This document shows, one piece after another, positions 1-64,000 of a stretch of DNA of 64,000 nucleotides. This DNA is from Sialis fuliginosa. Lineage: Eukaryota > Arthropoda > Insecta > Megaloptera > Sialidae. The position numbers and the translations under genes are program-made. The notes under the pieces are model-generated. The model was not told the DNA's origin, ran no database searches, and saw only the letters and a program-made list of their open reading frames with translations. Within the stretch, counting starts at the first letter, position 1. Each line of letters opens with the position of its first letter. The DNA lies in contig OY540809.1 in assembly GCA_961205875.1 (NCBI GenBank), positions 15,388,267 to 15,452,266 of the forward strand. The letters are read 5' to 3'.

Positions 1-26
1 TTTGTATTATTTTTAGGAAGTATGTA

Positions 27-587
27 CAATACAGGCCAAAAGTTTGAATACACCCAAAGAAAAAGCATTTTTTTTAGTTTATTTGATTATTTCACAAAAT
101 CAACTTACTTTATTCACATAAGTTTATTGTGTTTAACATATGTAGTTTATACATTTTTTGATTATTATTAATGTATTTTATAGAAATCAAATCAATTTTG
201 AACACCGAAGATATGAAAATGTTACTTTAACCGATTTTCTTAAAAATATCCACCTTTTTTATTAATGATTTCGGCGCAAATTTTTGGTATTATTTGAGAA
301 GTGGTGGTGGCTCAGTGATAGTTTGGGGCTGCTTCAGACGCGTGGGACAACATTCAACCACAACAAATGTAAAAACTTGTTAAAAGAATGCCAAAAATCT
401 GCGCCGAAATCATTAAAGCAAAAGGTGGTCATTTAAAAAAAATCGATTGAAGTAACATTTTCATATCTCCGATGTTCAAAATTGATTTAATTTCTATAAA
501 AAATATTAATAATAATGAAAAAATGTCTAAACTATGTTTTGTAAGTTAATTTCGTGAAATAATCAAATAAACTCAAATAATGTATTG
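27..587 (+). mobile_element. internally rearranged Tc1-like element
   Basis: The left end, after TA at 25-26, reads CAATACAGGCCAAAAGTTTG, a typical Tc1-family terminal repeat. The right end reads TGTATTG followed by TA at 588-589. The two arms (about 60-296 and 391-587) are inverted copies of each other over the tail of the transposase and its 3' flank. This looks like a fold-back derivative of a Tc1 transposon, with most of the right terminal repeat deleted. A transposase remnant survives in the middle. Confidence 0.75.
303..450 (+). pseudogene. Tc1-type transposase C-terminal remnant
   Basis: Two pieces of a Tc1 transposase are readable. Positions 303-347 encode GGGSVIVWGCFRRVG, the conserved block before the last catalytic residues of the DDE domain. 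Positions 373-450 encode KLVKRMPKICAEIIKAKGGH followed by LKKID and a stop, the family's C-terminal end. The segment between them is largely deleted or shifted, and the N-terminal DNA-binding region and most of the catalytic domain are missing. It cannot be active. Confidence 0.8.
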
Positions 588-602
588 TATATAAAAAAAT
601 CA

Positions 603-727
603 CCATTTAAATTGAATGATGTTGATTAATAAAATCAGAAAATATGGCTGTTAATGAGACTTGGTTACTATAATACAATCAATCAGAAATCGATTCGCGC
701 TGTCTGAACTCTTACTATGAGTGACTC
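603..727 (-). mobile_element. GAGATACTC-family MITE, end fragment
   Basis: One terminus and adjacent sequence of the family whose intact copy is at 36263-36460. The segment with 'caatcagaaatcgattcg' and the end 'gaactcttactatgag', followed by GTGACTC-TA, matches the same part of copies at 28740-28820 and 51990-52036. The other half is missing beside the Tc1 relic. Confidence 0.65.
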
Positions 728-797
728 TAACCTAAACTACAGTATTTTTCTCCAAATTATTACTTTTGAAGTTACCATCGTACGCACATGTACCCCT

Positions 798-802
<5 letters not shown>

Positions 803-845
<43 letters not shown>
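803..845 (+). repeat. (TG)n microsatellite
   Basis: An uninterrupted TG run of 43 bases. Open frames across it are artefacts of the dinucleotide repeat. A related (CA) run lies at 1010-1042. Confidence 0.95.
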
Positions 846-847
<2 letters not shown>

Positions 848-1009
848 GTATATAGAGCGCGCGATCTTGTTTCCTGTTAGAACTGCGACGGGTTTGGATT
901 TTCGGTTAGCACGAAGGTCGTATGCGAGGTCCGTAAATTTTCCCCTGTAAATGAGGCTGTCAGAGCCGCGATGCTGAGTGAAGAATGGCCTACAGGAAAG
1001 CACCGCGTG

Positions 1010-1042
1010 TACACGCACACACACACACACATACACACACAT
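1010..1042 (+). repeat. (CA)n microsatellite
   Basis: A slightly interrupted CA run facing the TG run about 170 bases to its left. The non-repetitive 160 bases between them are moderately GC-rich. Confidence 0.85.
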
Positions 1043-2080
1043 ATCATACTAGGGATGCCAAATATTTAGCTAAAATTTCAAGATTTTTTTAGTACTCCTT
1101 AGAATCTTAGACCCTGGAATTTGAGTTGTCGTTTTTAACTTGTTTTAACTTCGGTGCGAAATTTTAAAACAAGATATAAATAAATAAAAACCCTGGAGAT
1201 GTCCACTGTAGTATGTAAACGTGGGCAGAACAAACGACACCGAAATAAGACAAAAAAATTTAAGTTCGGGGTATTTGTATAGATTTATAAATGACTTAAT
1301 TTGTTTTATAACTATATAAAATTTTTGAATCTGACAAATATTACATTTTTTTGATAAAATATTTTCTAGAGTTCAAAACAGATAATTTTCAAAAAGTTTA
1401 ACAACCCTGGTTTATATATATACACATACACATACATACAATGTGCGTGTATGTGCACAACACGCATGCATATATTATAAGTAAGAAAACATATTTTTAA
1501 TGAATAATTATTAACTATATCCTTAGATCATTTTACGATATTGAGTAACCATTTTAAAACATTTGAATAATAGAAAACGATACCCTTTAGCTACTGAAGT
1601 GTTTGTCTATTAAAATTATTTCTAAATTATATATTAAATCATTGTATTAAATAATATGATTTAGCAATTAATTTTGAAATTTTTAAAAATATTTGTTTGT
1701 TCTCAATTTGACTGAACCAATCTAAGATCCTTAAATAATTTATATAAAAACGAAACGAGATGTATTGCCTACACGCGGGTGAAGCCGCGGTAAATTCTAT
1801 TTAGTTATTAAAAAATATTCGAATATCAAGAGCATAATAATGAGTGCAATAAATAAGAAGTTACGTGTTATAAAAAAAAGCAACGCTTGGCGTCCGATCA
1901 TAATTCTGATTCGCTGTCTTTATACATCTCAAGTTGAAAATTCGGAAGTTTAATTTTGCGTAATTTACATGCGAAAAACTTTTATTTTCCATTCAACAAT
2001 AGTTCGAAACAAGTCAGGTTAGAAAAACAATTTTACGATGTTATTTTGGGTGTATTTTTTTCAAGCAGCCGAGTAGAGTA
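1043..2080. other. AT-rich stretch without gene
   Basis: No coding pattern is seen. A short relic reading 'cacgcgggtgaagccgcgg' at 1772-1790 resembles the hairpin at the end of lepidopteran CTAGT-terminated repeats, without an intact end. The remainder is unassigned. Confidence 0.5.
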
Positions 2081-2084
2081 ACGC

Positions 2085-2205
2085 TGTAGCAATATTTTCC
2101 CAATTTCAAGACGCGCTCGAGTTTTCCCGCGCGCGCGGCAGCGATATAAATCATTTTCTCATTTTCATAACAAAAATCGCCGTCGCGATTTTCTCTCTTT
2201 TTACA
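2085..2205. promoter_or_regulatory. GC-rich non-repeat patch, candidate regulatory element
   Basis: Contains a dense CG-rich core ('cccgcgcgcgcggcagcg') next to 'gatataaatcattttc' and a short inverted 'atcgccgtcgcgat'. It has no similarity to any repeat in the window. Function is inferred only from composition. Confidence 0.25.
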
Positions 2206-2369
2206 AAAACAAGAACTACTAGGACGGATTCTTAAATGTCGTTGGATAATATATATATGCCTTTATCTTTGTATAACTGTAGATTTATTTATGGAGTGTA
2301 AGTCACAATAGTTTAATGATGATTACTTACCTAAATTAGACAAAAAAATAATGGTTCTTTAATTTAAAC

Positions 2370-2640
2370 TAGCGCATTGGACCCGGTGTTACTCAGGGAT
2401 ATAAAATTAATCTGTAATAAACCTATTAAATATTGTTTTCACTTACGCTAACTATTTACGCGAAGAGACCTCTCCGACGATTGTTTTTTTTCCAACTTCA
2501 TGAAATTTACACAAAATATTTACAAATTATAAACTTAAACCTTCCTCGTGAAACACTCTTCCAATTAGTCAAAACCGGAATAAAATCCGTTCAGTAGTTA
2601 CTGAAAAAATCGTGCACAGGCCGACATATAAATGGATTTA
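2370..2640 (+). repeat. interspersed repeat family B (LINE-like tail)
   Basis: It matches other copies at 3955-4190, 5222-5530, 50430-50535 and (reversed) 53322-53520. Shared landmarks are 'ttcctcgtgaaacactct', 'ccggaataaaatccgttcag' and 'tagttactga', ending in a CAGACAG-type tail in the better copies. A non-LTR retrotransposon or derived SINE 3' region is the likeliest origin; no reverse-transcriptase frame remains. Confidence 0.7.
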
Positions 2641-3420
2641 TAATATTTTTAACGCTGATTTATAGATCTCTGGACTTCTTGGTTAAGTCATACTGCTCTT
2701 TAGAATGTGATGAGTGATATAATAAGTAAAAAATAAAAATAACAGTTTGAATGCAACCATTTTAGGATGTGACATTTTAAAATTGATGTTGTTATGTAAA
2801 ATTAAATATCAAAATCGTTGTTCTAACTTTTTACTTGCTTATTTTTGGACTTCACACGTTCGCCTTCGTATAAGTTTGATTTTATAATACCGGACTTGAC
2901 TATACATAAATATCTGCGCAGATATTTGAGTTAAACAGTGTATCTCCTTAAATCTTTAGATTATCAGATAGAGTTTAACTCCACCCAGTATCACTATTAT
3001 ATACATTGAAATTGAGGTTAATTATACAAAATGGATGTACAAAAAATCCAGTACGGTTCAAATACCGATGAAAAGTTTGCATTTCATCGAGTAGACATCA
3101 AAGGTAGCGCCGGTTTAATAATGAAGAACGCAATTTCTGGGCGTGTGTTCAAAGACCGCCTATTGATACAATAATACGTCTTTATTAACACGCGATCATG
3201 TTCTGGCGCTAAAAATATATAATTGTACAGGGACGGGCTAAAGAAAACTACCCAACTATAATAGGGGTAAAAAAATTAATATATATAACATCTAATTTTA
3301 GAACATAATATGTGAACCAAGGACTATACCTTTGATTGAATGGGCGTTGTGATTGTCCCGTACCCTAAATACCCCAGGGCACGTCCTAATCTCTTCAGTA
3401 ATACATCCCGTTTTTAGTGC

Positions 3421-3597
3421 ATGTATAATATAATAATTAATAAATAGATAAATAGTTTAAATATCCACTATTTTGACACTCATTGGCCGATTGTCATGAA
3501 ATTAAGCAGTTTTACAGTTAAATATTTCTAATTTAGTATATTTAACTAAACATTTATCCAATACTGAGGTATTATCCAAGATTGATGCTAATACCTT
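3421..3597 (-). mobile_element. CTGGCACCAG-family element, truncated copy
   Basis: Positions 3470-3597 match the right half of the 35309-35860 copy ('gacactcattggccgattgt', 'aaattaagcagttttacag', then a degenerate GATTGATGCTAATA end). The other end is missing. Confidence 0.65.
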
Positions 3598-3954
3598 AAT
3601 AATTATAACTTTTTAACTGTTAATTTTAATACTAAGGTACGCGCTTGTTTGTTTTTTATACAGTGTGCTGTCGTGAGGCGCCCAGCACGGGGTTAAGCGT
3701 CCCGATGACGGTGCACATTCGGTCGGCGTGGCGTGTGAAAGGTCTCTGGTCGAGTCAACTCACAACAACGATGACTATATCCAACTCAGGAATGCCGGCT
3801 ATTCCGCACACACACACACAGACAAAAACACATACAAACACACCTGTGGGTTAACCCTTTTATGTGCGCGGGTTATCGATTTTATCTTTTCAAAGAGCTT
3901 TTTTTTAAAACTGTCCAACAATATAAGAATAATACCGCGAAAAAAATCCTACTT

Positions 3955-4190
3955 TGACTCCGGTGTTATTCTGGTGTATTTTAATCTGTAATAAACATTG
4001 TTTTCACTTATTGCTAACTATTTAAGCAGCGCACGCGTAAATACCTATCCGACTTCATGAAATTTAGACAAAGTATCTACAAATTATATACCTAAACTTT
4101 CCTCGTGAAACACTATCATTTAGTGAAAACCGGAATAAAATCCGTTCAGTAGTTTACAGACCGACACGAAATCGTGGCCAAAACCTATTA
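3955..4190 (+). repeat. interspersed repeat family B, second copy
   Basis: A diverged direct copy of 2370-2640, about 1.6 kb away. It ends in 'cagaccgacacgaaatcgtgg'. Confidence 0.65.
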
Positions 4191-4514
4191 CGTACAAATA
4201 GGTATTTTGTATGTTAAAATTGTAGCAATTATTATCAAATAAACCTTATCAAATCCGCTAGCTTACATTTCTATCGTCCTAAAAAATAAGCATATTCTAG
4301 GTTGATTCCGCTTGATCTGATTAACATAGAATTATGTATTGCAGGTTTTTGCCACGTTTTCGCGTCTTTTTGCCTGTGTGTGACTCGGCAGGGGACTTTG
4401 TTTAATACTATGTACATATAAATAATATTGCATTAAGAAGAATTTCAAACTGATTGAGTTAGAGCTATTATAGAGCTGAATAGATGCAATACCCCATGTA
4501 GAAAATGCCAGCCT

Positions 4515-4780
4515 TGACGATGAGCCCAAGCTTAGCCCAATATTGGGTTACCAAGTGTTGCTTTTTCGATATTGGTGCCAGTCTAGGCCAACCTTCAGGT
4601 ATTGAGCTTCAGTCACCTATTCTTTTCCCAAGATTGGGCCAACTCTGGATCAACCTTGATACGACAAGCCTTGGTCGGCAAGTCTTGGTCGAGTTTTAAA
4701 CGAAGTTATCATTTGTATCTTAGCCCAGTGTTGGCTAGTATTAGCGCAAGCCTGAGCCAACCGTGGCCCCTTTGTAATTT
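4515..4780. repeat. degenerate short-period repeat rich in TTGGGCCAA-type words
   Basis: Words of the kind TTGGCCCAA, ATTGGGCCAA and CTTGGTC recur irregularly in both orientations across this stretch, so it can fold into many small hairpins. The overlapping short open frames show no protein family and reflect the repeat. Origin unknown; it could be a diverged minisatellite inside a transposon. Confidence 0.5.
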
Positions 4781-5221
4781 CCTACACGGAACTCTTGAAA
4801 ACTTTAAATACTTTATTTATTATAACATTAAGTTGAATCGTTCAAAAATCAAGGAAGTAAAGAAATGTTTATTACGAAACTAAAAATAATTTTTTATATA
4901 AAAATAAAAAAATTGCTCTCAACGGGTTAAACTCATCTATGTGTGATGGCCCCGCGCGTTAGTAATCACTGTGTAATATTTACAACGACTCCAATAATCG
5001 TTCCACGTAATTGACATAATGATTTTGTGGTGTACCTGTTTGATTGCGACGGGATTTTTTTACACGACTGATAATGCTCCAATGCTATTTATACAAACGC
5101 TAATAGCTCGCGCTAAAACGTTATGTATAAGTTATTGTTTAGTAATGTACCTGTACAACAACATATGGTTCTTTTCTAATAAACAAATTTGATTTAAATG
5201 ACAGTTTTATATAATTTATTA

Positions 5222-5530
5222 ATCACTAGCACATTTAACCCGGCGTTATCCGTGGATATACATAAATGTAATCTGTTATAAACCTATTAAACATTGTTTT
5301 CACTTATATCTAGCGAAGATACCTCTCCGACGAATGTTTTTTTTCCGACTTGTTAAAAATTACACAAAATATTCACAAATTATACACCTAAACCTCCCTC
5401 GTGAAATACTCTATCCATTAGTGAAAACCGCAATAAAATCCGTTCAGTAGTTACTGAGAAAATCATGCACAGACAAACAGACAGACAGATAGACGCGGTG
5501 AGGAACTTTTTTTATACTATATACGTATTA
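5222..5530 (+). repeat. interspersed repeat family B, third copy
   Basis: The most complete direct copy. It starts near 'agcacatttaacccggcgtta' and ends 'cagacaaacagacagacagatagac'. Confidence 0.7.
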
Positions 5531-5539
5531 AGGTGTCGA

Positions 5540-6780
5540 AATTGAAATATTAACGGGACACTTACTTAATCTTTTTTATGTGAAATTCGATTTTTTGTTT
5601 TATTTAACAAATCTTTATGGTTAATCGATTTTTTACGGAGATGAAATTTATAAATTAATTTTAAAAAGCTATAATCTTCTGCATATTTGCCAGCTAACCG
5701 GAAAAAGTCATAATATACAGGAAAATACGGGAACAATTGAGAAAGGAGTAGTATTTTGAGAAAAGCGTGAAAATTGTCAATTAAAATACACCTTTTTTGA
5801 AAGTGCATTGAGCATAGCCTAAATATTACTTAATTGTCAACGCTGAGTTTGCGGCCAATTTATTTTTTTGGCCACAAAGAACAAATTGAGGGGGTATCCC
5901 GTTAATATTCCAATACGTATAGATAAATATCGGGTATTAATGAAATAATATTAAATTTAAACAATTCGTTTTTTTACCTTAAAAATTTGGGTGGTTTTTT
6001 TTACGTTTCTTTTATATCATTAAAGGTTAACTTTTAGTATTTATCAAACAATACAAAGAGCAAGTATTAAATAAGGTCACCCCGTACTACATATGTGATT
6101 TAATACATATCTACTCTCGTATATATATGTATGGGTGGTAGTTATTTGATAATCCGTGTGCGCCGTCTATCGGCTGTCAGATTAACTACGCATTGCGGTG
6201 TCAAAACTGTCTGCCGCCCGCCATCTACACAGAGAGAGAGTGTTCAATGTTGCTCTTCAAGCTGCTGCAGCCATCAAGAAAACACTACCGACTTCAATAT
6301 ACTATATACCCGTCAGTCTACATGTGTTCATAGTTATGCACATCGAATTATTGGATTCTCTTCTGGAACTTACCCCTCGATTACTTGTTTTTAATTTTTA
6401 ACTTCCTTATAGGGTCATATATACGCGGTGAATCAGGTATACAAAATCGCTTACATTGTAAAATTAGGTATACGTTCCATAATTTTCTATAACCGCGTTA
6501 AACCAAGTCAATCAATTAAAATAATCGTGTAAAAAAAGTTTCTCAAAATTACGAAAATAATAATGTCTTAAAAAACATCTGCCAAGTAAATGCACAGTGC
6601 TTCCTCGTGCTAAATTCACTAAAACCGATAGTGTTCAGATAAATTGCCTGGCATTGGTTAACCATTTAATTTTTATACAAATTTTACTAAAAAATCTTAG
6701 TTCGAATTTTTTCTTAAAACGCACCTGAATATTTTTTCATATATTTTTAATTTTTTGACAATTTCAATCTAAATCTAAAT
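5540..6780. other. AT-rich stretch without gene
   Basis: Short open frames at 5566-5808 (minus) and 6131-6401 (plus) show no family signature, codon bias or neighbouring splice sites. No repeat structure was recognised. Confidence 0.5.
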
Positions 6781-6790
6781 TTATGCAAAT

Positions 6791-6870
6791 GTCAAAATGA
6801 CATTTAAAACGTCAGAGTGACATTTAAAACGCCAAAGTGACATTTAAAACGTCAAAATGACACTTAATAT
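6791..6870 (+). repeat. tandem repeat, 4 x 20 bases
   Basis: Four back-to-back copies of a 20-base unit, first copy 'gtcaaaatgacatttaaaac', with one to three differences per copy. Each unit holds a short inverted pair (GTCA...TGAC). Confidence 0.95.
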
Positions 6871-7059
6871 ATCCAATCAAATATCAATTTAGAAAAACAA
6901 AACACGAATTTTTAAAATTAATTTAGATAAATCTTTGTAAGGGAATATTTTACAACAAACGTAGTAGACCCATATTATAGGAAATTTAATTCTCTACAAA
7001 AAATATTCTATAAAATTTTCTCGTAACATGTGTCGTTCTTGAGATATCTTGAAAAAATA

Positions 7060-7300
7060 AATATTTTGGGGTGTCACCCCTCCCCCTTACACACGATTTT
7101 GATGATTTTGAAATGGGACCGTCCTCAAACCAAACCCAACCATCCGACCAAGTTTCAATAATATCGGTTCAGTGGTTTATGAGTTATGCGTGTGACAAGG
7201 ATTCAGGGGACAGACGGACGGACGGACGGACGGACACACGGACACACGGACGGACGGACAGACACGGAACGAAAAGTGTTTGTCTTGACGTGAAACGGAT
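7060..7300 (+). repeat. interspersed repeat family D (LINE-like tail)
   Basis: Carries 'atcggttcagtggtttatga', 'gttatgcgtgtgacaagga' and a GGAC tetranucleotide tail (7211-7262). Reverse-strand and partial relatives lie at 23835-23925 and 59690-59890. This is a 3'-end signature of an RTE/jockey-type retrotransposon or SINE; no coding part remains. Confidence 0.6.
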
Positions 7301-9280
7301 AAATAAATTTAAAATTTTGAAATTGGAGAACTTTTTTTTTGTCTCAATCTGAAACGATGAAAAAAATGATGTCAAACTTAAAATAAAATAAGTTTGTTTC
7401 TGAATTTTATTTAATTAATTTTATTAAAAGTAACAACTTTTTATATTTTTTCATTAGAATTATCTTCAATATCTGAAAATACAACTCGGCACCGTTTGTA
7501 AACTGGTGCAAAATCTTGTTGAACGAAGATTTTAATAATAACAAAACGTTAAAATATTTAAATTCCTTGAATTGTCAGCTTTCATTAGATATACCTCACT
7601 CACCGAAACGGGGAATCCCTGAATTAGCATGAAAATCACACCGCGTAACTTCAAATCCGCATAAAAAGAGACTCTACTATAACCAAGAACGTTCACTTCT
7701 CTCTCAGAATCACGTATAAGAAAGTCTCATGGCACCTATACTATTTTTACTTTCTTATACCATGTATATGAAATATACATTAGTATAAGTAAGTATAGTG
7801 AAGCCGATTTTTTTCGAACTCCGGATTTTGACGGAATTATCTATTTTGACCTTCCCTCAATCCATTCTGACTATTTTCGCCATGATGTCTGTGTGTCCGT
7901 CTGTCTGTCTGTCTGTCTGTAAGCGCTGTAACTCAAATACGACAAATCGTAGAAGGGTGATATTTTATATTTAAGATTAATTTTTGGCTGGGAAGAAAAC
8001 GTCCTATTTTTGAAAACGATCTTTCAACCGGATACGGATGTTTACCTACGTCGATTTTTTAATTTTTCGAATTACTCTGAAACAGTGTGAAATAGAGAAA
8101 AATGGTCAAGTTAAAAAATGTAGGTAATATCTATATCTATAATTTATGTTCTATTCATTTTTTTGTAAAAACGAATTTTTGAAAAAAAAATCTATTATAA
8201 TTCAAATGGTTCATAACAGAGAAAAAAATGTATGGGGAATAAGTTATAGATAATAACATACTCGACATTTTTTATCTAAAACATTTTTTTCTTATTTCAA
8301 AAATAATTCAAAAATCCAAAAATTTACAAGAGTAAACATCCGTTTTCAGTTATTACGTTAAAAAAATCACTTGTTATATAAATATAAAATTATTCATTTT
8401 GTTCTTTCTTGTTAGTTTGTTAGAAATGTTTTAATAAACAAAGAATCGTGTATACAATTCACTGTTAGGTTAGGTTAGGTTAGGTATAAGAAAGTCCCGT
8501 GGTTCCCAAGGCAGATATTTTTTTTTAATTTAGCAATATAGCAATGATCATTGCGATATTTAAGATAAAAAACTGTACCATCTAGCCCCCCATTCCCCTA
8601 CACACCACTTTTATAAACACAAATAACAATAGTAGAGAGAGAGAGAGAGTAGATTTGAGAGAGGTTTCGCAAAACTTTGTCGAACCCATTTCCTGGCCAG
8701 AAATATAACTAATGTAAAAACGGATCATTAGACGCTGGAGGGTAAGCGGGAAGGGGAGGGGGCGTCCGGAACCGATCCGGCGCGTTCCGATACTTGATTT
8801 AGTCGCGGAGCAGGGGGGGGGGGCTTTGTGAGTGTGCTGATGTATGCGATCTTAGTCTTGCCATTGTCCGGGTAAGAAATACATTAGGTACCAAGGGCGT
8901 AACCAGAGGGGGTGTTCTGGAGAATATACTTAACATAAAATATAATAATATTGTACTGATTATAGGGGTCACATTTATTTTACGATTTTTTTATTCAAAT
9001 ATGCAACGATCCATAATAATATTAATTTAATTTCGCGCGGATTTTCTTTTTGTCAAGTATATAGGGGGGGGGGGGGGGGTGATAAGTAATATATCTTTGA
9101 AGAGGTTGTTAGGACCTCAGTATATTTGTTTAGAAAGATTTTACTGTATTGTAATTATTGTATTATGCCTCTGGCTGTTTTAAAATTCAATATACAAAAT
9201 CAAAGAAATATTTTTCTAGACTTTTAAAGAACATCATTTAAAATTGATCAAGATTCAAAATTAAAAGAAAAATAATTTAT
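7300..9280. other. repeat-derived and AT-rich stretch without gene
   Basis: Contains an unclassified insect repeat with a TCTGTCTG run (7887-7920), two short related segments reading 'tataagaaagtc' (7709 and 8485), the TTAGG run, and poly-G tracts at 8813-8823 and 9064-9079. A GC-rich patch at 8735-8830 is not recognised. No coding sequence. Confidence 0.5.
8465..8484 (+). repeat. interstitial TTAGG telomere-type repeat
   Basis: Four perfect TTAGG units, the ancestral insect telomere repeat. At this length it may be ordinary microsatellite sequence rather than a trace of a telomere. Confidence 0.9.
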
Positions 9281-9284
9281 CCAC

Positions 9285-9425
9285 ACTAATATTATAAATG
9301 CGAAAGTTACTCCACCACAGAGCCGATCTTGATAAAATTTGGCAAGGAGATAGCTTTTATCCTGAGGAAGGACATAGGCTACTTTTTATCACGAAATATT
9401 AATTAGATTAAAAAAATACAAGTTT
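9285..9425 (-). repeat. interspersed repeat family A
   Basis: Starts 'cactaatattataaatgcga' and includes 'tagataaaatttggcaaggag'-like and 'aggacataggctactttttat' segments. The same words occur reversed at 13893-14030, 23604-23762, 27662-27760, 30640-30780 and 56850-56975, and directly at 52203-52370. This is one of the commonest dispersed repeats in lepidopteran DNA, and its 'taatattata' end marks the insertion edge. Confidence 0.75.
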
Positions 9426-9467
9426 AATATTTATTTAAAAAAAACGAGTAGTTAAAGATTTAACCTA

Positions 9468-9656
9468 GAGATACTCCAGTAAGAGTTATGACATAGTCGC
9501 TATTTTTAACCAATCCGGATTTATCCGAAAAAGAATTTATGTAATATTTATAGCAAGTAGCAAGTATAGAAAATAAAATGTAATAATATGAAGGAAGTAT
9601 GTGTATTTAATTATGATATTGATTGATAAAAACAGTTGTGAGTGAGTGAGTACCTC
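9468..9656 (+). mobile_element. GAGATACTC-family MITE
   Basis: A TA precedes GAGATACTCCAGTAAGAGTT at the left; the right end is GAGTACCTC followed by TA at 9657-9658. The interior is diverged from 36263-36460 but keeps 'gattgataaaa'. TA flanks and inverted ends suggest a Tc1/mariner-type non-autonomous element. Confidence 0.65.
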
Positions 9657-10083
9657 TAATCAGAATGCAATAATAATATTAATAACAATGTTTTTTTTTG
9701 CATAACTCCCTATTTCAAACGCACCGCAGTGTTACTGATGACGGTGAGTTTGTCCGGCGGACAATCGATCCAAAACCGGCCAAACATCACAATGCACCAG
9801 TGTGCAGTCAAGTGCATTATTGCCTAATGCCATTTTGTTCACTCTGCTTATTACATACTACTATCAATTTAATATCGATTACTATACACATGAAGGGGGG
9901 GGATGTATAGATACACATATACCGTTTAGTATTTTGTATGTATTATACATTTTACCTACTTAAATACATCTATAATATATCAAAGAGTTTGTCTTTAACC
10001 ACTCACACACTCATCAACGTATAGCCCAAACTCCAGGTCCTAGAAACTAAAAAAAAGATTTTTCGAAATTCAATTTAATTCTG

Positions 10084-10290
10084 TCTCGCATAGGAGCCGA
10101 GATATTTATGATTTTGTTGTATAATGAATAAAACACAAACAACAAAATTAATATTTCATCCCCTGTCACGTATGGAGAGTTTCAATTAGTTTTATTCGAT
10201 CCGTTGGAAAAAAATACTACGGAGGAGGGAGATTTGGAGGGGGAGAAACAACCCCTATCTCGCATAGGAACCGAGATATTTACAATTTTG
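10084..10290 (+). repeat. repeat family E, two tandem units
   Basis: 'ctcgcataggagccgagata' at 10086 and 'ctcgcataggaaccgagata' at 10258 begin related units about 170 bases apart. A further unit lies at 34033 inside a hAT element. The 3.4 kb element at 10298 inserted into the second unit, whose continuation resumes at 13654. Confidence 0.6.
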
Positions 10291-10721
10291 TATATATGAG
10301 CCGTTGATTTTGAAAGTGGCCTAACTCCATTTATGTTTAAACTGAGATATTAAAGAGTTTGCGTTTCAATAAAATTAAAAATATACGTGTAAGATATCAA
10401 TGTGTCACATTGATTAAGTGTTTCTAAGGGAGTTAAATTTATAATTACTATTAAAATAACCCCAATTATGAAATCAATAATATGTGTTTTTTTACCACAA
10501 ATGGAGTTAGGCCACTTTCAAAATCAACAATTACGTTTGTTATTAATTTAAAAGAACTCAACTCCATTTGTAGTTAGTTAAAATGCTTCAAATTGAAAAA
10601 AAAAAACACTCATTTTAATTTATATTATTTCTTTATAACTCTTAAAAAAATTATACAATTCAGGAAATCTAAGTATGTATACAGGTGATTTTTAAGTCTT
10701 GAGATTGTTTAATACCTGGAA

Positions 10722-11345
10722 AACTATGGATTTTTAGGGAAAATATTTGGTACAAAAGTTTCAGGATTTAGAGGGGCAAAATCAATGGAGTTAACAATTT
10801 CGACCTTGAGTGGAGGTTTGAAGGTCATTTTGGGGTCAACAATTTTTTTTCAAAGGAAATCTATTTTTTTTTTAAGATTCGTATTTTGCAGAAAAAAGAA
10901 ATAACTTTTGTCTGAAAAGTTTTTCAAAAACTTTCAATTTTAACATATTTTTTTAAATTTTGTAACATTAAAAAAAATTTTTTTGCTTTAAAAATTTATG
11001 AAATTATAAAAAAAAATTTTTTTAAACTGCATTTTTCCTCAAACATTTAAGATAATAATTTCAAAATTTTTGATCACAAAAATTTTTTTTGATGTAAATT
11101 TTTTTTTAAATTACGTTAAAATTGAAATTAAAAAAACAACTTAACAAACAAAAGTTATTTCGATTTTTTTGCAAAATACAAATCTGCAAAAAAATAACTA
11201 AGTTTCTATTTAAAAAAAAATTGCTGACCCCAAAATGACCTTAAAACCTCCACTCAAAGTCAAAATTGTTACCTTCATTGGGTTTGCCCCGACAAATCCT
11301 AAAACTTTTGTACCAAACATTTTCCATAGAAAGCTTTCGTTTTTC
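10722..11345. repeat. foldback inside the 3.4 kb element
   Basis: The left arm with 'tttggtacaaaagtttcagg' and 'gaaggtcattttggggtca' is inverted at the right arm with 'ctgaccccaaaatgacctta' and 'cctaaaacttttgtaccaaa'. The middle is A/T homopolymer-rich. Confidence 0.75.
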
Positions 11346-11419
11346 AGCTATTTAGCCCAGTCAAGGAAGCAGTGAAAAGTTAGAAAAAGGGAAATTAAGA
11401 GGGCAAGCAATTTTATGAT

Positions 11420-11860
11420 TGATTCTTATAGATTTTGAACCGGAGAATTCAAAAAAAATAACCCGGACAAGCGAAAAGTGGTGCAACACCCTTAAAAATG
11501 GGGTTTAAGGGTGAAAACCCCATTTCCAACCGTTTTTTCAATTTATCACAAAATCTAAAGCGACGATGGTATATTTTTATCATTGATATATGTTCAGGAC
11601 ACTCAGACAAATCGATTGTGACCACATATACTAAATTTGACCAAAAATTACCTCTTTCAGAGGGCTTAAAAGACAGAAAAATGCATCTTTTCGGGAAAAT
11701 AGTTTAAAAATTAATAACTTTTGTTAAAATCTTCCAAATGACTGGTAATTAGCGTCAAATTGTTCCTGAAGTTCCAAAGAATAATGACCAACCATAATTT
11801 AAAAAAATATTAATCGTTTAACCAATAAAAATCGCCAATGTTTAATGGTAAGTAACGTAA
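11420..11860 (+). repeat. 430-base unit, copy 1 (direct)
   Basis: Starts 'gattgattcttatagatttt' and ends near 'tttaatggtaagtaacg'. It has a 69-codon open frame at 11498-11707 (MGFKGENPISNRFFNLSQN...). The frame is shared with copy 2 and, partly, copies 3 and 4, but there is no known family, so I do not call it a gene. Confidence 0.75.
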
Positions 11861-11931
11861 TTTTTTGAAAAACTACATTTTTACTAAAATTTAAATAAAA
11901 ACACCAGGGTTAAATATTTTTTAGTGAAACG

Positions 11932-12368
11932 AATTGATTCTTATAGATTTTAAACCGAAGAATTCAAAAAAAATAACCCGGACTAGCGGAAAGTTGTGCA
12001 ACACCCTTAAAATGGGGTTTAAAGGTGAAAAGCCCATTTCCAACCGTTTTTACAAATTATCACAAAATCTAAAGCAACGATGGTATATTTTTATGATTGA
12101 TATATGTTCAGGACACTTAGACGAATCGATTGTGACCATATATACTAAATTTGACCAAACATTACGTCTTTCAAAGGGCTTAAAAGACGTAAAAATGTAT
12201 CTTTTCGGGGAAAATAGTTTAAAAATTAATAACTTTTGTTAAAATCATCCAAATGACTCGTAACTAGGCTCAAATTGTTCCTGAAGTTCCAAAGAATAAT
12301 GACCAACCATAATTTAAAAAAATATTAGTAGTTTAACCAATGAAAATCGCTAAAGTTTAAGGGTAAGT
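11932..12368 (+). repeat. 430-base unit, copy 2 (direct)
   Basis: A diverged direct copy of copy 1, about 510 bases later. It keeps an equivalent open frame (11934-12242, MGFKGEKPISNRFYKLSQN...). Confidence 0.75.
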
Positions 12369-12369
12369 G

Positions 12370-12660
12370 CGTTTTTACGTCTTTTAAGCCCTTTGGAAGA
12401 GGTAATTTTTGGCCAAATTTAGTATATGTGGTCACAATCGATTTGTCTAAGTGTCCTGAACATATATCAATGATAAAAATATACCATCGTCGCTTCAGAT
12501 TTTGTGATAAATTGAAAAAAACGGTTGGAAATGGGGTTTTCACCCTTAAACTCCATTTTTAAGGGTGTTGCACCACTTTTCGCCAGTCCGGGTTATTTTT
12601 TTCGAATTCTCCGGTTCAAAATCTATAAGAATCAATCATAAAATTGCTTGCCCTCTTCAT
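12370..12660 (-). repeat. 430-base unit, copy 3 (inverted, truncated)
   Basis: An inverted copy directly abutting copy 2, making a head-to-head junction near 12369. It lacks the distal third of the unit. Confidence 0.75.
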
Positions 12661-12859
12661 TTCCTGCCAAAATGCTTCCTTTACTGGACTGAATCTATTA
12701 TTTTGTTTGGAAAAATGTAATTTTTTTAAATTGTATACAACAAAATTCAGTGTATTTCTAAGTGTACTTGCACCCGTTCTAATAATTGAATATTATTTTG
12801 GGGGGTCTCATTTTGTTTGTATGTACAAATAGAAGGTATCTACCTTGGTTTCACTAAAA

Positions 12860-13400
12860 AATATTAAACCCTGATGTTTTTATTTAAATTTTAGTAAAAA
12901 GATAGTTTTTCAAAAATTTACGTTACTTACCATTAAACATTAGCGATTTTTATTGGTTAAGCTATTAATATTTTTTTAAATTATGGTTCATTATTATTCT
13001 TTGGAACTTCAGGAACAATTTGAGCCTAGTTACGAGTCATTTGGATGATTTTAGCAAAAGTTATTAATTTTTAAACTATTTTCCCCGAAAAGATGCATTT
13101 TTAAGTCTTTTAAACCCTCTGGAAGAGATAATTTTTGGCCAAATTTAGTATATATGGTCACAATCGATTCGTCTGAGTGTCCTGAACATATATCAACCAT
13201 AAAAATAGACCATCATCGCTTTAGATTTTGTGATAAATTGAAAAAACGGTTGGAAATGGGGTTTTCACCCTTAAACCCCATTTTTAAGGGTGTTGCACCA
13301 CTTTTTGCTAGTCCGGGTTATGTTTTTCGAATTCTCCGGTTCAAAATCTATAAGAATCAATCATAAAATTGCTTGCCCTCTTAATTTCCTGTCAAAATGC
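12860..13400 (-). repeat. 430-base unit, copy 4 (inverted)
   Basis: A full inverted copy that mirrors copy 1, including the flanking 'cattaaacattagcgatttt' segment. About 200 bases of different sequence separate it from copy 3. Confidence 0.75.
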
Positions 13401-13653
13401 TTCCTTTACTGGACTAATTGTGATAAATAAAACAACATTATTAATAATGAAGTGGAGTTAGGCCACTTTCAAAATAAACTTTTTAACTTGAAATTAATTG
13501 TGAAAATTAATGTGTTCAAAAATTTTTTTTCCTTTGAATATATTTAACCAAAAATTGTTTTTTATGATAGTTTACTTCTAATTATACACGTTACTACAGT
13601 CAACAAAAAAAATTTGAAAAATGGAGTTAGGCCACTTTCAAAATCAACGGCTC

Positions 13654-13765
13654 ATATAATGAATAAAAAGAGAAAAAAAATTATATTTCATCCCCTGTCT
13701 TAAAATAAAATTTGTTCTGCCAACTTTATGAGCGTGAGCGAAGCCGCGGGCAGGTCCGCTAGTGA
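13654..13765 (+). mobile_element. 3' end of a CTAGT-terminated (Helitron-like) repeat
   Basis: A hairpin-like 'gcgaagccgcgggcaggtcc' precedes GCTAGT at 13759-13764. Helitron-like elements of Lepidoptera end in CTAG(T) just after such a hairpin. The upstream part joins the family-E repeat interrupted by the 3.4 kb element. Confidence 0.5.
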
Positions 13766-13892
13766 TTCTATAAAATGTTTACTGATATTTAAATAATAAT
13801 AATTAATAACTGGCTGTATATGAAAATAAATGCCAAAAAAAAAAAAAATAATAATAGCAAAAGATATATTTTTTTAGAAATGAGGTTTTAAA

Positions 13893-14030
13893 AATAGTTA
13901 CAAAGTAGCCTATGTCCTCCCTTATGATGCAAGTTATCTCCCTGCCAAATTTCATCAAGATCGATTCAGCGAAAAATGTAACAAACAGACAGACAGACAG
14001 TTACTTTCGCATTTAAAATAGTATTTTTGA
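13893..14030 (+). repeat. interspersed repeat family A
   Basis: Reverse of the 9285 copy: 'aaagtagcctatgtcctccc', 'atcaagatcgattcag', a CAGACAG run, then 'actttcgcatttaaaatagta'. Confidence 0.75.
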
Positions 14031-14585
14031 AACGTATCAATTTGGTTTTGATTATTTTTCTAATGTCGATCGAAAAAGATAATTAAAAATCATTCACATA
14101 CATATGACCGTAGAAGCTTGAAGGTTTGAATTAATCATTATCTGCGTATGAATTTGTGTTCATTACAATAATATTAATTTACAATTAAATTTGTATCAAA
14201 TAGGTAAATCTAAATAATGAAAATTTCAGTGCAATAAATAATTTCATGACTAACATATCAATATTATCTGTAACGCACGAGTACTGATTATCAAATTAAT
14301 AACTAAAAGCAATGTTAATTAAATTTCATTCAATTCCATCTATTATTTCATATCTATATTAACATATACGTACCTATATCAATTCTAATATATAAATAAA
14401 TTAACTTTTCACAAGCCAAAAAGACTATGAAATATCTAGAATCTATATTGTCGATACATTTTATTTTACTTATCAAAAATTTAATCGAATATCGTACAAA
14501 AATGGTATAAAATAAAGCACGTACATAATAAAGTTCTGTAGTCACTAACATTATCTACTTGTTAATATGTATCAAAAGCTATTTC

Positions 14586-15005
14586 ATGTTGACGAAATAT
14601 CTCTATAAAAATAGTTATTTTATAAATTTTTCAAAAACTATTTTTCTGCAGTGTTTCATTAAAAGTATAATCAAAAGTTACATTCTGGATTTTTTTTAGA
14701 TTTTTTGCATTGAAATCTTAGAAATTTAAGGAGAGGTTGCTCTGATAACGACTTTGAAAGTTAATATCTCGTGAGTGAAGGGTTAAAATTAAAAGGTCCT
14801 AAAAATTGTATTACATTTTAGGTGACCTGTTTAAAAACATCCCACTCAAAAAATTTGAGTAGGTACACTTTTTTCAAAAATCTCATCACTTCTGTTTTTG
14901 GTTATCAATCTTGGTTATCAATAACTGAGAGAATGGTATACATACAGACAGACGGACAGACCAAAACCATAAGGGTTCCTAGTTTTCTACGGAACCCTAA
15001 AAAAA
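14586..15005 (+). repeat. interspersed repeat family C, copy 1
   Basis: Ends 'ttctacggaaccctaaaaaa' after a CAGACAGACGGACAGAC run. A direct second copy at 15640-16215 shares the ordered blocks 'tacattctgga', 'gacctgt' or 'gacctat', and 'tctgtttttggttatcaat'. It is a LINE-like tail with no coding remnant. Confidence 0.7.
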
Positions 15006-15215
15006 TCAATTTTCTCCATTGTTCGGTTTAGCTTGCGAATAATTCAAAATACGTGTATTTGACAGAATGTGGGTACATTTTCAGAACATATTGATCTGTA
15101 TTGCGCCTCACCCAGAGCTGCCACCATCCGATATAATTAAGTTTCCAGGCGAGTGATCGCGGGCTGCCATTACAGTCAATCGGCAAGCGCAGGCCTAACC
15201 CCGCCCCACACCCGC

Positions 15216-15236
15216 CACACACACACACACACACAC
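15216..15236 (+). repeat. (CA)n microsatellite
   Basis: A short pure CA run within a GC-richer patch (15100-15250). Confidence 0.85.
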
Positions 15237-15368
15237 GCGATCGCAAAATGCAAGGATTCTCCCAGAAACAAGCACTTTTTTATTTTTTTGTTTTTCAAAA
15301 TAATCTTGATAATTAATTTTTCCCAGTTATTTAACTATATTTCTAATTATTATTTTAACCTTTGAATT

Positions 15369-15502
15369 ACTCACTTAAACTAAAAAAAAGAGTCTGGTAT
15401 TATTTGTCTCCTGATGGAGACTTCTTGTGAAGACGAAACACGTGTCGAGTGACATTGTTTTATTGTGGTTAAGGTGTATATTTTTAGTTTAAGTGACTGA
15501 AA
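15369..15502. mobile_element. small inverted-repeat element
   Basis: Left 'tcacttaaactaaaaa' and right 'tttttagtttaagtga' form 16-base inverted ends, about 133 bases overall. The interior has a short hairpin 'gtctcctgatggagac'. Confidence 0.65.
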
Positions 15503-15639
15503 AACCACAGTTTCTCCGTTTTTCCAGTAGTATTTTTAACTACTGAAATATATTCATAAAACTGGCTATCCAAACGCATATAAAATAAAACAGCGTTTTG
15601 AACACGCGCATGATAGGGTTCGGTAGTCATTCTCACTAC

Positions 15640-16215
15640 GATTTATAAAAGAGATTTTTTTCAAAATATTTCATAAACTATTTCCGCTAAAGTATTCGTT
15701 ATAATTTTCATTCAAAATACTAATAAAAAACTACATTCTGGAATTTTTTCAGATTTTTTGAATTGGTAGTTTAGAAATTAGAAGAGGGGGGACACTCTGA
15801 CAACGACATTGAAAAGCAAATATATCGTGACTGAAAGGTTAAAATCAAAAGGTCATTTAACATTTTTTGTTGTATTATAGGAGACCTATCTAAAAACACC
15901 CCGCTCAATGGGGTAAGTGGAAAAAAATGTGAGTACACTTTTCAGTCTATAGGAGGGGAGTCCAAAAAAATTTGACAGTATTCGTTATAATTTTCATTAA
16001 AAGTGCTAATTAAAAACTATAATATACTTTTCAGTCCATGAGAAGAAGAGAATCGAAAAAAATGTAATTTTTTTTTCAAAAATCTTATCATATCTGTTTT
16101 TGGGTTATCAATCTACGTCCGTATACCAAATTTCATCTTAATCGGTATACAATTTATATAGACGGACGGACAGAGCGAAACTATAAGGATTCCTAGTTTT
16201 CTACGGAACCCTAAA
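15640..16215 (+). repeat. interspersed repeat family C, copy 2
   Basis: A direct, somewhat longer relative of 14586-15005, also ending 'tctacggaaccctaaaaatt'. Part of its middle is duplicated ('gtattcgttataattttcat' at 15694 and 15980). Confidence 0.7.
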
Positions 16216-17090
16216 AATTGTCAGTAAGCGACAACCATATCAGCATAATTAATCGAATGTGTCTTGCAAAAGTTTCGGTTTGTCATCTAGTGACCACATC
16301 TGTAGTTAAAAGGTTAATAATTTAGTCTAATTATAAGGGCATCTTTTTAAAATTTTTAGTTAATATTTCTCTAGTTTTGCATTTTCCCAAAAAAAATACA
16401 TCCAATTTCGCTAAAATCAGCATTAAAATAAAATATATAACACATATCCACTCTGTTGTCATTTAAACATATCTGTAGTTAATTGGTTTAGTAAATTATT
16501 GATAGATTTGTATCGAGTAAACCCTGCATTTACCGGGAAATCATAGTTTATTAATAAAAACTATACGCCAGACATGAAATGTTAAATTTGATCGACTATT
16601 GATCGTTCATAATTAATTTGTCCGTCAATCATTACAAATATCAAGTAATTATCTTCTGTTAATATTCCAAGGAACAATTAGCATCATATGTGTATAAATG
16701 TAATTTTCTATATAAGCCTTATTTGCTCATATATATACAGGACTATACGAAAGTCCGAGCTAATTTCAAAAACTACTGGACCAATTTTGATAAAACTTGC
16801 ACCAATGTGTTCCTTGTAATTTCAGCAGTTCTATAGGGTATATATCATCACGCTATCACTAAAAATAGCTGAGCAGTTAATACTATTATTATTTAACCCG
16901 TTTAATATCAAAAATACATCAAAATTATGTTTAATGTAAGTGTATAGTATATTAAGCCCTCTTTATGTTTATTAAAAAAAATTAAAAATAAATAATAATA
17001 AAGCGAATTTTAATGAATATAATTATAATATTTAAAAAAAGATGTTCAAAATTTGCAAATTTTCTGTTCGAATTTCATGACGTCCCTGTA
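16215..17090. other. AT-rich stretch without gene
   Basis: Only a LINE-like scrap is recognised ('actactggaccaattttgat' near 16770). Nothing else is seen. Confidence 0.45.
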
Positions 17091-17094
17091 TTCT

Positions 17095-17215
17095 AGGGCC
17101 CTGAGGCGGGTGGGTGATCGATGGGCGTGGGTGTGAGCAGCGCTATTGTTACGGGTGTGTGTCGGTGCGCGGTTTTTCCGATCGTATTTTTGCGGTTGTG
17201 AATTTAAACTCAAAT
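17095..17215. promoter_or_regulatory. GC-rich non-repeat patch, candidate regulatory element
   Basis: Contains 'cctgaggcgggtgggtgatc' followed by a GTGTGTGTCGGTGCGCGG segment, and does not match other repeats here. Inference from composition only. Confidence 0.2.
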
Positions 17216-17519
17216 TTACAGCGTATATACGTTAGATTTTTTTAGTAAAAGAATGTTTTTATTTTATTTTTTTGAGTTTGTTACAAAATTTATTCTAGAT
17301 AGGTCTGGATACTATTGATATTAAAATTATTTCAATATGTTTAAATTTATTAGAATCTTTCAGATTATATTAATAAATTGAAAATTTAATTGAAAAAAAT
17401 TCATAGAAGATGTTAAAAACTGATATTATACAATCAATCGTTTTTAGATACATTGGGTCATTTTCGATATAATTTAAATATGTGTATAATTTAGGCATTA
17501 TTCCCAATAAACGGAAAAT

Positions 17520-17560
17520 ACAATAATTCTTGGTTTTACCCATAAACCAAGAATTATTGT
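17520..17560. repeat. perfect 17-base hairpin with 7-base loop
   Basis: 'acaataattcttggttt' is followed, after TACCCAT, by its exact reverse complement. It is too short for a microRNA precursor; a transposon scar is more likely. Confidence 0.85.
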
Positions 17561-17776
17561 TATGGGTATAAGTTCCTATTATATAACATTTGAAGAACGA
17601 CTTTTTAAATATTTTTTTTAATTAGATGTAAAATGTCTATAACTCAAATAAAAATAAATTTCGAAAATTTGAAGATATAAAATCAATGTTTCTTACTTTT
17701 TATTCACCTTCTATGTAAATGAGACATTTACTATTTATTTTAACTTATTTACCATTTATAACATAATTTATTAATG

Positions 17777-18130
17777 TACTGGCACCAGTCTTAGATCAGA
17801 CCTCAGTGTTGGACTCTTATTTAATTAAATGTACTAAATTAGACATATTTGTTGATATTTGATTACTGCCATTACTGAATCATAATCATAAAACTGTAAA
17901 ACAGCTTAATTTGATGACAATCGGCCAATAACGCCAAATTTATGGACATTTAAACTAATTATTAGTGTAATCTATTTATTAATTATTATATTATTATAGC
18001 ATCTGCTTTACATTGTTTCTAATTTTACGATTCTTTATTATATTGCTTTTGTGTCGTAGTACTTATCATTTTATAATCATTAACAAGTGTCACTGGGTGT
18101 CCATTATTAGAGAAAAAACATAAACATATA
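17777..18130 (+). mobile_element. CTGGCACCAG-family element, right end missing
   Basis: Starts TACTGGCACCAGTCTTAGAT. Shared interior words are 'cagcttaatttgatgacaat', 'catctgctttacattgtt' and 'gtacttatcatttt'. The homology to other copies fades near 18130, before the expected inverted end. Confidence 0.75.
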
Positions 18131-18169
18131 CCTTGTTCTGAAAGCAGTCAAGACTTATATCCATTTAAA

Positions 18170-19850
18170 TCGTAACTGATTAATAAAAAAAAATGATTAC
18201 ATTTAAATAATTAACAATAAATTCAACTAACAGTAATAAACAATAACAATTTATTAAATTCCAACTATATGCTTTTAATTAAAATGAAAATCATAACATT
18301 TTATTACATATAAATAAATAAATTGTTTATAATATGGAAATATTCACAAATTAATTAAGTTTATAAATTACCTATATCAAAATTGGGTATAAGCTCAATT
18401 GATAACACCTTGATAATATTACTCACATGTTATTGATTAACCAATAAATAATAAATTATAATCTATTCAAATTAATACAATATAAACGTTGGAATTGCAT
18501 TAATTTATATTATATATTATATTATGTTTGACCGCTATTGTAATTCCTTTAATAATAATATTCATATACTAAATATGACTTTATTGTTAGTTAATTACAT
18601 ATTACATTGTATAGTAGGTGGTTTTTGGACATTTCTGGGTAGAAGAGAAGTCTTAACAAAGTTGAATACGTTACTTTTTATAACTTACTAATAAAAAACT
18701 TCTACACCGATTTAAATATTAAAATTCGTGTAAAGAAATCTTAAAATGTGTATTCATATAGTTAATCTTATTTTTATTTTAGGAAAATTTTGAAAACTTG
18801 AAAAATCATAGAACAAAAAACCCAAAAAATTATATAATAATTAAATTTAACAGTTTTTGAAGTCGTTTTTCTTTTTTCCTTTATTAAAATGTTTTTTATT
18901 AGCTTGGCACCGACTTCAAAAACTATTAAATTTAATTACTATATACTTTTCAGTGTTTTTAGGTTTTTATGTCGTTTTTATTTTTCCCTTTTAAAAATTG
19001 ATAAAATTTATATATGAGCATCTTGGGAATATACTCTTCCAAACAAAAAAAAACGTCCAAATCAATACATATTTATCGGAGTTATGCCCAAACATAAAAA
19101 ATATATTGATTGAATTGAAAACCTCCTCTTTTTTTTTAAATCGGCTAAAAATACCTATCGTTTCGATTGCAAGACGTTTGACTGTACTTTAAAGAAAATC
19201 TTTTTACCTTTCGCAGTTCCAGCAAAATGTTTTGTTTCGGGTGAAAACTTTGAACACGTTTTAATGAAAAATACTATATCGGAAAACAAAAGTTCGGTTC
19301 TTTTGTTTCAGGAAATAAAAAACGGTCTAGATACGAGAAACGCACCGAGATAGGGCGCTCTTTTTAATTTCCATTTCAGATAAATCTTATTTTTTCTCAT
19401 TAACCAGTCTCTTGTAACCCCTTTTTATTTTCCTTATCTTATTTCTGCTTGTGCCCCTCATTAAGGGGATGTACTAGCATAGTTCTGTTATTATCTCCGC
19501 CATTGTCGAATGCTCGATAATTACCTTATTTAACTAGATACCGGAAACAAAGATTTAATTAAATCATCTTGTTTAATGGATATTAGCTCTTCTAGTAAGT
19601 AATTCTCATTTGTATTATTATTATTTTATTTTTTTATTTCTGTTACTTAAAAACGAATTCATGATAGTTATTTTTGCCGATGATTTTTCATTTATAAAAA
19701 ATCTACAAGTATAAGTATACATAGAATAAGAATTTTCCTAGATCAGTTAGAGTAAGTGATTATTTAATTTAACCTAATCTAGTAATAAATGAAAAATTGG
19801 TGAATTAGAAATCGCCCGCTTAAAAAAAATAACATCTGTACCAAGATTGA
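18170..19850. other. AT-rich stretch without gene
   Basis: Very AT-rich. A partial inverted duplication occurs around 18835-18960 ('taatttaacagtttttgaag' and its inverse). No coding sequence or known repeat. Confidence 0.45.
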
Positions 19851-19864
19851 ACCCTACAAATCTA

Positions 19865-19982
19865 TGCAAACACTTTCAAACGGGGTATCAAACTTATACG
19901 ACAGTTACATACTTTTGTTTTTACTCACTACATATCAAAAACTCCAAGAGAACTGTCATATAAGCTTGATACCCCGTTTGAA
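19865..19982. mobile_element. hairpin MITE, arms about 41 bases
   Basis: 'gcaaacactttcaaacgggg' and onward to 19905 is inverted at 19942-19982 with a few mismatches. The inner word 'tatacgacagttacat' resembles sequence at 54618-54640, so this may be a dispersed family. Confidence 0.7.
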
Positions 19983-20329
19983 AGTGTTTGCAAGCTTGCA
20001 AATATTTGTTACCTAGACTGTAATACCGGACATTAGACTTTAATGGTCCGCGAAACATTTTTATTTACTGCTTAGCTTCTGATTAGATAGCGTGATATCT
20101 GATTTATTTTTTAATCTCAATTTTATTGTATCTGTTTTTTATGACTAATTATCAGGACAATATGACAATAAAGATAATTTATTTAACTCTGCTATAATTA
20201 GTTTAATTTATAAAAAACTATCATTTTGTTAGGTTTTCTTATATAATCCCTATATTCTACACGTTTTCCTGTTAATAATATAGGTAATTGAAAAATGTAA
20301 AATTATCCGCGCCCTTATTGTTATTATAT

Positions 20330-20515
20330 TAAAACTGCGACGGTTCCACGGGTCACGACGTGTTTCCTCTATATACCTTCTACCTTTTCACTCATCTAGC
20401 CCGCCCTAAGTACATGTTTAATTACACCTCCCTACTGTACACTGTGTACACACAACGGGACTTATACAACCCCCCCCCCCGCCTCACCTCAAACCCTACC
20501 TTCCAAGCCTGCTAA
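20330..20515. promoter_or_regulatory. GC-richer non-repeat patch with poly-C tract
   Basis: Includes 'cggttccacgggtcacgacg', a run of 11 C at 20470-20480, and pyrimidine-rich flanks. Candidate regulatory DNA only by contrast with its surroundings. Confidence 0.2.
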
Positions 20516-20989
20516 ACATTTTAAGTTGGCTTTTCAGACAGAGCTGTACTTAATTATAATATTTTTTTTATAGTAGAAATTTTCTTCAATAGGCTTTCCT
20601 AGTCATTTTCCATGTAAATAATGTTTTCGGTCCACGTTGTCGTATTATTTTTCTACTACAGAAGTATTTATAGATTTAGAAACACTGAAGAAGACTCCAA
20701 CATGAGAGTTGAAACTAAGATAAAAATTACGACAACGTGATAACAGTCCAGAAACCTCAAATAAAATAATTGTTTAGCACGGAGGTGTTTGGGGTAAATA
20801 AAGATAATAATTACGGTTTCCCTATACACCCCTGTCGATCGATAACACTTATCAATACTAAACTGGGCTTGATGTTTTTTGTTTAAAATAAAATCCTTGA
20901 TCTATTGTTAAAGTTGTTTATATTTGTTGTAAATCATCCTGTATAAATAAAACTAGTTTCATGGCCCGAGTATATATTTTTGCACACAC

Positions 20990-21190
20990 CCCTGCGTGAG
21001 GCCCCCGTGTTCACCCCCCCCCCTTCACCCGACCTTAATAACGCGCGCCGCGTCCCGTGAGCTCGGCGATTAAGGGACCTGTCAAGTGCAGAAAAATTCA
21101 TTTTTTATACACCCTTCTTATTCTTTCTTTAATTCCCTTTTTTATCAGCCGGCGCGCATTCACTCGTGCCGTTGTCGCTGATGCTGATTC
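20990..21190. promoter_or_regulatory. GC-rich non-repeat patch, candidate regulatory element
   Basis: Holds C10 (21014-21023), a CG-rich core 'taacgcgcgccgcgtcccgt', and CTGTCA, the Meis/Homothorax half-site on the minus strand. Hexamers like this are expected often by chance. Confidence 0.25.
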
Positions 21191-21542
21191 TTCACTTAAT
21201 TTATATTTTGTAGAATTTTTTTCTTGAATGTTTAAATGGAAAATTATTCTGTTTAGTAAAAATGTATTGAAGCAATTTTACTGATTGATTTTTTACTTTT
21301 CATCAAAAGTTTAGTTTTTAATATATAGCGCACTAAGGGCTTACTTGTAACTCGAAAACAAAAAGTGAATAAAAATTCTAATACTACGTAAAAAAGTGTC
21401 TTAAGAAACCGCATACAAGTTCCTATCTACTTAAGAAAAAAGTTATGGCCATTTAAAGAAATCAGGAATTTTTATTTATTTGTTTAATATGAATTCAATA
21501 AAATAAATATGTAATCACATTCAACCAAATCTGTATCTCTTA

Positions 21543-21681
21543 TGCCGTGTTCAGACCGAAAAAACAAAACAGCAACATCGTGTCTTTTTGACAAAAGTGC
21601 AATAAAGCCTATGCATTTTTAAATACGACGTGTTTTCAAACACCGTGTTGCTGTTTTGTTTTCTTTGGTGTGAACACCGCA
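21543..21681. mobile_element. PIF/Harbinger-like MITE, tandem copy 1
   Basis: A 139-base element with inverted ends (TGCCGTGTTCAGACCGAAAA / reverse of the right end) and the 3-base target duplication TTA at 21540-21542 and 21682-21684. TTA or TAA duplications are typical of PIF/Harbinger elements. Confidence 0.8.
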
Positions 21682-21684
21682 TTA

Positions 21685-21823
21685 TGCCGTGTTTAGACCG
21701 AAAAAACAAAACAGCAACATTGTGTCTTTTTGACAAAAGTACAATAAACCCTATGCTTTTTTAAATACGATGTATTTTCAAACACCGTGTTGCTGTTTTG
21801 TTTTCTTTGGTCTAAACACGGCA
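21685..21823. mobile_element. PIF/Harbinger-like MITE, tandem copy 2
   Basis: Also 139 bases, closely similar to copy 1, and directly adjacent. The single TTA at 21682-21684 is shared by both copies, and a third TTA follows at 21824-21826. The second insertion therefore used the target duplication of the first. Confidence 0.8.
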
Positions 21824-21845
21824 TTATGGTTACTGAAATCCTCTA

Positions 21846-22668
21846 GAGATACTCATAGTAAGAGTTCTGACAACGCGAGTCTCAATCATAGCCGTGTTTT
21901 CTGATTTAATCAACCAATATCATTAAATATACTTCATAATATATTATAATATTATGTTAAATGATAAAATTTTGCGCGAAATTTCGCTTCATGCCAATTT
22001 TTAACCAATTTGAATGCAGTAAATCTAATTTAATTAAGTAATTGTAGTTTATGAAAATTACTCCAAGAATAGTATTTTTACTCCTTAATTACTCTTTCAT
22101 CCCCTTTAATCGGATTAAACGATAAATTTGTAAATTAATAAATCGAGTACTTAATAAATACTACACAAAAATACATTTTTAATTTGCTAGTACTATTATA
22201 ATATGTATATGTAAATCAGTGGGAACATTTCTACAGAATGAGTCGATAGTGTGTATTCTTCAATATCTTCTCTATTTTAAGAGATAGAGAAAAAATTCAA
22301 ATTTTATACGATACTCTAATTATAAATACAGATAGTAAAATTTTATTTCTACCTTATTTTATTTTAATTTAATTAAATGAGATTAATTCATGAGATAAAA
22401 AATGTATTTATTATTGATAATAGATATAGAACATTTTATGCAAAAATTTATCATTTATCAGATTTAAGGGAGTGAAAAAGTAATTAGGAGGGTAAGTATA
22501 CTATTCTTGGGGTAATTTTCATAAACTAGTTTTAGTTTTCAAATGAGACCGACTACATTCAAATTGGTTGAAAATTGGCTTGAAGTGAAATTTCGCGCAA
22601 AATTGTGTCATGGTGCGCCGGTTCGGTTAAAAATGGCAACACTGTCATAACTTTTAATGGAATATCTC
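21846..22668. mobile_element. GAGATACTC-family element carrying a nested inverted repeat
   Basis: Ends are GAGATACTCATAGTAAGAGT (after TA at 21844-21845) and the reverse of GAGATATTCCATTAAAAGTT. It is far longer than other copies because a second inverted-repeat element occupies 21964-22602. Confidence 0.65.
21964..22602. mobile_element. nested inverted-repeat element
   Basis: The left arm 'ttttgcgcgaaatttcgctt' through 'aaccaatttgaatgcag' and 'agaatagta' is matched in reverse by the right arm 'tactattcttggggtaattt' through 'gtgaaatttcgcgcaaaatt'. No coding sequence. Confidence 0.7.
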
Positions 22669-22909
22669 TTAAATCCCTATGCTAAAAATGTTATTTGGAA
22701 CATCCGGAATAATTTTATTTTATTTTATTTTCGGTTCTACTGGATTTATATATTTTTGACAACCTTTTACTGGAAGTTAAAATAATATATTGATATATTT
22801 GCAAGGTGCATTTATTTTGATAATTAAAATTATGTTATAAACTCTTATCTGCATCCAAAACATACATTTGTCACTGCACCCGATTGAAATATTTTAAAAC
22901 AATCTCAAT

Positions 22910-23185
22910 TCCACACCGTTGTCTCCCTCTCTCTCGCACAGATAAACTTAGAAGCGAGCCAAAAGTCACCGGTTAACTGCAATACGAGTCTCCAGCGACG
23001 AATAATTTTATAAGTTGCTGACAATGCAATCTTAGAGTTAATTTAAAAAATCATGCCCCGTTAAGGCGATATCCATCCCGGTCGTGTCTAGCGTCGGAGT
23101 GCGACACCCGCATCGATTTTATTGCATCCAGGTTACACCTGTCTCTTTCTAACGAGTTCGAGTGCTTCTAGTGAATCGAGGCATG
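22910..23185. promoter_or_regulatory. non-repeat patch, candidate regulatory element
   Basis: Mixed-composition unique sequence including 'gtcaccggttaactgcaata' and 'acacccgcatcgattttatt'. The latter contains a Hox-type TTTTATTG core. Candidate only. Confidence 0.25.
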
Positions 23186-23603
23186 CTATGATCGTCAACC
23201 GTATCTAGAATTGTTTTTAAGTAGTTTTTGGCTTGAACGGAGTTTCAAAAGTTTTTCGGTTTGACTTCTAATTGATGGCTTTTCGCATTTTTTCCTGCAG
23301 ATAAATCGAGTTGGTGGTTTTCTCGCATTATCGTTCTGATAAGTAGATTAAAGATTTTTAATATCGCTGTTTTATAGATGAAACTATGATGTATGCGAAA
23401 AACATGCATATACAGGGCTAGTTAAAAGTAAGCGTATCTATTAAAAAAAATTAAATATAAAACAATTTAAAATATGTAGACCTCAGTTTGTCTAATATCT
23501 TAATTAATAAGTCTTTTTGCTATTATAAAACAGGAGTTTAGTTTCGCATTTACACGATAGATGTCGACGCCAAAAAAGTATAACCCATACAAATGTCACA
23601 AAT

Positions 23604-23762
23604 GTTACAAAAATAGCCTATATCCTTCCTCAGAATGCAAGCTATCTCCCTGCCAAATTTCATTAAGATCGGTTCAGTAGTTTAGCCGTGAAAAGGTAAT
23701 AAACAGACAGACAGACAAAGAGACAGACACACTTTCGCATTTACAACGTTAGAATGGATGTA
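23604..23762 (+). repeat. interspersed repeat family A
   Basis: A well-preserved copy: 'tagcctatatccttcctcag', 'ctccctgccaaatttcatta', 'cggttcagtagtttagccgt', a CAGACAG run, and 'ctttcgcatttacaacgtta'. Confidence 0.8.
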
Positions 23763-23834
23763 TCTACGAATAAAAAAAGTTAAGTTATTGTTAATTATAA
23801 CAAAAAATGTTTTTCTTCCTGTCTTTCTATGATT

Positions 23835-23925
23835 TCAGGTCAGTCAGTCTATCTGTCCCCTGAATCCTTATTACACGCATAACTCATGAACCATTGAATC
23901 AATATGAATGAAACTTGACTTTTTT
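23835..23925 (-). repeat. interspersed repeat family D, reversed copy
   Basis: Reverse complement of 7150-7215: 'cccctgaatccttattacac', 'gcataactcatgaaccattg'. Confidence 0.6.
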
Positions 23926-24574
23926 AGATTAGATGGTTCCATAAAAAATAATCAAAATATAATTTTATTTATACTTTTACTGATTAGCAATTATAATGTC
24001 TTGTATTATAAAAGAGCTAATACAAATTAGTATGGCGTATCACACCTATATGACAGTTCTCTTGAAATATCAAGAAGTTTCTCGCACGTGTGGTAAGTAA
24101 ACACCAACGGTCAGAGTTGCCAACTGTTGAAATATCACTAATCTAAATTTTAAAACAAATCTATAGATAATACTACAGAATTAATACCCCATTAAAAGTG
24201 CTTGTTAGTCAACAAATTTTGTTACTAATAAACTGTTCTATGTAGTTTTTTTAACACAAATATTTACAATCCTACCTACCCCCAAAAGCAGTGATTGACA
24301 ACAAGTGAATTACGCGAACCACCTAGTATAATTTCGACCACAAAAAATAACACTTATATCCCGATAAAAATCCAACTAACACTGTCCGGAATTGCGCGAG
24401 GCTCATCACCGAAATTAAACATGCGTGAAATATTCATAGCGTCATTTAGCCGTAATCCTGCAAAAATGAGTTATGTGAAAAACAACACAGGAACGGCTGA
24501 AGGGTGTAGAATAAATCAAAATAGTTTTTATGAAATTAATAGTTATTGGGAAGAACATAGCAGAACTAGCATAT

Positions 24575-24890
24575 AGGTGTCCAACCTTTTGAATCTTCTG
24601 GGCCGACTAGCATAAACCCAATTCACTAAGGGCAGTAGACCAGAATATACAAAAATAAAAAAAAGGACCTTTTTTTGTCACGTTAAATTCAATTCCTAAT
24701 TTTGTTTAATAAAAAAAATAAGGTTAGGTTAGGAAAAATAAAAACTGAACACCCTTTTTTTTAGTCGCGCTAATTTCAATGCAGGTTTATTATTATAAAA
24801 TTATTTTTTTTTTTTTTAATCATTCTCGCAGGCCGCAACAAAGATTCTCGTGGGCCGCATGTGGCCCGCGGACCGCGGGGTGGACTAGCT
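24575..24890. mobile_element. hAT-like non-autonomous element (degenerate ends)
   Basis: Left 'aggtgtccaaccttttgaat' with GGGCCG, and right 'gggccgcatgtggcccgcgg' then 'ggtggactagcttgatct', recall hAT ends of the 'GGGCCGC' type. A clear 8-base duplication is not seen, unlike the copy at 33624-34499. Confidence 0.5.
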
Positions 24891-25480
24891 TGATCTATCA
24901 CACTCTTCAGTTTCGATGATCAGTTCAAAAGTTACGATAATTTTTCTCCAAAATTTTGAAAAAATTAAAACTAAAAAAAAACTAGGCTAAAATTTGCAAT
25001 ATTTAAAGTATTTCATATTTTGATTGTATAGTAAGTTATGATATTTTCTTATCTTTAAGTTGATATTTTTTAAAGAGGTAAGTTTATTTACAGGGTGTAT
25101 AATTACTATGGGACCAGGCATTTATTTCTGTAACTATTACTAATAGGTGGTATTTAAAAAGCTCATATAGCATCCTTTATAAAATTTCGCGTGCTCGGTA
25201 GGTAACTTTTTTTTTATTAAATGAAATGGTGTATCTTTTATAAACATGTTGTACTGGATAACTTTTGTATAAAATATGTTTTCTTAGTATTTTTCACGTC
25301 ATTTACTATATAATAAAAAAACTTTTAATGAAATCTAAATCCCAAAAAAAAATTCTTATTTCATGGTTTAAACTTCAATTTGCCATAGAAATTTAATTTT
25401 CTAAAACCAAAATTTAATCTTTAGTTCCGACTCTGCCTATTTGTGTATGTAATAACATATATATTACAAAAATGCTCTCG
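24890..25480. other. AT-rich stretch without gene
   Basis: A possible CR1/RTE-like scrap near 25090-25210 ('tttacagggtgtataattac'). Nothing else is recognised. Confidence 0.4.
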
Positions 25481-25640
25481 CGGCCGATAAAAAACTATAT
25501 TCCCGAAATTTATCCTTAAATTCACGATATATAAATATAGCGGGGGCTATATGGAGCGTGGTTAAGCCGCGCATTGTTTTATTTTTGTGAGCAGGATTTG
25601 CGATGCTTTATGCTTGTCCGCAATGCCATCTATGTACTCT
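25480..25640. promoter_or_regulatory. non-repeat patch with TATA-like core
   Basis: 'acgatatataaatatagcgg' sits next to 'gagcgtggttaagccgcgca' in otherwise bland DNA. It could be a promoter or enhancer; no transcript is evident downstream on either strand. Confidence 0.2.
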
Positions 25641-26154
25641 CTATGTCTATACATATGTATTTATTATATATACATATATACGTATCTACCTACATCAATA
25701 GTATGAGATGTCTATTACTCACAGGTGAATTCGCTAGGACCTAGTCGCCGATTGGTATGACATATTTTGTAGTTTTTTATAAGTAAAGTTAGTTTTTATA
25801 AAAAAACTAACTTATATACAAAATGCTAAAGAAGAATTTTGTTTTATTTGAATTTCTTTAGAATGTATTCAATTTTATGTAGAACGTAAAGTTCGGCAGA
25901 AAATTTTAAAATTAGTAATTTATAACAGATTGCGAATAGCGTTTTACACAGCCATAGATATGAAGAAAAATGTCATAATATTTTTTGTGTAGAATTTCAT
26001 AATTATTTTTGTCTTCTGAAATTTTTTACGTACATATCTATAAAAGTTATTTGAAAAAAATCTAAGATAATTTTTCGTTCCTAAAAATCATTCACGGGTT
26101 AAAGTTAAAGTTATCTCAGTCTAGCATTAGACAGTACAAACTGAGCTATACACC

Positions 26155-26370
26155 TCCAACCCCCACACATATATACGCATGGTGTCCACAGTATGTCGCC
26201 GCAATAAGTCGTGATATCTCGCGCGGGGTTTGTCTTAATCTGCACCTCGCCGGCTCACATAAACCAGCCGCCCCGATCCGACGAATAAAACCCAAGACTT
26301 ATGATACCAGGCCTTTTCTTCTTACCGACAGTCACGGACGTGTATAATAGGCAATACTCGAACTCTATCC
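26155..26370. promoter_or_regulatory. GC-rich non-repeat patch, candidate regulatory element
   Basis: Includes 'ctgcacctcgccggctcaca', 'ccgacgaataaaacccaaga' and 'cttatgataccaggc'. It is unique in the window and has no open frame with codon bias. Confidence 0.3.
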
Positions 26371-26739
26371 AGTAGGGTCTCTTTTTACGCGGTAGATACG
26401 TTCAACAAAAAACTACAAATAAAAAATCGCACAAAAATATTGTAAAAAAAAATCAAATCAATCAATTAAACTAAGCTGAAAATCCCGTAAAAAAAGTTTC
26501 TAAAAATTCATGAAAATAAGAATGACGAAAAAAACATAAATAAAAGAAATTGATGTAAAACTTAAAATAAATAAGTTTGTTTTTTAATTTTATTTATTTA
26601 ATTATATTGAAAACTATAAAAATAAAAATTATTGTCACAATCTCAACTCCGCACCGTTTGTTTAATAATAACAAAACGTTTACAGATTTAAATTCATTGA
26701 ATTGTTAGCGTTCATTTGATACCCCACTCGCCGAAACGG

Positions 26740-26960
26740 GGAATCCCTGAATTTATATATAATTTTTAAACCGTTGGTCGGGTTTACATTTTTTAACGTA
26801 TTTGAAATCAGCGTGTTAAAAAAACCAGCTTATTAAAGTTAAAATATATGTATTTTGAAAAAAAATGGCTGTAATTTTTGAACCGTTGGACGGATTGGAA
26901 TTTTGTTAATGTATTTGGAATCAACGTGTAAAAAAAAGTTTAAATACTTATTTTCTCTAA
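26740..26960. repeat. tandem pair of 'GAACCGTTGG' segments related to the 2 kb foldback
   Basis: Two direct units at about 26757-26845 and 26865-26950 share 'aaccgttgg', a 'gtatttgaaatca' or 'gtatttggaatca' block and 'gcgtgt' or 'acgtgt'. The phrase 'aaaatggctgtaa' followed by 'ttttgaacc' also occurs at 43207-43230 in the foldback. Confidence 0.55.
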
Positions 26961-27039
26961 TAATGAATCGGAATACAGTTGATATAAATTCACGACCGTA
27001 ATTCTTACACCATGAGTTCAAGAGAAGAAGTTATGTTGG

Positions 27040-27180
27040 GTTCTTTCGGCCGCACGGTTCTTGCGCCGACGTCTTTATAACGACGCCAACGACGCCTTTG
27101 CGGACGACTGATGACGTCACAAAAAGCATCGTGCACAAAAAGACGCTCGTAAAGTAGACGCGACGGCGGAAAGAATTCAG
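27040..27180. promoter_or_regulatory. CG-dense island with a CRE-type TGACGTCA
   Basis: GACG recurs many times ('gacgccaacgacgcctttgc'), and a palindromic TGACGTCA lies at 27112-27119. Weak inverted ends (TTCTTTCGGCCGC at 27048 and GGCGGAAAGAA near 27165) leave a GC-rich MITE as an alternative. Confidence 0.3.
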
Positions 27181-27661
27181 CACTTTTCAGTTCGGAAAAA
27201 AATATTAGGTATATTATTCTGGCCTACATACAAAACTCTACGCCCGAACCGGAGGTCATTTAAGACGATAACAAGGTCACTTTTAAATATTCCCTAACAG
27301 TTTTGCTTAAATTTAGTACTGGAACATGTATTGTAACCCAAATAAATAAATTTTATTTTCGAATTGTTAATGTATTTAATTTAAAACTGCGAATACAAGT
27401 TTTGGGATAAAATTCAGCAATATATAAGTTCCTAAACACTGAGGGGGGGGGGGGTATAGAAGAAGTTAATCGATAAATAAAACTTCCTTTCAATAATATG
27501 AGATGGAGTCAAGACAGTTATAATTTAGGGGTTATTATAAATAAAACTAATTCGCAATTATTTTTAAATATTTTTTTTATTGAAGATTTGTTCATAAAGT
27601 GACAAAAAATAATATTTTCGCATATAACAAACATTGCGTAAATTGTTTAAACAATATATAA

Positions 27662-27760
27662 AACTACCCGCGACTTCATCCGCGTGGAATTTGTTTTTTA
27701 TTAGTCGTGAAAGGGTTACAAACAGACAGGGTTATTTTCGCATTTATAATATTAGTATGG
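27662..27760 (+). repeat. interspersed repeat family A
   Basis: Starts 'acccgcgacttcatccgcgt' and ends 'cgcatttataatattagtat'. The first block is the tail form frequent in lepidopteran genomes. Confidence 0.8.
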
Positions 27761-28241
27761 ATTATTTCTCACAGTAGTTCGGTATCGACAGTTTGAAGAC
27801 CGCTGACATATTGTGCTCCATAAAGACCTACTTTAAATTAATAGAAAAACAAGCTCGCCCACAAAAAAATACATTTTACTTTTCACAAATAAAAAATCTA
27901 TCCATACACATACAAAAGACGAATACTTTCAATTCTAGAAGCATGTTTTCGAGGACTTCTATTGTCTTTCGTCCTCAGAGCTACAATAGACACGTTTGGA
28001 AGTGTATGTGTGCGTGTATATATGTGTGTGTGTGGTCAAGTTTCCCAAAGCTCGCTGACGTCATCAAATGGCAGTCATTAATTTTAATGTGAAACCATGT
28101 TTCTTTCTTTTACTTCAAGTCTTTGTATTTTTTTCGATCTCTGGATACAGTTTTATTTTATATAATCCTATTTTATACGTTAGTAATATATCTGCAAATA
28201 AAATGTATACAAATATGGATGTCGGTATGTCACCTGACTTA

Positions 28242-28820
28242 GAGATACTCCAGTAAGAGTTATGACAACATCGCCATTTTTAGCCAAACGCGATTTATTC
28301 AAAATCTCATTTGTATATTATTTTTAGCAAACATAAAACTATAATTTTATGATACAGTAAGCCCTCGACTTACGGGATTAATTCGATCCAAAGGTTGGCA
28401 TGTAAGTCGAAAAATTGTGTAAGTCGAGGACTTACTGTAGCAAAAAATATAACAATCAGTTTTGTAAAACAAGTGAACGTAGCAGAGAAAAATGTTTAAA
28501 ATTGTAAACAAAATGCACCAACTCAGTACTAAAAACCCTAAACAATATGTAAATTCCCTGTTGTACCAACTAAACTTTGAGCATATAGACAAGGGGGAAA
28601 TGAGAAAAGGTGAGGTATTTGACAATCTCGCTTGGCACAATGGCCGCAAAGATACAAAGCACCGCGAAATAAAAAAAATCACTTTTTCGCGTAAGCCGAA
28701 ATCGCGTAAGTTGAGGACTACCTGTATTGATTGATAAAATCAGAATCAGATAATATGACTGTAAGTGAGATTTGGCTATTACAGTCAATCAGAAATCGAT
28801 GCGGGCTGTTAGAACTCTTA
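28242..28820 (+). mobile_element. GAGATACTC-family MITE interrupted by a pogo-like element
   Basis: The left part (28242-28352) starts GAGATACTCCAGTAAGAGTT. The right part (28727-28820) reads 'ttgataaaatcagaatcaga' through 'gaactctta', where it breaks off. The element at 28355-28724 sits between the two halves, giving a relative age for the two insertions. Confidence 0.7.
28355..28724. mobile_element. pogo/mariner-like element with TA duplication
   Basis: The left end CAGTAAGCCCTCGACTTACG follows TA (28353-28354); the right end, on the other strand, is CAGGTAGTCCTCAACTTACG, followed by TA at 28725-28726. A second inverted copy of the left end (28419-28438) makes the first 84 bases a hairpin. 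The interior has an 80-codon frame (28492-28734) with no recognised family. Confidence 0.75.
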
Positions 28821-28829
28821 AACGCCGCC

Positions 28830-29640
28830 AAATTGTTTTGATATCGGTCAACATCTTCATATCGCACAATGAGCCCAAAGTTTCGAAAATTTAACTCGAG
28901 AGATGATTTTTTGAAAATGCAAAAGAAAATTTAACTGATCAGATTTTGATAAAAATATATCACGCGCATTACTTTGATGACAATCCCTCCAGAAAAAAAA
29001 TTCACCAGGGGCGCAGAAGTGGAGGGCAATGGGAGTTCGTTTTAAACAAAAATTACCAATTTCCTGTTTTTATGTTTGAAATCGTGTTTTCGTACTTCGG
29101 TGATGTATTGTAAATTGTGTGGCCCTTAGTTTACACCATTTTAAAGTAAAAATACCCGATAAAAGTAGCAGCATTGCAATGTCCACCCACATCCTTCCCA
29201 AATGACCAAACATTGAAATATCACATATATGCTTGCTGCTGCGTGACCCAAGCCGAAGAAAAAAAATTGTGAAGGGCTAACAACAGGAATAGCGTCTCTA
29301 GGGCAACTGTTGTCATGCTCTCAAATGCCTATCTTTGACAATAAATCCCAATTTGTTACTATGAATATCTTTAACCTGACCATATCTTGTACTAAGGGAG
29401 TTAAAACGAAATAGGTAAATTTTTAGATTTATTTTTGTGTTTATGATTTTCCAAACTGGTGAACCGATTTTGATGGAATTTTAACTGTTAAGGCCTAAAA
29501 CCCTACAATGCTATTTAATAATTGATTATGGTAGGACCGTATTAAGGAAAAAATGATTTCAAAATAAACAGATAAAAATTCTTAATCGATTCGATTTCAA
29601 ATTTCAACAACGTATACTACTGGAATAAATCCGTCTTGTT
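28830..29640. other. stretch without recognised gene
   Basis: The only assignable scrap is a LINE-like tail near 29440-29545 ('ggtgaaccgattttgatgga'). The region 28860-29380 is of average composition and unassigned. Confidence 0.4.
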
Positions 29641-29679
29641 TTATCACCCCCCCCCCCCTTCTGTCGCACCGATGCCGGC

Positions 29680-29905
29680 GCGCAGCCCTACCACCGCCAT
29701 ATCTCTGGTTTTATGTCTTAATGACAGTTAATTACCGATAATGGTTTTAAAGTTGCGAAGTTAACGCATTAAACTGATGTATGCAATAGCGGCAGACATT
29801 GCAAAGTTTTACTTAATTCATTCTCTGGGGTCTGGGTTCACGCGCGAGCAGCCCCTCCCCCTCTTTTATCCACCATTCCACCATCCCTTCGTCGACAAGT
29901 ATCGT
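29680..29905. promoter_or_regulatory. candidate conserved enhancer with TALE/Hox-type motifs
   Basis: Unique, balanced-composition DNA. A core at 29719-29735 reads 'taatgacagttaattacc', which puts a Meis/Homothorax TGACAG (29722-29727) next to TAAT/ATTA homeodomain cores. Family knowledge says such pairings are common in Hox-cofactor targets. That this one is used, for instance in hth autoregulation, is inference. Confidence 0.35.
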
Positions 29906-29945
29906 TCTAGTAGACTTGGCGGTTTTCGTCTTGGATGATATTTAT

Positions 29946-30256
29946 GCAGATTTAGGATTTGGAGATTATGTATAGTGAATGTTTTGCGATGATATGTATG
30001 TAAGGGTACTGGGTTTCAGATTTGTCTTGATTGGAATTATGGTTTTTGAAATTAATATTTTGATCAATTTACTTTTGAGTAACAATATTGTCTTGAGTCA
30101 TAGGCAGATTTAGGATTCGAAGATTAAATATTAAATGTTTGAGATGATATGTATGTACGTATGTAATGGTACTGGGCTTAAGATCTGTATTTATTGGAAT
30201 TATTGCACAATAGTTTTTAAAATTAATATGGTTTTAATCAATTTTCTTTTGCGTAG
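29946..30256 (+). repeat. diverged tandem duplication, two ~150-base units
   Basis: The unit at 29946-30082 ('gcagatttaggatttggaga' ... 'tttgatcaatttacttttga') repeats at 30103-30256 ('gcagatttaggattcgaaga' ... 'ttaatcaattttcttttg'). Landmarks such as 'gatgatatgtatgta' and 'gtactgggt' or 'gtactgggc' stay in order. Confidence 0.8.
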
Positions 30257-30639
30257 ATAATGATATTTTTATTTTATTTTTAAGTCAGTAAAATATTGAC
30301 CGATATCAAACAAACTATTTTCCTGAAATCACATATATTTTCTTCCATCAATTAGTTTCGATGAAACACATATGATTTTTTTTCTTCGAAAAGTTTCTGT
30401 TCAGGGGTAAATAATTGTTCAAAACTATATTTTTATACCCTTTTTTTTAATTAATAATAATTAATGATTTTTCGAGAATATTCATATTTTTCCCAGGTAG
30501 AAAATTTTATATAAATTTCAGCAAGTGTTTTTGAGTAATTACGACAAACAGACGCAGAAGAAAGCCTCTGTAATAGAGGACGTTTCGAACAAAGTGAAAA
30601 CATTTTTTGAGGTTTTTATTTTATTTTTAACTAATTGTT

Positions 30640-30780
30640 ATCCGCGACTTCGTTCGTGCGGAATTTGTATTTTTTATCTTATTAATTTTTCAAGATATAA
30701 AGTAGCCTATATGTCTTTCCTGAAAATGTAACAAACAGGCAAACATAGTTACTTTTGCATTTATAATTTTAGTACGGATA
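30640..30780 (+). repeat. interspersed repeat family A
   Basis: 'atccgcgacttcgttcgtgc', 'aaagtagcctatatgtcttt', then 'gcatttataattttagtacg'. Confidence 0.75.
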
Positions 30781-31069
30781 AATCAATTTAAAACGTGTAT
30801 ATATATTTTATTTACCCATACCGCCCTACAAACATTTGATTTGAATCCGTATTCTTATAAAACGAGCACGACTTTTCAATAATAAACTACATCTGAGAAA
30901 TGTAGAGTAAAATATTTACCTCACTAAAATATAAAATAGTTCCATTACAGACAGAACCGCGCGCGCATCGTGTTTCAAACTGTGACAGCGAAACAGATGT
31001 ATGAAATTATTAATATAAAGCTGAGATAAAAGCTAGTGCATCCTATATAACATTGATTCGTTTCTAAAT

Positions 31070-31165
31070 GTACTTGGCGCTACTTAGTCGCCGAGACAGT
31101 TTGACATGTGTCAAGCAGCCATTCCGCGTACTACACAAAATGTCTCAGACGTCAGTAGCGCACTA
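31070..31165. promoter_or_regulatory. non-repeat patch with paired TTGACA half-sites
   Basis: TTGACATGTGTCAA at 31101-31114 places two inverted TGACA half-sites, of the type bound by TALE homeodomains, two bases apart, inside 'cttagtcgccgagacag' ... 'agcagccattccgcgtac'. Regulatory use is inference. Confidence 0.3.
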
Positions 31166-31296
31166 CTCAAATTTATACCTAAAATGAAGTGGGAAGATAA
31201 TGCCAGTTTTTAATGTTCAACGAAATATCACGTGTAAAAATATTGTATTATGTCCTTTAAGATATACAAGATTTATGTTATTAATAAAAATAATAA

Positions 31297-31496
31297 GGGT
31301 CGATCCAGACTATCGTGCCGATCTCGGTCCGGTCTTACTCTAGTCAAATATTTAGTATAGTAATATTGTATCGGAGCGTGATTGCATCGAGACCGGCATG
31401 ATACCTATAGTGTGAAAGCTTTCATTGTTTATTGTATATTTATATTTGATTGGAGCGAGACTGGAACGAGACCAGTAGGATAGTTTGTATCGACCC
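31297..31496. mobile_element. PIF/Harbinger-like MITE with TAA duplication
   Basis: A 200-base element with ends GGGTCGATCCAGACTATCGT and, reversed, GGGTCGATACAAACTATCCT. TAA flanks both sides (31294-31296, 31497-31499). A second copy in opposite orientation is at 57962-58172. Confidence 0.85.
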
Positions 31497-32019
31497 TAAA
31501 TGATATAAATCGCACGTTAAAAAGAGTTTTTACCCAATTTTTACCCTGTTTTTGAATTCCATACGAATAATTCAGTAACTAACTTGTAAATTTTTAAATT
31601 TTTCGATCATTTCTTTATAAAATCGGAAATCATAAATATTTTTTATAACTCTGATGATACGGCACTGGTTAAAAGCACGGCTTTTGATACAGTAAATGTC
31701 TAAGATGCCAGATACAGCGAGGTGTTGGTAAAATGGTGTTTAATAATCTTGTTTGTTTAATATTTAAAATTGTATTTGTGAGATTAGACTGATATCGCTT
31801 TGTTATTTGAAAGTAGAGTGACATGCATTATTATCAATTAATAATTTCTATATGTGATATTTCTGTTTGGGTATTAAATAACATTATTTTTTATTTATAC
31901 GACTGTAAGTACACAATTTTAAAGACAAGGGCGTCTGCAAAATAATTCTCAAAGGATAAAGATTGTACTAGAATATAAACTTGAATTTAATTTTTTCACA
32001 TTGCGGGTTGCTTCGTTAC

Positions 32020-32100
32020 CCCCTTCCCCCCCCCGCAACCTCATGGATATTGTTGTTAAGTAATGTTAAGTATATTCAAAGTACTACCCCCCCCCCCTCC
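32020..32100. repeat. two poly-C tracts
   Basis: C9 at 32026-32034 and C11 at 32087-32097, part of a window-wide set of long G or C runs. Confidence 0.85.
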
Positions 32101-32219
32101 AAGGAATCAATAAAAGCTTAATATTTAAAAAAAGTTTGTTTTCAGCTCATTAAAAAAGAAACGAAAATTGATCATCAACCCACTCATAGGAGACCCCCAG
32201 CAACATATGCAAGCATTTC

Positions 32220-32590
32220 ATTAGCACCACAGCATCCCAGTGAAACGTACACTGCAAGAAAAACAATCACAGAGAGCGAGAAAGCATCCGTAGACGGATA
32301 AAGCGAGAGCAACGAAATAACAACGGGGCTTAAAATGATTGGTCTATACATCACGGACAGGATTCGACGCGGTGACTTCCGGTCAGCCAGAGAGTGACCG
32401 TCGCAGAGACCCTCTCCTCTCTCCCCGCGACCCTCATCCCACGCATCCCACCCGACGTGGCCCGCACCTTGTTTCCGGAACATTTCCGTGGAGCGCTAAC
32501 CCCAAGTCCGAAATGAGATTTTGGATGTACGTGTACGGGGATTATATGTGTTATGATTTTACGTACGCGGAATGCTTAATATTATATAAT
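32220..32590. promoter_or_regulatory. largest GC-rich non-repeat island, candidate regulatory element
   Basis: About 370 bases well above local GC, including 'acttccggtcagccagagag', 'accctcatcccacgcatccc' and 'gtttccggaacatttccgtg'. Overlapping short frames on both strands lack homology. An enhancer, or the promoter of an unannotated transcript, fits best. Confidence 0.3.
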
Positions 32591-32639
32591 ATTATGTGAC
32601 CTTAAATGAGATCAGGCTATTTGGATGAGTGTGTAGAGG

Positions 32640-33610
32640 AAGGTGTATGTGTGTGTGTGTGTGTATTAGTAGTAGTAGGCAGTGGTGCTACTAAAAACGG
32701 GTTAGATATTATCATTCTGAAAGTAATAAACTCATCAAATAAAGATTTTTGCACAAAAAAGACAATTATTTAAAGATATGTACAGTCACCTGCAGAACTC
32801 GTCTGGCACCCTAAAAGCTAGAATCGCTTACAACAGATTCCAAATTTAAAGACAAACATCATCGGTTATCTTTTTCTATCAAGTTTAATATATTTAAATA
32901 CTAAAATTCGGAATATCAAATATTTATTGCCACACAATTTACGTATACAATTTTAAATAGATTACATAATAATTTAATTGCACAAATATATACGAGTACT
33001 ATAAACGAAGAGTAGTTCTTTATGTAGCAAATGAATTTCAAAATATCTGTTTTTGTTTGATACATGGAGAAATGATTTAAATATTATAATAATCAAATGG
33101 GAGGAGCCTACTAAGTTTGTGATAAACGAAAATGAATACAAACTGCAAGACCATTAATGCAGGCGACTGTACCTACATAATAATTATAGAAAAATATGAA
33201 TTTCCACTTTAAAATCATTCGCTTTTAGGGTACGTACTTCAAAATGAAAAAAAAAACGAAGCCCTTATTGAATCACCACCTGTCTGTCTGATCGTTAAAT
33301 CCCTTGTTCTTAGGAATGACCTGAAGTATCAAGTTGATATTAATATCAAATACTAAAATCTACATCGTCATAGTCCTGTAAAAAAATCAAGTTTCTAACT
33401 TAATGCAATAAAAAGATACGGCGTATTTTGATACTGACAGACTGACTCACTGTCTGATCATTAGAATTTACTTCCCGTTGATCAAGAATCTTGAAATTTG
33501 GTACGAAGGAAGGGCTCATAGCACAAGTAAAAGAAAAAATCATAAAATAATTAATTTCTAATTATATGTGGAATTATTACATAACAAACTTAATTTTGCG
33601 TTTCTTTGAC
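32640..33610. other. AT-rich stretch without gene
   Basis: A TG microsatellite at 32647-32665 and a weak LINE-like segment around 33270-33510 with 'ctgtctgtctgatcgttaaa'. No coding sequence. Confidence 0.45.
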
Positions 33611-33623
33611 ACAGCGTCTACGT

Positions 33624-34499
33624 CAGGCCTGGCCAACCCAAATTACACCGCGGGCCGCATTGATGACCTAAAATTTTCCGAGGACCGCACATAAATAAAA
33701 ATTTTTGTAAAAAAATTTAGATTTCCGATTTTAATTTTTTTCTAATCAATTTCTTTTTTTTTTAAGTAGAAGTACGTCTTCCACTGCAATATTAGGGAAT
33801 AAGCTCCGGAACTAATAATCATAGAGCAATAAATGAAAGATAGCTTATGTTATCAATTTTATAATATTATGAATTTTAACCCCCCATTCCTAAACTCTTA
33901 AATGTATTAGCATAAAAAATGTAAAGCTAATTTTCACAGATGAAAGGTTGTAATTGATCTTATTCGATCCAATGCACGTGGGAAAAAACCTACATAAGTG
34001 CAGGAGTTTTATAGAAAAAATTACCCACTACCTCGCATAGAAACCGAGATATTTACGATTTTGTATAATTAATAAATAACGAAAAAATCTCAAAATTTTG
34101 CCCCGTCACAGATAAAGGTTTGTAATTTATCTCATTCGATCCGAGGGAAAAAACAAACAAACTAGTGTTCAATCATAGTTTTAAAAAAATATTTAACCAA
34201 CAACAAAATACATAGGTATATCTGTATTGTTACAAGTATTTAAAATACTAATATATAATGGTTTTATTTATTTACAAAAATACTTCAAATTCTAAATTTG
34301 TATAATACATATTATAAAACAAAATTATCAATTAAAATGAGTAGTTAAGTCACATAAATAAACAACGGGAAATTAAAACCAACCTCAGTCATTGTGAAAC
34401 ACCTGATGATTAAAATACACATTATAAAAACATAATTTGTTCATATGTGGCCGCGGGCCGCACATAAGAGCGTCGCGGGCCGCGTGTTGGCCAGCCCTG
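33624..34499. mobile_element. hAT non-autonomous element with exact 8-base duplication
   Basis: GTCTACGT flanks the element on both sides (33616-33623 and 34500-34507), the 8-base signature of hAT insertion. Ends are CAGGCCTGGCCAACCCAAAT and, reversed, CAGGGCTGGCCAACACGCGG, each followed by GCGGGCCGC-type words. The interior is AT-rich with a family-E unit near 34033. No transposase remains. The intact duplication suggests a fairly recent insertion. Confidence 0.9.
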
Positions 34500-34509
34500 G
34501 TCTACGTAA

Positions 34510-35300
34510 AAGACGCTTAGGAAATCGGGTACATTGTCTACGTAACTAACAATTGTCAATAATTAAGTTTTATATAACGGTACGGAACCCTTAGGGTGTG
34601 AGTTCTACTCGCACTTATCTGTCTATAAAGTAGAAAACCCTCTTTAACTCTTTTCACACCACATACACAACGCCACTGGTGTAAATGAGATCAAGCTATT
34701 TGTGCATCTCTCCATCCTTTTCACGCAGTAACTAGGTGTAGGTCTTTTTTGTTTTGAAATATGGACCTCTCTCGAATTATAATCATCATAAAAGCTGCCT
34801 GTTATGCTTTAACGTATGAATTTGTTTATTTTATACGGCGTTAAACAACTACATTGCCTCTTTGTTGTAACAATTTGTCTTCGTATGCTAGAGCTTCACT
34901 TTTACTAAAATAATATCGTTCAGCATTATATGATAACATTTATGTTTTAATTCTGACTAAATTCGATCTCTAATTTTACAAGTGACAGTCTCGACTCGTA
35001 CTCGAAACTCAGGAGTCTCGGGCACTTGTGGTTTTTTGTGACTCCATATAATCTTGTGTACCTACTTAAAAAATATTTTTTAATATAACGAATCGTAGGT
35101 ATATACTTTACTATAATTATTGATTTAAAAATAATAATAACATCAAACAGTATTTTCTTTACCTACTAATTATTAATATCCCGTTTAAATCGAGACTCCC
35201 GAAGAGACTTATAAATAATGTAGATATCGTCTATATCTTGACTCGTCAAAATCTAACATAATGAAAATTCTACTGTAATTTTACTAGCATTTTCAATATT
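34510..35300. other. stretch without recognised gene
   Basis: Contains a scrap 'acggtacggaacccttaggg' related to family C near 34578, and unique sequence around 34980-35030. Nothing coding. Confidence 0.4.
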
Positions 35301-35308
35301 TCTTACAA

Positions 35309-35860
35309 CTGGCATCAGTCTTTGACGCTTTAAGAGCAAGATATATTGTTTTTTTGGGATTGATGGGCTTCTTTTTTGTAATTCTCATGAACTCATATTA
35401 CTAATTAAAATAAGTGCCTCTTTATGAAACCAATTTAAGTATCAAAGTTCGCAAATATAGTTTGTTTTTAAATTACAGCCTTTTATTTTGTTTATATTTT
35501 TTTCTCCAGTAATGGATAAAGTAAAACCAGTAATGGGCACCCAATGATGGATAATTTTTATGATAAGTACTATGACAAGAAAGTTATAAAATAAATAATT
35601 ATAAAATTATTTGAAACAATTTAAAGCAAATGTATATTAATATAATATATTATACTTAATAAATAGATTAACATACACTAATAATTGGTTTAAATATCCA
35701 TCATTTTGACATTCATTGGCCAATTGTCATCAAATTAAGCTGTTTTACAGTTAAGTGTCTATTGATTATGATTCAGTAAAGATAGTAATTAAATATCAAC
35801 ATATATTTCTAATTAAACAAGTGTCCAACTCTGGGATATTATCCAAGACTGGTGCCAATA
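35309..35860 (-). mobile_element. CTGGCACCAG-family element, near full length
   Basis: Ends CTGGCATCAGTCTTTGACGC and, reversed, TATTGGCACCAGTCTTGGAT. It is the longest copy (about 550 bases) and includes the 'gattgatgggcttctttttt' block at the left and 'ggccaattgtcatcaaatta' at the right. Confidence 0.8.
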
Positions 35861-35989
35861 GCTATACTTTTTATTTTTGTTACTCAAAGTCAGTGTTCAT
35901 ATATGTACATAACTTTTCCAAATACCAAAACAATATTTCGACTCTATTTTAATATCGCTCATACATATTTTCAGATATTTTCCAATACG

Positions 35990-36195
35990 CAGTCTACAAC
36001 ATATCTATCCGGCAGATACTGTGTGTGATTCTTGCAACATCCAGCCGTGGACCGCTCATCCGGCATAACCGGAAATTAACAAACCTTTGAGCACGCTTCC
36101 GGTTCGAAATCAAGCGTCCAGTCCCACAACCGTACCTTATGTAACGTAGGTACTGCCTACATATACACGGTACTGTAAAGATGGCGTCTGTTATT
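35990..36195. promoter_or_regulatory. GC-richer non-repeat patch, candidate regulatory element
   Basis: 'gtggaccgctcatccggcat', 'cttccggttcgaaatcaagc' and a GTACCTTATGTAACGTAGGTAC inverted segment are unique here. Candidate only. Confidence 0.25.
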
Positions 36196-36262
36196 ATATA
36201 TCGACGCCAAAAAATATCTATTATAATTGTGTAAATCATTGATTTTTATATCAGTACAGCCT

Positions 36263-36460
36263 AGAGATACTCATAGTAAGAGTTCCGACAGCCCAAATCG
36301 ATTGTAATAGCAAAGTCTCATTTTATGATTCTATCAATCAATATCATTAAATATACTTAGTATTATAAATAATATATAAATGAATTTTTGAATAAATCGC
36401 GTCACCGTAAGTTTGGCTAAAAATGGCGACGCTGCCATAGCTCTTACTGGAGAAACTCTA
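36263..36460 (+). mobile_element. GAGATACTC-family MITE, intact reference copy
   Basis: GAGATACTCATAGTAAGAGT at the left and, reversed, GAGTTTCTCCAGTAAGAGCT at the right lie between TA dinucleotides. The subterminal block 'aaaatggcgacgctgcca' mirrors 'agcatcgccatttttagcc' of other copies. About 198 bases; Tc1/mariner-type by its TA target, non-autonomous. Confidence 0.8.
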
Positions 36461-36469
36461 GTAGAATCT

Positions 36470-37200
36470 ATATAATGAGAACTGTTAAAAAACAAACCTT
36501 GTTTGGTTTTTCAAATTTTCAAGAAATTAGAATCAAGATTAAAAAGTGCAGATGTTTCAACAATTTTTAAGATTATAGACGATTTTGCTGTTTACTAGAG
36601 ATTCTATTTCCCGTGGATAATACTTATAGCAAAGCGTTGATTCGAATTAACTGAAGGGTAGTTTTATATAACAGAAATTCCACTTGTACTTGAATCTATT
36701 AGAGATAATTTGGTATATATATTTTTTTGATTTCAGACACCTTTTGAAAATGATGCAAATATTTTAAAAGCTTTTAACTTATATACACATATAAATAAGT
36801 GATTTGATATTTATTTAAATACAGAGTTGCATTAACATATAGGCCTTGCGACCTCCACCAAATGGTAATATGTAATTAAAAATAGATTATTTTTCTATTT
36901 CTCAGTCCTTACTGCTTTTTAAAGAACAAAAATATATACTACTTAGGAATAATTCTTATTACTCCTTATTAATTTTAAATTTTTTCTACCCTATTAAAAC
37001 ATCACGTAAGAATTAAACCCTCCCCTTTATATACCCCTACCAACCATATGTCCTATTACATAACAGACACATATACTTACTACATAATGCTGGTATATAA
37101 ATGGATTTTTGGCAAATGCTTCAATAAAGATATCAATTTCTATATTAACTTGATTTTTCCATTTCCAAATGCCAATAGAGAACATAAAAGAGCTATGCTT
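36470..37200. other. AT-rich stretch without gene
   Basis: No repeat or coding signal is recognised. Short frames at 37027-37377 on both strands overlap each other and show no homology. Confidence 0.4.
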
Positions 37201-37209
37201 GTCTCCATC

Positions 37210-37335
37210 CTTGTCACACATTCTCATCTCATATACGTCCCGGAAACCGGATGCTGGAGCGACGCGGCGCTGGACACAATTTCCTTTTTAGAGATCATCT
37301 ATTTACCTTCACGTCTGTATACGAACAACCCTCCC
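37210..37335. promoter_or_regulatory. GC-rich non-repeat patch, candidate regulatory element
   Basis: 'gtcccggaaaccggatgctg' followed by 'gagcgacgcggcgctggaca' is an abrupt GC-rich island, followed by C11 at 37340-37350. Confidence 0.25.
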
Positions 37336-37744
37336 ACGACCCCCCCCCCCAAATATATGTTTATGTATATTGTGTAATATTCGAAATATAGTAAATGGAA
37401 AATATTTTTATTTTGACTAGGTACTTTTTCTATATTTTATTTTTTTTCAATTTTTTTCCAATTTATTTTTTGAGCTTTAAATTGTAGCTTAGAAACAGAG
37501 CTTTCGAATGCCGATGGGTGTTTTTTATTAGTTATAGGGGGCCAAATTCGGGATGAACTTGATACAATTTTGTATTGTCTATTTTTAAATAATAAAAAAA
37601 CGTGCGTTTAATTTTTTTTTATGTAATTTTGTTCTTTAATGTTAAGTTTTATTTTTACCCCCTAAAGATTCAACTTTTAGAAAAATAATATACAGTGGAA
37701 CCACGTTAGTATCGCTTTTTTTAGAACTCAGGGACTTTAACCGG

Positions 37745-38375
37745 AATTTATTTATGGTTCGGGTTCGGTTCGGGTTTAAATATAAATTTTAGTTTGAGTT
37801 CGAATTTGGGTTCAGCATGGTGCAAACTATCTGGGTTCAAAAATCATTATTTTTTCAGGGTTCAGGTTCGGGTTTGGGTTCAAGTTTGTAATTAAAAGAA
37901 AATTATTTTTTTCGAAAAAAAAAATTATAATTAACAAATAATTTTCAGTAAAAGAAAAAATATTAATAGCCTTTCAAATATGGCTAGAAAAAAGGGCGAA
38001 AAATAAAATTACATTTTAGAAATTAAAATCTCTACTTTTCTGTTTTTTTTTGCAAATTAAAATATATTTTAGTTATAGAATTAAAAAATAATAATTTAAT
38101 AGTAGACTTAATAACTCACATCATACCATAAAATTTAAACAGATTTCGAGTATATTTTATAACCTCTTTGAAAAATCAATGGAGAAAAATATTAAAAATA
38201 ATTTATTGAACCTTTTAAAAATATATGGTTACCGGTTATCTATGAAAAGATTCGGGCTCAGGTTCAGGTTCGTTGACTTATATATTATATATATATTGAA
38301 ATATAGCGGTTCGGTTCGGGTTCAGGTTAGTAAAAAATACGTTTTTTTTCGGGTTTCGGGTTCTGGTTCAACTCC
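37745..38375 (+). repeat. degenerate GGTTCGGGTTC-type minisatellite clusters
   Basis: Runs of words like GGTTCGGGTT, GGTTCAGG and GGTTTGGGTT occur at 37756-37885 and again at 38250-38372, with AT-rich DNA between. The two clusters may be subterminal repeats of one transposon. Confidence 0.6.
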
Positions 38376-38499
38376 CTGCTGAAATCCATCAGAATTTGGC
38401 ACCATATTTAGAAAATGGTTCTCAAAATCAACCCGTTTTAAATATACATACATACAGCTTTACCTCAGAGAACATATAATACGGAAAGCATGTTTATGC

Positions 38500-38565
38500 A
38501 ACACACACACACACACACCCACCCACCTCCACACTCACACACACACACACACATACACATACACG
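38500..38565 (+). repeat. (CA)n microsatellite
   Basis: Interrupted CA/CCCA run. Confidence 0.9.
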
Positions 38566-38604
38566 GAGGAAACGCCAAGAAACTTAAATTGCCTATAAAC
38601 ATGT

Positions 38605-38860
38605 CTATTCTACACACAACACAATATGGCGCAATCTAACTTCTGTAACGAACCGCGCGCTCACGGCTCATACTCAACTCTCTACTCTTTCTCTCTCTCT
38701 CACTCCGCCGTCGCCCAAGTTTCAGCTTGCGAAGATAATTAACAATCTCACCAAGTATCAAAGTTGTGGCAGAAAAAACGACAGCTAACGATACAACCCC
38801 GAGCGATTTTACATACATGTGTGTGTTGGATGAGCATGATGGGTGGAAGTGTGTTGTGTC
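38605..38860. promoter_or_regulatory. non-repeat patch, candidate regulatory element
   Basis: 'acgaaccgcgcgctcacggc', a CT-rich tract and 'gatacaaccccgagcgattt' stand out from their surroundings. The short minus-strand frames here have no homology. Confidence 0.2.
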
Positions 38861-39198
38861 TACTTTTATTTATGCATAAACGGTGCTTTATTAGTTTGTA
38901 ATTTTGATCGCGCAAATGAATTTCATCTTCCAAAAAAATATGTTTTAAGTATTAATTTTTTAATATAAAAACAAACTTGTTTGTCTAAACGTCAAAATTT
39001 ATTTAAGAAAAGGTAATCGCAAGCTTTCGATTCACAAAATCATCGTCAGGCTAAAAATATAATAAATAACAATTAAATACAAATAATATAATGCAAAATA
39101 TTGATATTTTAAAATAAAAATTCAGAAATATACTTAATATAAAGATTTTTTTTATAATTTTTAATTATAATTTTTTAATATATATATTTTTCATGGCG

Positions 39199-39199
<1 letters not shown>

Positions 39200-39233
<34 letters not shown>

Positions 39234-39242
39234 CGAGAGAAA
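39200..39242 (+). repeat. (GT)n(GA)n compound microsatellite
   Basis: GT run to 39219 passing into a GA run. Confidence 0.9.
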
Positions 39243-39459
39243 GTTTAAAAGATAGACTGTGTCTTTTTGTTGTATGATTAAAAATAAAATTTGTACAAAT
39301 GTACCTATTCCCTTTTAAAATCATTTGAAATATTAAAATTTGAAGTATATAATATATAATTTTAAGTCATTCTTTTAAGTTTTTTATTAATTTTTTTTCA
39401 AGGGGAGACTGGAGAATGGGTGTGTGTTAGTGTATGTGTGATTAAAAGGTAGACTGTGT

Positions 39460-39625
39460 CTTCTATATAAAACGCAACGTCTCTCTGTCTGTCCGTTAGT
39501 GCGCCTATAACTCGAAAACCACTTATACGATTTACATGTTTTTTTTAATTCATAGATATGTTTTCTGACCAGGTTATAGGATATATTTTGTTACGTGAGG
39601 TACCATAAAGAATAAGCAGTGACAA
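39460..39625 (+). repeat. LINE-like tail fragment
   Basis: 'acgtctctctgtctgtccgt' with 'cgaaaaccacttatacgatt' and 'gttataggatatattttgtt' resembles a retroposon tail. It is a different family from A-D. Confidence 0.4.
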
Positions 39626-40834
39626 TAGTAGTAAATCAAGTCGGGAAAAAATTTTCCGCAGGAAAATCAAAAGATCTAAAATAAAGTCCGGGATATTATT
39701 TCATATATCTAACTTTTATATTTAAGTCACAATGACTGCTTTTATGTTACAAATAAAATGTTTGGGTTCTGTTTAGGTGGAATTATGGCCTGCAAAACAA
39801 TTAATCCTTATCGAAATAAATGATTTCATCGTCATAAGTACTTAATGTAGATATGATTTGCTTTACAGCATCCAATTTGGTCTTTTAGCTTAGGAAATAA
39901 CATTAAGAACAAGTGTCGCATCTGAGCATCTCGGCTGTCATTCGGACTCCCTCAACTCTGTCGTTGTCTTTTGATCGTTAATTGTTTATTTTGTTATCAA
40001 TAATTAACTTTTAAATTTAAAAAGAACAAAAATTATTTGTACTTTTTTTCTGATTCGTTTTTGTTAGGTAATTTAGGTATTGATTAGTTATTATTACAAT
40101 AATAATTAAACGTGTTTACACTTAATTCAAAATTTCAAAAATCATAAACAAAAATTCCGTAGAGCAATCAAAAAACATGATAACAGATATATAAAAGATA
40201 TTTCTTGAGAGTGTAATAAACCTACCTCACAAAAATAATCCTTTTATAAATAAATAAAACAAGCTCTAAATACAATTACAAGTACAATTACAAAGCTGGT
40301 ATCAATGGTTATTTCTCAGCAGCCCGAGAAGGAGTTATTTAAAAGTTTCCTTAAACAAAACTCCCCTGTAAATCTAATCGAGATAACAGTGAGTTGTTGC
40401 GGGGGGTGGGGGCAGATAACAAGTAAGAAATTACACACAGAGATGGAGGAAGTTGGGAGAATTTAGATGAAGCGGAAGGTGTGAGTGCACACCCACACAC
40501 ACACCCAAAGTTCCCGGTTTACCTGGTAAATGTTTACAGCAACTTCGCAGAAACTAGGAAGCTACATAACCAATTTCTCATGTTATCATTTTCAACTTGT
40601 ATGTAGCATGCAAAATTAAATTGCAATCTTATTACCTTTTTTGTTATTGAAAGTTGTATATGTATTTTTTTGTATATGGGTGGAGTAATTCTTATTTTAA
40701 ATTTTTTACTAGTTTTGATATTTTAAACCAATTTCGTTTTTTTTTAAACTGCATTTTTGATAAATTTGTGTAATTTGTTCGTTTTTTGTTAAATTCAAGA
40801 ACAGAATTTAACGAATTTCCAAAAATATATAAGG

Positions 40835-41341
40835 TAATAGCACCAGTCTTGGATAAAACACCAGTATTGGACTCTTTATTTAATTTAATGTATTAAATTA
40901 GAAATATTTGTTGATATTTGATTACTGAATCATAATATATAGACACTTAGCTGTAAAACAATTGAATTTGATAACAATCTGCCGATGGGTGTCAAAATGG
41001 TGGACATTTAAATCTGCTTTTTGAATCTGCTTTACATTGTTTATAATTTTACGATTCTTTATTTTATACTTTTATGTTGTAGTACTTATCATTTTGTAAT
41101 CATTAGCAAGTTTCCATCACTAACTGCCCATTACTGGTTTTACTTTATAAATAAAATAAAAAGCTATAATTTAAATAAAAGCTTGTATAATAAAAACAAA
41201 CTTTAATTTTTGACTTTGATAGTTAAAAATTTATTTAATAAAGAAGTACGTGTTTTATTAGTAACATGAGTTCATGAAAAATCGGAAAAGAAGCTCATCA
41301 ATAAAAAAAAAGTATACATTGCTCTTAAAGCGGCCAAGACC
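40835..41341 (+). mobile_element. CTGGCACCAG-family element
   Basis: Left TAATAGCACCAGTCTTGGAT; right '...aaagcggccaagac' is degenerate. The interior matches the 17777 and 41941 copies ('attgaatttgataacaatct', 'gtagtacttatcattttgta'). Confidence 0.7.
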
Positions 41342-41940
41342 TTAGCTATTTTAACTTAAAAATCGGTTTTTTAATTTCATAAATTAAAAAAAATTATATA
41401 TTAAAAATGGTAGAACTAATAAAAATCATAGGTATGTTAAAATATATGGCCATCTATTAAAATTTCGGGGATATTTTTCTAAAAAAAAATCCATTTTGTT
41501 AAAATTCGAAAACCGGTTTATGGGTAAAACGAATTCGAACATCATATCTTCGAAAAAAAATTTAAGTGGGATGATTAAAAAGACCCACCTCTATGTACTG
41601 GTAAAAAGTAAAATATATAACTGCATTCGTACTCTGAACTGCAAAAATGATTTATTTAAACAATACATTTAACTGTAGTACAGGTAGCTCAAGTTACCTG
41701 AGAACAGGGTTATAAAATTGTCAACTACTTTCAGACATATCGACATTGCGCTAAGGACATTCGAGTAGCGTGCATAATATTAATTTATGAATCAAGAATG
41801 CTATACAAACAATGCATATTGGACAAATAAATGTAGCTACAAAATAATACCGTATTAAAAGTAATTTGCATTTAAATATGAGTGTAATATGAATTATTTG
41901 AGTTATGTCAAACGTATTATATATTTATTTATTGATCACT

Positions 41941-42415
41941 TTTATACTTTGGATCATATCCCAGTGTTGGATTCTTGTTTAATTAAATGTATTAAGTTAA
42001 ATATTTGTTGTTATTTAATTACTGCCATTACTGAATCATTATCTATATGCACTTAACTGTAAAAGAGCTTAATTTGATGACAATCTGTCAATGGGTGTCA
42101 AAATCGTGGATATTTAACCTAATTATTAATGTTATCTATTTAATAATTATTATATTATCATATCTGCTTTACATTGTTTCAAATTTTACGATTCTTTATT
42201 TTATAATTTTTGTGTCGGAGTATTTATCATTTTGTAATCATTAACAAGTATCTATCACTGGATACCCATTACTGGTTTTATTTTATCTATTACTGGAAAA
42301 AAACATAAACAAAATAATAATTAAAATGATGTAATAAAGAAGTACTTATGTTATTAGTAACGAGTTCATGAGAATAACAACCTTGATCTTAAAGGGGTCA
42401 AGACTGGTGCCAGTA
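41941..42415 (+). mobile_element. CTGGCACCAG-family element, left end eroded
   Basis: The interior matches the other copies; the right end is GACTGGTGCCAGTA. It lies about 600 bases from the preceding copy in the same orientation. Confidence 0.75.
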
Positions 42416-42481
42416 ATTTATATTATTATAAAATTTAATTGCATAAATATAAAAAATGTAAGTGGCGCCATATACTCGTAT

Positions 42482-44453
42482 TATTCAAAACGGCATTAAT
42501 TGTTATAGATTTTTGTTTTATTGAAATATTGCTAACGTAAAAAAAATATTATGTCTGCTCCGTCAACATGTACGTATACAATAATATTGAGAAGGTAAGT
42601 AATTTTTTATAGTACATTTCTTTATACCTGTGTAGATAAACAGGTAACATAGAAATAATTAAGAGCATCTATAGTATATGTATATGAATAAATATTATAA
42701 ATTAACATGCATGTTATATTTGTGTAGATAAACAGGTGTATTATAAAATTAAATCGCATATATTAAATACAAGGGTGTATCAATTATTTTACTGCAAAAT
42801 ACACCCTTTTCGATTTTAAAAGTATTATACGAGTACATGCCAGCTGATATATTATATTAAACCAGATTTTAAATTCATTTACTGGTTAAACATTTCAACA
42901 AATTTTGAAATCAATGTTCTCAAAAAAATGTTTTTTGTCTTAGTCGGAAAAAATTGAAATTTGAAACGTACGTCTACCGAACAACTATCAAAAACTTAAT
43001 TGGAATGGCTTGTGAAAAAATAATTGAAATTAAAAATTGTGTACATTTTTATATATGGTGGAGGTGCTGTATGTTACGTCATCGGATCAAAATTTTTCGT
43101 CGAGTCAGGCACGCTATCGTATGTATTAGGATACCCTGATTCTAAAAAAATTGATAAAAAGTTCCACTTTGACCGCTATCACCAATTTTTATCAATTTTT
43201 CGGTGTAAAATGGCTGTAACTTTTGAACCTTTCAACAAATTTCGAAACTGATACGATAAGTCGAATCAGTGTATCTCTTTACATACGATAACGTATCTTA
43301 TTATTTGAAAATCGAAAAAAGTTTTATTCGACCAAAAAACAAGCAACTTTTGTCATAGAAATTTTCAATCAGTGAATAAGTTTTAAATCTTGTGTAATAT
43401 CAGCGTGCCTTCTTACATACTATAACATGTTTAATATTTTCAAATTCAGAAAAGATGTATTAATTTTTGTACTGAAAAACACAGCCTTATTGAATTTGAA
43501 AGTAATAGACACTCCATCATATGTAAGAAGACACGCTGATAACATAAATGATATCAGATTTTATATACATTCACTGGTTCATTTGAAGAAAATTATTAAG
43601 ACAAAAGTTGAAAACAAACCGTGTTATCGTTCCAAGCGCAATTTTTTATAGGCATATTTGGAATCAGGGTGCCCTAATACATACGATAGCGTTTCTAACT
43701 CGACAAAAAAATGTTGGACACCTAAAAGAAGTAAGTAGGTGTAGGTACCTTGTTTTTTGGTCGAATAAATTTTTTTTCGATTTTCAAATAATACGTATTT
43801 ATAATTGTCGAAAGGTTCAAAAGTTACAGCCATTTTACATCGAAAAATTAATTTAAAAAAATGGTGAATGCGGTCAAAGCAGAACTTTTTATAATCAGGG
43901 TATCCTAATACATACGATAGCGTGCCTAACTCGACGAAAAAAATTTGATCCGATGACGTAAATACAGCACCTCCACCATTTATAAAAATGTACATAATTT
44001 TTAATTTTTTTTTTCACAAACCATTCCAATTGTTTTTGATAGTTCAAGCTTTTTCCGATGTACTTTTCAATTTTCAATTGTTTCAGAAGCCATTCCGACT
44101 AAGATAAAAAACATTTTTTTGGGCACGTTGATTTCATTTCTTAAAATTTTTTACTGGTGAATGAATTTAAAATCTGGTGTAATACATATTTATTTTAACT
44201 TAATTTATAACATCTATTCATCTACATAGATGCTCTTAATACATCTTTGTTACCTGTTTATCTACACAGGTATAAGGTAATATACCATCGAAAATTACTT
44301 ACCTTCTATTTATAAATATTATTGTATACGTACTTATTTATTACATATTATATGGCGTCAATTTTGAGACATACAACTATGTATTATTGATGCACCTATT
44401 GCATTATTCCAATAATACAGAAATATATAACAATTAATGCCGTTTTTGAATAA
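42482..44453. mobile_element. 2 kb foldback (giant inverted-repeat) element
   Basis: The left end 'tattcaaaacggcattaatt' is inverted at the right end 'aattaatgccgtttttgaata'. Matching pairs continue inward: GAGAAGGTAAGTAATTTT with AAAATTACTTACCTTC; 'tacctgtgtagataaacagg' with its inverse at 44256-44275; 'ggtgctgtatgttacgtcat' with its inverse near 43953; 'cgaccaaaaaacaag' near 43339 with its inverse near 43749. The core (43380-43580) is a further inverted pair. Short frames such as 43624-43995 (minus) repeat the phrase TLSYVLG because the DNA is repetitive; I see no transposase. The superfamily is unknown. Confidence 0.75.
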
Positions 44454-45597
44454 CTTATTTTTTACTGTTAAAATTACTTACCTTCCTAACCTTATTGTTA
44501 GACAAGGAAATATATAGGACTAATAACACATTACCTAACGTTGTTACCATATCGCTCCACGAGTCATTGGCGTATCATTAGGATTTTAAAATAAATATCA
44601 ATTGTTTTGAATTATAAAATTAATTAATAATAAATGTTTTATGTTGTCTTTAGAAGTATTTCAATGATAATTGATTAATAGAGAAACGTCTATTTGGAAC
44701 TATCATATCTCATACATATACTAAATTCAAATGTAATTTAAAGCATATTATAAATTTTCAACTGACGCCTCCGTAATGTCGAAAGTGACTTTTTAGATAA
44801 GATGGTCGCCGTAAAATTTTGGTAATAGTTTCATATACGGACTAGCATTGGTTGTTATGTATCCATAGTATTTTCTAATCTGTGTTCCTAATGCACAACT
44901 GTTATTTGTATAGATGTAAAAATGTGTCTATAAGGATAATTAGGTTCTAGGTATTGTTGAAAGAAAACACAATAATTTAAGTACACAAGGTGTAGCATTT
45001 AATGCTGACGATTCAAAAAAAACACTATACAATTGAGTCACAAGGACACAGTAAAAGTGGAGGTATATTCACAACATATTCGCCGTCCCATGATAAATTA
45101 CATAATAATAATATTCAATATAATTAATATAATATAATAATAATATTCTCAATGATACAAAGCAGAACACAATTATATTTTTTTCATCTTTTGTGCGTGT
45201 CCTTTGCATGTTTTCAAAGCTGATAGTTATTTATAATACATTTCATTTGTTATTATAGAAAAAGAATTCTGGGTATTGATATTGTATCTTCTGATTTAAT
45301 TCAATAGACGCGTATTATACCCACAAGATCAAATTTTACGACCCTTTAGTCAACTTCAAAAACATGACGTCATTAACACATCACCGTATATAATTAATTT
45401 CATAAAAGATTTTCACGTGAAATTTACTTCCATTAAAATGTGGTATTTGTTATTTTTTCTTTAGTATTCGTATACATTGGTAAGGCATACAATGATTCCA
45501 AAATTCCGTCACTTGTTATTTCCGAAAAATAAAACAATATAATTCTGGTGTATTTGTGTGTATGTATACATCAGTATAATTATAATAATGATCAGAG

Positions 45598-45690
45598 ACC
45601 CGATCCGGAACAAGAACACTTCATTTCCGGTCAGTTCCGATTTTCCCAATTTTTGTTCCAATTCCGATTCGAGTCTTTGATTCGAATAAT
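45598..45690. repeat. degenerate TTCCGATTC-type repeat
   Basis: TTCCG, GTTCC and GATTC words recur ('cagttccgattttcccaatt', 'gttccaattccgattcga'). It resembles the GGTTC clusters at 37745-38375 and is possibly transposon subterminal sequence. Confidence 0.45.
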
Positions 45691-47048
45691 TCATCGGAGG
45701 TATATAATCGTTTTGTTTCAATATTATGTACATTCACTTAAAAATTGCGTGTAATATAAAAAACTGAACTCATGTATACTACACCGTGATCTAACTCGCA
45801 TACTCCGTGAAAAGCAATGCATTTACTAAATATTACTATATTTACAAGTAGGTATACTCGACATCACTACGTCCACATGTGTTCCGAGTTATATCACGGC
45901 CAGTCTGTTTTTTTACACAAAGCGCGTGTGGAAGACAAAACCGAAAACGCAAATATATTTGGTATACTGCAGTATATAGGCATTCATGTGATTTTAAAAT
46001 ATATATAATATATATACTTCATCAAAAACTATATATAATATTTATTAATTACTCAATAATATTTGGAAAATATATAATTGTAAAAGTATACATTGATTGA
46101 TTGTTTTAAAGTTTCGATTTGCGTTCTCGGTTTCGTAACTTGAATCATGTCTTCTAAGCGGTATATACATAGGTATTCTTTCGACTCTAAAATGAACCTC
46201 TATTTGTATATCTTCGATGTGAATTTTTCTTTTTTTTCGCATACGTTTATACCCTACTTTGTTTTGAGATCATTCTATTTGAACTTCTCTGGTTCTATTA
46301 ATATGTTGTTTATTTTTTTTGAAAAATTCACAAGAAAGATACTTACCTCCCAGTTACATAATTATTTACCTAATAATTATAAACATTCTTATTTAAATAC
46401 ATATCATACAAATTTTTATATAATAATATTAATAATTATAATTTGACTATTAAAAACATCAAGATCACCAAAATCGTATACCTACAGAGGATTCTGGAGG
46501 GGGGATTTGTTAAGGAGGGGGTTGCGACTCGACTTATTTTAATAGTGGTTCATTTAAAAGTCGCCATGTTTCTTTTGGTGTCCATTTTAGTTATTTATTC
46601 ATTTAAAAAGAAACGGGATATAAAGAATGGACAACATCACATATTTTTAAAATATAGATATGGTATTTAAATTTTTTATATTGTCGATCGTGTTTTTATT
46701 TTTCGAAAAAACAGCCTCAAAGTGACATTATTTTTATTTTTTACACAGACAACCTTTTTTGTATACATTTGTATTTTATTTTAGATTAAAATCACTATTA
46801 GCCAAAAATTATTTATTTTAAAAACAATTCTTTCAAAAATGATATATATTCATAATATTATTACGTATATCGACCATGATTGTAAAAAGGGTTTAAAATT
46901 TCAAGGACCTGACAAGGATTTTAAAGCGCATTTAAAAAAAATGATTCCAAAAAAAATAAAAATAAAATCGATATAAAATAATAATATTATTTTTCATTTA
47001 TCACGACCACATGGGAACCAAACGACGAAAATATATTTATAAAATACA

Positions 47049-47082
47049 GGATGATCCGAAAAAAAAAGATTTTCGGATCATC
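47049..47082. repeat. hairpin, 15-base arms
   Basis: AGGATGATCCGAAAA is followed within a few A/G bases by TTTTCGGATCATCCT. Probably a collapsed MITE. Confidence 0.8.
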
Positions 47083-48900
47083 CTATACAAAATGAATAAA
47101 AACAAACAGCCCAAAATATTAACTTAAAAAATGTTTCTTACAAAAACTTATTTTTCTTTTTGATATGTTTTTTAGAAGCACCTTATATTTTTTATGATAC
47201 AATTTTGACGTATAATAAAAAAATATATGGTGCTTTTTAAAAAAACCTCGCAAATAATTTTTGTCCGACATATTTTTTCATAAAGTAAATATTTTCAGCT
47301 GTAGTAGAATCAATGTCCCTTATTTTTTTATTTATTCACACATACTGAATTTCAATAATAATCTAAAAAATACTCTTTTCTCTATTAATAATTATAAAAA
47401 TATTTACGTTCTAAACATATTTGCACCGAAAACTCAGCACCTACTTATAAATAATTGCAGACTATTGGCTGGTTTAGAACGTGAATATATGCATTTAAAA
47501 ATAAAATAAAAACAACAAAAAATCTAAGAACAATGCGCACAGGGGATATGGGAAAATATCAGGGACCAAGGGACATGGGTGAAACATCAAAATCTATTCT
47601 AAAAAATGTGTATTCACGAGACATTCAACTTCCCTTATATTAGGAACATTCGCTCATACAAAAACCTATAACTGAAATGTACAGTGTACTCAAAAATCAT
47701 CAAATTATACACGCGAAATTATTTTGTGCTCAAATTGACTTGAAATTTATAGGTAAAAAATTAAGGGATTAAAATATAAATAGGTCAATATGCAAAACTT
47801 TATAACTATGATAAAAATACTCGTATTTGAATAAACAAAAACAATTTCTGAAGATTGAAATGTCTATTTTTCTGTACTTCTATCAGATTTAATTTTTAAT
47901 AAGTTTTGAAAAAGTTATGGGGTTGTAAAGCAAACAATAAAAAATGTATTTTTTGTGTTATTTTTTATGAGTGTGTATGGGGTTAAAAAATTTTTTAGGC
48001 AAAATCTGTTGATGCCATTCAAAAACTCATATTTTCAGCTTCAAAAAATTGTTATTTTTTGCGTAGTATCAAATATTTTCGTGGGGAAAAATCCGTTTTT
48101 GATATTAAGCAAAAAAATATCAGTTTTTTACTTATTGTTAGTGTAATATATCTCCGTAAAAAAATAGAGATCAATTTAAAAAAAAGCATTTGACTTTAAC
48201 TAAAAAATTAACAATTGTATATTTTTGCTAGTTTTATAATCCAATATATCCGAAATGTATAAATAAAACTCTAAAAATATTTTGAATCCTAAATTTTTTA
48301 TCAAAAAATCTTGAGAAAAGTATTTTTTTAAATTGGTATAAAAAGTATTAAATTGTTTTATCGAATTTTTAAATTCAGATTTATATGTTCTTCTATAATA
48401 TGGCACCATTTAAGTTATTATAGATTAAATATTTGGGACTACCTATAGATCCAATCAATATGAACACTACCCAATTTTGTTTCATATAAAATCTCTAATA
48501 CAAAAAAAATATATATATAGGTGATTCAGAATACGCTGTACAAATCATGAGGTAAAAATTAAACCACCCAAACATATTTTTACACATTATATATAGTCAT
48601 TATATTAGTATACCTCTGTTGAAACTATTAATAATCGTATTGGCCGAACACACTCGGTTTTTTTTAAATAAATTTTTAGTTTCATCCACCATATTCGGCA
48701 GCATGTTTATGGTTTCATCCTCACTGATCTTCTTCTTCATCTTCTTCTTGTTGTATATGTACAAACCACATTTGTCTTTTTGTACAAATATGTCCATTAT
48801 TATTAATATTAATATTTTTACTCCGCACTTTCACTACATATACATTTTGTACAAGGATTTAAATCACATTTAAAAAACTTTTTATCTAGCCCGATATTTT

Positions 48901-48930
48901 TTTATTATTATTAATTATTTATTTATTTAC
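48901..48930 (-). promoter_or_regulatory. hth: candidate poly(A) signals for hth
   Basis: On the minus strand, AATAAA hexamers occur at 48901-48906, 48918-48923 and 48922-48927, just past the in-frame TAA at 48958. In DNA this AT-rich such hexamers are frequent by chance, so their position is the only support. The real cleavage site could be much farther left. Confidence 0.3.
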
Positions 48931-48957
48931 TTAATTAATTAATTAATTATAACTTAT

Positions 48958-49140
48958 TTAAGTTGCACCATGCAGTTCTAGTAGTATTCTCTTTCTCACT
49001 CGTTGTGTAGTTTGTTGTTGAAGGTGGTAGAGGTGGAGGTGAGGCGATAACGGCGATGGAGGTGGCGGCATGGACCACACAGACGCGTCCTCGCTACTTG
49101 ACGATGGCGTTAACTTCGAGCGGCTATCACCCTCTCGTTC
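48958..49140 (-). other. hth: last hth exon: 3'UTR, or C-terminal extension if the UAG is read through
   Basis: A polypyrimidine-poor but clean acceptor (TTATGTGTGTAG|G) opens this GC-rich stretch, which stands out from the AT-rich flanks. In the frame delivered by the upstream 191-base exon it has 60 sense codons and then TAA. The product would begin EREGDSRSKLTPSSSSEDAS, continue VWSMPPPPSPLSPHLHLYHL and QQQTTQRVRKRILLELHGAT. It is rich in Ser, Pro, His and Gln, as many transcription-factor tails are. The other two frames hit stops within 30 bases. If the 191-base exon were skipped, the protein would instead end SNRAG-TRG-stop. I infer a spliced 3' exon with fair confidence; translation is speculative. 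The exon probably runs on past the TAA to a poly(A) site. Confidence 0.6.
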
Positions 49141-49578
49141 CTACACACATAAAACAAACAAAATTAATAAATTAAAAACCATCTGGTCAACAACCTTAAA
49201 AAACAACCACTGGTAAACGACCTTAATAATCTTATAACATTAATGTTATTATACTTATAAAAATCTAGATTCTATAGCCTCAAAGCAATATTTTTTTATT
49301 TATTTTAAGCTCTCACTTGATAGAAAAAAATCATAAAAAGGTTTTCTTGTTTACATTTTCAACCCTTCAGTATAAAATAGCTTGTTCATTTTTTATTTTA
49401 TGTTTTTTTTTCTGAAAATTTATTAAAATTTAGAGCGAAAAACAAACACAACATCTAAAATCCAAGATCCTTCTGCGATTTTTGCATCCTCTCTATACCC
49501 AAAGAATAAGGTAAGCTTTTAAAATTTAGAATTACTATTTTCTAATGAAATTGTATACAAATAAAATGGTCATTTTAA

Positions 49579-49961
49579 TGTAAAGCAGATGCTATGATAA
49601 TATTAATTAATAAACAGATTACACTAATAATTAGTTTAAATTTCCACTATTTTCACACCCAATGGCCGATTGTCTTCAAATTAAGCTGTTTTATAGTTAA
49701 GTGTCTATAGATTATGATTCGGTAATGGCAGTAATCAAATATCAACAAATATTTGAGAAGGTGAGTTCCAAAACTTGTTCGTTCCATTTTAAAAAATAAT
49801 GGAGATGCGGTATATTTTAAAAAAATGTCATTAATTCTTTCAAAATCCACTGCATCTCGATTATTTTTTAAAACAGAACGAACTCACCTCCTCATTTCTA
49901 ATGTAGTACATTTAATTATACAAACTGGGGTTTTATGTATGATCCAAGACTGGTGCCAGTA
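49579..49961 (-). mobile_element. CTGGCACCAG-family element in the hth 3' intron
   Basis: The interior 'taaagcagatgctatgataa' and 'ccgattgtcttcaaattaag' and the end GACTGGTGCCAGTA match other copies. The left end is missing. A 143-base palindromic element interrupts it at 49750-49892. Confidence 0.75.
49750..49892. mobile_element. small palindromic MITE nested in a CTGGCACCAG copy
   Basis: GAGAAGGTGAGTTC at the left and, reversed, GAGGAGGTGAGTTCGTTCTG at the right; ATTT lies directly outside each end. Removing the insert restores 'aaatatttctaat', the sequence seen in uninterrupted copies at 35800 and 59132. Boundaries are good to a few bases. Confidence 0.7.
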
Positions 49962-49994
49962 CCTTTTTGATGAATAAAATAAACAACAAATTAC

Positions 49995-50039
49995 CTGATT
50001 GATAACGTGTGTAGGCGAAGACCCCGTAGCAGTCTCACA
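49995..50039 (-). other. hth: hth exon portion after the UAG stop (3'UTR or readthrough codons)
   Basis: The hth exon continues 45 bases past the stop and ends at a strong donor (CAATCAG|GTAATT). Read in the hth frame these bases are 15 sense codons, CETATGSSPTHVINQ. The distance from stop to junction (45 bases) is under the ~50-55-base limit usually associated with nonsense-mediated decay, so a spliced 3'UTR would be tolerated. Whether these bases are only untranslated or are also read through is open. Confidence 0.7.
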
Positions 50040-50185
50040 CTACAGATGGTGTCCGTAATACTCGGCCGAGTAATGCGCCGCATACTGATTGTGAAACGCC
50101 GGGTCTCCTGGCGGCCGATGCATCATCTGCTGACCGTCCATCATATAGCCCATTGAGCCGTCCGGCGAGTACGCGCCACTTGGAC
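50040..50185 (-). CDS. hth: homothorax, C-terminal coding exon with UAG stop
   Basis: This is the coding part of the exon that follows the helix-3 exon. An acceptor (CCCCGCACGCAG) precedes it, and its first two bases complete the Gly codon split at the upstream exon (G|GT), so the join is in phase. It encodes 47 residues after that Gly: PSGAYSPDGSMGYMMDGQ, then QMMHRPPGDPAFHNQY, then AAHYSAEYYGHHL and a UAG stop. The blocks GYMMDGQQMMHRPPGD and AEYYGHHL are the conserved C-terminal tail of insect Homothorax, which lies after the homeodomain. The exon is clearly GC-richer than the AT-rich DNA around it. Note that no codon before the stop begins with GT, so no alternative donor in this exon could leave phase 0. 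The exon continues as 3' sequence to 49995. Confidence 0.96.
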
Positions 50186-50429
50186 CTGCGTGCGGGGAGA
50201 ACACTGCACATTAGCGCAATAAGATACTGTCCGCATACACTAACATTTGTAGCGGCCGTTCCGTCACACAATGCCGTGCAGACATCTCGACAAGGCGTTC
50301 GTTACAGCCTTGTCGACATGCCTGCATTGCAATGTGTGACGAAACGTTGGTCGAATTTGACCTACATCCAGAAACCAAGAATAGTTTTAATATCGTTTCA
50401 AAAACTTTACAAATAATAAAATGATTGTA

Positions 50430-50535
50430 CGCAGCTAAACCTTCCGTTCTATTAGTGAAAACCGGACTAAAATCCGTTCATTAGTTACTGATAAAATCGT
50501 GCATAGACAGACGCAGCTGGGGATTTTGTATTTTT
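50430..50535 (+). repeat. interspersed repeat family B fragment
   Basis: 'ctattagtgaaaaccggact', 'aaaatccgttcattagttac', then 'gcatagacagacgc', all within hth intron DNA. Confidence 0.65.
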
Positions 50536-50607
50536 ATACTATGCATAGAGGTATGTTATCAAAATTAAAATGTAATATTTATAAGAAGTTTGAGCTAAGA
50601 TTTAAAC

Positions 50608-50976
50608 CCTGTACTTCAATTTTAAAGGCATCGCAAAGGGGGGTTCCGTTTTCTTGAATGCTAAAGTTGGTATTACTGATTCATGATAACTGTTGAAAAA
50701 TTTTAAGGACATCTTTTTGTAGAAGATAAAATTATCTACAAAAGTGTTAACATTTTAACGTCAATAATCTATAAATTACAATTAAATACCAATATATAAA
50801 CCTACTACTGAGCTACCGGAAAAAGAATGACCCAGCCGACAAATGACGTCCTTAATTTTTTTATCCATTGTCATGAATCAGTAATACCAACTGTAGTATT
50901 AAAGAATACTTTTTAATGTTATTTAAACGGGAAACGGGACCCCTCTTTGCGGCATCTCTTAAAATTGAACTACAGG
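50608..50976. mobile_element. palindromic MITE in hth intron
   Basis: The left arm 'cctgtacttcaattttaaag' then 'tcgcaaaggggggttccgtt' and 'ggtattactgattcatgat' is matched in reverse by the right arm to 50976. About 369 bases, loop in the AT-rich middle. No coding sequence. Confidence 0.75.
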
Positions 50977-51339
50977 CTAATTCTTCGGCAAGGATTTATT
51001 TTAGGTCATAAACTAACTTATTTCGTAATGAGAACGAAGAAAAAATATATACTGCTTTTTTTGACACACCATACTATAGTTTTTAGTTATTAATCTTATT
51101 CTACGTGAAAAAACACGAATCTTTCATAGAAAATTTTTTTTTGAATACCCTAAGCTTTCCAAGATATCTAACAAAATAATTTGAGATTTTGAACTTTCAA
51201 GAATTTTTTACTCAGAAATATAATATAATATAATATAATATATACCACACAACTGTTCTGTGTTTTTTTAACCCACCCATTCAATTAATTTATCTCCCAT
51301 AACAGTAACAATACTTTTAACCGCAGAGAAATAAATCCG

Positions 51340-51540
51340 GAGACACATAGAAGAGGCAATGTCTGCATCAACGGCGAAATAAAGATTTTCATGCAGTGTT
51401 CACTTTCGCGCTCCGATGGCTACCGGAGCCGTTAGGTCCGCCAGCGATGATCCGGAAAGCTCTTTGGTGGTTTAAGGGGAAATACCGGAATCCGGAAATG
51501 TGTTCCGGGACCCTTCAACAATACACACACTGTACCTAAG
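51340..51540. promoter_or_regulatory. GC-rich non-repeat patch in hth intron
   Basis: 'ctccgatggctaccggagcc' (a CTCCG...CGGAG hairpin), 'gtccgccagcgatgatccgg' and a run of CCGGAA words. Candidate intronic enhancer on composition and position alone. Confidence 0.3.
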
Positions 51541-51843
51541 ACTCAGTCTACTGCTTGCCGTTGTTGTTCTGCTTGCTCTAATTGATGCAGCTATGTTTAA
51601 TTTATTGTTATTGCTATCCGTTCTGTTTATGCTATTTATTTTACCGCAATTGATAGAAAACCCATTGACAAATGATGTCTGTACTCTGTTGTTATCCAAG
51701 ATTTATAATGCCTTTTGAAAATTTTATGTGTAATAACGATAATCTTTATTGTAGATAAAAATAATGGACTACTATCACTTTTTGTTTGTAATAAAATTTA
51801 ACTTTTAAAATGATTGGAAGTAAATGTAATATCGTGGGTTATA

Positions 51844-52036
51844 GAGACACTCCAGTAAGAGTTATGATAGCATCGCCATTTTTAGCCAAACCAGCAATGA
51901 TGCGATTAAAATTGAACATAATGTAATAATATGAAGTATATTTAATGATATATATATTATATATATATATTTAATAATATCAGCAAATACGGCTGTGAGA
52001 GACTTGGCTACTATAATCAATCAGAAATCGATTCGC
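51844..52036 (+). mobile_element. GAGATACTC-family MITE, right end missing
   Basis: TA then GAGACACTCCAGTAAGAGTT. The interior is shared with 28740-28820 ('cttggctactataatcaatc', 'agaaatcgattcgct'), then an abrupt junction with a family-B scrap. Confidence 0.7.
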
Positions 52037-52202
52037 TAATGGTGAAAACCGTATTAAAATCGGTTCAGTAGTTTTCAAGATTAACTATAACATGTAAAAA
52101 GAACTTTCATTTATAGAGATAGATATAATTTAGGCACTTAATATTGAATTTTATCATAATATTGAACCCAGGGTCAAATTTATAAGTTAAGAATTATCCA
52201 TA

Positions 52203-52370
52203 TAATAATACTAATATTATAAATGCAAAAGTGCGTCTGTCTGTCGGTTTGTCTGCTACCTTTTCGCAGCTAAACCGCTGAACCGATCTTGATAAAATTT
52301 AACAGGGAGATAGCTTGCATCCTGAAGAAGGACATAGGCTACTTTGTATCTCAAAAATTTATTAATTAAA
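52203..52370 (-). repeat. interspersed repeat family A
   Basis: 'actaatattataaatgcaaa', a GTCTGTCTGTC run, 'ctaaaccgctgaaccgatct', 'aggacataggctactttgta'. One of the best-preserved copies. Confidence 0.8.
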
Positions 52371-52679
52371 AAAATGGGTGTGTGACATTTGAAGGTTATA
52401 TTTTATGGTATAGATATCTAGCGTACAAATACGAAACTAAAAACCTGTTTTATATTCCACGCAAACGAAGTTGCGGAAAACAAATAGTAAAATATATTTT
52501 TATATGATTGATGAGCCAATATCAAAATTATTAAAAATGTCAGTAGTCAGAACGGCAGATTAAAGGGAGTGGCTAAATTTTAGCGAAAATGAAAACAATA
52601 ATTTGAAATTATATGAAAGAAAAAATTGGAAAATTTAATTCACGTTATCTAAGTTCGACTATGTAGCCATTCACGTGTA

Positions 52680-52900
52680 TTTTGGTGAGTGTGGTGCAAG
52701 GGAACAACTAAAACGGCGCGATAAGGGGCGAGTGGGGCAAGGGGGTGGAGGGGGGGGTCTATGAAAGGGAACAGTTGATGGATCGGTCCTTGGAGGTCGC
52801 CGCCTTGAGCCATTTATCGCGAGAGCTGTCGGGAACACGAAAAAATCTACAGGAATAGCTACCGCGCGCTTCCAGACCTTTCAACACTGCTGTTGCACTT
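52680..52900. promoter_or_regulatory. GC-rich non-repeat patch in hth intron
   Basis: 'aaaacggcgcgataaggggc', a G-rich tract (52736-52758), then 'cttggaggtcgccgccttga' and 'tatcgcgagagctgtcggga'. Candidate intronic regulatory element. Confidence 0.3.
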
Positions 52901-53321
52901 ATCTAATACAGAAAACCGAAGAAAAAAACTTATCACTGGTATCGAAACTCATACATAATTCAAACTTGATTCTTAATGCTGAATATGCAGTATTTGCCAA
53001 ATCTAGATAGCTCGGATTAGTTTGACTATTTTGGCGCTATTGTATGTTTTGATTTACGTTTCAAATTGTGTCTATTGTGCCCTCGTTGCGATTGTTTATT
53101 TGCATTTATATTATACCATGTTTTCTTCTGATTCAAAAGATTACATTAATCCAATTATTTATAACGAATTTGTAAGTTGGATTAATATTTATTTTACATT
53201 TTCTACACTCGTATATAATATCAAAAAATCTGTATAATCGATAAAATGTAAAATTAAATTTGCAAAGTAGAAACCAAAATATTTTGTTCAAATACAAAAA
53301 ATTAACAAAAATCTATACATA

Positions 53322-53520
53322 GCATAAAATAGTACCACGCCGCGTCTGTCTGTCTGTCTTTGTACGATTTTCTCTATAACTACTGAACGGATTTTATTCC
53401 GTTTTTCATTAACGGATAGAGTGTTAGTAAATATTTAACGATATGTGAAAATAATCTTTAATAGGTTTATTACAGATAAAATTTATATTCCCCGGTAAAA
53501 CCGGGCCCAATGCGCTAGTA
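53322..53520 (-). repeat. interspersed repeat family B, reversed copy
   Basis: A CTGTCTGTCTGTC run, 'actactgaacggattttatt', then 'ggtaaaaccgggcccaatgc' and CGCTAGTAA. Reverse orientation relative to the left-hand copies. Confidence 0.7.
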
Positions 53521-53849
53521 AGTTATAAATTACAGGAAATATACTGAAATTTATCGAATTCAATTCACTGATATATCTGACAAATTATGGATTGTTTTTA
53601 TTTTTTTGAGAACAGTTTTTATAACCATAAAAAAACTTGTTTGCAGGGAAATAGCGACCATAAAGTAGATTATTATGCATCCATAAACTTCCCTAATCTA
53701 AGAGGAAAATAAATATTATATAAAATCGGAATCAACAACCACTCTAAAATATCGAAAAAAATGATCCATTTCCAATTACCTACTGTACATGCACATTATC
53801 GCAATGAATAAGTAACTGTATAGTAAATGAACAGTAGACAGTATAAAAC

Positions 53850-54110
53850 TAGACGGCGCAATGTCACACTGTGTCGCAGACTTCCATTCCGCCGAAAATA
53901 AGGGTTTGGGCGTAAAGGGGGTAGATTGCGGGCGCATGCCGGTCCATCCATCACTCCTGTCAATGCACGTAATGGCGACTGGGTCTGGAACACGCGTCCC
54001 GCCAACCGCCTCATTCAAACGCACCACCGCCGACGGAAAATACACGCGCTCTTGCGTTATTTACGCGACACCGCAAACGTTTTAACTCGGGTGTTATAGC
54101 GTACAACCAG
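53850..54110. promoter_or_regulatory. strong GC-rich non-repeat island in hth intron
   Basis: About 260 bases with 'gattgcgggcgcatgccggt', 'cgcgtcccgccaaccgcctc' and CTGTCAATG at 53957-53965 (a TTGACAG Homothorax-type site on the other strand) followed by CACGTAAT. Open frames exist in several frames but lack splice sites or homology. I favour an enhancer over a coding exon. Confidence 0.35.
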
Positions 54111-54827
54111 CATCCCTAATACTTGATTAGTTCGGGTAGGTATTGACGGAATTTACGTAAGTTAGTAATTTTTTTACGTCGCTTTGCACACGTTTTGATG
54201 GTGGTGGTTTTTTTTCGTAGAATAGCCGAAAAAATAGAGTGCTCGAAATTAAGAAAAAGGGATTTGCAATGGAGAATATTATGATGTATATCTTGCAGCT
54301 TAATGGTGTAGGGTCGAGCGTGTTATATTGAAGATCTCTTTCTAAGTCTTTGATAACATCTGAATTTGCGATATTTTTTATCTGAGAATTTGTTTCAATC
54401 GCAGAAAAACATTTTGCCAAAAAGAAGATATAGCTTTTTTTTCTCAGAGAGAGAATTTCTAATATCTTTCACAAATATTATTTGTGACATCTCTACTATA
54501 CTTCTATTTTTTTTCTATCTAATCTCTGACTTCTTTGAGACAAAATACTTCGAACTAAAACTTATGTCTGGTATTTTAAATAAATAACTCAATTTTTTAG
54601 GACTTTGAAACCAGGTATCAAATTTATATGACAGTTACATAACGTTTATTAACAGTTTAGTGCATGTGCAGTAAGTACGATATTAAAACAGAGGTTTAAT
54701 ATATCTTATTTGGTCAAAATCGCCAATTGTGTTTTAGTAAATTGAAATACCACTGTTTTAAATTTAAAAAAAATGTCTTAGGTTAGGTCCTATCAAATTA
54801 TGGTCGTTAAAGAAAAGAATCTATTTA

Positions 54828-54859
54828 AAAAGTTTTACTGTATATACAGTAAAACTTTT
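54828..54859. repeat. perfect 32-base palindrome
   Basis: AAAAGTTTTACTGTAT is followed immediately by its reverse complement, with no loop. Confidence 0.9.
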
Positions 54860-55365
54860 ATAAAGTGACTCTTCAAGCCAAGAAGAAACTATTAGACATA
54901 GATAAATATTGACTAAAATATAAATTAAAGAAATTCAAATTATTAGATAGTCGAATCATGCCCCATTAAATATTTTAATTATCTGTTATCAATGTTTCAT
55001 TATTGGAACACATTAATAATGCATCTTAACTAATGCAGCAGTGGTAATGAGACAGATGGAAGAGAAACGAGATGGAGTAAGTAAAATGACGCGACGTGAG
55101 ATAATGCTAATGTAAATTCAATAAAAACCACTCGAAAAAATTAAAAAAACAACGGTTATCTCAAATTGGGCTAATTGCTGATGTCTGAAACGCCAAGGAA
55201 AAAATAATTATAAATGGCGAGAAGTATTGACGTATAAGTTTTTAAATATTCAATGTTTTAGCCGTTTTAATGGAACAGGGGTGATAAAAAATTTATAAAA
55301 TAGAATATTTATTAATGGATTTTGTTATTTTTCCTATTTTTCCAAAACTTTTACTATGAAAAATT

Positions 55366-55686
55366 AATGTCCGGTATTATAAATAATTTGCTTGAGTGCA
55401 AAAACAAATTAGCTTCCAGTTAATGCTATCTGCTAATCCAGGCACTGAATATAAATGACAACACACTCACAGATGTAGTGAATGAAATCGTACATATGAT
55501 AACCTTGACGCATGCGTGATAAGTACATTCAGTGACTTAAAATAAGTGCTGCCAAGTGTAGTTCATAAATACATAACATTTACGTTATTATATATTTATT
55601 ACTACTGCTTTCGAGTGATTTTATAAAATTTTGACACCTAGCAGATAGCGTTAGACTCAAGCAAATTCTATATAATACCGGGCATA
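55366..55686. mobile_element. palindromic MITE in hth intron
   Basis: Left ATGTCCGGTATTATAAATAA then TTTGCTTGAG; right CTCAAGCAAATTC then ATAATACCGGGCAT. An inner pair 'atgctatctgctaa' / 'agcagatagcgtta' extends the fold. Confidence 0.75.
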
Positions 55687-56849
55687 ACACACGCAGACAT
55701 CATGAATTTAGGGATGGACAAAATGGATACTACTAGCTGTGAAAAGGTAACAGACAGAGAGAAGTACACACAAATTAATATCTCCTATGATCGACTCGAC
55801 AATCTTTTCAGAAGAAAAAACGACTAGCATTTTTTTAATTAATAGATAAATAGCAAAATGCATAAAAAATGTTTTACAGTTTGATCTGCAAATAAACACG
55901 GGTGAAGTCACATATACAAAATAAAATAAAATAAAATTTTTCTTGTCATATTAATAATAAACACAAATTACCCCTAATTACCAGAAATATTTACCTTGAA
56001 ATTGAAAATGTATTTATTCTTCATGCATGCATTATAATTATCAACATCAACAATGCATAATGTGTCTACAATGTCTCCCCCCCCCATTCCCCTAACAAAA
56101 AAAAACAACAACAGTTACATTGTGCGGCATCAAGAAGGCGATGCACGGCTTGCCTCAAAAGCGTACACACAGTTAATACAATATATAAAAATAACGAATG
56201 GGAGATATTTCTAAGTGAGGCTTGACGGAGGAAAAAAAGAACAACACAGTCTCAAAGGAATAAAAAGAGATGATGATGAAAAATCATTTGTTGTTATGTT
56301 TATATACTTGTTACATGGACTTTTTAAACAGTGTATTTTTTAATTTTCAGTTGTAGACAATCTTACTGTCTTCAATTTGATATATGGGCCGTTTAAAATA
56401 AAAAATGACTTACAACATTTTTTTTAATTACTTGGTTAAATATTTTTCAAAAAGCAAAAAGAAGTATCTACTAGAATTCTAGGCTTCAAGTAGCTCATAT
56501 AATTAAACTTTTTTATTTGAATGAAATATCCATTTTGTCTTTACCTGAATCTATTTTCATTGTGTCGGTATAGTGTTTATTCACAGTATTACGTATAAGA
56601 AAGTCTAGTTATTTTTTAATTTGTATTTTTTTTTTACTTTTAGAATTGATTTGTATGTTCGATTTTAAAAGAACTAGCTAATACCCACGATTTCGTTCGC
56701 GTTATGTATATAATAAGATGTATATGGTTCGCGTAGAATTTAGGTTAAGTAGGAGCTGTCACCCATAAAGAAGAATAAAAATACATATTTTTGTTATGAT
56801 AGTCACGCGTACAATTGTTACACTTTCATTTTTTTATCTAATAAATTTT

Positions 56850-56975
56850 TCGGGATATGCCATTCCTAAGGATGCAAGCTATCTCCTTGCCAAAATTCAT
56901 CAAGATCGGTTCAGCAGTTTAACCGTAAAAAGGTAACAAGACAGACACATTTTTGCATTTATAATATTAGTATAT
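56850..56975 (+). repeat. interspersed repeat family A
   Basis: 'gatgcaagctatctccttgc', 'gatcggttcagcagtttaac', 'gacagacacatttttgcatt', 'tataatattagtat'. Confidence 0.8.
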
Positions 56976-57772
56976 TTCTACAGGGTGTCAAATCGTGAGT
57001 AAAATTAAAATATTATTTTTCCGATAATTATTGCATATTCAAATTAAATTTTATTATTTAATAATTCCCAGTAACGTAAAATATTTTTTTCTAAAAAAAT
57101 TTTATTTCCGACAATATCTTAGGATTTTTTGGCTCTTGTACGATTATAACATATCAACTATGGTGCCTAATATAAACTTAGAGTGCAAAGTTGTGTACTA
57201 TAGTTACTTATCTCAACACTCAATTGTGATCAAGAAAGCCTTGTGTATTGTGCCGTAGATGACAAGTATCCATAATTAAAATTTATTTTTGTCTCTATTC
57301 ATTTTCGTGTTTTTATGCGATACAACAAAAAATCACTGTAAAAAACCTGTCAAAGAAATGCAACGTATCATGATCATTAATTATATCATTATTTAAATTT
57401 GCAACAGTTAATTCTGACCATTCTTGGTTTCTGTATATAGATCACGTCTATTTTCGATTAGTTTAAATATACTATAGCTATAATATTTGTATTTGAATAA
57501 ATTTAGGTAAAATATTTTCTTTTAAAATTATTGTTCCTTTTATTGAATTTTTTTTCTTTGATACAAAAACATAAAAAAATATAAAAAATTAATATTACAA
57601 AAATTAGTAGAAAGTATTACAATGTGTATTAAAATAAATTTAACCCATTTCTTAAAAAGCTTTTTGTATGTGTTCATAAATTTCGGTATAGTAACCGAGA
57701 ATTTTTATTTAAACTATTGTTTGTGTTGTACGTCATGAAAGGGTTAATACTGTGGATAATAATCAAAATTAC

Positions 57773-57831
57773 CTGCTCGATTTGATTGATCAATCATAGG
57801 TTGTACGATTCTACGCCTTGCATTGATAAAC
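57773..57831 (-). CDS. hth: homothorax, internal exon encoding homeodomain helix 3
   Basis: This 59-base exon encodes the end of a TALE-class homeodomain. The reverse complement reads (W)FINARRRIVQPMIDQSNRA(G), which is the third, DNA-reading helix and the stretch after it in the Meis/Homothorax family. The invariant WFIN asparagine and the RRR block are present. The first Trp codon is split (TG|G), so the exon starts in phase 2 right after a CAG acceptor; it ends in phase 1 (GCA G|) before a GTAATT donor. Homothorax is a nuclear cofactor that binds Extradenticle and Hox proteins, brings Extradenticle into the nucleus and patterns proximal limb and other fields. That role is family knowledge. 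The preceding homeodomain exon is not in the window, so the upstream intron runs past the right edge. It is too short to appear as a long ORF. Identity is near certain; Meis-type paralogues are not expected in insects. Confidence 0.97.
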
Positions 57832-57961
57832 CTGGAACAAAGAAAGAATCATTAGTTACTGCAACATTAAACATATTTTATATAATAATAGATTTATTTT
57901 ATTTAAATATGTATGTAGTACATATTATAAATTAAAATTCATTATTTTATATGAACAATAA

Positions 57962-58172
57962 GAGTCGATCCAGACTATCGTGCTGGTTCCGGTCCAGTCT
58001 CGCTCCGGTCTCGTTCCAATCAAATATAAATATACAACAAACAATGAAATCATTCACACTATAGGTATCGCTCAGGTCTCGGTCCAATCACGCTCCGATA
58101 CAGTATTTCTATACTAAATATTTGTTTGGAACGAGAACGGACCGAGACCGGCACGATAGTCTGGATCGACCC
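57962..58172. mobile_element. PIF/Harbinger-like MITE with TAA duplication, hth intron copy
   Basis: A 211-base copy of 31297-31496 in inverted orientation, between TAA at 57959-57961 and 58173-58175. It lies only 130 bases from the helix-3 exon acceptor. Confidence 0.85.
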
Positions 58173-58808
58173 TAAATGTTACAATTTTATAAATATATCA
58201 CTGAAGCAACATTATATGATTTTATATACTGTTCATTTTTAACACAAAAAGTTTTCCCTCATGTTAAATATCTTTTTAAGGAAATATTTTCTTATAGAAG
58301 TTGTAGTGACCATTATTATATATAGAAAATGAAATCCTCTACAAAAAATATTCTACACAATTTTATGTATATACCAACGTTTCATTCAAAAATACATATA
58401 TTTCTCACGGATTTGAACTAAATATAAACTTTATATAAAATTCACGATTTTCGGTCAGCAAGATGCTAGATTATAACATATTTTATGCACACGTTGTAAT
58501 TTTGTGTGCATATTTACAAGGTAGCTTGCATGATGGGCAGTATACAATACCTATACATACATTATTAACACTTTCCCGGCTGGTAACACTCGATAAAACA
58601 TAAAGTACGTGACTTTATTGTTTACATCACATAAAACCATAAATACATAATAATATTACTCAATATTAAAAACATGTAGGAATAATGTACCGAAACCTTT
58701 TTTTCTTCATAATGTACTAAAAACATTGATTTGATGGAAACAGTAGAAAAACACCTTTCTAAAATAAACTAAGTTAAAATCTGTCAATCTGTCCGACGTC
58801 TAATAAGG

Positions 58809-59208
58809 TACTGGCACCAGTCTTGGCCGCTGTAAGAGCAAGGTTACTGTTTTTTTTTTTGGATTGATGGGCTTCTTTTTTGTAATTCTCATGAACTTAT
58901 GTTACTATTGTAATAAAATAAGTACCTTATTATTAAATCAATTTAATTACCAATGTCCGCAAATATAGTTTGTTTTTAAATTATAGCATTTTATTTTGTT
59001 TATGTTTTTTCTCCAATTACACTAATAATTAGTTTAAATGTCCACCATTTTGACACCCATTGGCCAATTGTCATCAAATTAAGCTATTTCATCTATAAAC
59101 TATTATTCAGTAATGACAGTAATTAAATATCAACAAATATTTCTAATTTAGTACATTTCCTTAAACAAAAGTCGAATACTGGGGTATGATCCAAGACTGG
59201 TGCTAGTA
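58809..59208 (-). mobile_element. CTGGCACCAG-family element with both ends
   Basis: TACTGGCACCAGTCTTGGCC at the left and, reversed, TACTAGCACCAGTCTTGGAT at the right. At about 400 bases it is shorter than the 35309 copy because the middle is deleted. TA at both outermost ends suggests a TA target. Confidence 0.85.
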
Positions 59209-59469
59209 TTTTATCATTCTTATACATATATCAATACAGTATAGCTTCGATTTTATCTGTGCTAGACTATACACTAGAATCGATTCATTTTACTCTTCCT
59301 AGACTGTTAACTTTCCTTATAACTTCTACTAGTAATTCACTTAACTTACTTCGCCAAATATAAAGAATGCAATACAAAGTATGACGTCACGTGCGACAAA
59401 AAAACTGTTCCTCCCACTATGGCCACCTTAGATCAATATAAATACTATATATATATATATACAGTAGAG

Positions 59470-59610
59470 CAGCCGACATTTTCACTTATTGACGGGCGAT
59501 GCTATTCCCCGGAGTTCCCGGAGCGGTCCTGCACCTTCCATTACCTCGCATTTCCCATGACAACTATTACACGACCGCCACGATACTGGAAAAACTGCAC
59601 ACATATATAC
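59470..59610. promoter_or_regulatory. GC-richer non-repeat patch in hth intron
   Basis: 'ccccggagttcccggagcgg' and 'tacacgaccgccacgatact' flank 'cattacctcgcatttcccat'. Candidate only. Confidence 0.25.
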
Positions 59611-59689
59611 ACCAATGGCGTGTCGAGAATTTTTAACTTGACATTAAAAAATATTTAAAAAAAACTTATTTTCTCGTGCAAAGGAATAT

Positions 59690-59890
59690 TTTACAGCAAA
59701 AGCTATAATTATCTTTTTAATAAGAAATTTAATTCTCTTGAAAACAGATTCTATAAAATTTTCATGTAGTATTTGTCATTTTGAGATTTTTTGGAAAAAA
59801 CAACATTTTTGGGATATAACTGGACCCAAATTAATTATGCGTGTGACGAGAATTTACAGGGCAGATAGACAGACAGACACGGTACAAAAA
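59690..59890 (+). repeat. interspersed repeat family D, diverged copy
   Basis: 'attatgcgtgtgacgagaat', 'agacagacagacacggtaca' then 'aaaagtgtttgttttgag' parallels 7190-7285. Confidence 0.55.
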
Positions 59891-60629
59891 GTGTTTGTTT
59901 TGAGATATTATTTGTATCTGTATTCCATATTAGCGACGCCATTGGCGCTCTCCGCAAAAACTGTATTATTCATATACATTGATACAATTTGTGAAACTGA
60001 ATCGAATCGGCCTCTCTAGGATAAATGTAATGCTCAATATTTATAGATATCTATCTATGTAATCAAATACAGGCTAGGGTAACTTGTTGATGCTAGAACT
60101 CTGTGGTTGAAGTACATATTAATAAACTATAGTGGTCAAACACTAAAAATGCATAGAAATATTATTTTTTTACAATAAAAAAAATGTTTTAATCATTTTA
60201 ATAATCAATTTTGATAGTATTTAAAAATTTTCTCTGTCTAGACATGAAAACTACTGAACAGATTTTTATGAAACTTTCACATTCATTTAGACTATATGAT
60301 AATTGATTTACAATAGGTCCGTATTATGGAAAATTTTCATTGATATTTTCTAATAAAACTATATTAAAATGAAAAGAAAAATTACAGGTGAAGCCACGTA
60401 GAAATACTAGTTTACAATAATTTCACAATTAAGTTGACTCAACAATTTTTTTGACCGGAATATAAGTCATGCAGTACAGGGTTAAGATAAACTGCTTTTA
60501 AACGATCACATTATGCCTTCGAGGTACCAGAATCCTTGTAAATTCTTTATAAATGCTCGCACAGAAATACCACGCACATGCTCGCAAAACATTTAGATAA
60601 TACAAAATAAAGGCACCCCCCACCCCCTC

Positions 60630-60900
60630 TCCTCGGTCCTGGCGAGATAACCGCAACACGGGGCGAGTTTAAAATCAAAAGGGTTGCGGAGAAATTCGAA
60701 ACAGAAAGGGTGCGTTGGATCTCGCATCAGCAACAATGTTTTTCTAGACAATTTGTTCTGTGTTGCCATTAATCACACATGGGTCGGCGGGGGTGGGGTG
60801 GGATGTGTGGGTGGGGTGTGAGGGTGGGGGGGGGTAGATGCGGCAGCTGGGGCGACACGTTCCGCTCGGCGGCGTCTGTAGGAAATGGATTACATGAAAG
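60630..60900. promoter_or_regulatory. GC-rich patch with G-rich tract in hth intron
   Basis: A C-rich start (60616-60640), 'gaacagaaagggtgcgttgg'-like unique sequence, then a strand-biased G/T-rich tract (60781-60834) including G9, followed by 'gcagctggggcgacacgttc'. The tract could form G-quadruplex structures. Confidence 0.25.
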
Positions 60901-61099
60901 GGGTGCACAACTCACCCCATGTACCCTGTATATTGTATTATAAACATGAACGTGTGTGTGTGGGTGGGTGTGTGTTCGTTTTATGTACATGTACGAGAGT
61001 AAATCTATGCAAATTTGTGTAGTGAAAATAGTATTGAAAATAGGTGAATATGAATTAGATGTTGTGGTATGCAGGTTTTATTTTTTATGTTAGTAATTT

Positions 61100-61755
61100 T
61101 TATATTGATTTTTTTAACTGAGGTTCAGCGGCAAATTAAGTTTGGAAATTGCTGATATAGAGTCATTTTGATCCCCGTTAACCAAAACTTAAAAAATTTA
61201 TTTCAAAATAATGTGAAGATTAGAATTAATATGATTTCTTAGTAAATTTTATACCAGATAAATACGGTGACATAGAACTCTGAAACTATAGATCGTACAA
61301 ACTTTGAAATGATTTTTAAATGTTCGTTATATAGTCTAATCTAACATAACGAAATTTCAATTAATTTTATTAATTTGTTTAAAAGTTACAGTTGTTTAAA
61401 TAAAGTACATCGATACATTACAATTATTGCAATATTGACTTCGACTTACTATATTAATCCATTTGCTTTCGGACAATACTGACTGTAATTAATAAATATA
61501 GCTCTTAGCTTGTGGGTACAAGCCGCGACAGTTTGGTTGTTCTATCGGCCAACGTATCATACAAAAATTAAAAGCATTTGGCATAGATCTGCCAGCCCAA
61601 ATACGCCATATTTCTTCTAATCTAAAGTTAAACAAATAAAACAGACAAAAAGTCATAACACAATAAACACCAAATGACCCCCAAATGCATTGCATTGAAG
61701 AGATATGCAAAGCGAGTCGGATTAGGTTGGTGTTACAATTTAAATTAGAGTCACT
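61100..61755. other. intronic stretch without recognised feature
   Basis: A 73-codon minus-strand frame at 61489-61710 (MHISSMQCIWGSFGVYCVMT...) has less AT-biased residue use than most short frames here, but I recognise no family and no flanking splice sites. Unassigned. Confidence 0.35.
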
Positions 61756-61759
61756 GATA

Positions 61760-61895
61760 ATGGTTAAATAATTTTTAAGATCGGGGAAGTCCCGGGTTCA
61801 AATCCCTGTGATTGATGAATATGTGTGAGATTAGTGCGTCTATTACATTAGGGGGCAAACATAGACAATGAATGTATGTATGTAGTAAAAGGGGA
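61760..61895 (+). mobile_element. possible tRNA-derived SINE fragment
   Basis: GGTTCAAATCC at 61795-61805 fits a Pol III B-box (GGTTCRANTCC) inside an imperfect T-arm stem. It is followed by 'ttgatgaatatgtgtgagat', as in tRNA-derived SINE bodies. No convincing A-box or acceptor stem, so it is not a functional tRNA. Confidence 0.4.
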
Positions 61896-62489
61896 AAGGG
61901 GAATAATGTACTGGACATTCTATACTGTAATTTATAATGTCTTTTGCATGTAATTACATTTTTAATACTCGTATGATATGTAGGCGAGAGAAAAGAGGGT
62001 GGGGGGGGGGTGTAATTACTTTTTACTGTAAATAAAAATGATGCGATGTTTTTAGTGGATTTATTTTTAGATGTATTTAATAAAATTTATACATATAAAT
62101 ATATACACATTTTACAAATGACTGATTTTTAATTATTATTATTATTAAATGCCAGTTAAATTTTTTTCCGATTTGAAAATATTACATAATTTAATACACA
62201 TAATTCGTATTTTTTGTCCTAAAGCCATTATCTAAAGCAGTAATTTACAAACTTTTTTTAAATCAGGCACCGTAATATGAAATTTAAAAAAATGTTTTTT
62301 TATAAATAAAACTTTTCAGTTACGCTGTTTTTTACGCGCTGTTTTCATGGAACCAATTAACCGCATAAATGGAGGAATTACTGTATATATTTAACAAAGT
62401 AATCTCGCCTTTCAAAATATCAAGCTCTAGCTAAATATATATATGTAGCAATAATAATATATACAATTAATTTATAACAACAACTGCGA

Positions 62490-62610
62490 CTGTTGATTGC
62501 TGCAGCCGTTGCCAGAGGTCGCTAGTTCGCACCCCCGCCCCCTACACCCCCTCCCAGCTATTGACACAAGTTTCTCTTGTGCTTATTGTTATGTAACAGA
62601 TGTACTGAAG
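62490..62610. promoter_or_regulatory. GC-richer non-repeat patch in hth intron
   Basis: 'ttgattgctgcagccgttgc', a C-rich tract, and 'cagctattgacacaagtttc' (TTGACA-type TALE half-site). Candidate only. Confidence 0.25.
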
Positions 62611-63339
62611 ATTTAGTGCGAGCCGGGACTACTTTATGTGTTATTATATAAGTCTAAATATGTTCTGTCGATGTTTTCACTTAATTGATGTACCCCCTCT
62701 CCCCCTCCTACACTCTCACACACCCGTCCCTGAAACTACTGTTTATATTGATTTGTTTTGATAGTGGGTAATAATGTTATATTTTTGCTATAATTTTTTT
62801 CTACAGGTTGTTTCTTCCGGGAAAATCACCTGTATAAGAAAATACGATTTTTTAATTTTTAAAGATAAGAAAATCATAAATACATTTTTAAATTGACTAT
62901 TTAAATGTATATTTATTACTTGACAAGAACTAACATATATGTGTATGAGTGTCCGCATAAAGGAGAAAACGGGGCAACCCCCACGAATAAATTGAAATAA
63001 TTTTATAACCTACTTATGAAATAAAAAAAAAAATTTTTTTATTCATGTGATTATTTATCGATAAGCTTTACCCACTTCTGCGGACGCCTCTGTATATCAA
63101 TTTAACCCTCCCACAAATAATGTACCTTTACTGTTTATAAAAAAACGATTTATTTATGTACTAATTTTAATTATTGCAATAATATTATTTTAATCATGAT
63201 CACAAAATATCAAAAATTTTAAAATCCTAGAACAAAGGACCATGTTATATAGATACATATAATAATTTCAACAGTCCAAAACATATTTTGTAAAGCGTTG
63301 TATTATTATAACAATACAATATATAATATTATGTTTTGT

Positions 63340-63540
63340 CATTTGCGAAATTAACGCAGAGCTTTTGGGGAAACGTCAAGTGTCCTTGCGTACGTGTGTG
63401 TGTGTGTGAGATAAATGTCAAGGGTCAGGCCGACTTCATTACGACCTGCCGGGGTCACAGATCCGAGGCAATCTGGCGGCATATGGCAGTACCATTATGT
63501 CGTTCGGACGATATTGATGGGAAATATTTTCAAGTATATA
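63340..63540. promoter_or_regulatory. non-repeat patch with TG microsatellite in hth intron
   Basis: 'cttcattacgacctgccggg', 'gcaatctggcggcatatggc' and 'tgtcgttcggacgatattga' surround a short TG run (63393-63408). Overlapping plus-strand frames have no homology. Confidence 0.25.
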
Positions 63541-63679
63541 TCAGAAATTTGTCGTAATGACTTCGTGAGTCCACTACAGTTGTTAACATTTCAGTTTCTC
63601 TTGTTCTGATTTTAGCAACACAAATTAGATATTTTACCCCTTATATTATATATTTTCTCTTTAAAAGAAATTCGAATGT

Positions 63680-64000
63680 TGGAAATCCGACCCTATAAAA
63701 TAAGAATCCGTCCGCAGAGCTTTCTGCGTTCGGATTCCCAACTTCCCAGCTTTCCACTATGTGACATTCGATGAATAGGGAGTGGGCGGGTGTGTATGCG
63801 GGGGTGTGAGTGTATGTGTGTGTGTGAGGGACGCTATACACAGCATTCTTTATTTGTCGGCCCGGCAGGAGGCGCGCGCGGCGCATAGAAATGGCCATCA
63901 AGTAGCCAATAATGTGTGATCTGAAAGCTCACCTTAACGCCTTGGAATAGGGCTTTAGTGGCGTCCGATTGTTACGGGATTGGATTTTTAGGTGGGATTT
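63680..64000. promoter_or_regulatory. GC-richer edge patch in hth intron
   Basis: Includes a hairpin-prone 'agagctttctgcgttcggat', a TG microsatellite (63787-63828) and 'aggaggcgcgcgcggcgcat'. From 63933 to the edge the minus strand is open and ends at AAG|GTGAGC, a donor-like site, but no protein is recognised. Confidence 0.2.

Follow-up and report, generated by a model that had tools for sequence, protein, structure and literature searches.

Gene structure at the 3' end of homothorax

The window, a stretch of 64,000 nucleotides of Sialis fuliginosa contig OY540809.1, carries on its minus strand the 3' end of homothorax (hth), the gene of a Hox cofactor (Hth/Meis) that is conserved across animals. 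Exons 11 (locus L013) and 12 (locus L015) of hth are located upstream on the same contig. Exon 13 (57773..57831, minus strand; 59 bp, FINARRRIVQPMIDQSNRA) completes the homeodomain and passes on one base. Exon 12 was read by us as 77 bp. The lengths of both exons are those of Table 1 of PMC7392893, where exons 12 and 13 measure 77 and 59 bp in seven of seven insects.

Exon 14 (49995..50185, minus strand; 191 bp) follows an acceptor of 12.2 bits. It receives one codon base from exon 13, completes this split codon, and continues with 47 codons, a UAG stop codon (50040..50042, minus strand; context CUG UAG UGU) and 15 more codons, leaving no base at its end (phase 0). The C-terminus of Hth (...EYYGHHL) is encoded directly in front of the UAG.

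Several further elements were recorded. An inverted repeat (50257-50346; 40 bp, 85% complementary, 10 nt spacing) is located 72 bases upstream of exon 14. In the intron between exons 13 and 14, a GC-rich stretch (52671-52880) contains 69 open, proline-rich minus-strand codons and an acceptor-like site at 52825, and has no Pfam match. The genome also holds a second Meis/PKNOX-type gene (loci L010, L011 and L014; G000:C12, 13.953-13.957 Mb) with matches to PF16493 and the homeodomain, which we take to be probably a Prep/PKNOX relative.

Open frame beyond the stop codon

Downstream of the UAG, the hth frame stays open for 75 codons, 15 of them in exon 14 and 60 in a putative exon 15 (48961..49140, minus strand; phase 0), and closes at a TAA (48958..48960, minus strand). 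The first-pass annotation had described this arrangement, and every coordinate that it gave was correct to the base. It had also stated that the two remaining frames of exon 15 close early, and stops were found after 9 and 3 codons, respectively.

Splice sites were scored with hand-entered, approximate matrices, and the scores serve only for the ranking of sites. The donors of exon 14 (AATCAG/GTAATT, 9.2 bits) and exon 13 have equal scores; of the 483 GT sites between 57900 and 48700, 4 reach the score of the exon 14 donor or more, itself counted. The acceptor at 49140 (TGTGTAG/GAAC, 7.8 bits) is the best site from the exon 14 donor to 48700; its score is reached or exceeded by 14 of 413 AG sites in 57900-48700, again with the site itself counted. 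Judged from these sites, a predicted post-stop intron (49141..49994, minus strand) that would join exon 14 to exon 15 is plausible. The intron contains a repeat element (49577-49883), of which the part from 49754 to 49577 recurs in 39 or more other copies across the genome with an identity of about 90% and is adjoined by 50-bp inverted arms (49777-49826 and 49834-49883).

An alternative donor inside exon 14 was rejected as the source of the phase. As had been noted before, there is no phase-0 GT ahead of the stop, and none of the five phase-0 GC dinucleotides in this part has a GCAAGT-like context. Three AATAAA words (48901..48927, minus strand; starts at 48927, 48923 and 48906) were found in very AT-rich surroundings beyond the TAA and are possibly due to chance, given the composition of this sequence.

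Chance expectation

The open frame could belong to a real extended protein or be a lucky open stretch of untranslated sequence, and chance holds the biggest single share. The earlier estimate of a few percent for a random frame of this length was reproduced with independent bases (4.6%) and with dinucleotide shuffles. Shuffling was performed 20,000 times for each part; exon 15 was open in 6.6% and the 15 post-stop codons in 52.6% of the shuffles, giving a product of about 3.5%. Such a coincidence would be made easier by the high GC content, since stop codons are rarer at high GC.

The frame was also compared with other positions. In the window, 157 sites that resemble acceptors were collected from both strands (471 site-frames). 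Apart from exon 15, 9 of the 470 combinations of acceptor and frame were open for at least 60 codons, or 10 of 471 with exon 15, some of them overlapping; such runs are thus not rare at these sites. Downstream of ten of the sites, the next 180 bp have a GC content of at least 0.50. In the same genome, a second in-frame run of at least 75 codons was found after 2 of 26 kinase reading-frame ends, which may be intron entries instead of true stops; in one of the two positives (locus L021) a stop is located inside the domain match. By itself, the open frame is weak evidence for an extension.

Composition and coding signature

Along the 3' end of hth, the GC content is 0.59 upstream of the UAG and 0.51 downstream of it, drops to 0.26 in the intron, reaches 0.53 again in exon 15 and is 0.03 in the 60 bases past the TAA. 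This bears out the description of the extension as GC-rich, unlike its intronic flank. The best-fitting GC block (49148-48965) ends no more than 8 bases from either end of the open frame. Among 183-bp stretches of the window, just 1.7% are equally GC-rich (14 blocks, including exons 14 and 15), and 225 nt with a GC content of 0.52 were found behind just one of the 26 kinase reading-frame ends. The composition and the edge at the TAA count for coding. A part of this edge is expected in any case, because an in-frame stop comes immediately in the AT-rich sequence past the block.

A similar edge was seen at exon 6 of hth (locus L012, G000:C1 at about 15710420, minus strand), where the frame runs on beyond the donor GTC/GTGAGT for 86 open codons with a GC content of 0.63. 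This tail closes at a TAG, where the GC content drops from 0.63 to about 0.18, and resembles the 6' isoform of Drosophila, which lacks the homeodomain.

For the scoring of codon usage, 27 kinase reading frames from the same genome (30 loci retrieved) served as the training set of a codon model. Exon 15 obtained p 0.23 against open Markov shuffles. Values below 0.2 were reached by 106 of 131 held-out kinase segments and by 7 of 52 open window segments (GC at least 0.40), the latter possibly including real exons, those of hth among them. In the bin of exon 15 (0.2-0.3), the counts were 18 of 131 and 9 of 52, so that a score of this value hardly separates coding from non-coding sequence and is uninformative. 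In a previous form of this test, exon 15 had p 0.31, the whole extension p 0.20 and the coding portion of exon 14 p 0.025. The tail of exon 6, which is presumed to be coding, likewise failed the codon score (p 0.50).

Exon 15 showed no significant three-base periodicity (p 0.25-0.35), while five coding pieces of hth reached p 0.016-0.074; the power of this test is limited, with p of at least 0.2 in 28 of 81 kinase segments. G or C occupies the third position in 28 of 60 codons of exon 15; for seven pieces of hth the count is 213 of 341 (p 0.02). This contrast is weak, since exons 12 (10 of 25) and 13 (4 of 19) are lower still.

Database and genome searches

Scans of viral contigs and prokaryote genome contigs yielded no confirmed relative. 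Apart from the extension itself, a protein search of the own genome returned only a single match (E 0.98, locus L050), which was taken as chance because it adjoins a low-complexity stretch. The DNA search of the genome, in which 40 of 3346 candidates were scored, was swamped by the intron repeat and does not by itself show that the extension is single copy. No known Pfam domain was detected in the extension tail at E 1. None of nine translated open stretches of the window, including GC-rich blocks from the intron between exons 13 and 14, matched Pfam at E 0.01, and an Rfam search over 46000-58500 gave zero matches at gathering scores.

Possible readthrough and recoding of the UAG

If some ribosomes decoded the UAG and crossed the exon junction, Hth would be lengthened by 76 residues, with the one inserted at the stop counted. 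The added tail would probably be disordered and rich in serine, proline, histidine and glutamine, the composition reported in the first-pass annotation; these four account for 30 of the 75 encoded residues. Readthrough of this kind is somewhat unlikely in our judgement. It would be consistent with a frame that is open in exactly the right phase over the predicted junction and with the sharp compositional edge at the TAA. Jungreis et al. (2016) found abundant readthrough in most of the insects that they tested, with Tribolium and Apis as exceptions (PMC5100048). In Drosophila, readthrough is predicted for 75 of 703 transcription factors (about 10%), and it occurs at the UAG of dfr (PMC8417969).

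The surroundings of the stop argue in the opposite direction. The stop context is UAG-U and not the leaky one (UGA with C next), which is common among candidates without being obligatory; in the fly and mosquito candidate groups given in PMC5100048, 61-76% have TGA and 49-63% have C as the next base. A stem-loop after the stop, a trait of a minority of candidates, was not detected either: four windows at or after the UAG folded no better than shuffles (z +0.19, +0.09, -0.23 and -0.62). The coding signature of the second ORF, taken from codon score, periodicity and third-position GC, is weak, with the GC edge at the TAA speaking in its favour. The readthrough-aiding 8-mer CAGCAGCA is absent from the joined exons 13-15, which cover 202 nt ahead of the stop. 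Neither hth nor homothorax is named in the main text of PMC5100048 or PMC8417969, and no report of hth readthrough was found in the literature searched; hth may still figure in supplementary candidate lists. Of the readthrough traits that were tested, the 75 open codons after the first stop are the only one found here.

The same frame would continue if A-to-I editing at 50041 converted the UAG into UGG (Trp). The triplet U-A-G is favourable for ADAR, and base 50041 was predicted to pair with 50057 at a probability of 0.54. The predicted stem is short and local, however, and none of 13 inverted repeats of at least 14 bp within 48700-50700 covers position 50041, so that no duplex over the edited base was found in this region. 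Recoding is considered very improbable.

Exon 15 as a possible alternative last exon

Exon 15 could also be a coding alternative last exon that is joined to a phase-0 donor other than that of exon 14, e.g. that of exon 11 or, in an isoform that lacks the homeodomain, that of exon 6. It would then be plain 3'UTR in the exon 14 isoform, and its phase match with the UAG would be a one-in-three accident. A phase-0 donor that can be joined to 49140 is present upstream at exon 11 (ACG/GTAAGT); because exon 11 ends in phase 0, alternative splicing could translate exon 15 in the frame of the extension as well. By our reading, exons in loci L009 and L012 also close in phase 0, and the phases of these exons and of exon 11 agree with published exon lengths. 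Exon 15 itself offers a usable acceptor and a coding-like GC content. According to Jungreis et al., an exon break in the second ORF may point to an alternative splice variant (PMC5100048).

Such a transcript would nevertheless have to skip exons 12-14 or more, across introns of about 100 kb and upwards, and splicing of exon 11 to exon 15 would split the homeodomain in two. Nearer exons with a phase-0 donor were sought between 57900 and 48700; of the 11 candidates obtained, none was convincing. We consider a coding alternative last exon quite unlikely.

Two other skipping events were rejected. With exon 14 alone skipped, the resulting frame of exon 15 stops after 3 full codons, and with exons 13 and 14 skipped it stops after 9 full codons.

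Interpretation

The preferred reading is that translation of hth ends at the UAG (50042-50040) and that the frame of the extension is an open stretch without function. Its probability was put at about 0.55, a figure that is a judgement and was not computed. Ribosomes would terminate at this UAG. Exon 15 would be a short GC-rich exon of the 3'UTR, reached via an intron that starts 45 nt past the stop, or would never be joined to exon 14. The coordinates, phases, composition and chance rates were established directly; transcription and splicing of exon 15 are putative, and its lack of translation is inferred. The 75 open codons would be a coincidence at the level of a few percent, eased by the high GC content, and the TAA would arrive directly because the sequence beyond the block is very AT-rich. 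The first-pass annotation had offered readthrough, A-to-I recoding or chance. Chance has kept the largest share of these, and phase-0 donors elsewhere in the gene have been added, which had not been considered.

A more specific proposal is that hth of this lineage also gives rise to a second homeodomain protein with a longer C-terminus, produced by UAG readthrough over a junction 45 nt downstream, with an S/P/H/Q-rich tail and with neither a leaky context nor a stem-loop. This is doubtful, and we regard it as unlikely. If true, a second translated C-terminus would be a new way of tuning Hth/Meis, and the locus would be a hard case for insect readthrough, which would take place over a splice junction and without the usual context or structure. 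If due to chance, it shows the ease with which a GC-rich stretch gives 75 open codons after a stop.

Comparison with known systems

Vertebrate Meis genes have alternative C-termini, with a last exon that is either 3'UTR or coding, depending on the isoform. There, a cassette exon bears the stop codon and is skipped. Skipping of exon 14 in hth differs from this in that the wrong frame results, with a stop after 3 further full codons.

Drosophila hth is the same gene, in which exon 12 measures 77 bp and exon 13 measures 59 bp (PMC7392893). Exon 14 is the last exon in the isoforms listed there, and the main text mentions neither an exon 15 nor readthrough, the word 'readthrough' occurring 0 times (PMC7392893).

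The nearest readthrough case for comparison is Drosophila dfr/vvl, as described in PMC8417969. This intronless gene has UAG-C and a predicted stem-loop, whereas hth has UAG-U, no stem-loop and an exon break. The extension of dfr/vvl comprises 286 residues, is conserved in Diptera and has peptide evidence (PMC8417969), whereas that of hth is predicted from the sequence. The two genes are alike in that each encodes a developmental transcription factor of the homeodomain type and carries a UAG stop codon followed by an in-frame extension of low complexity.
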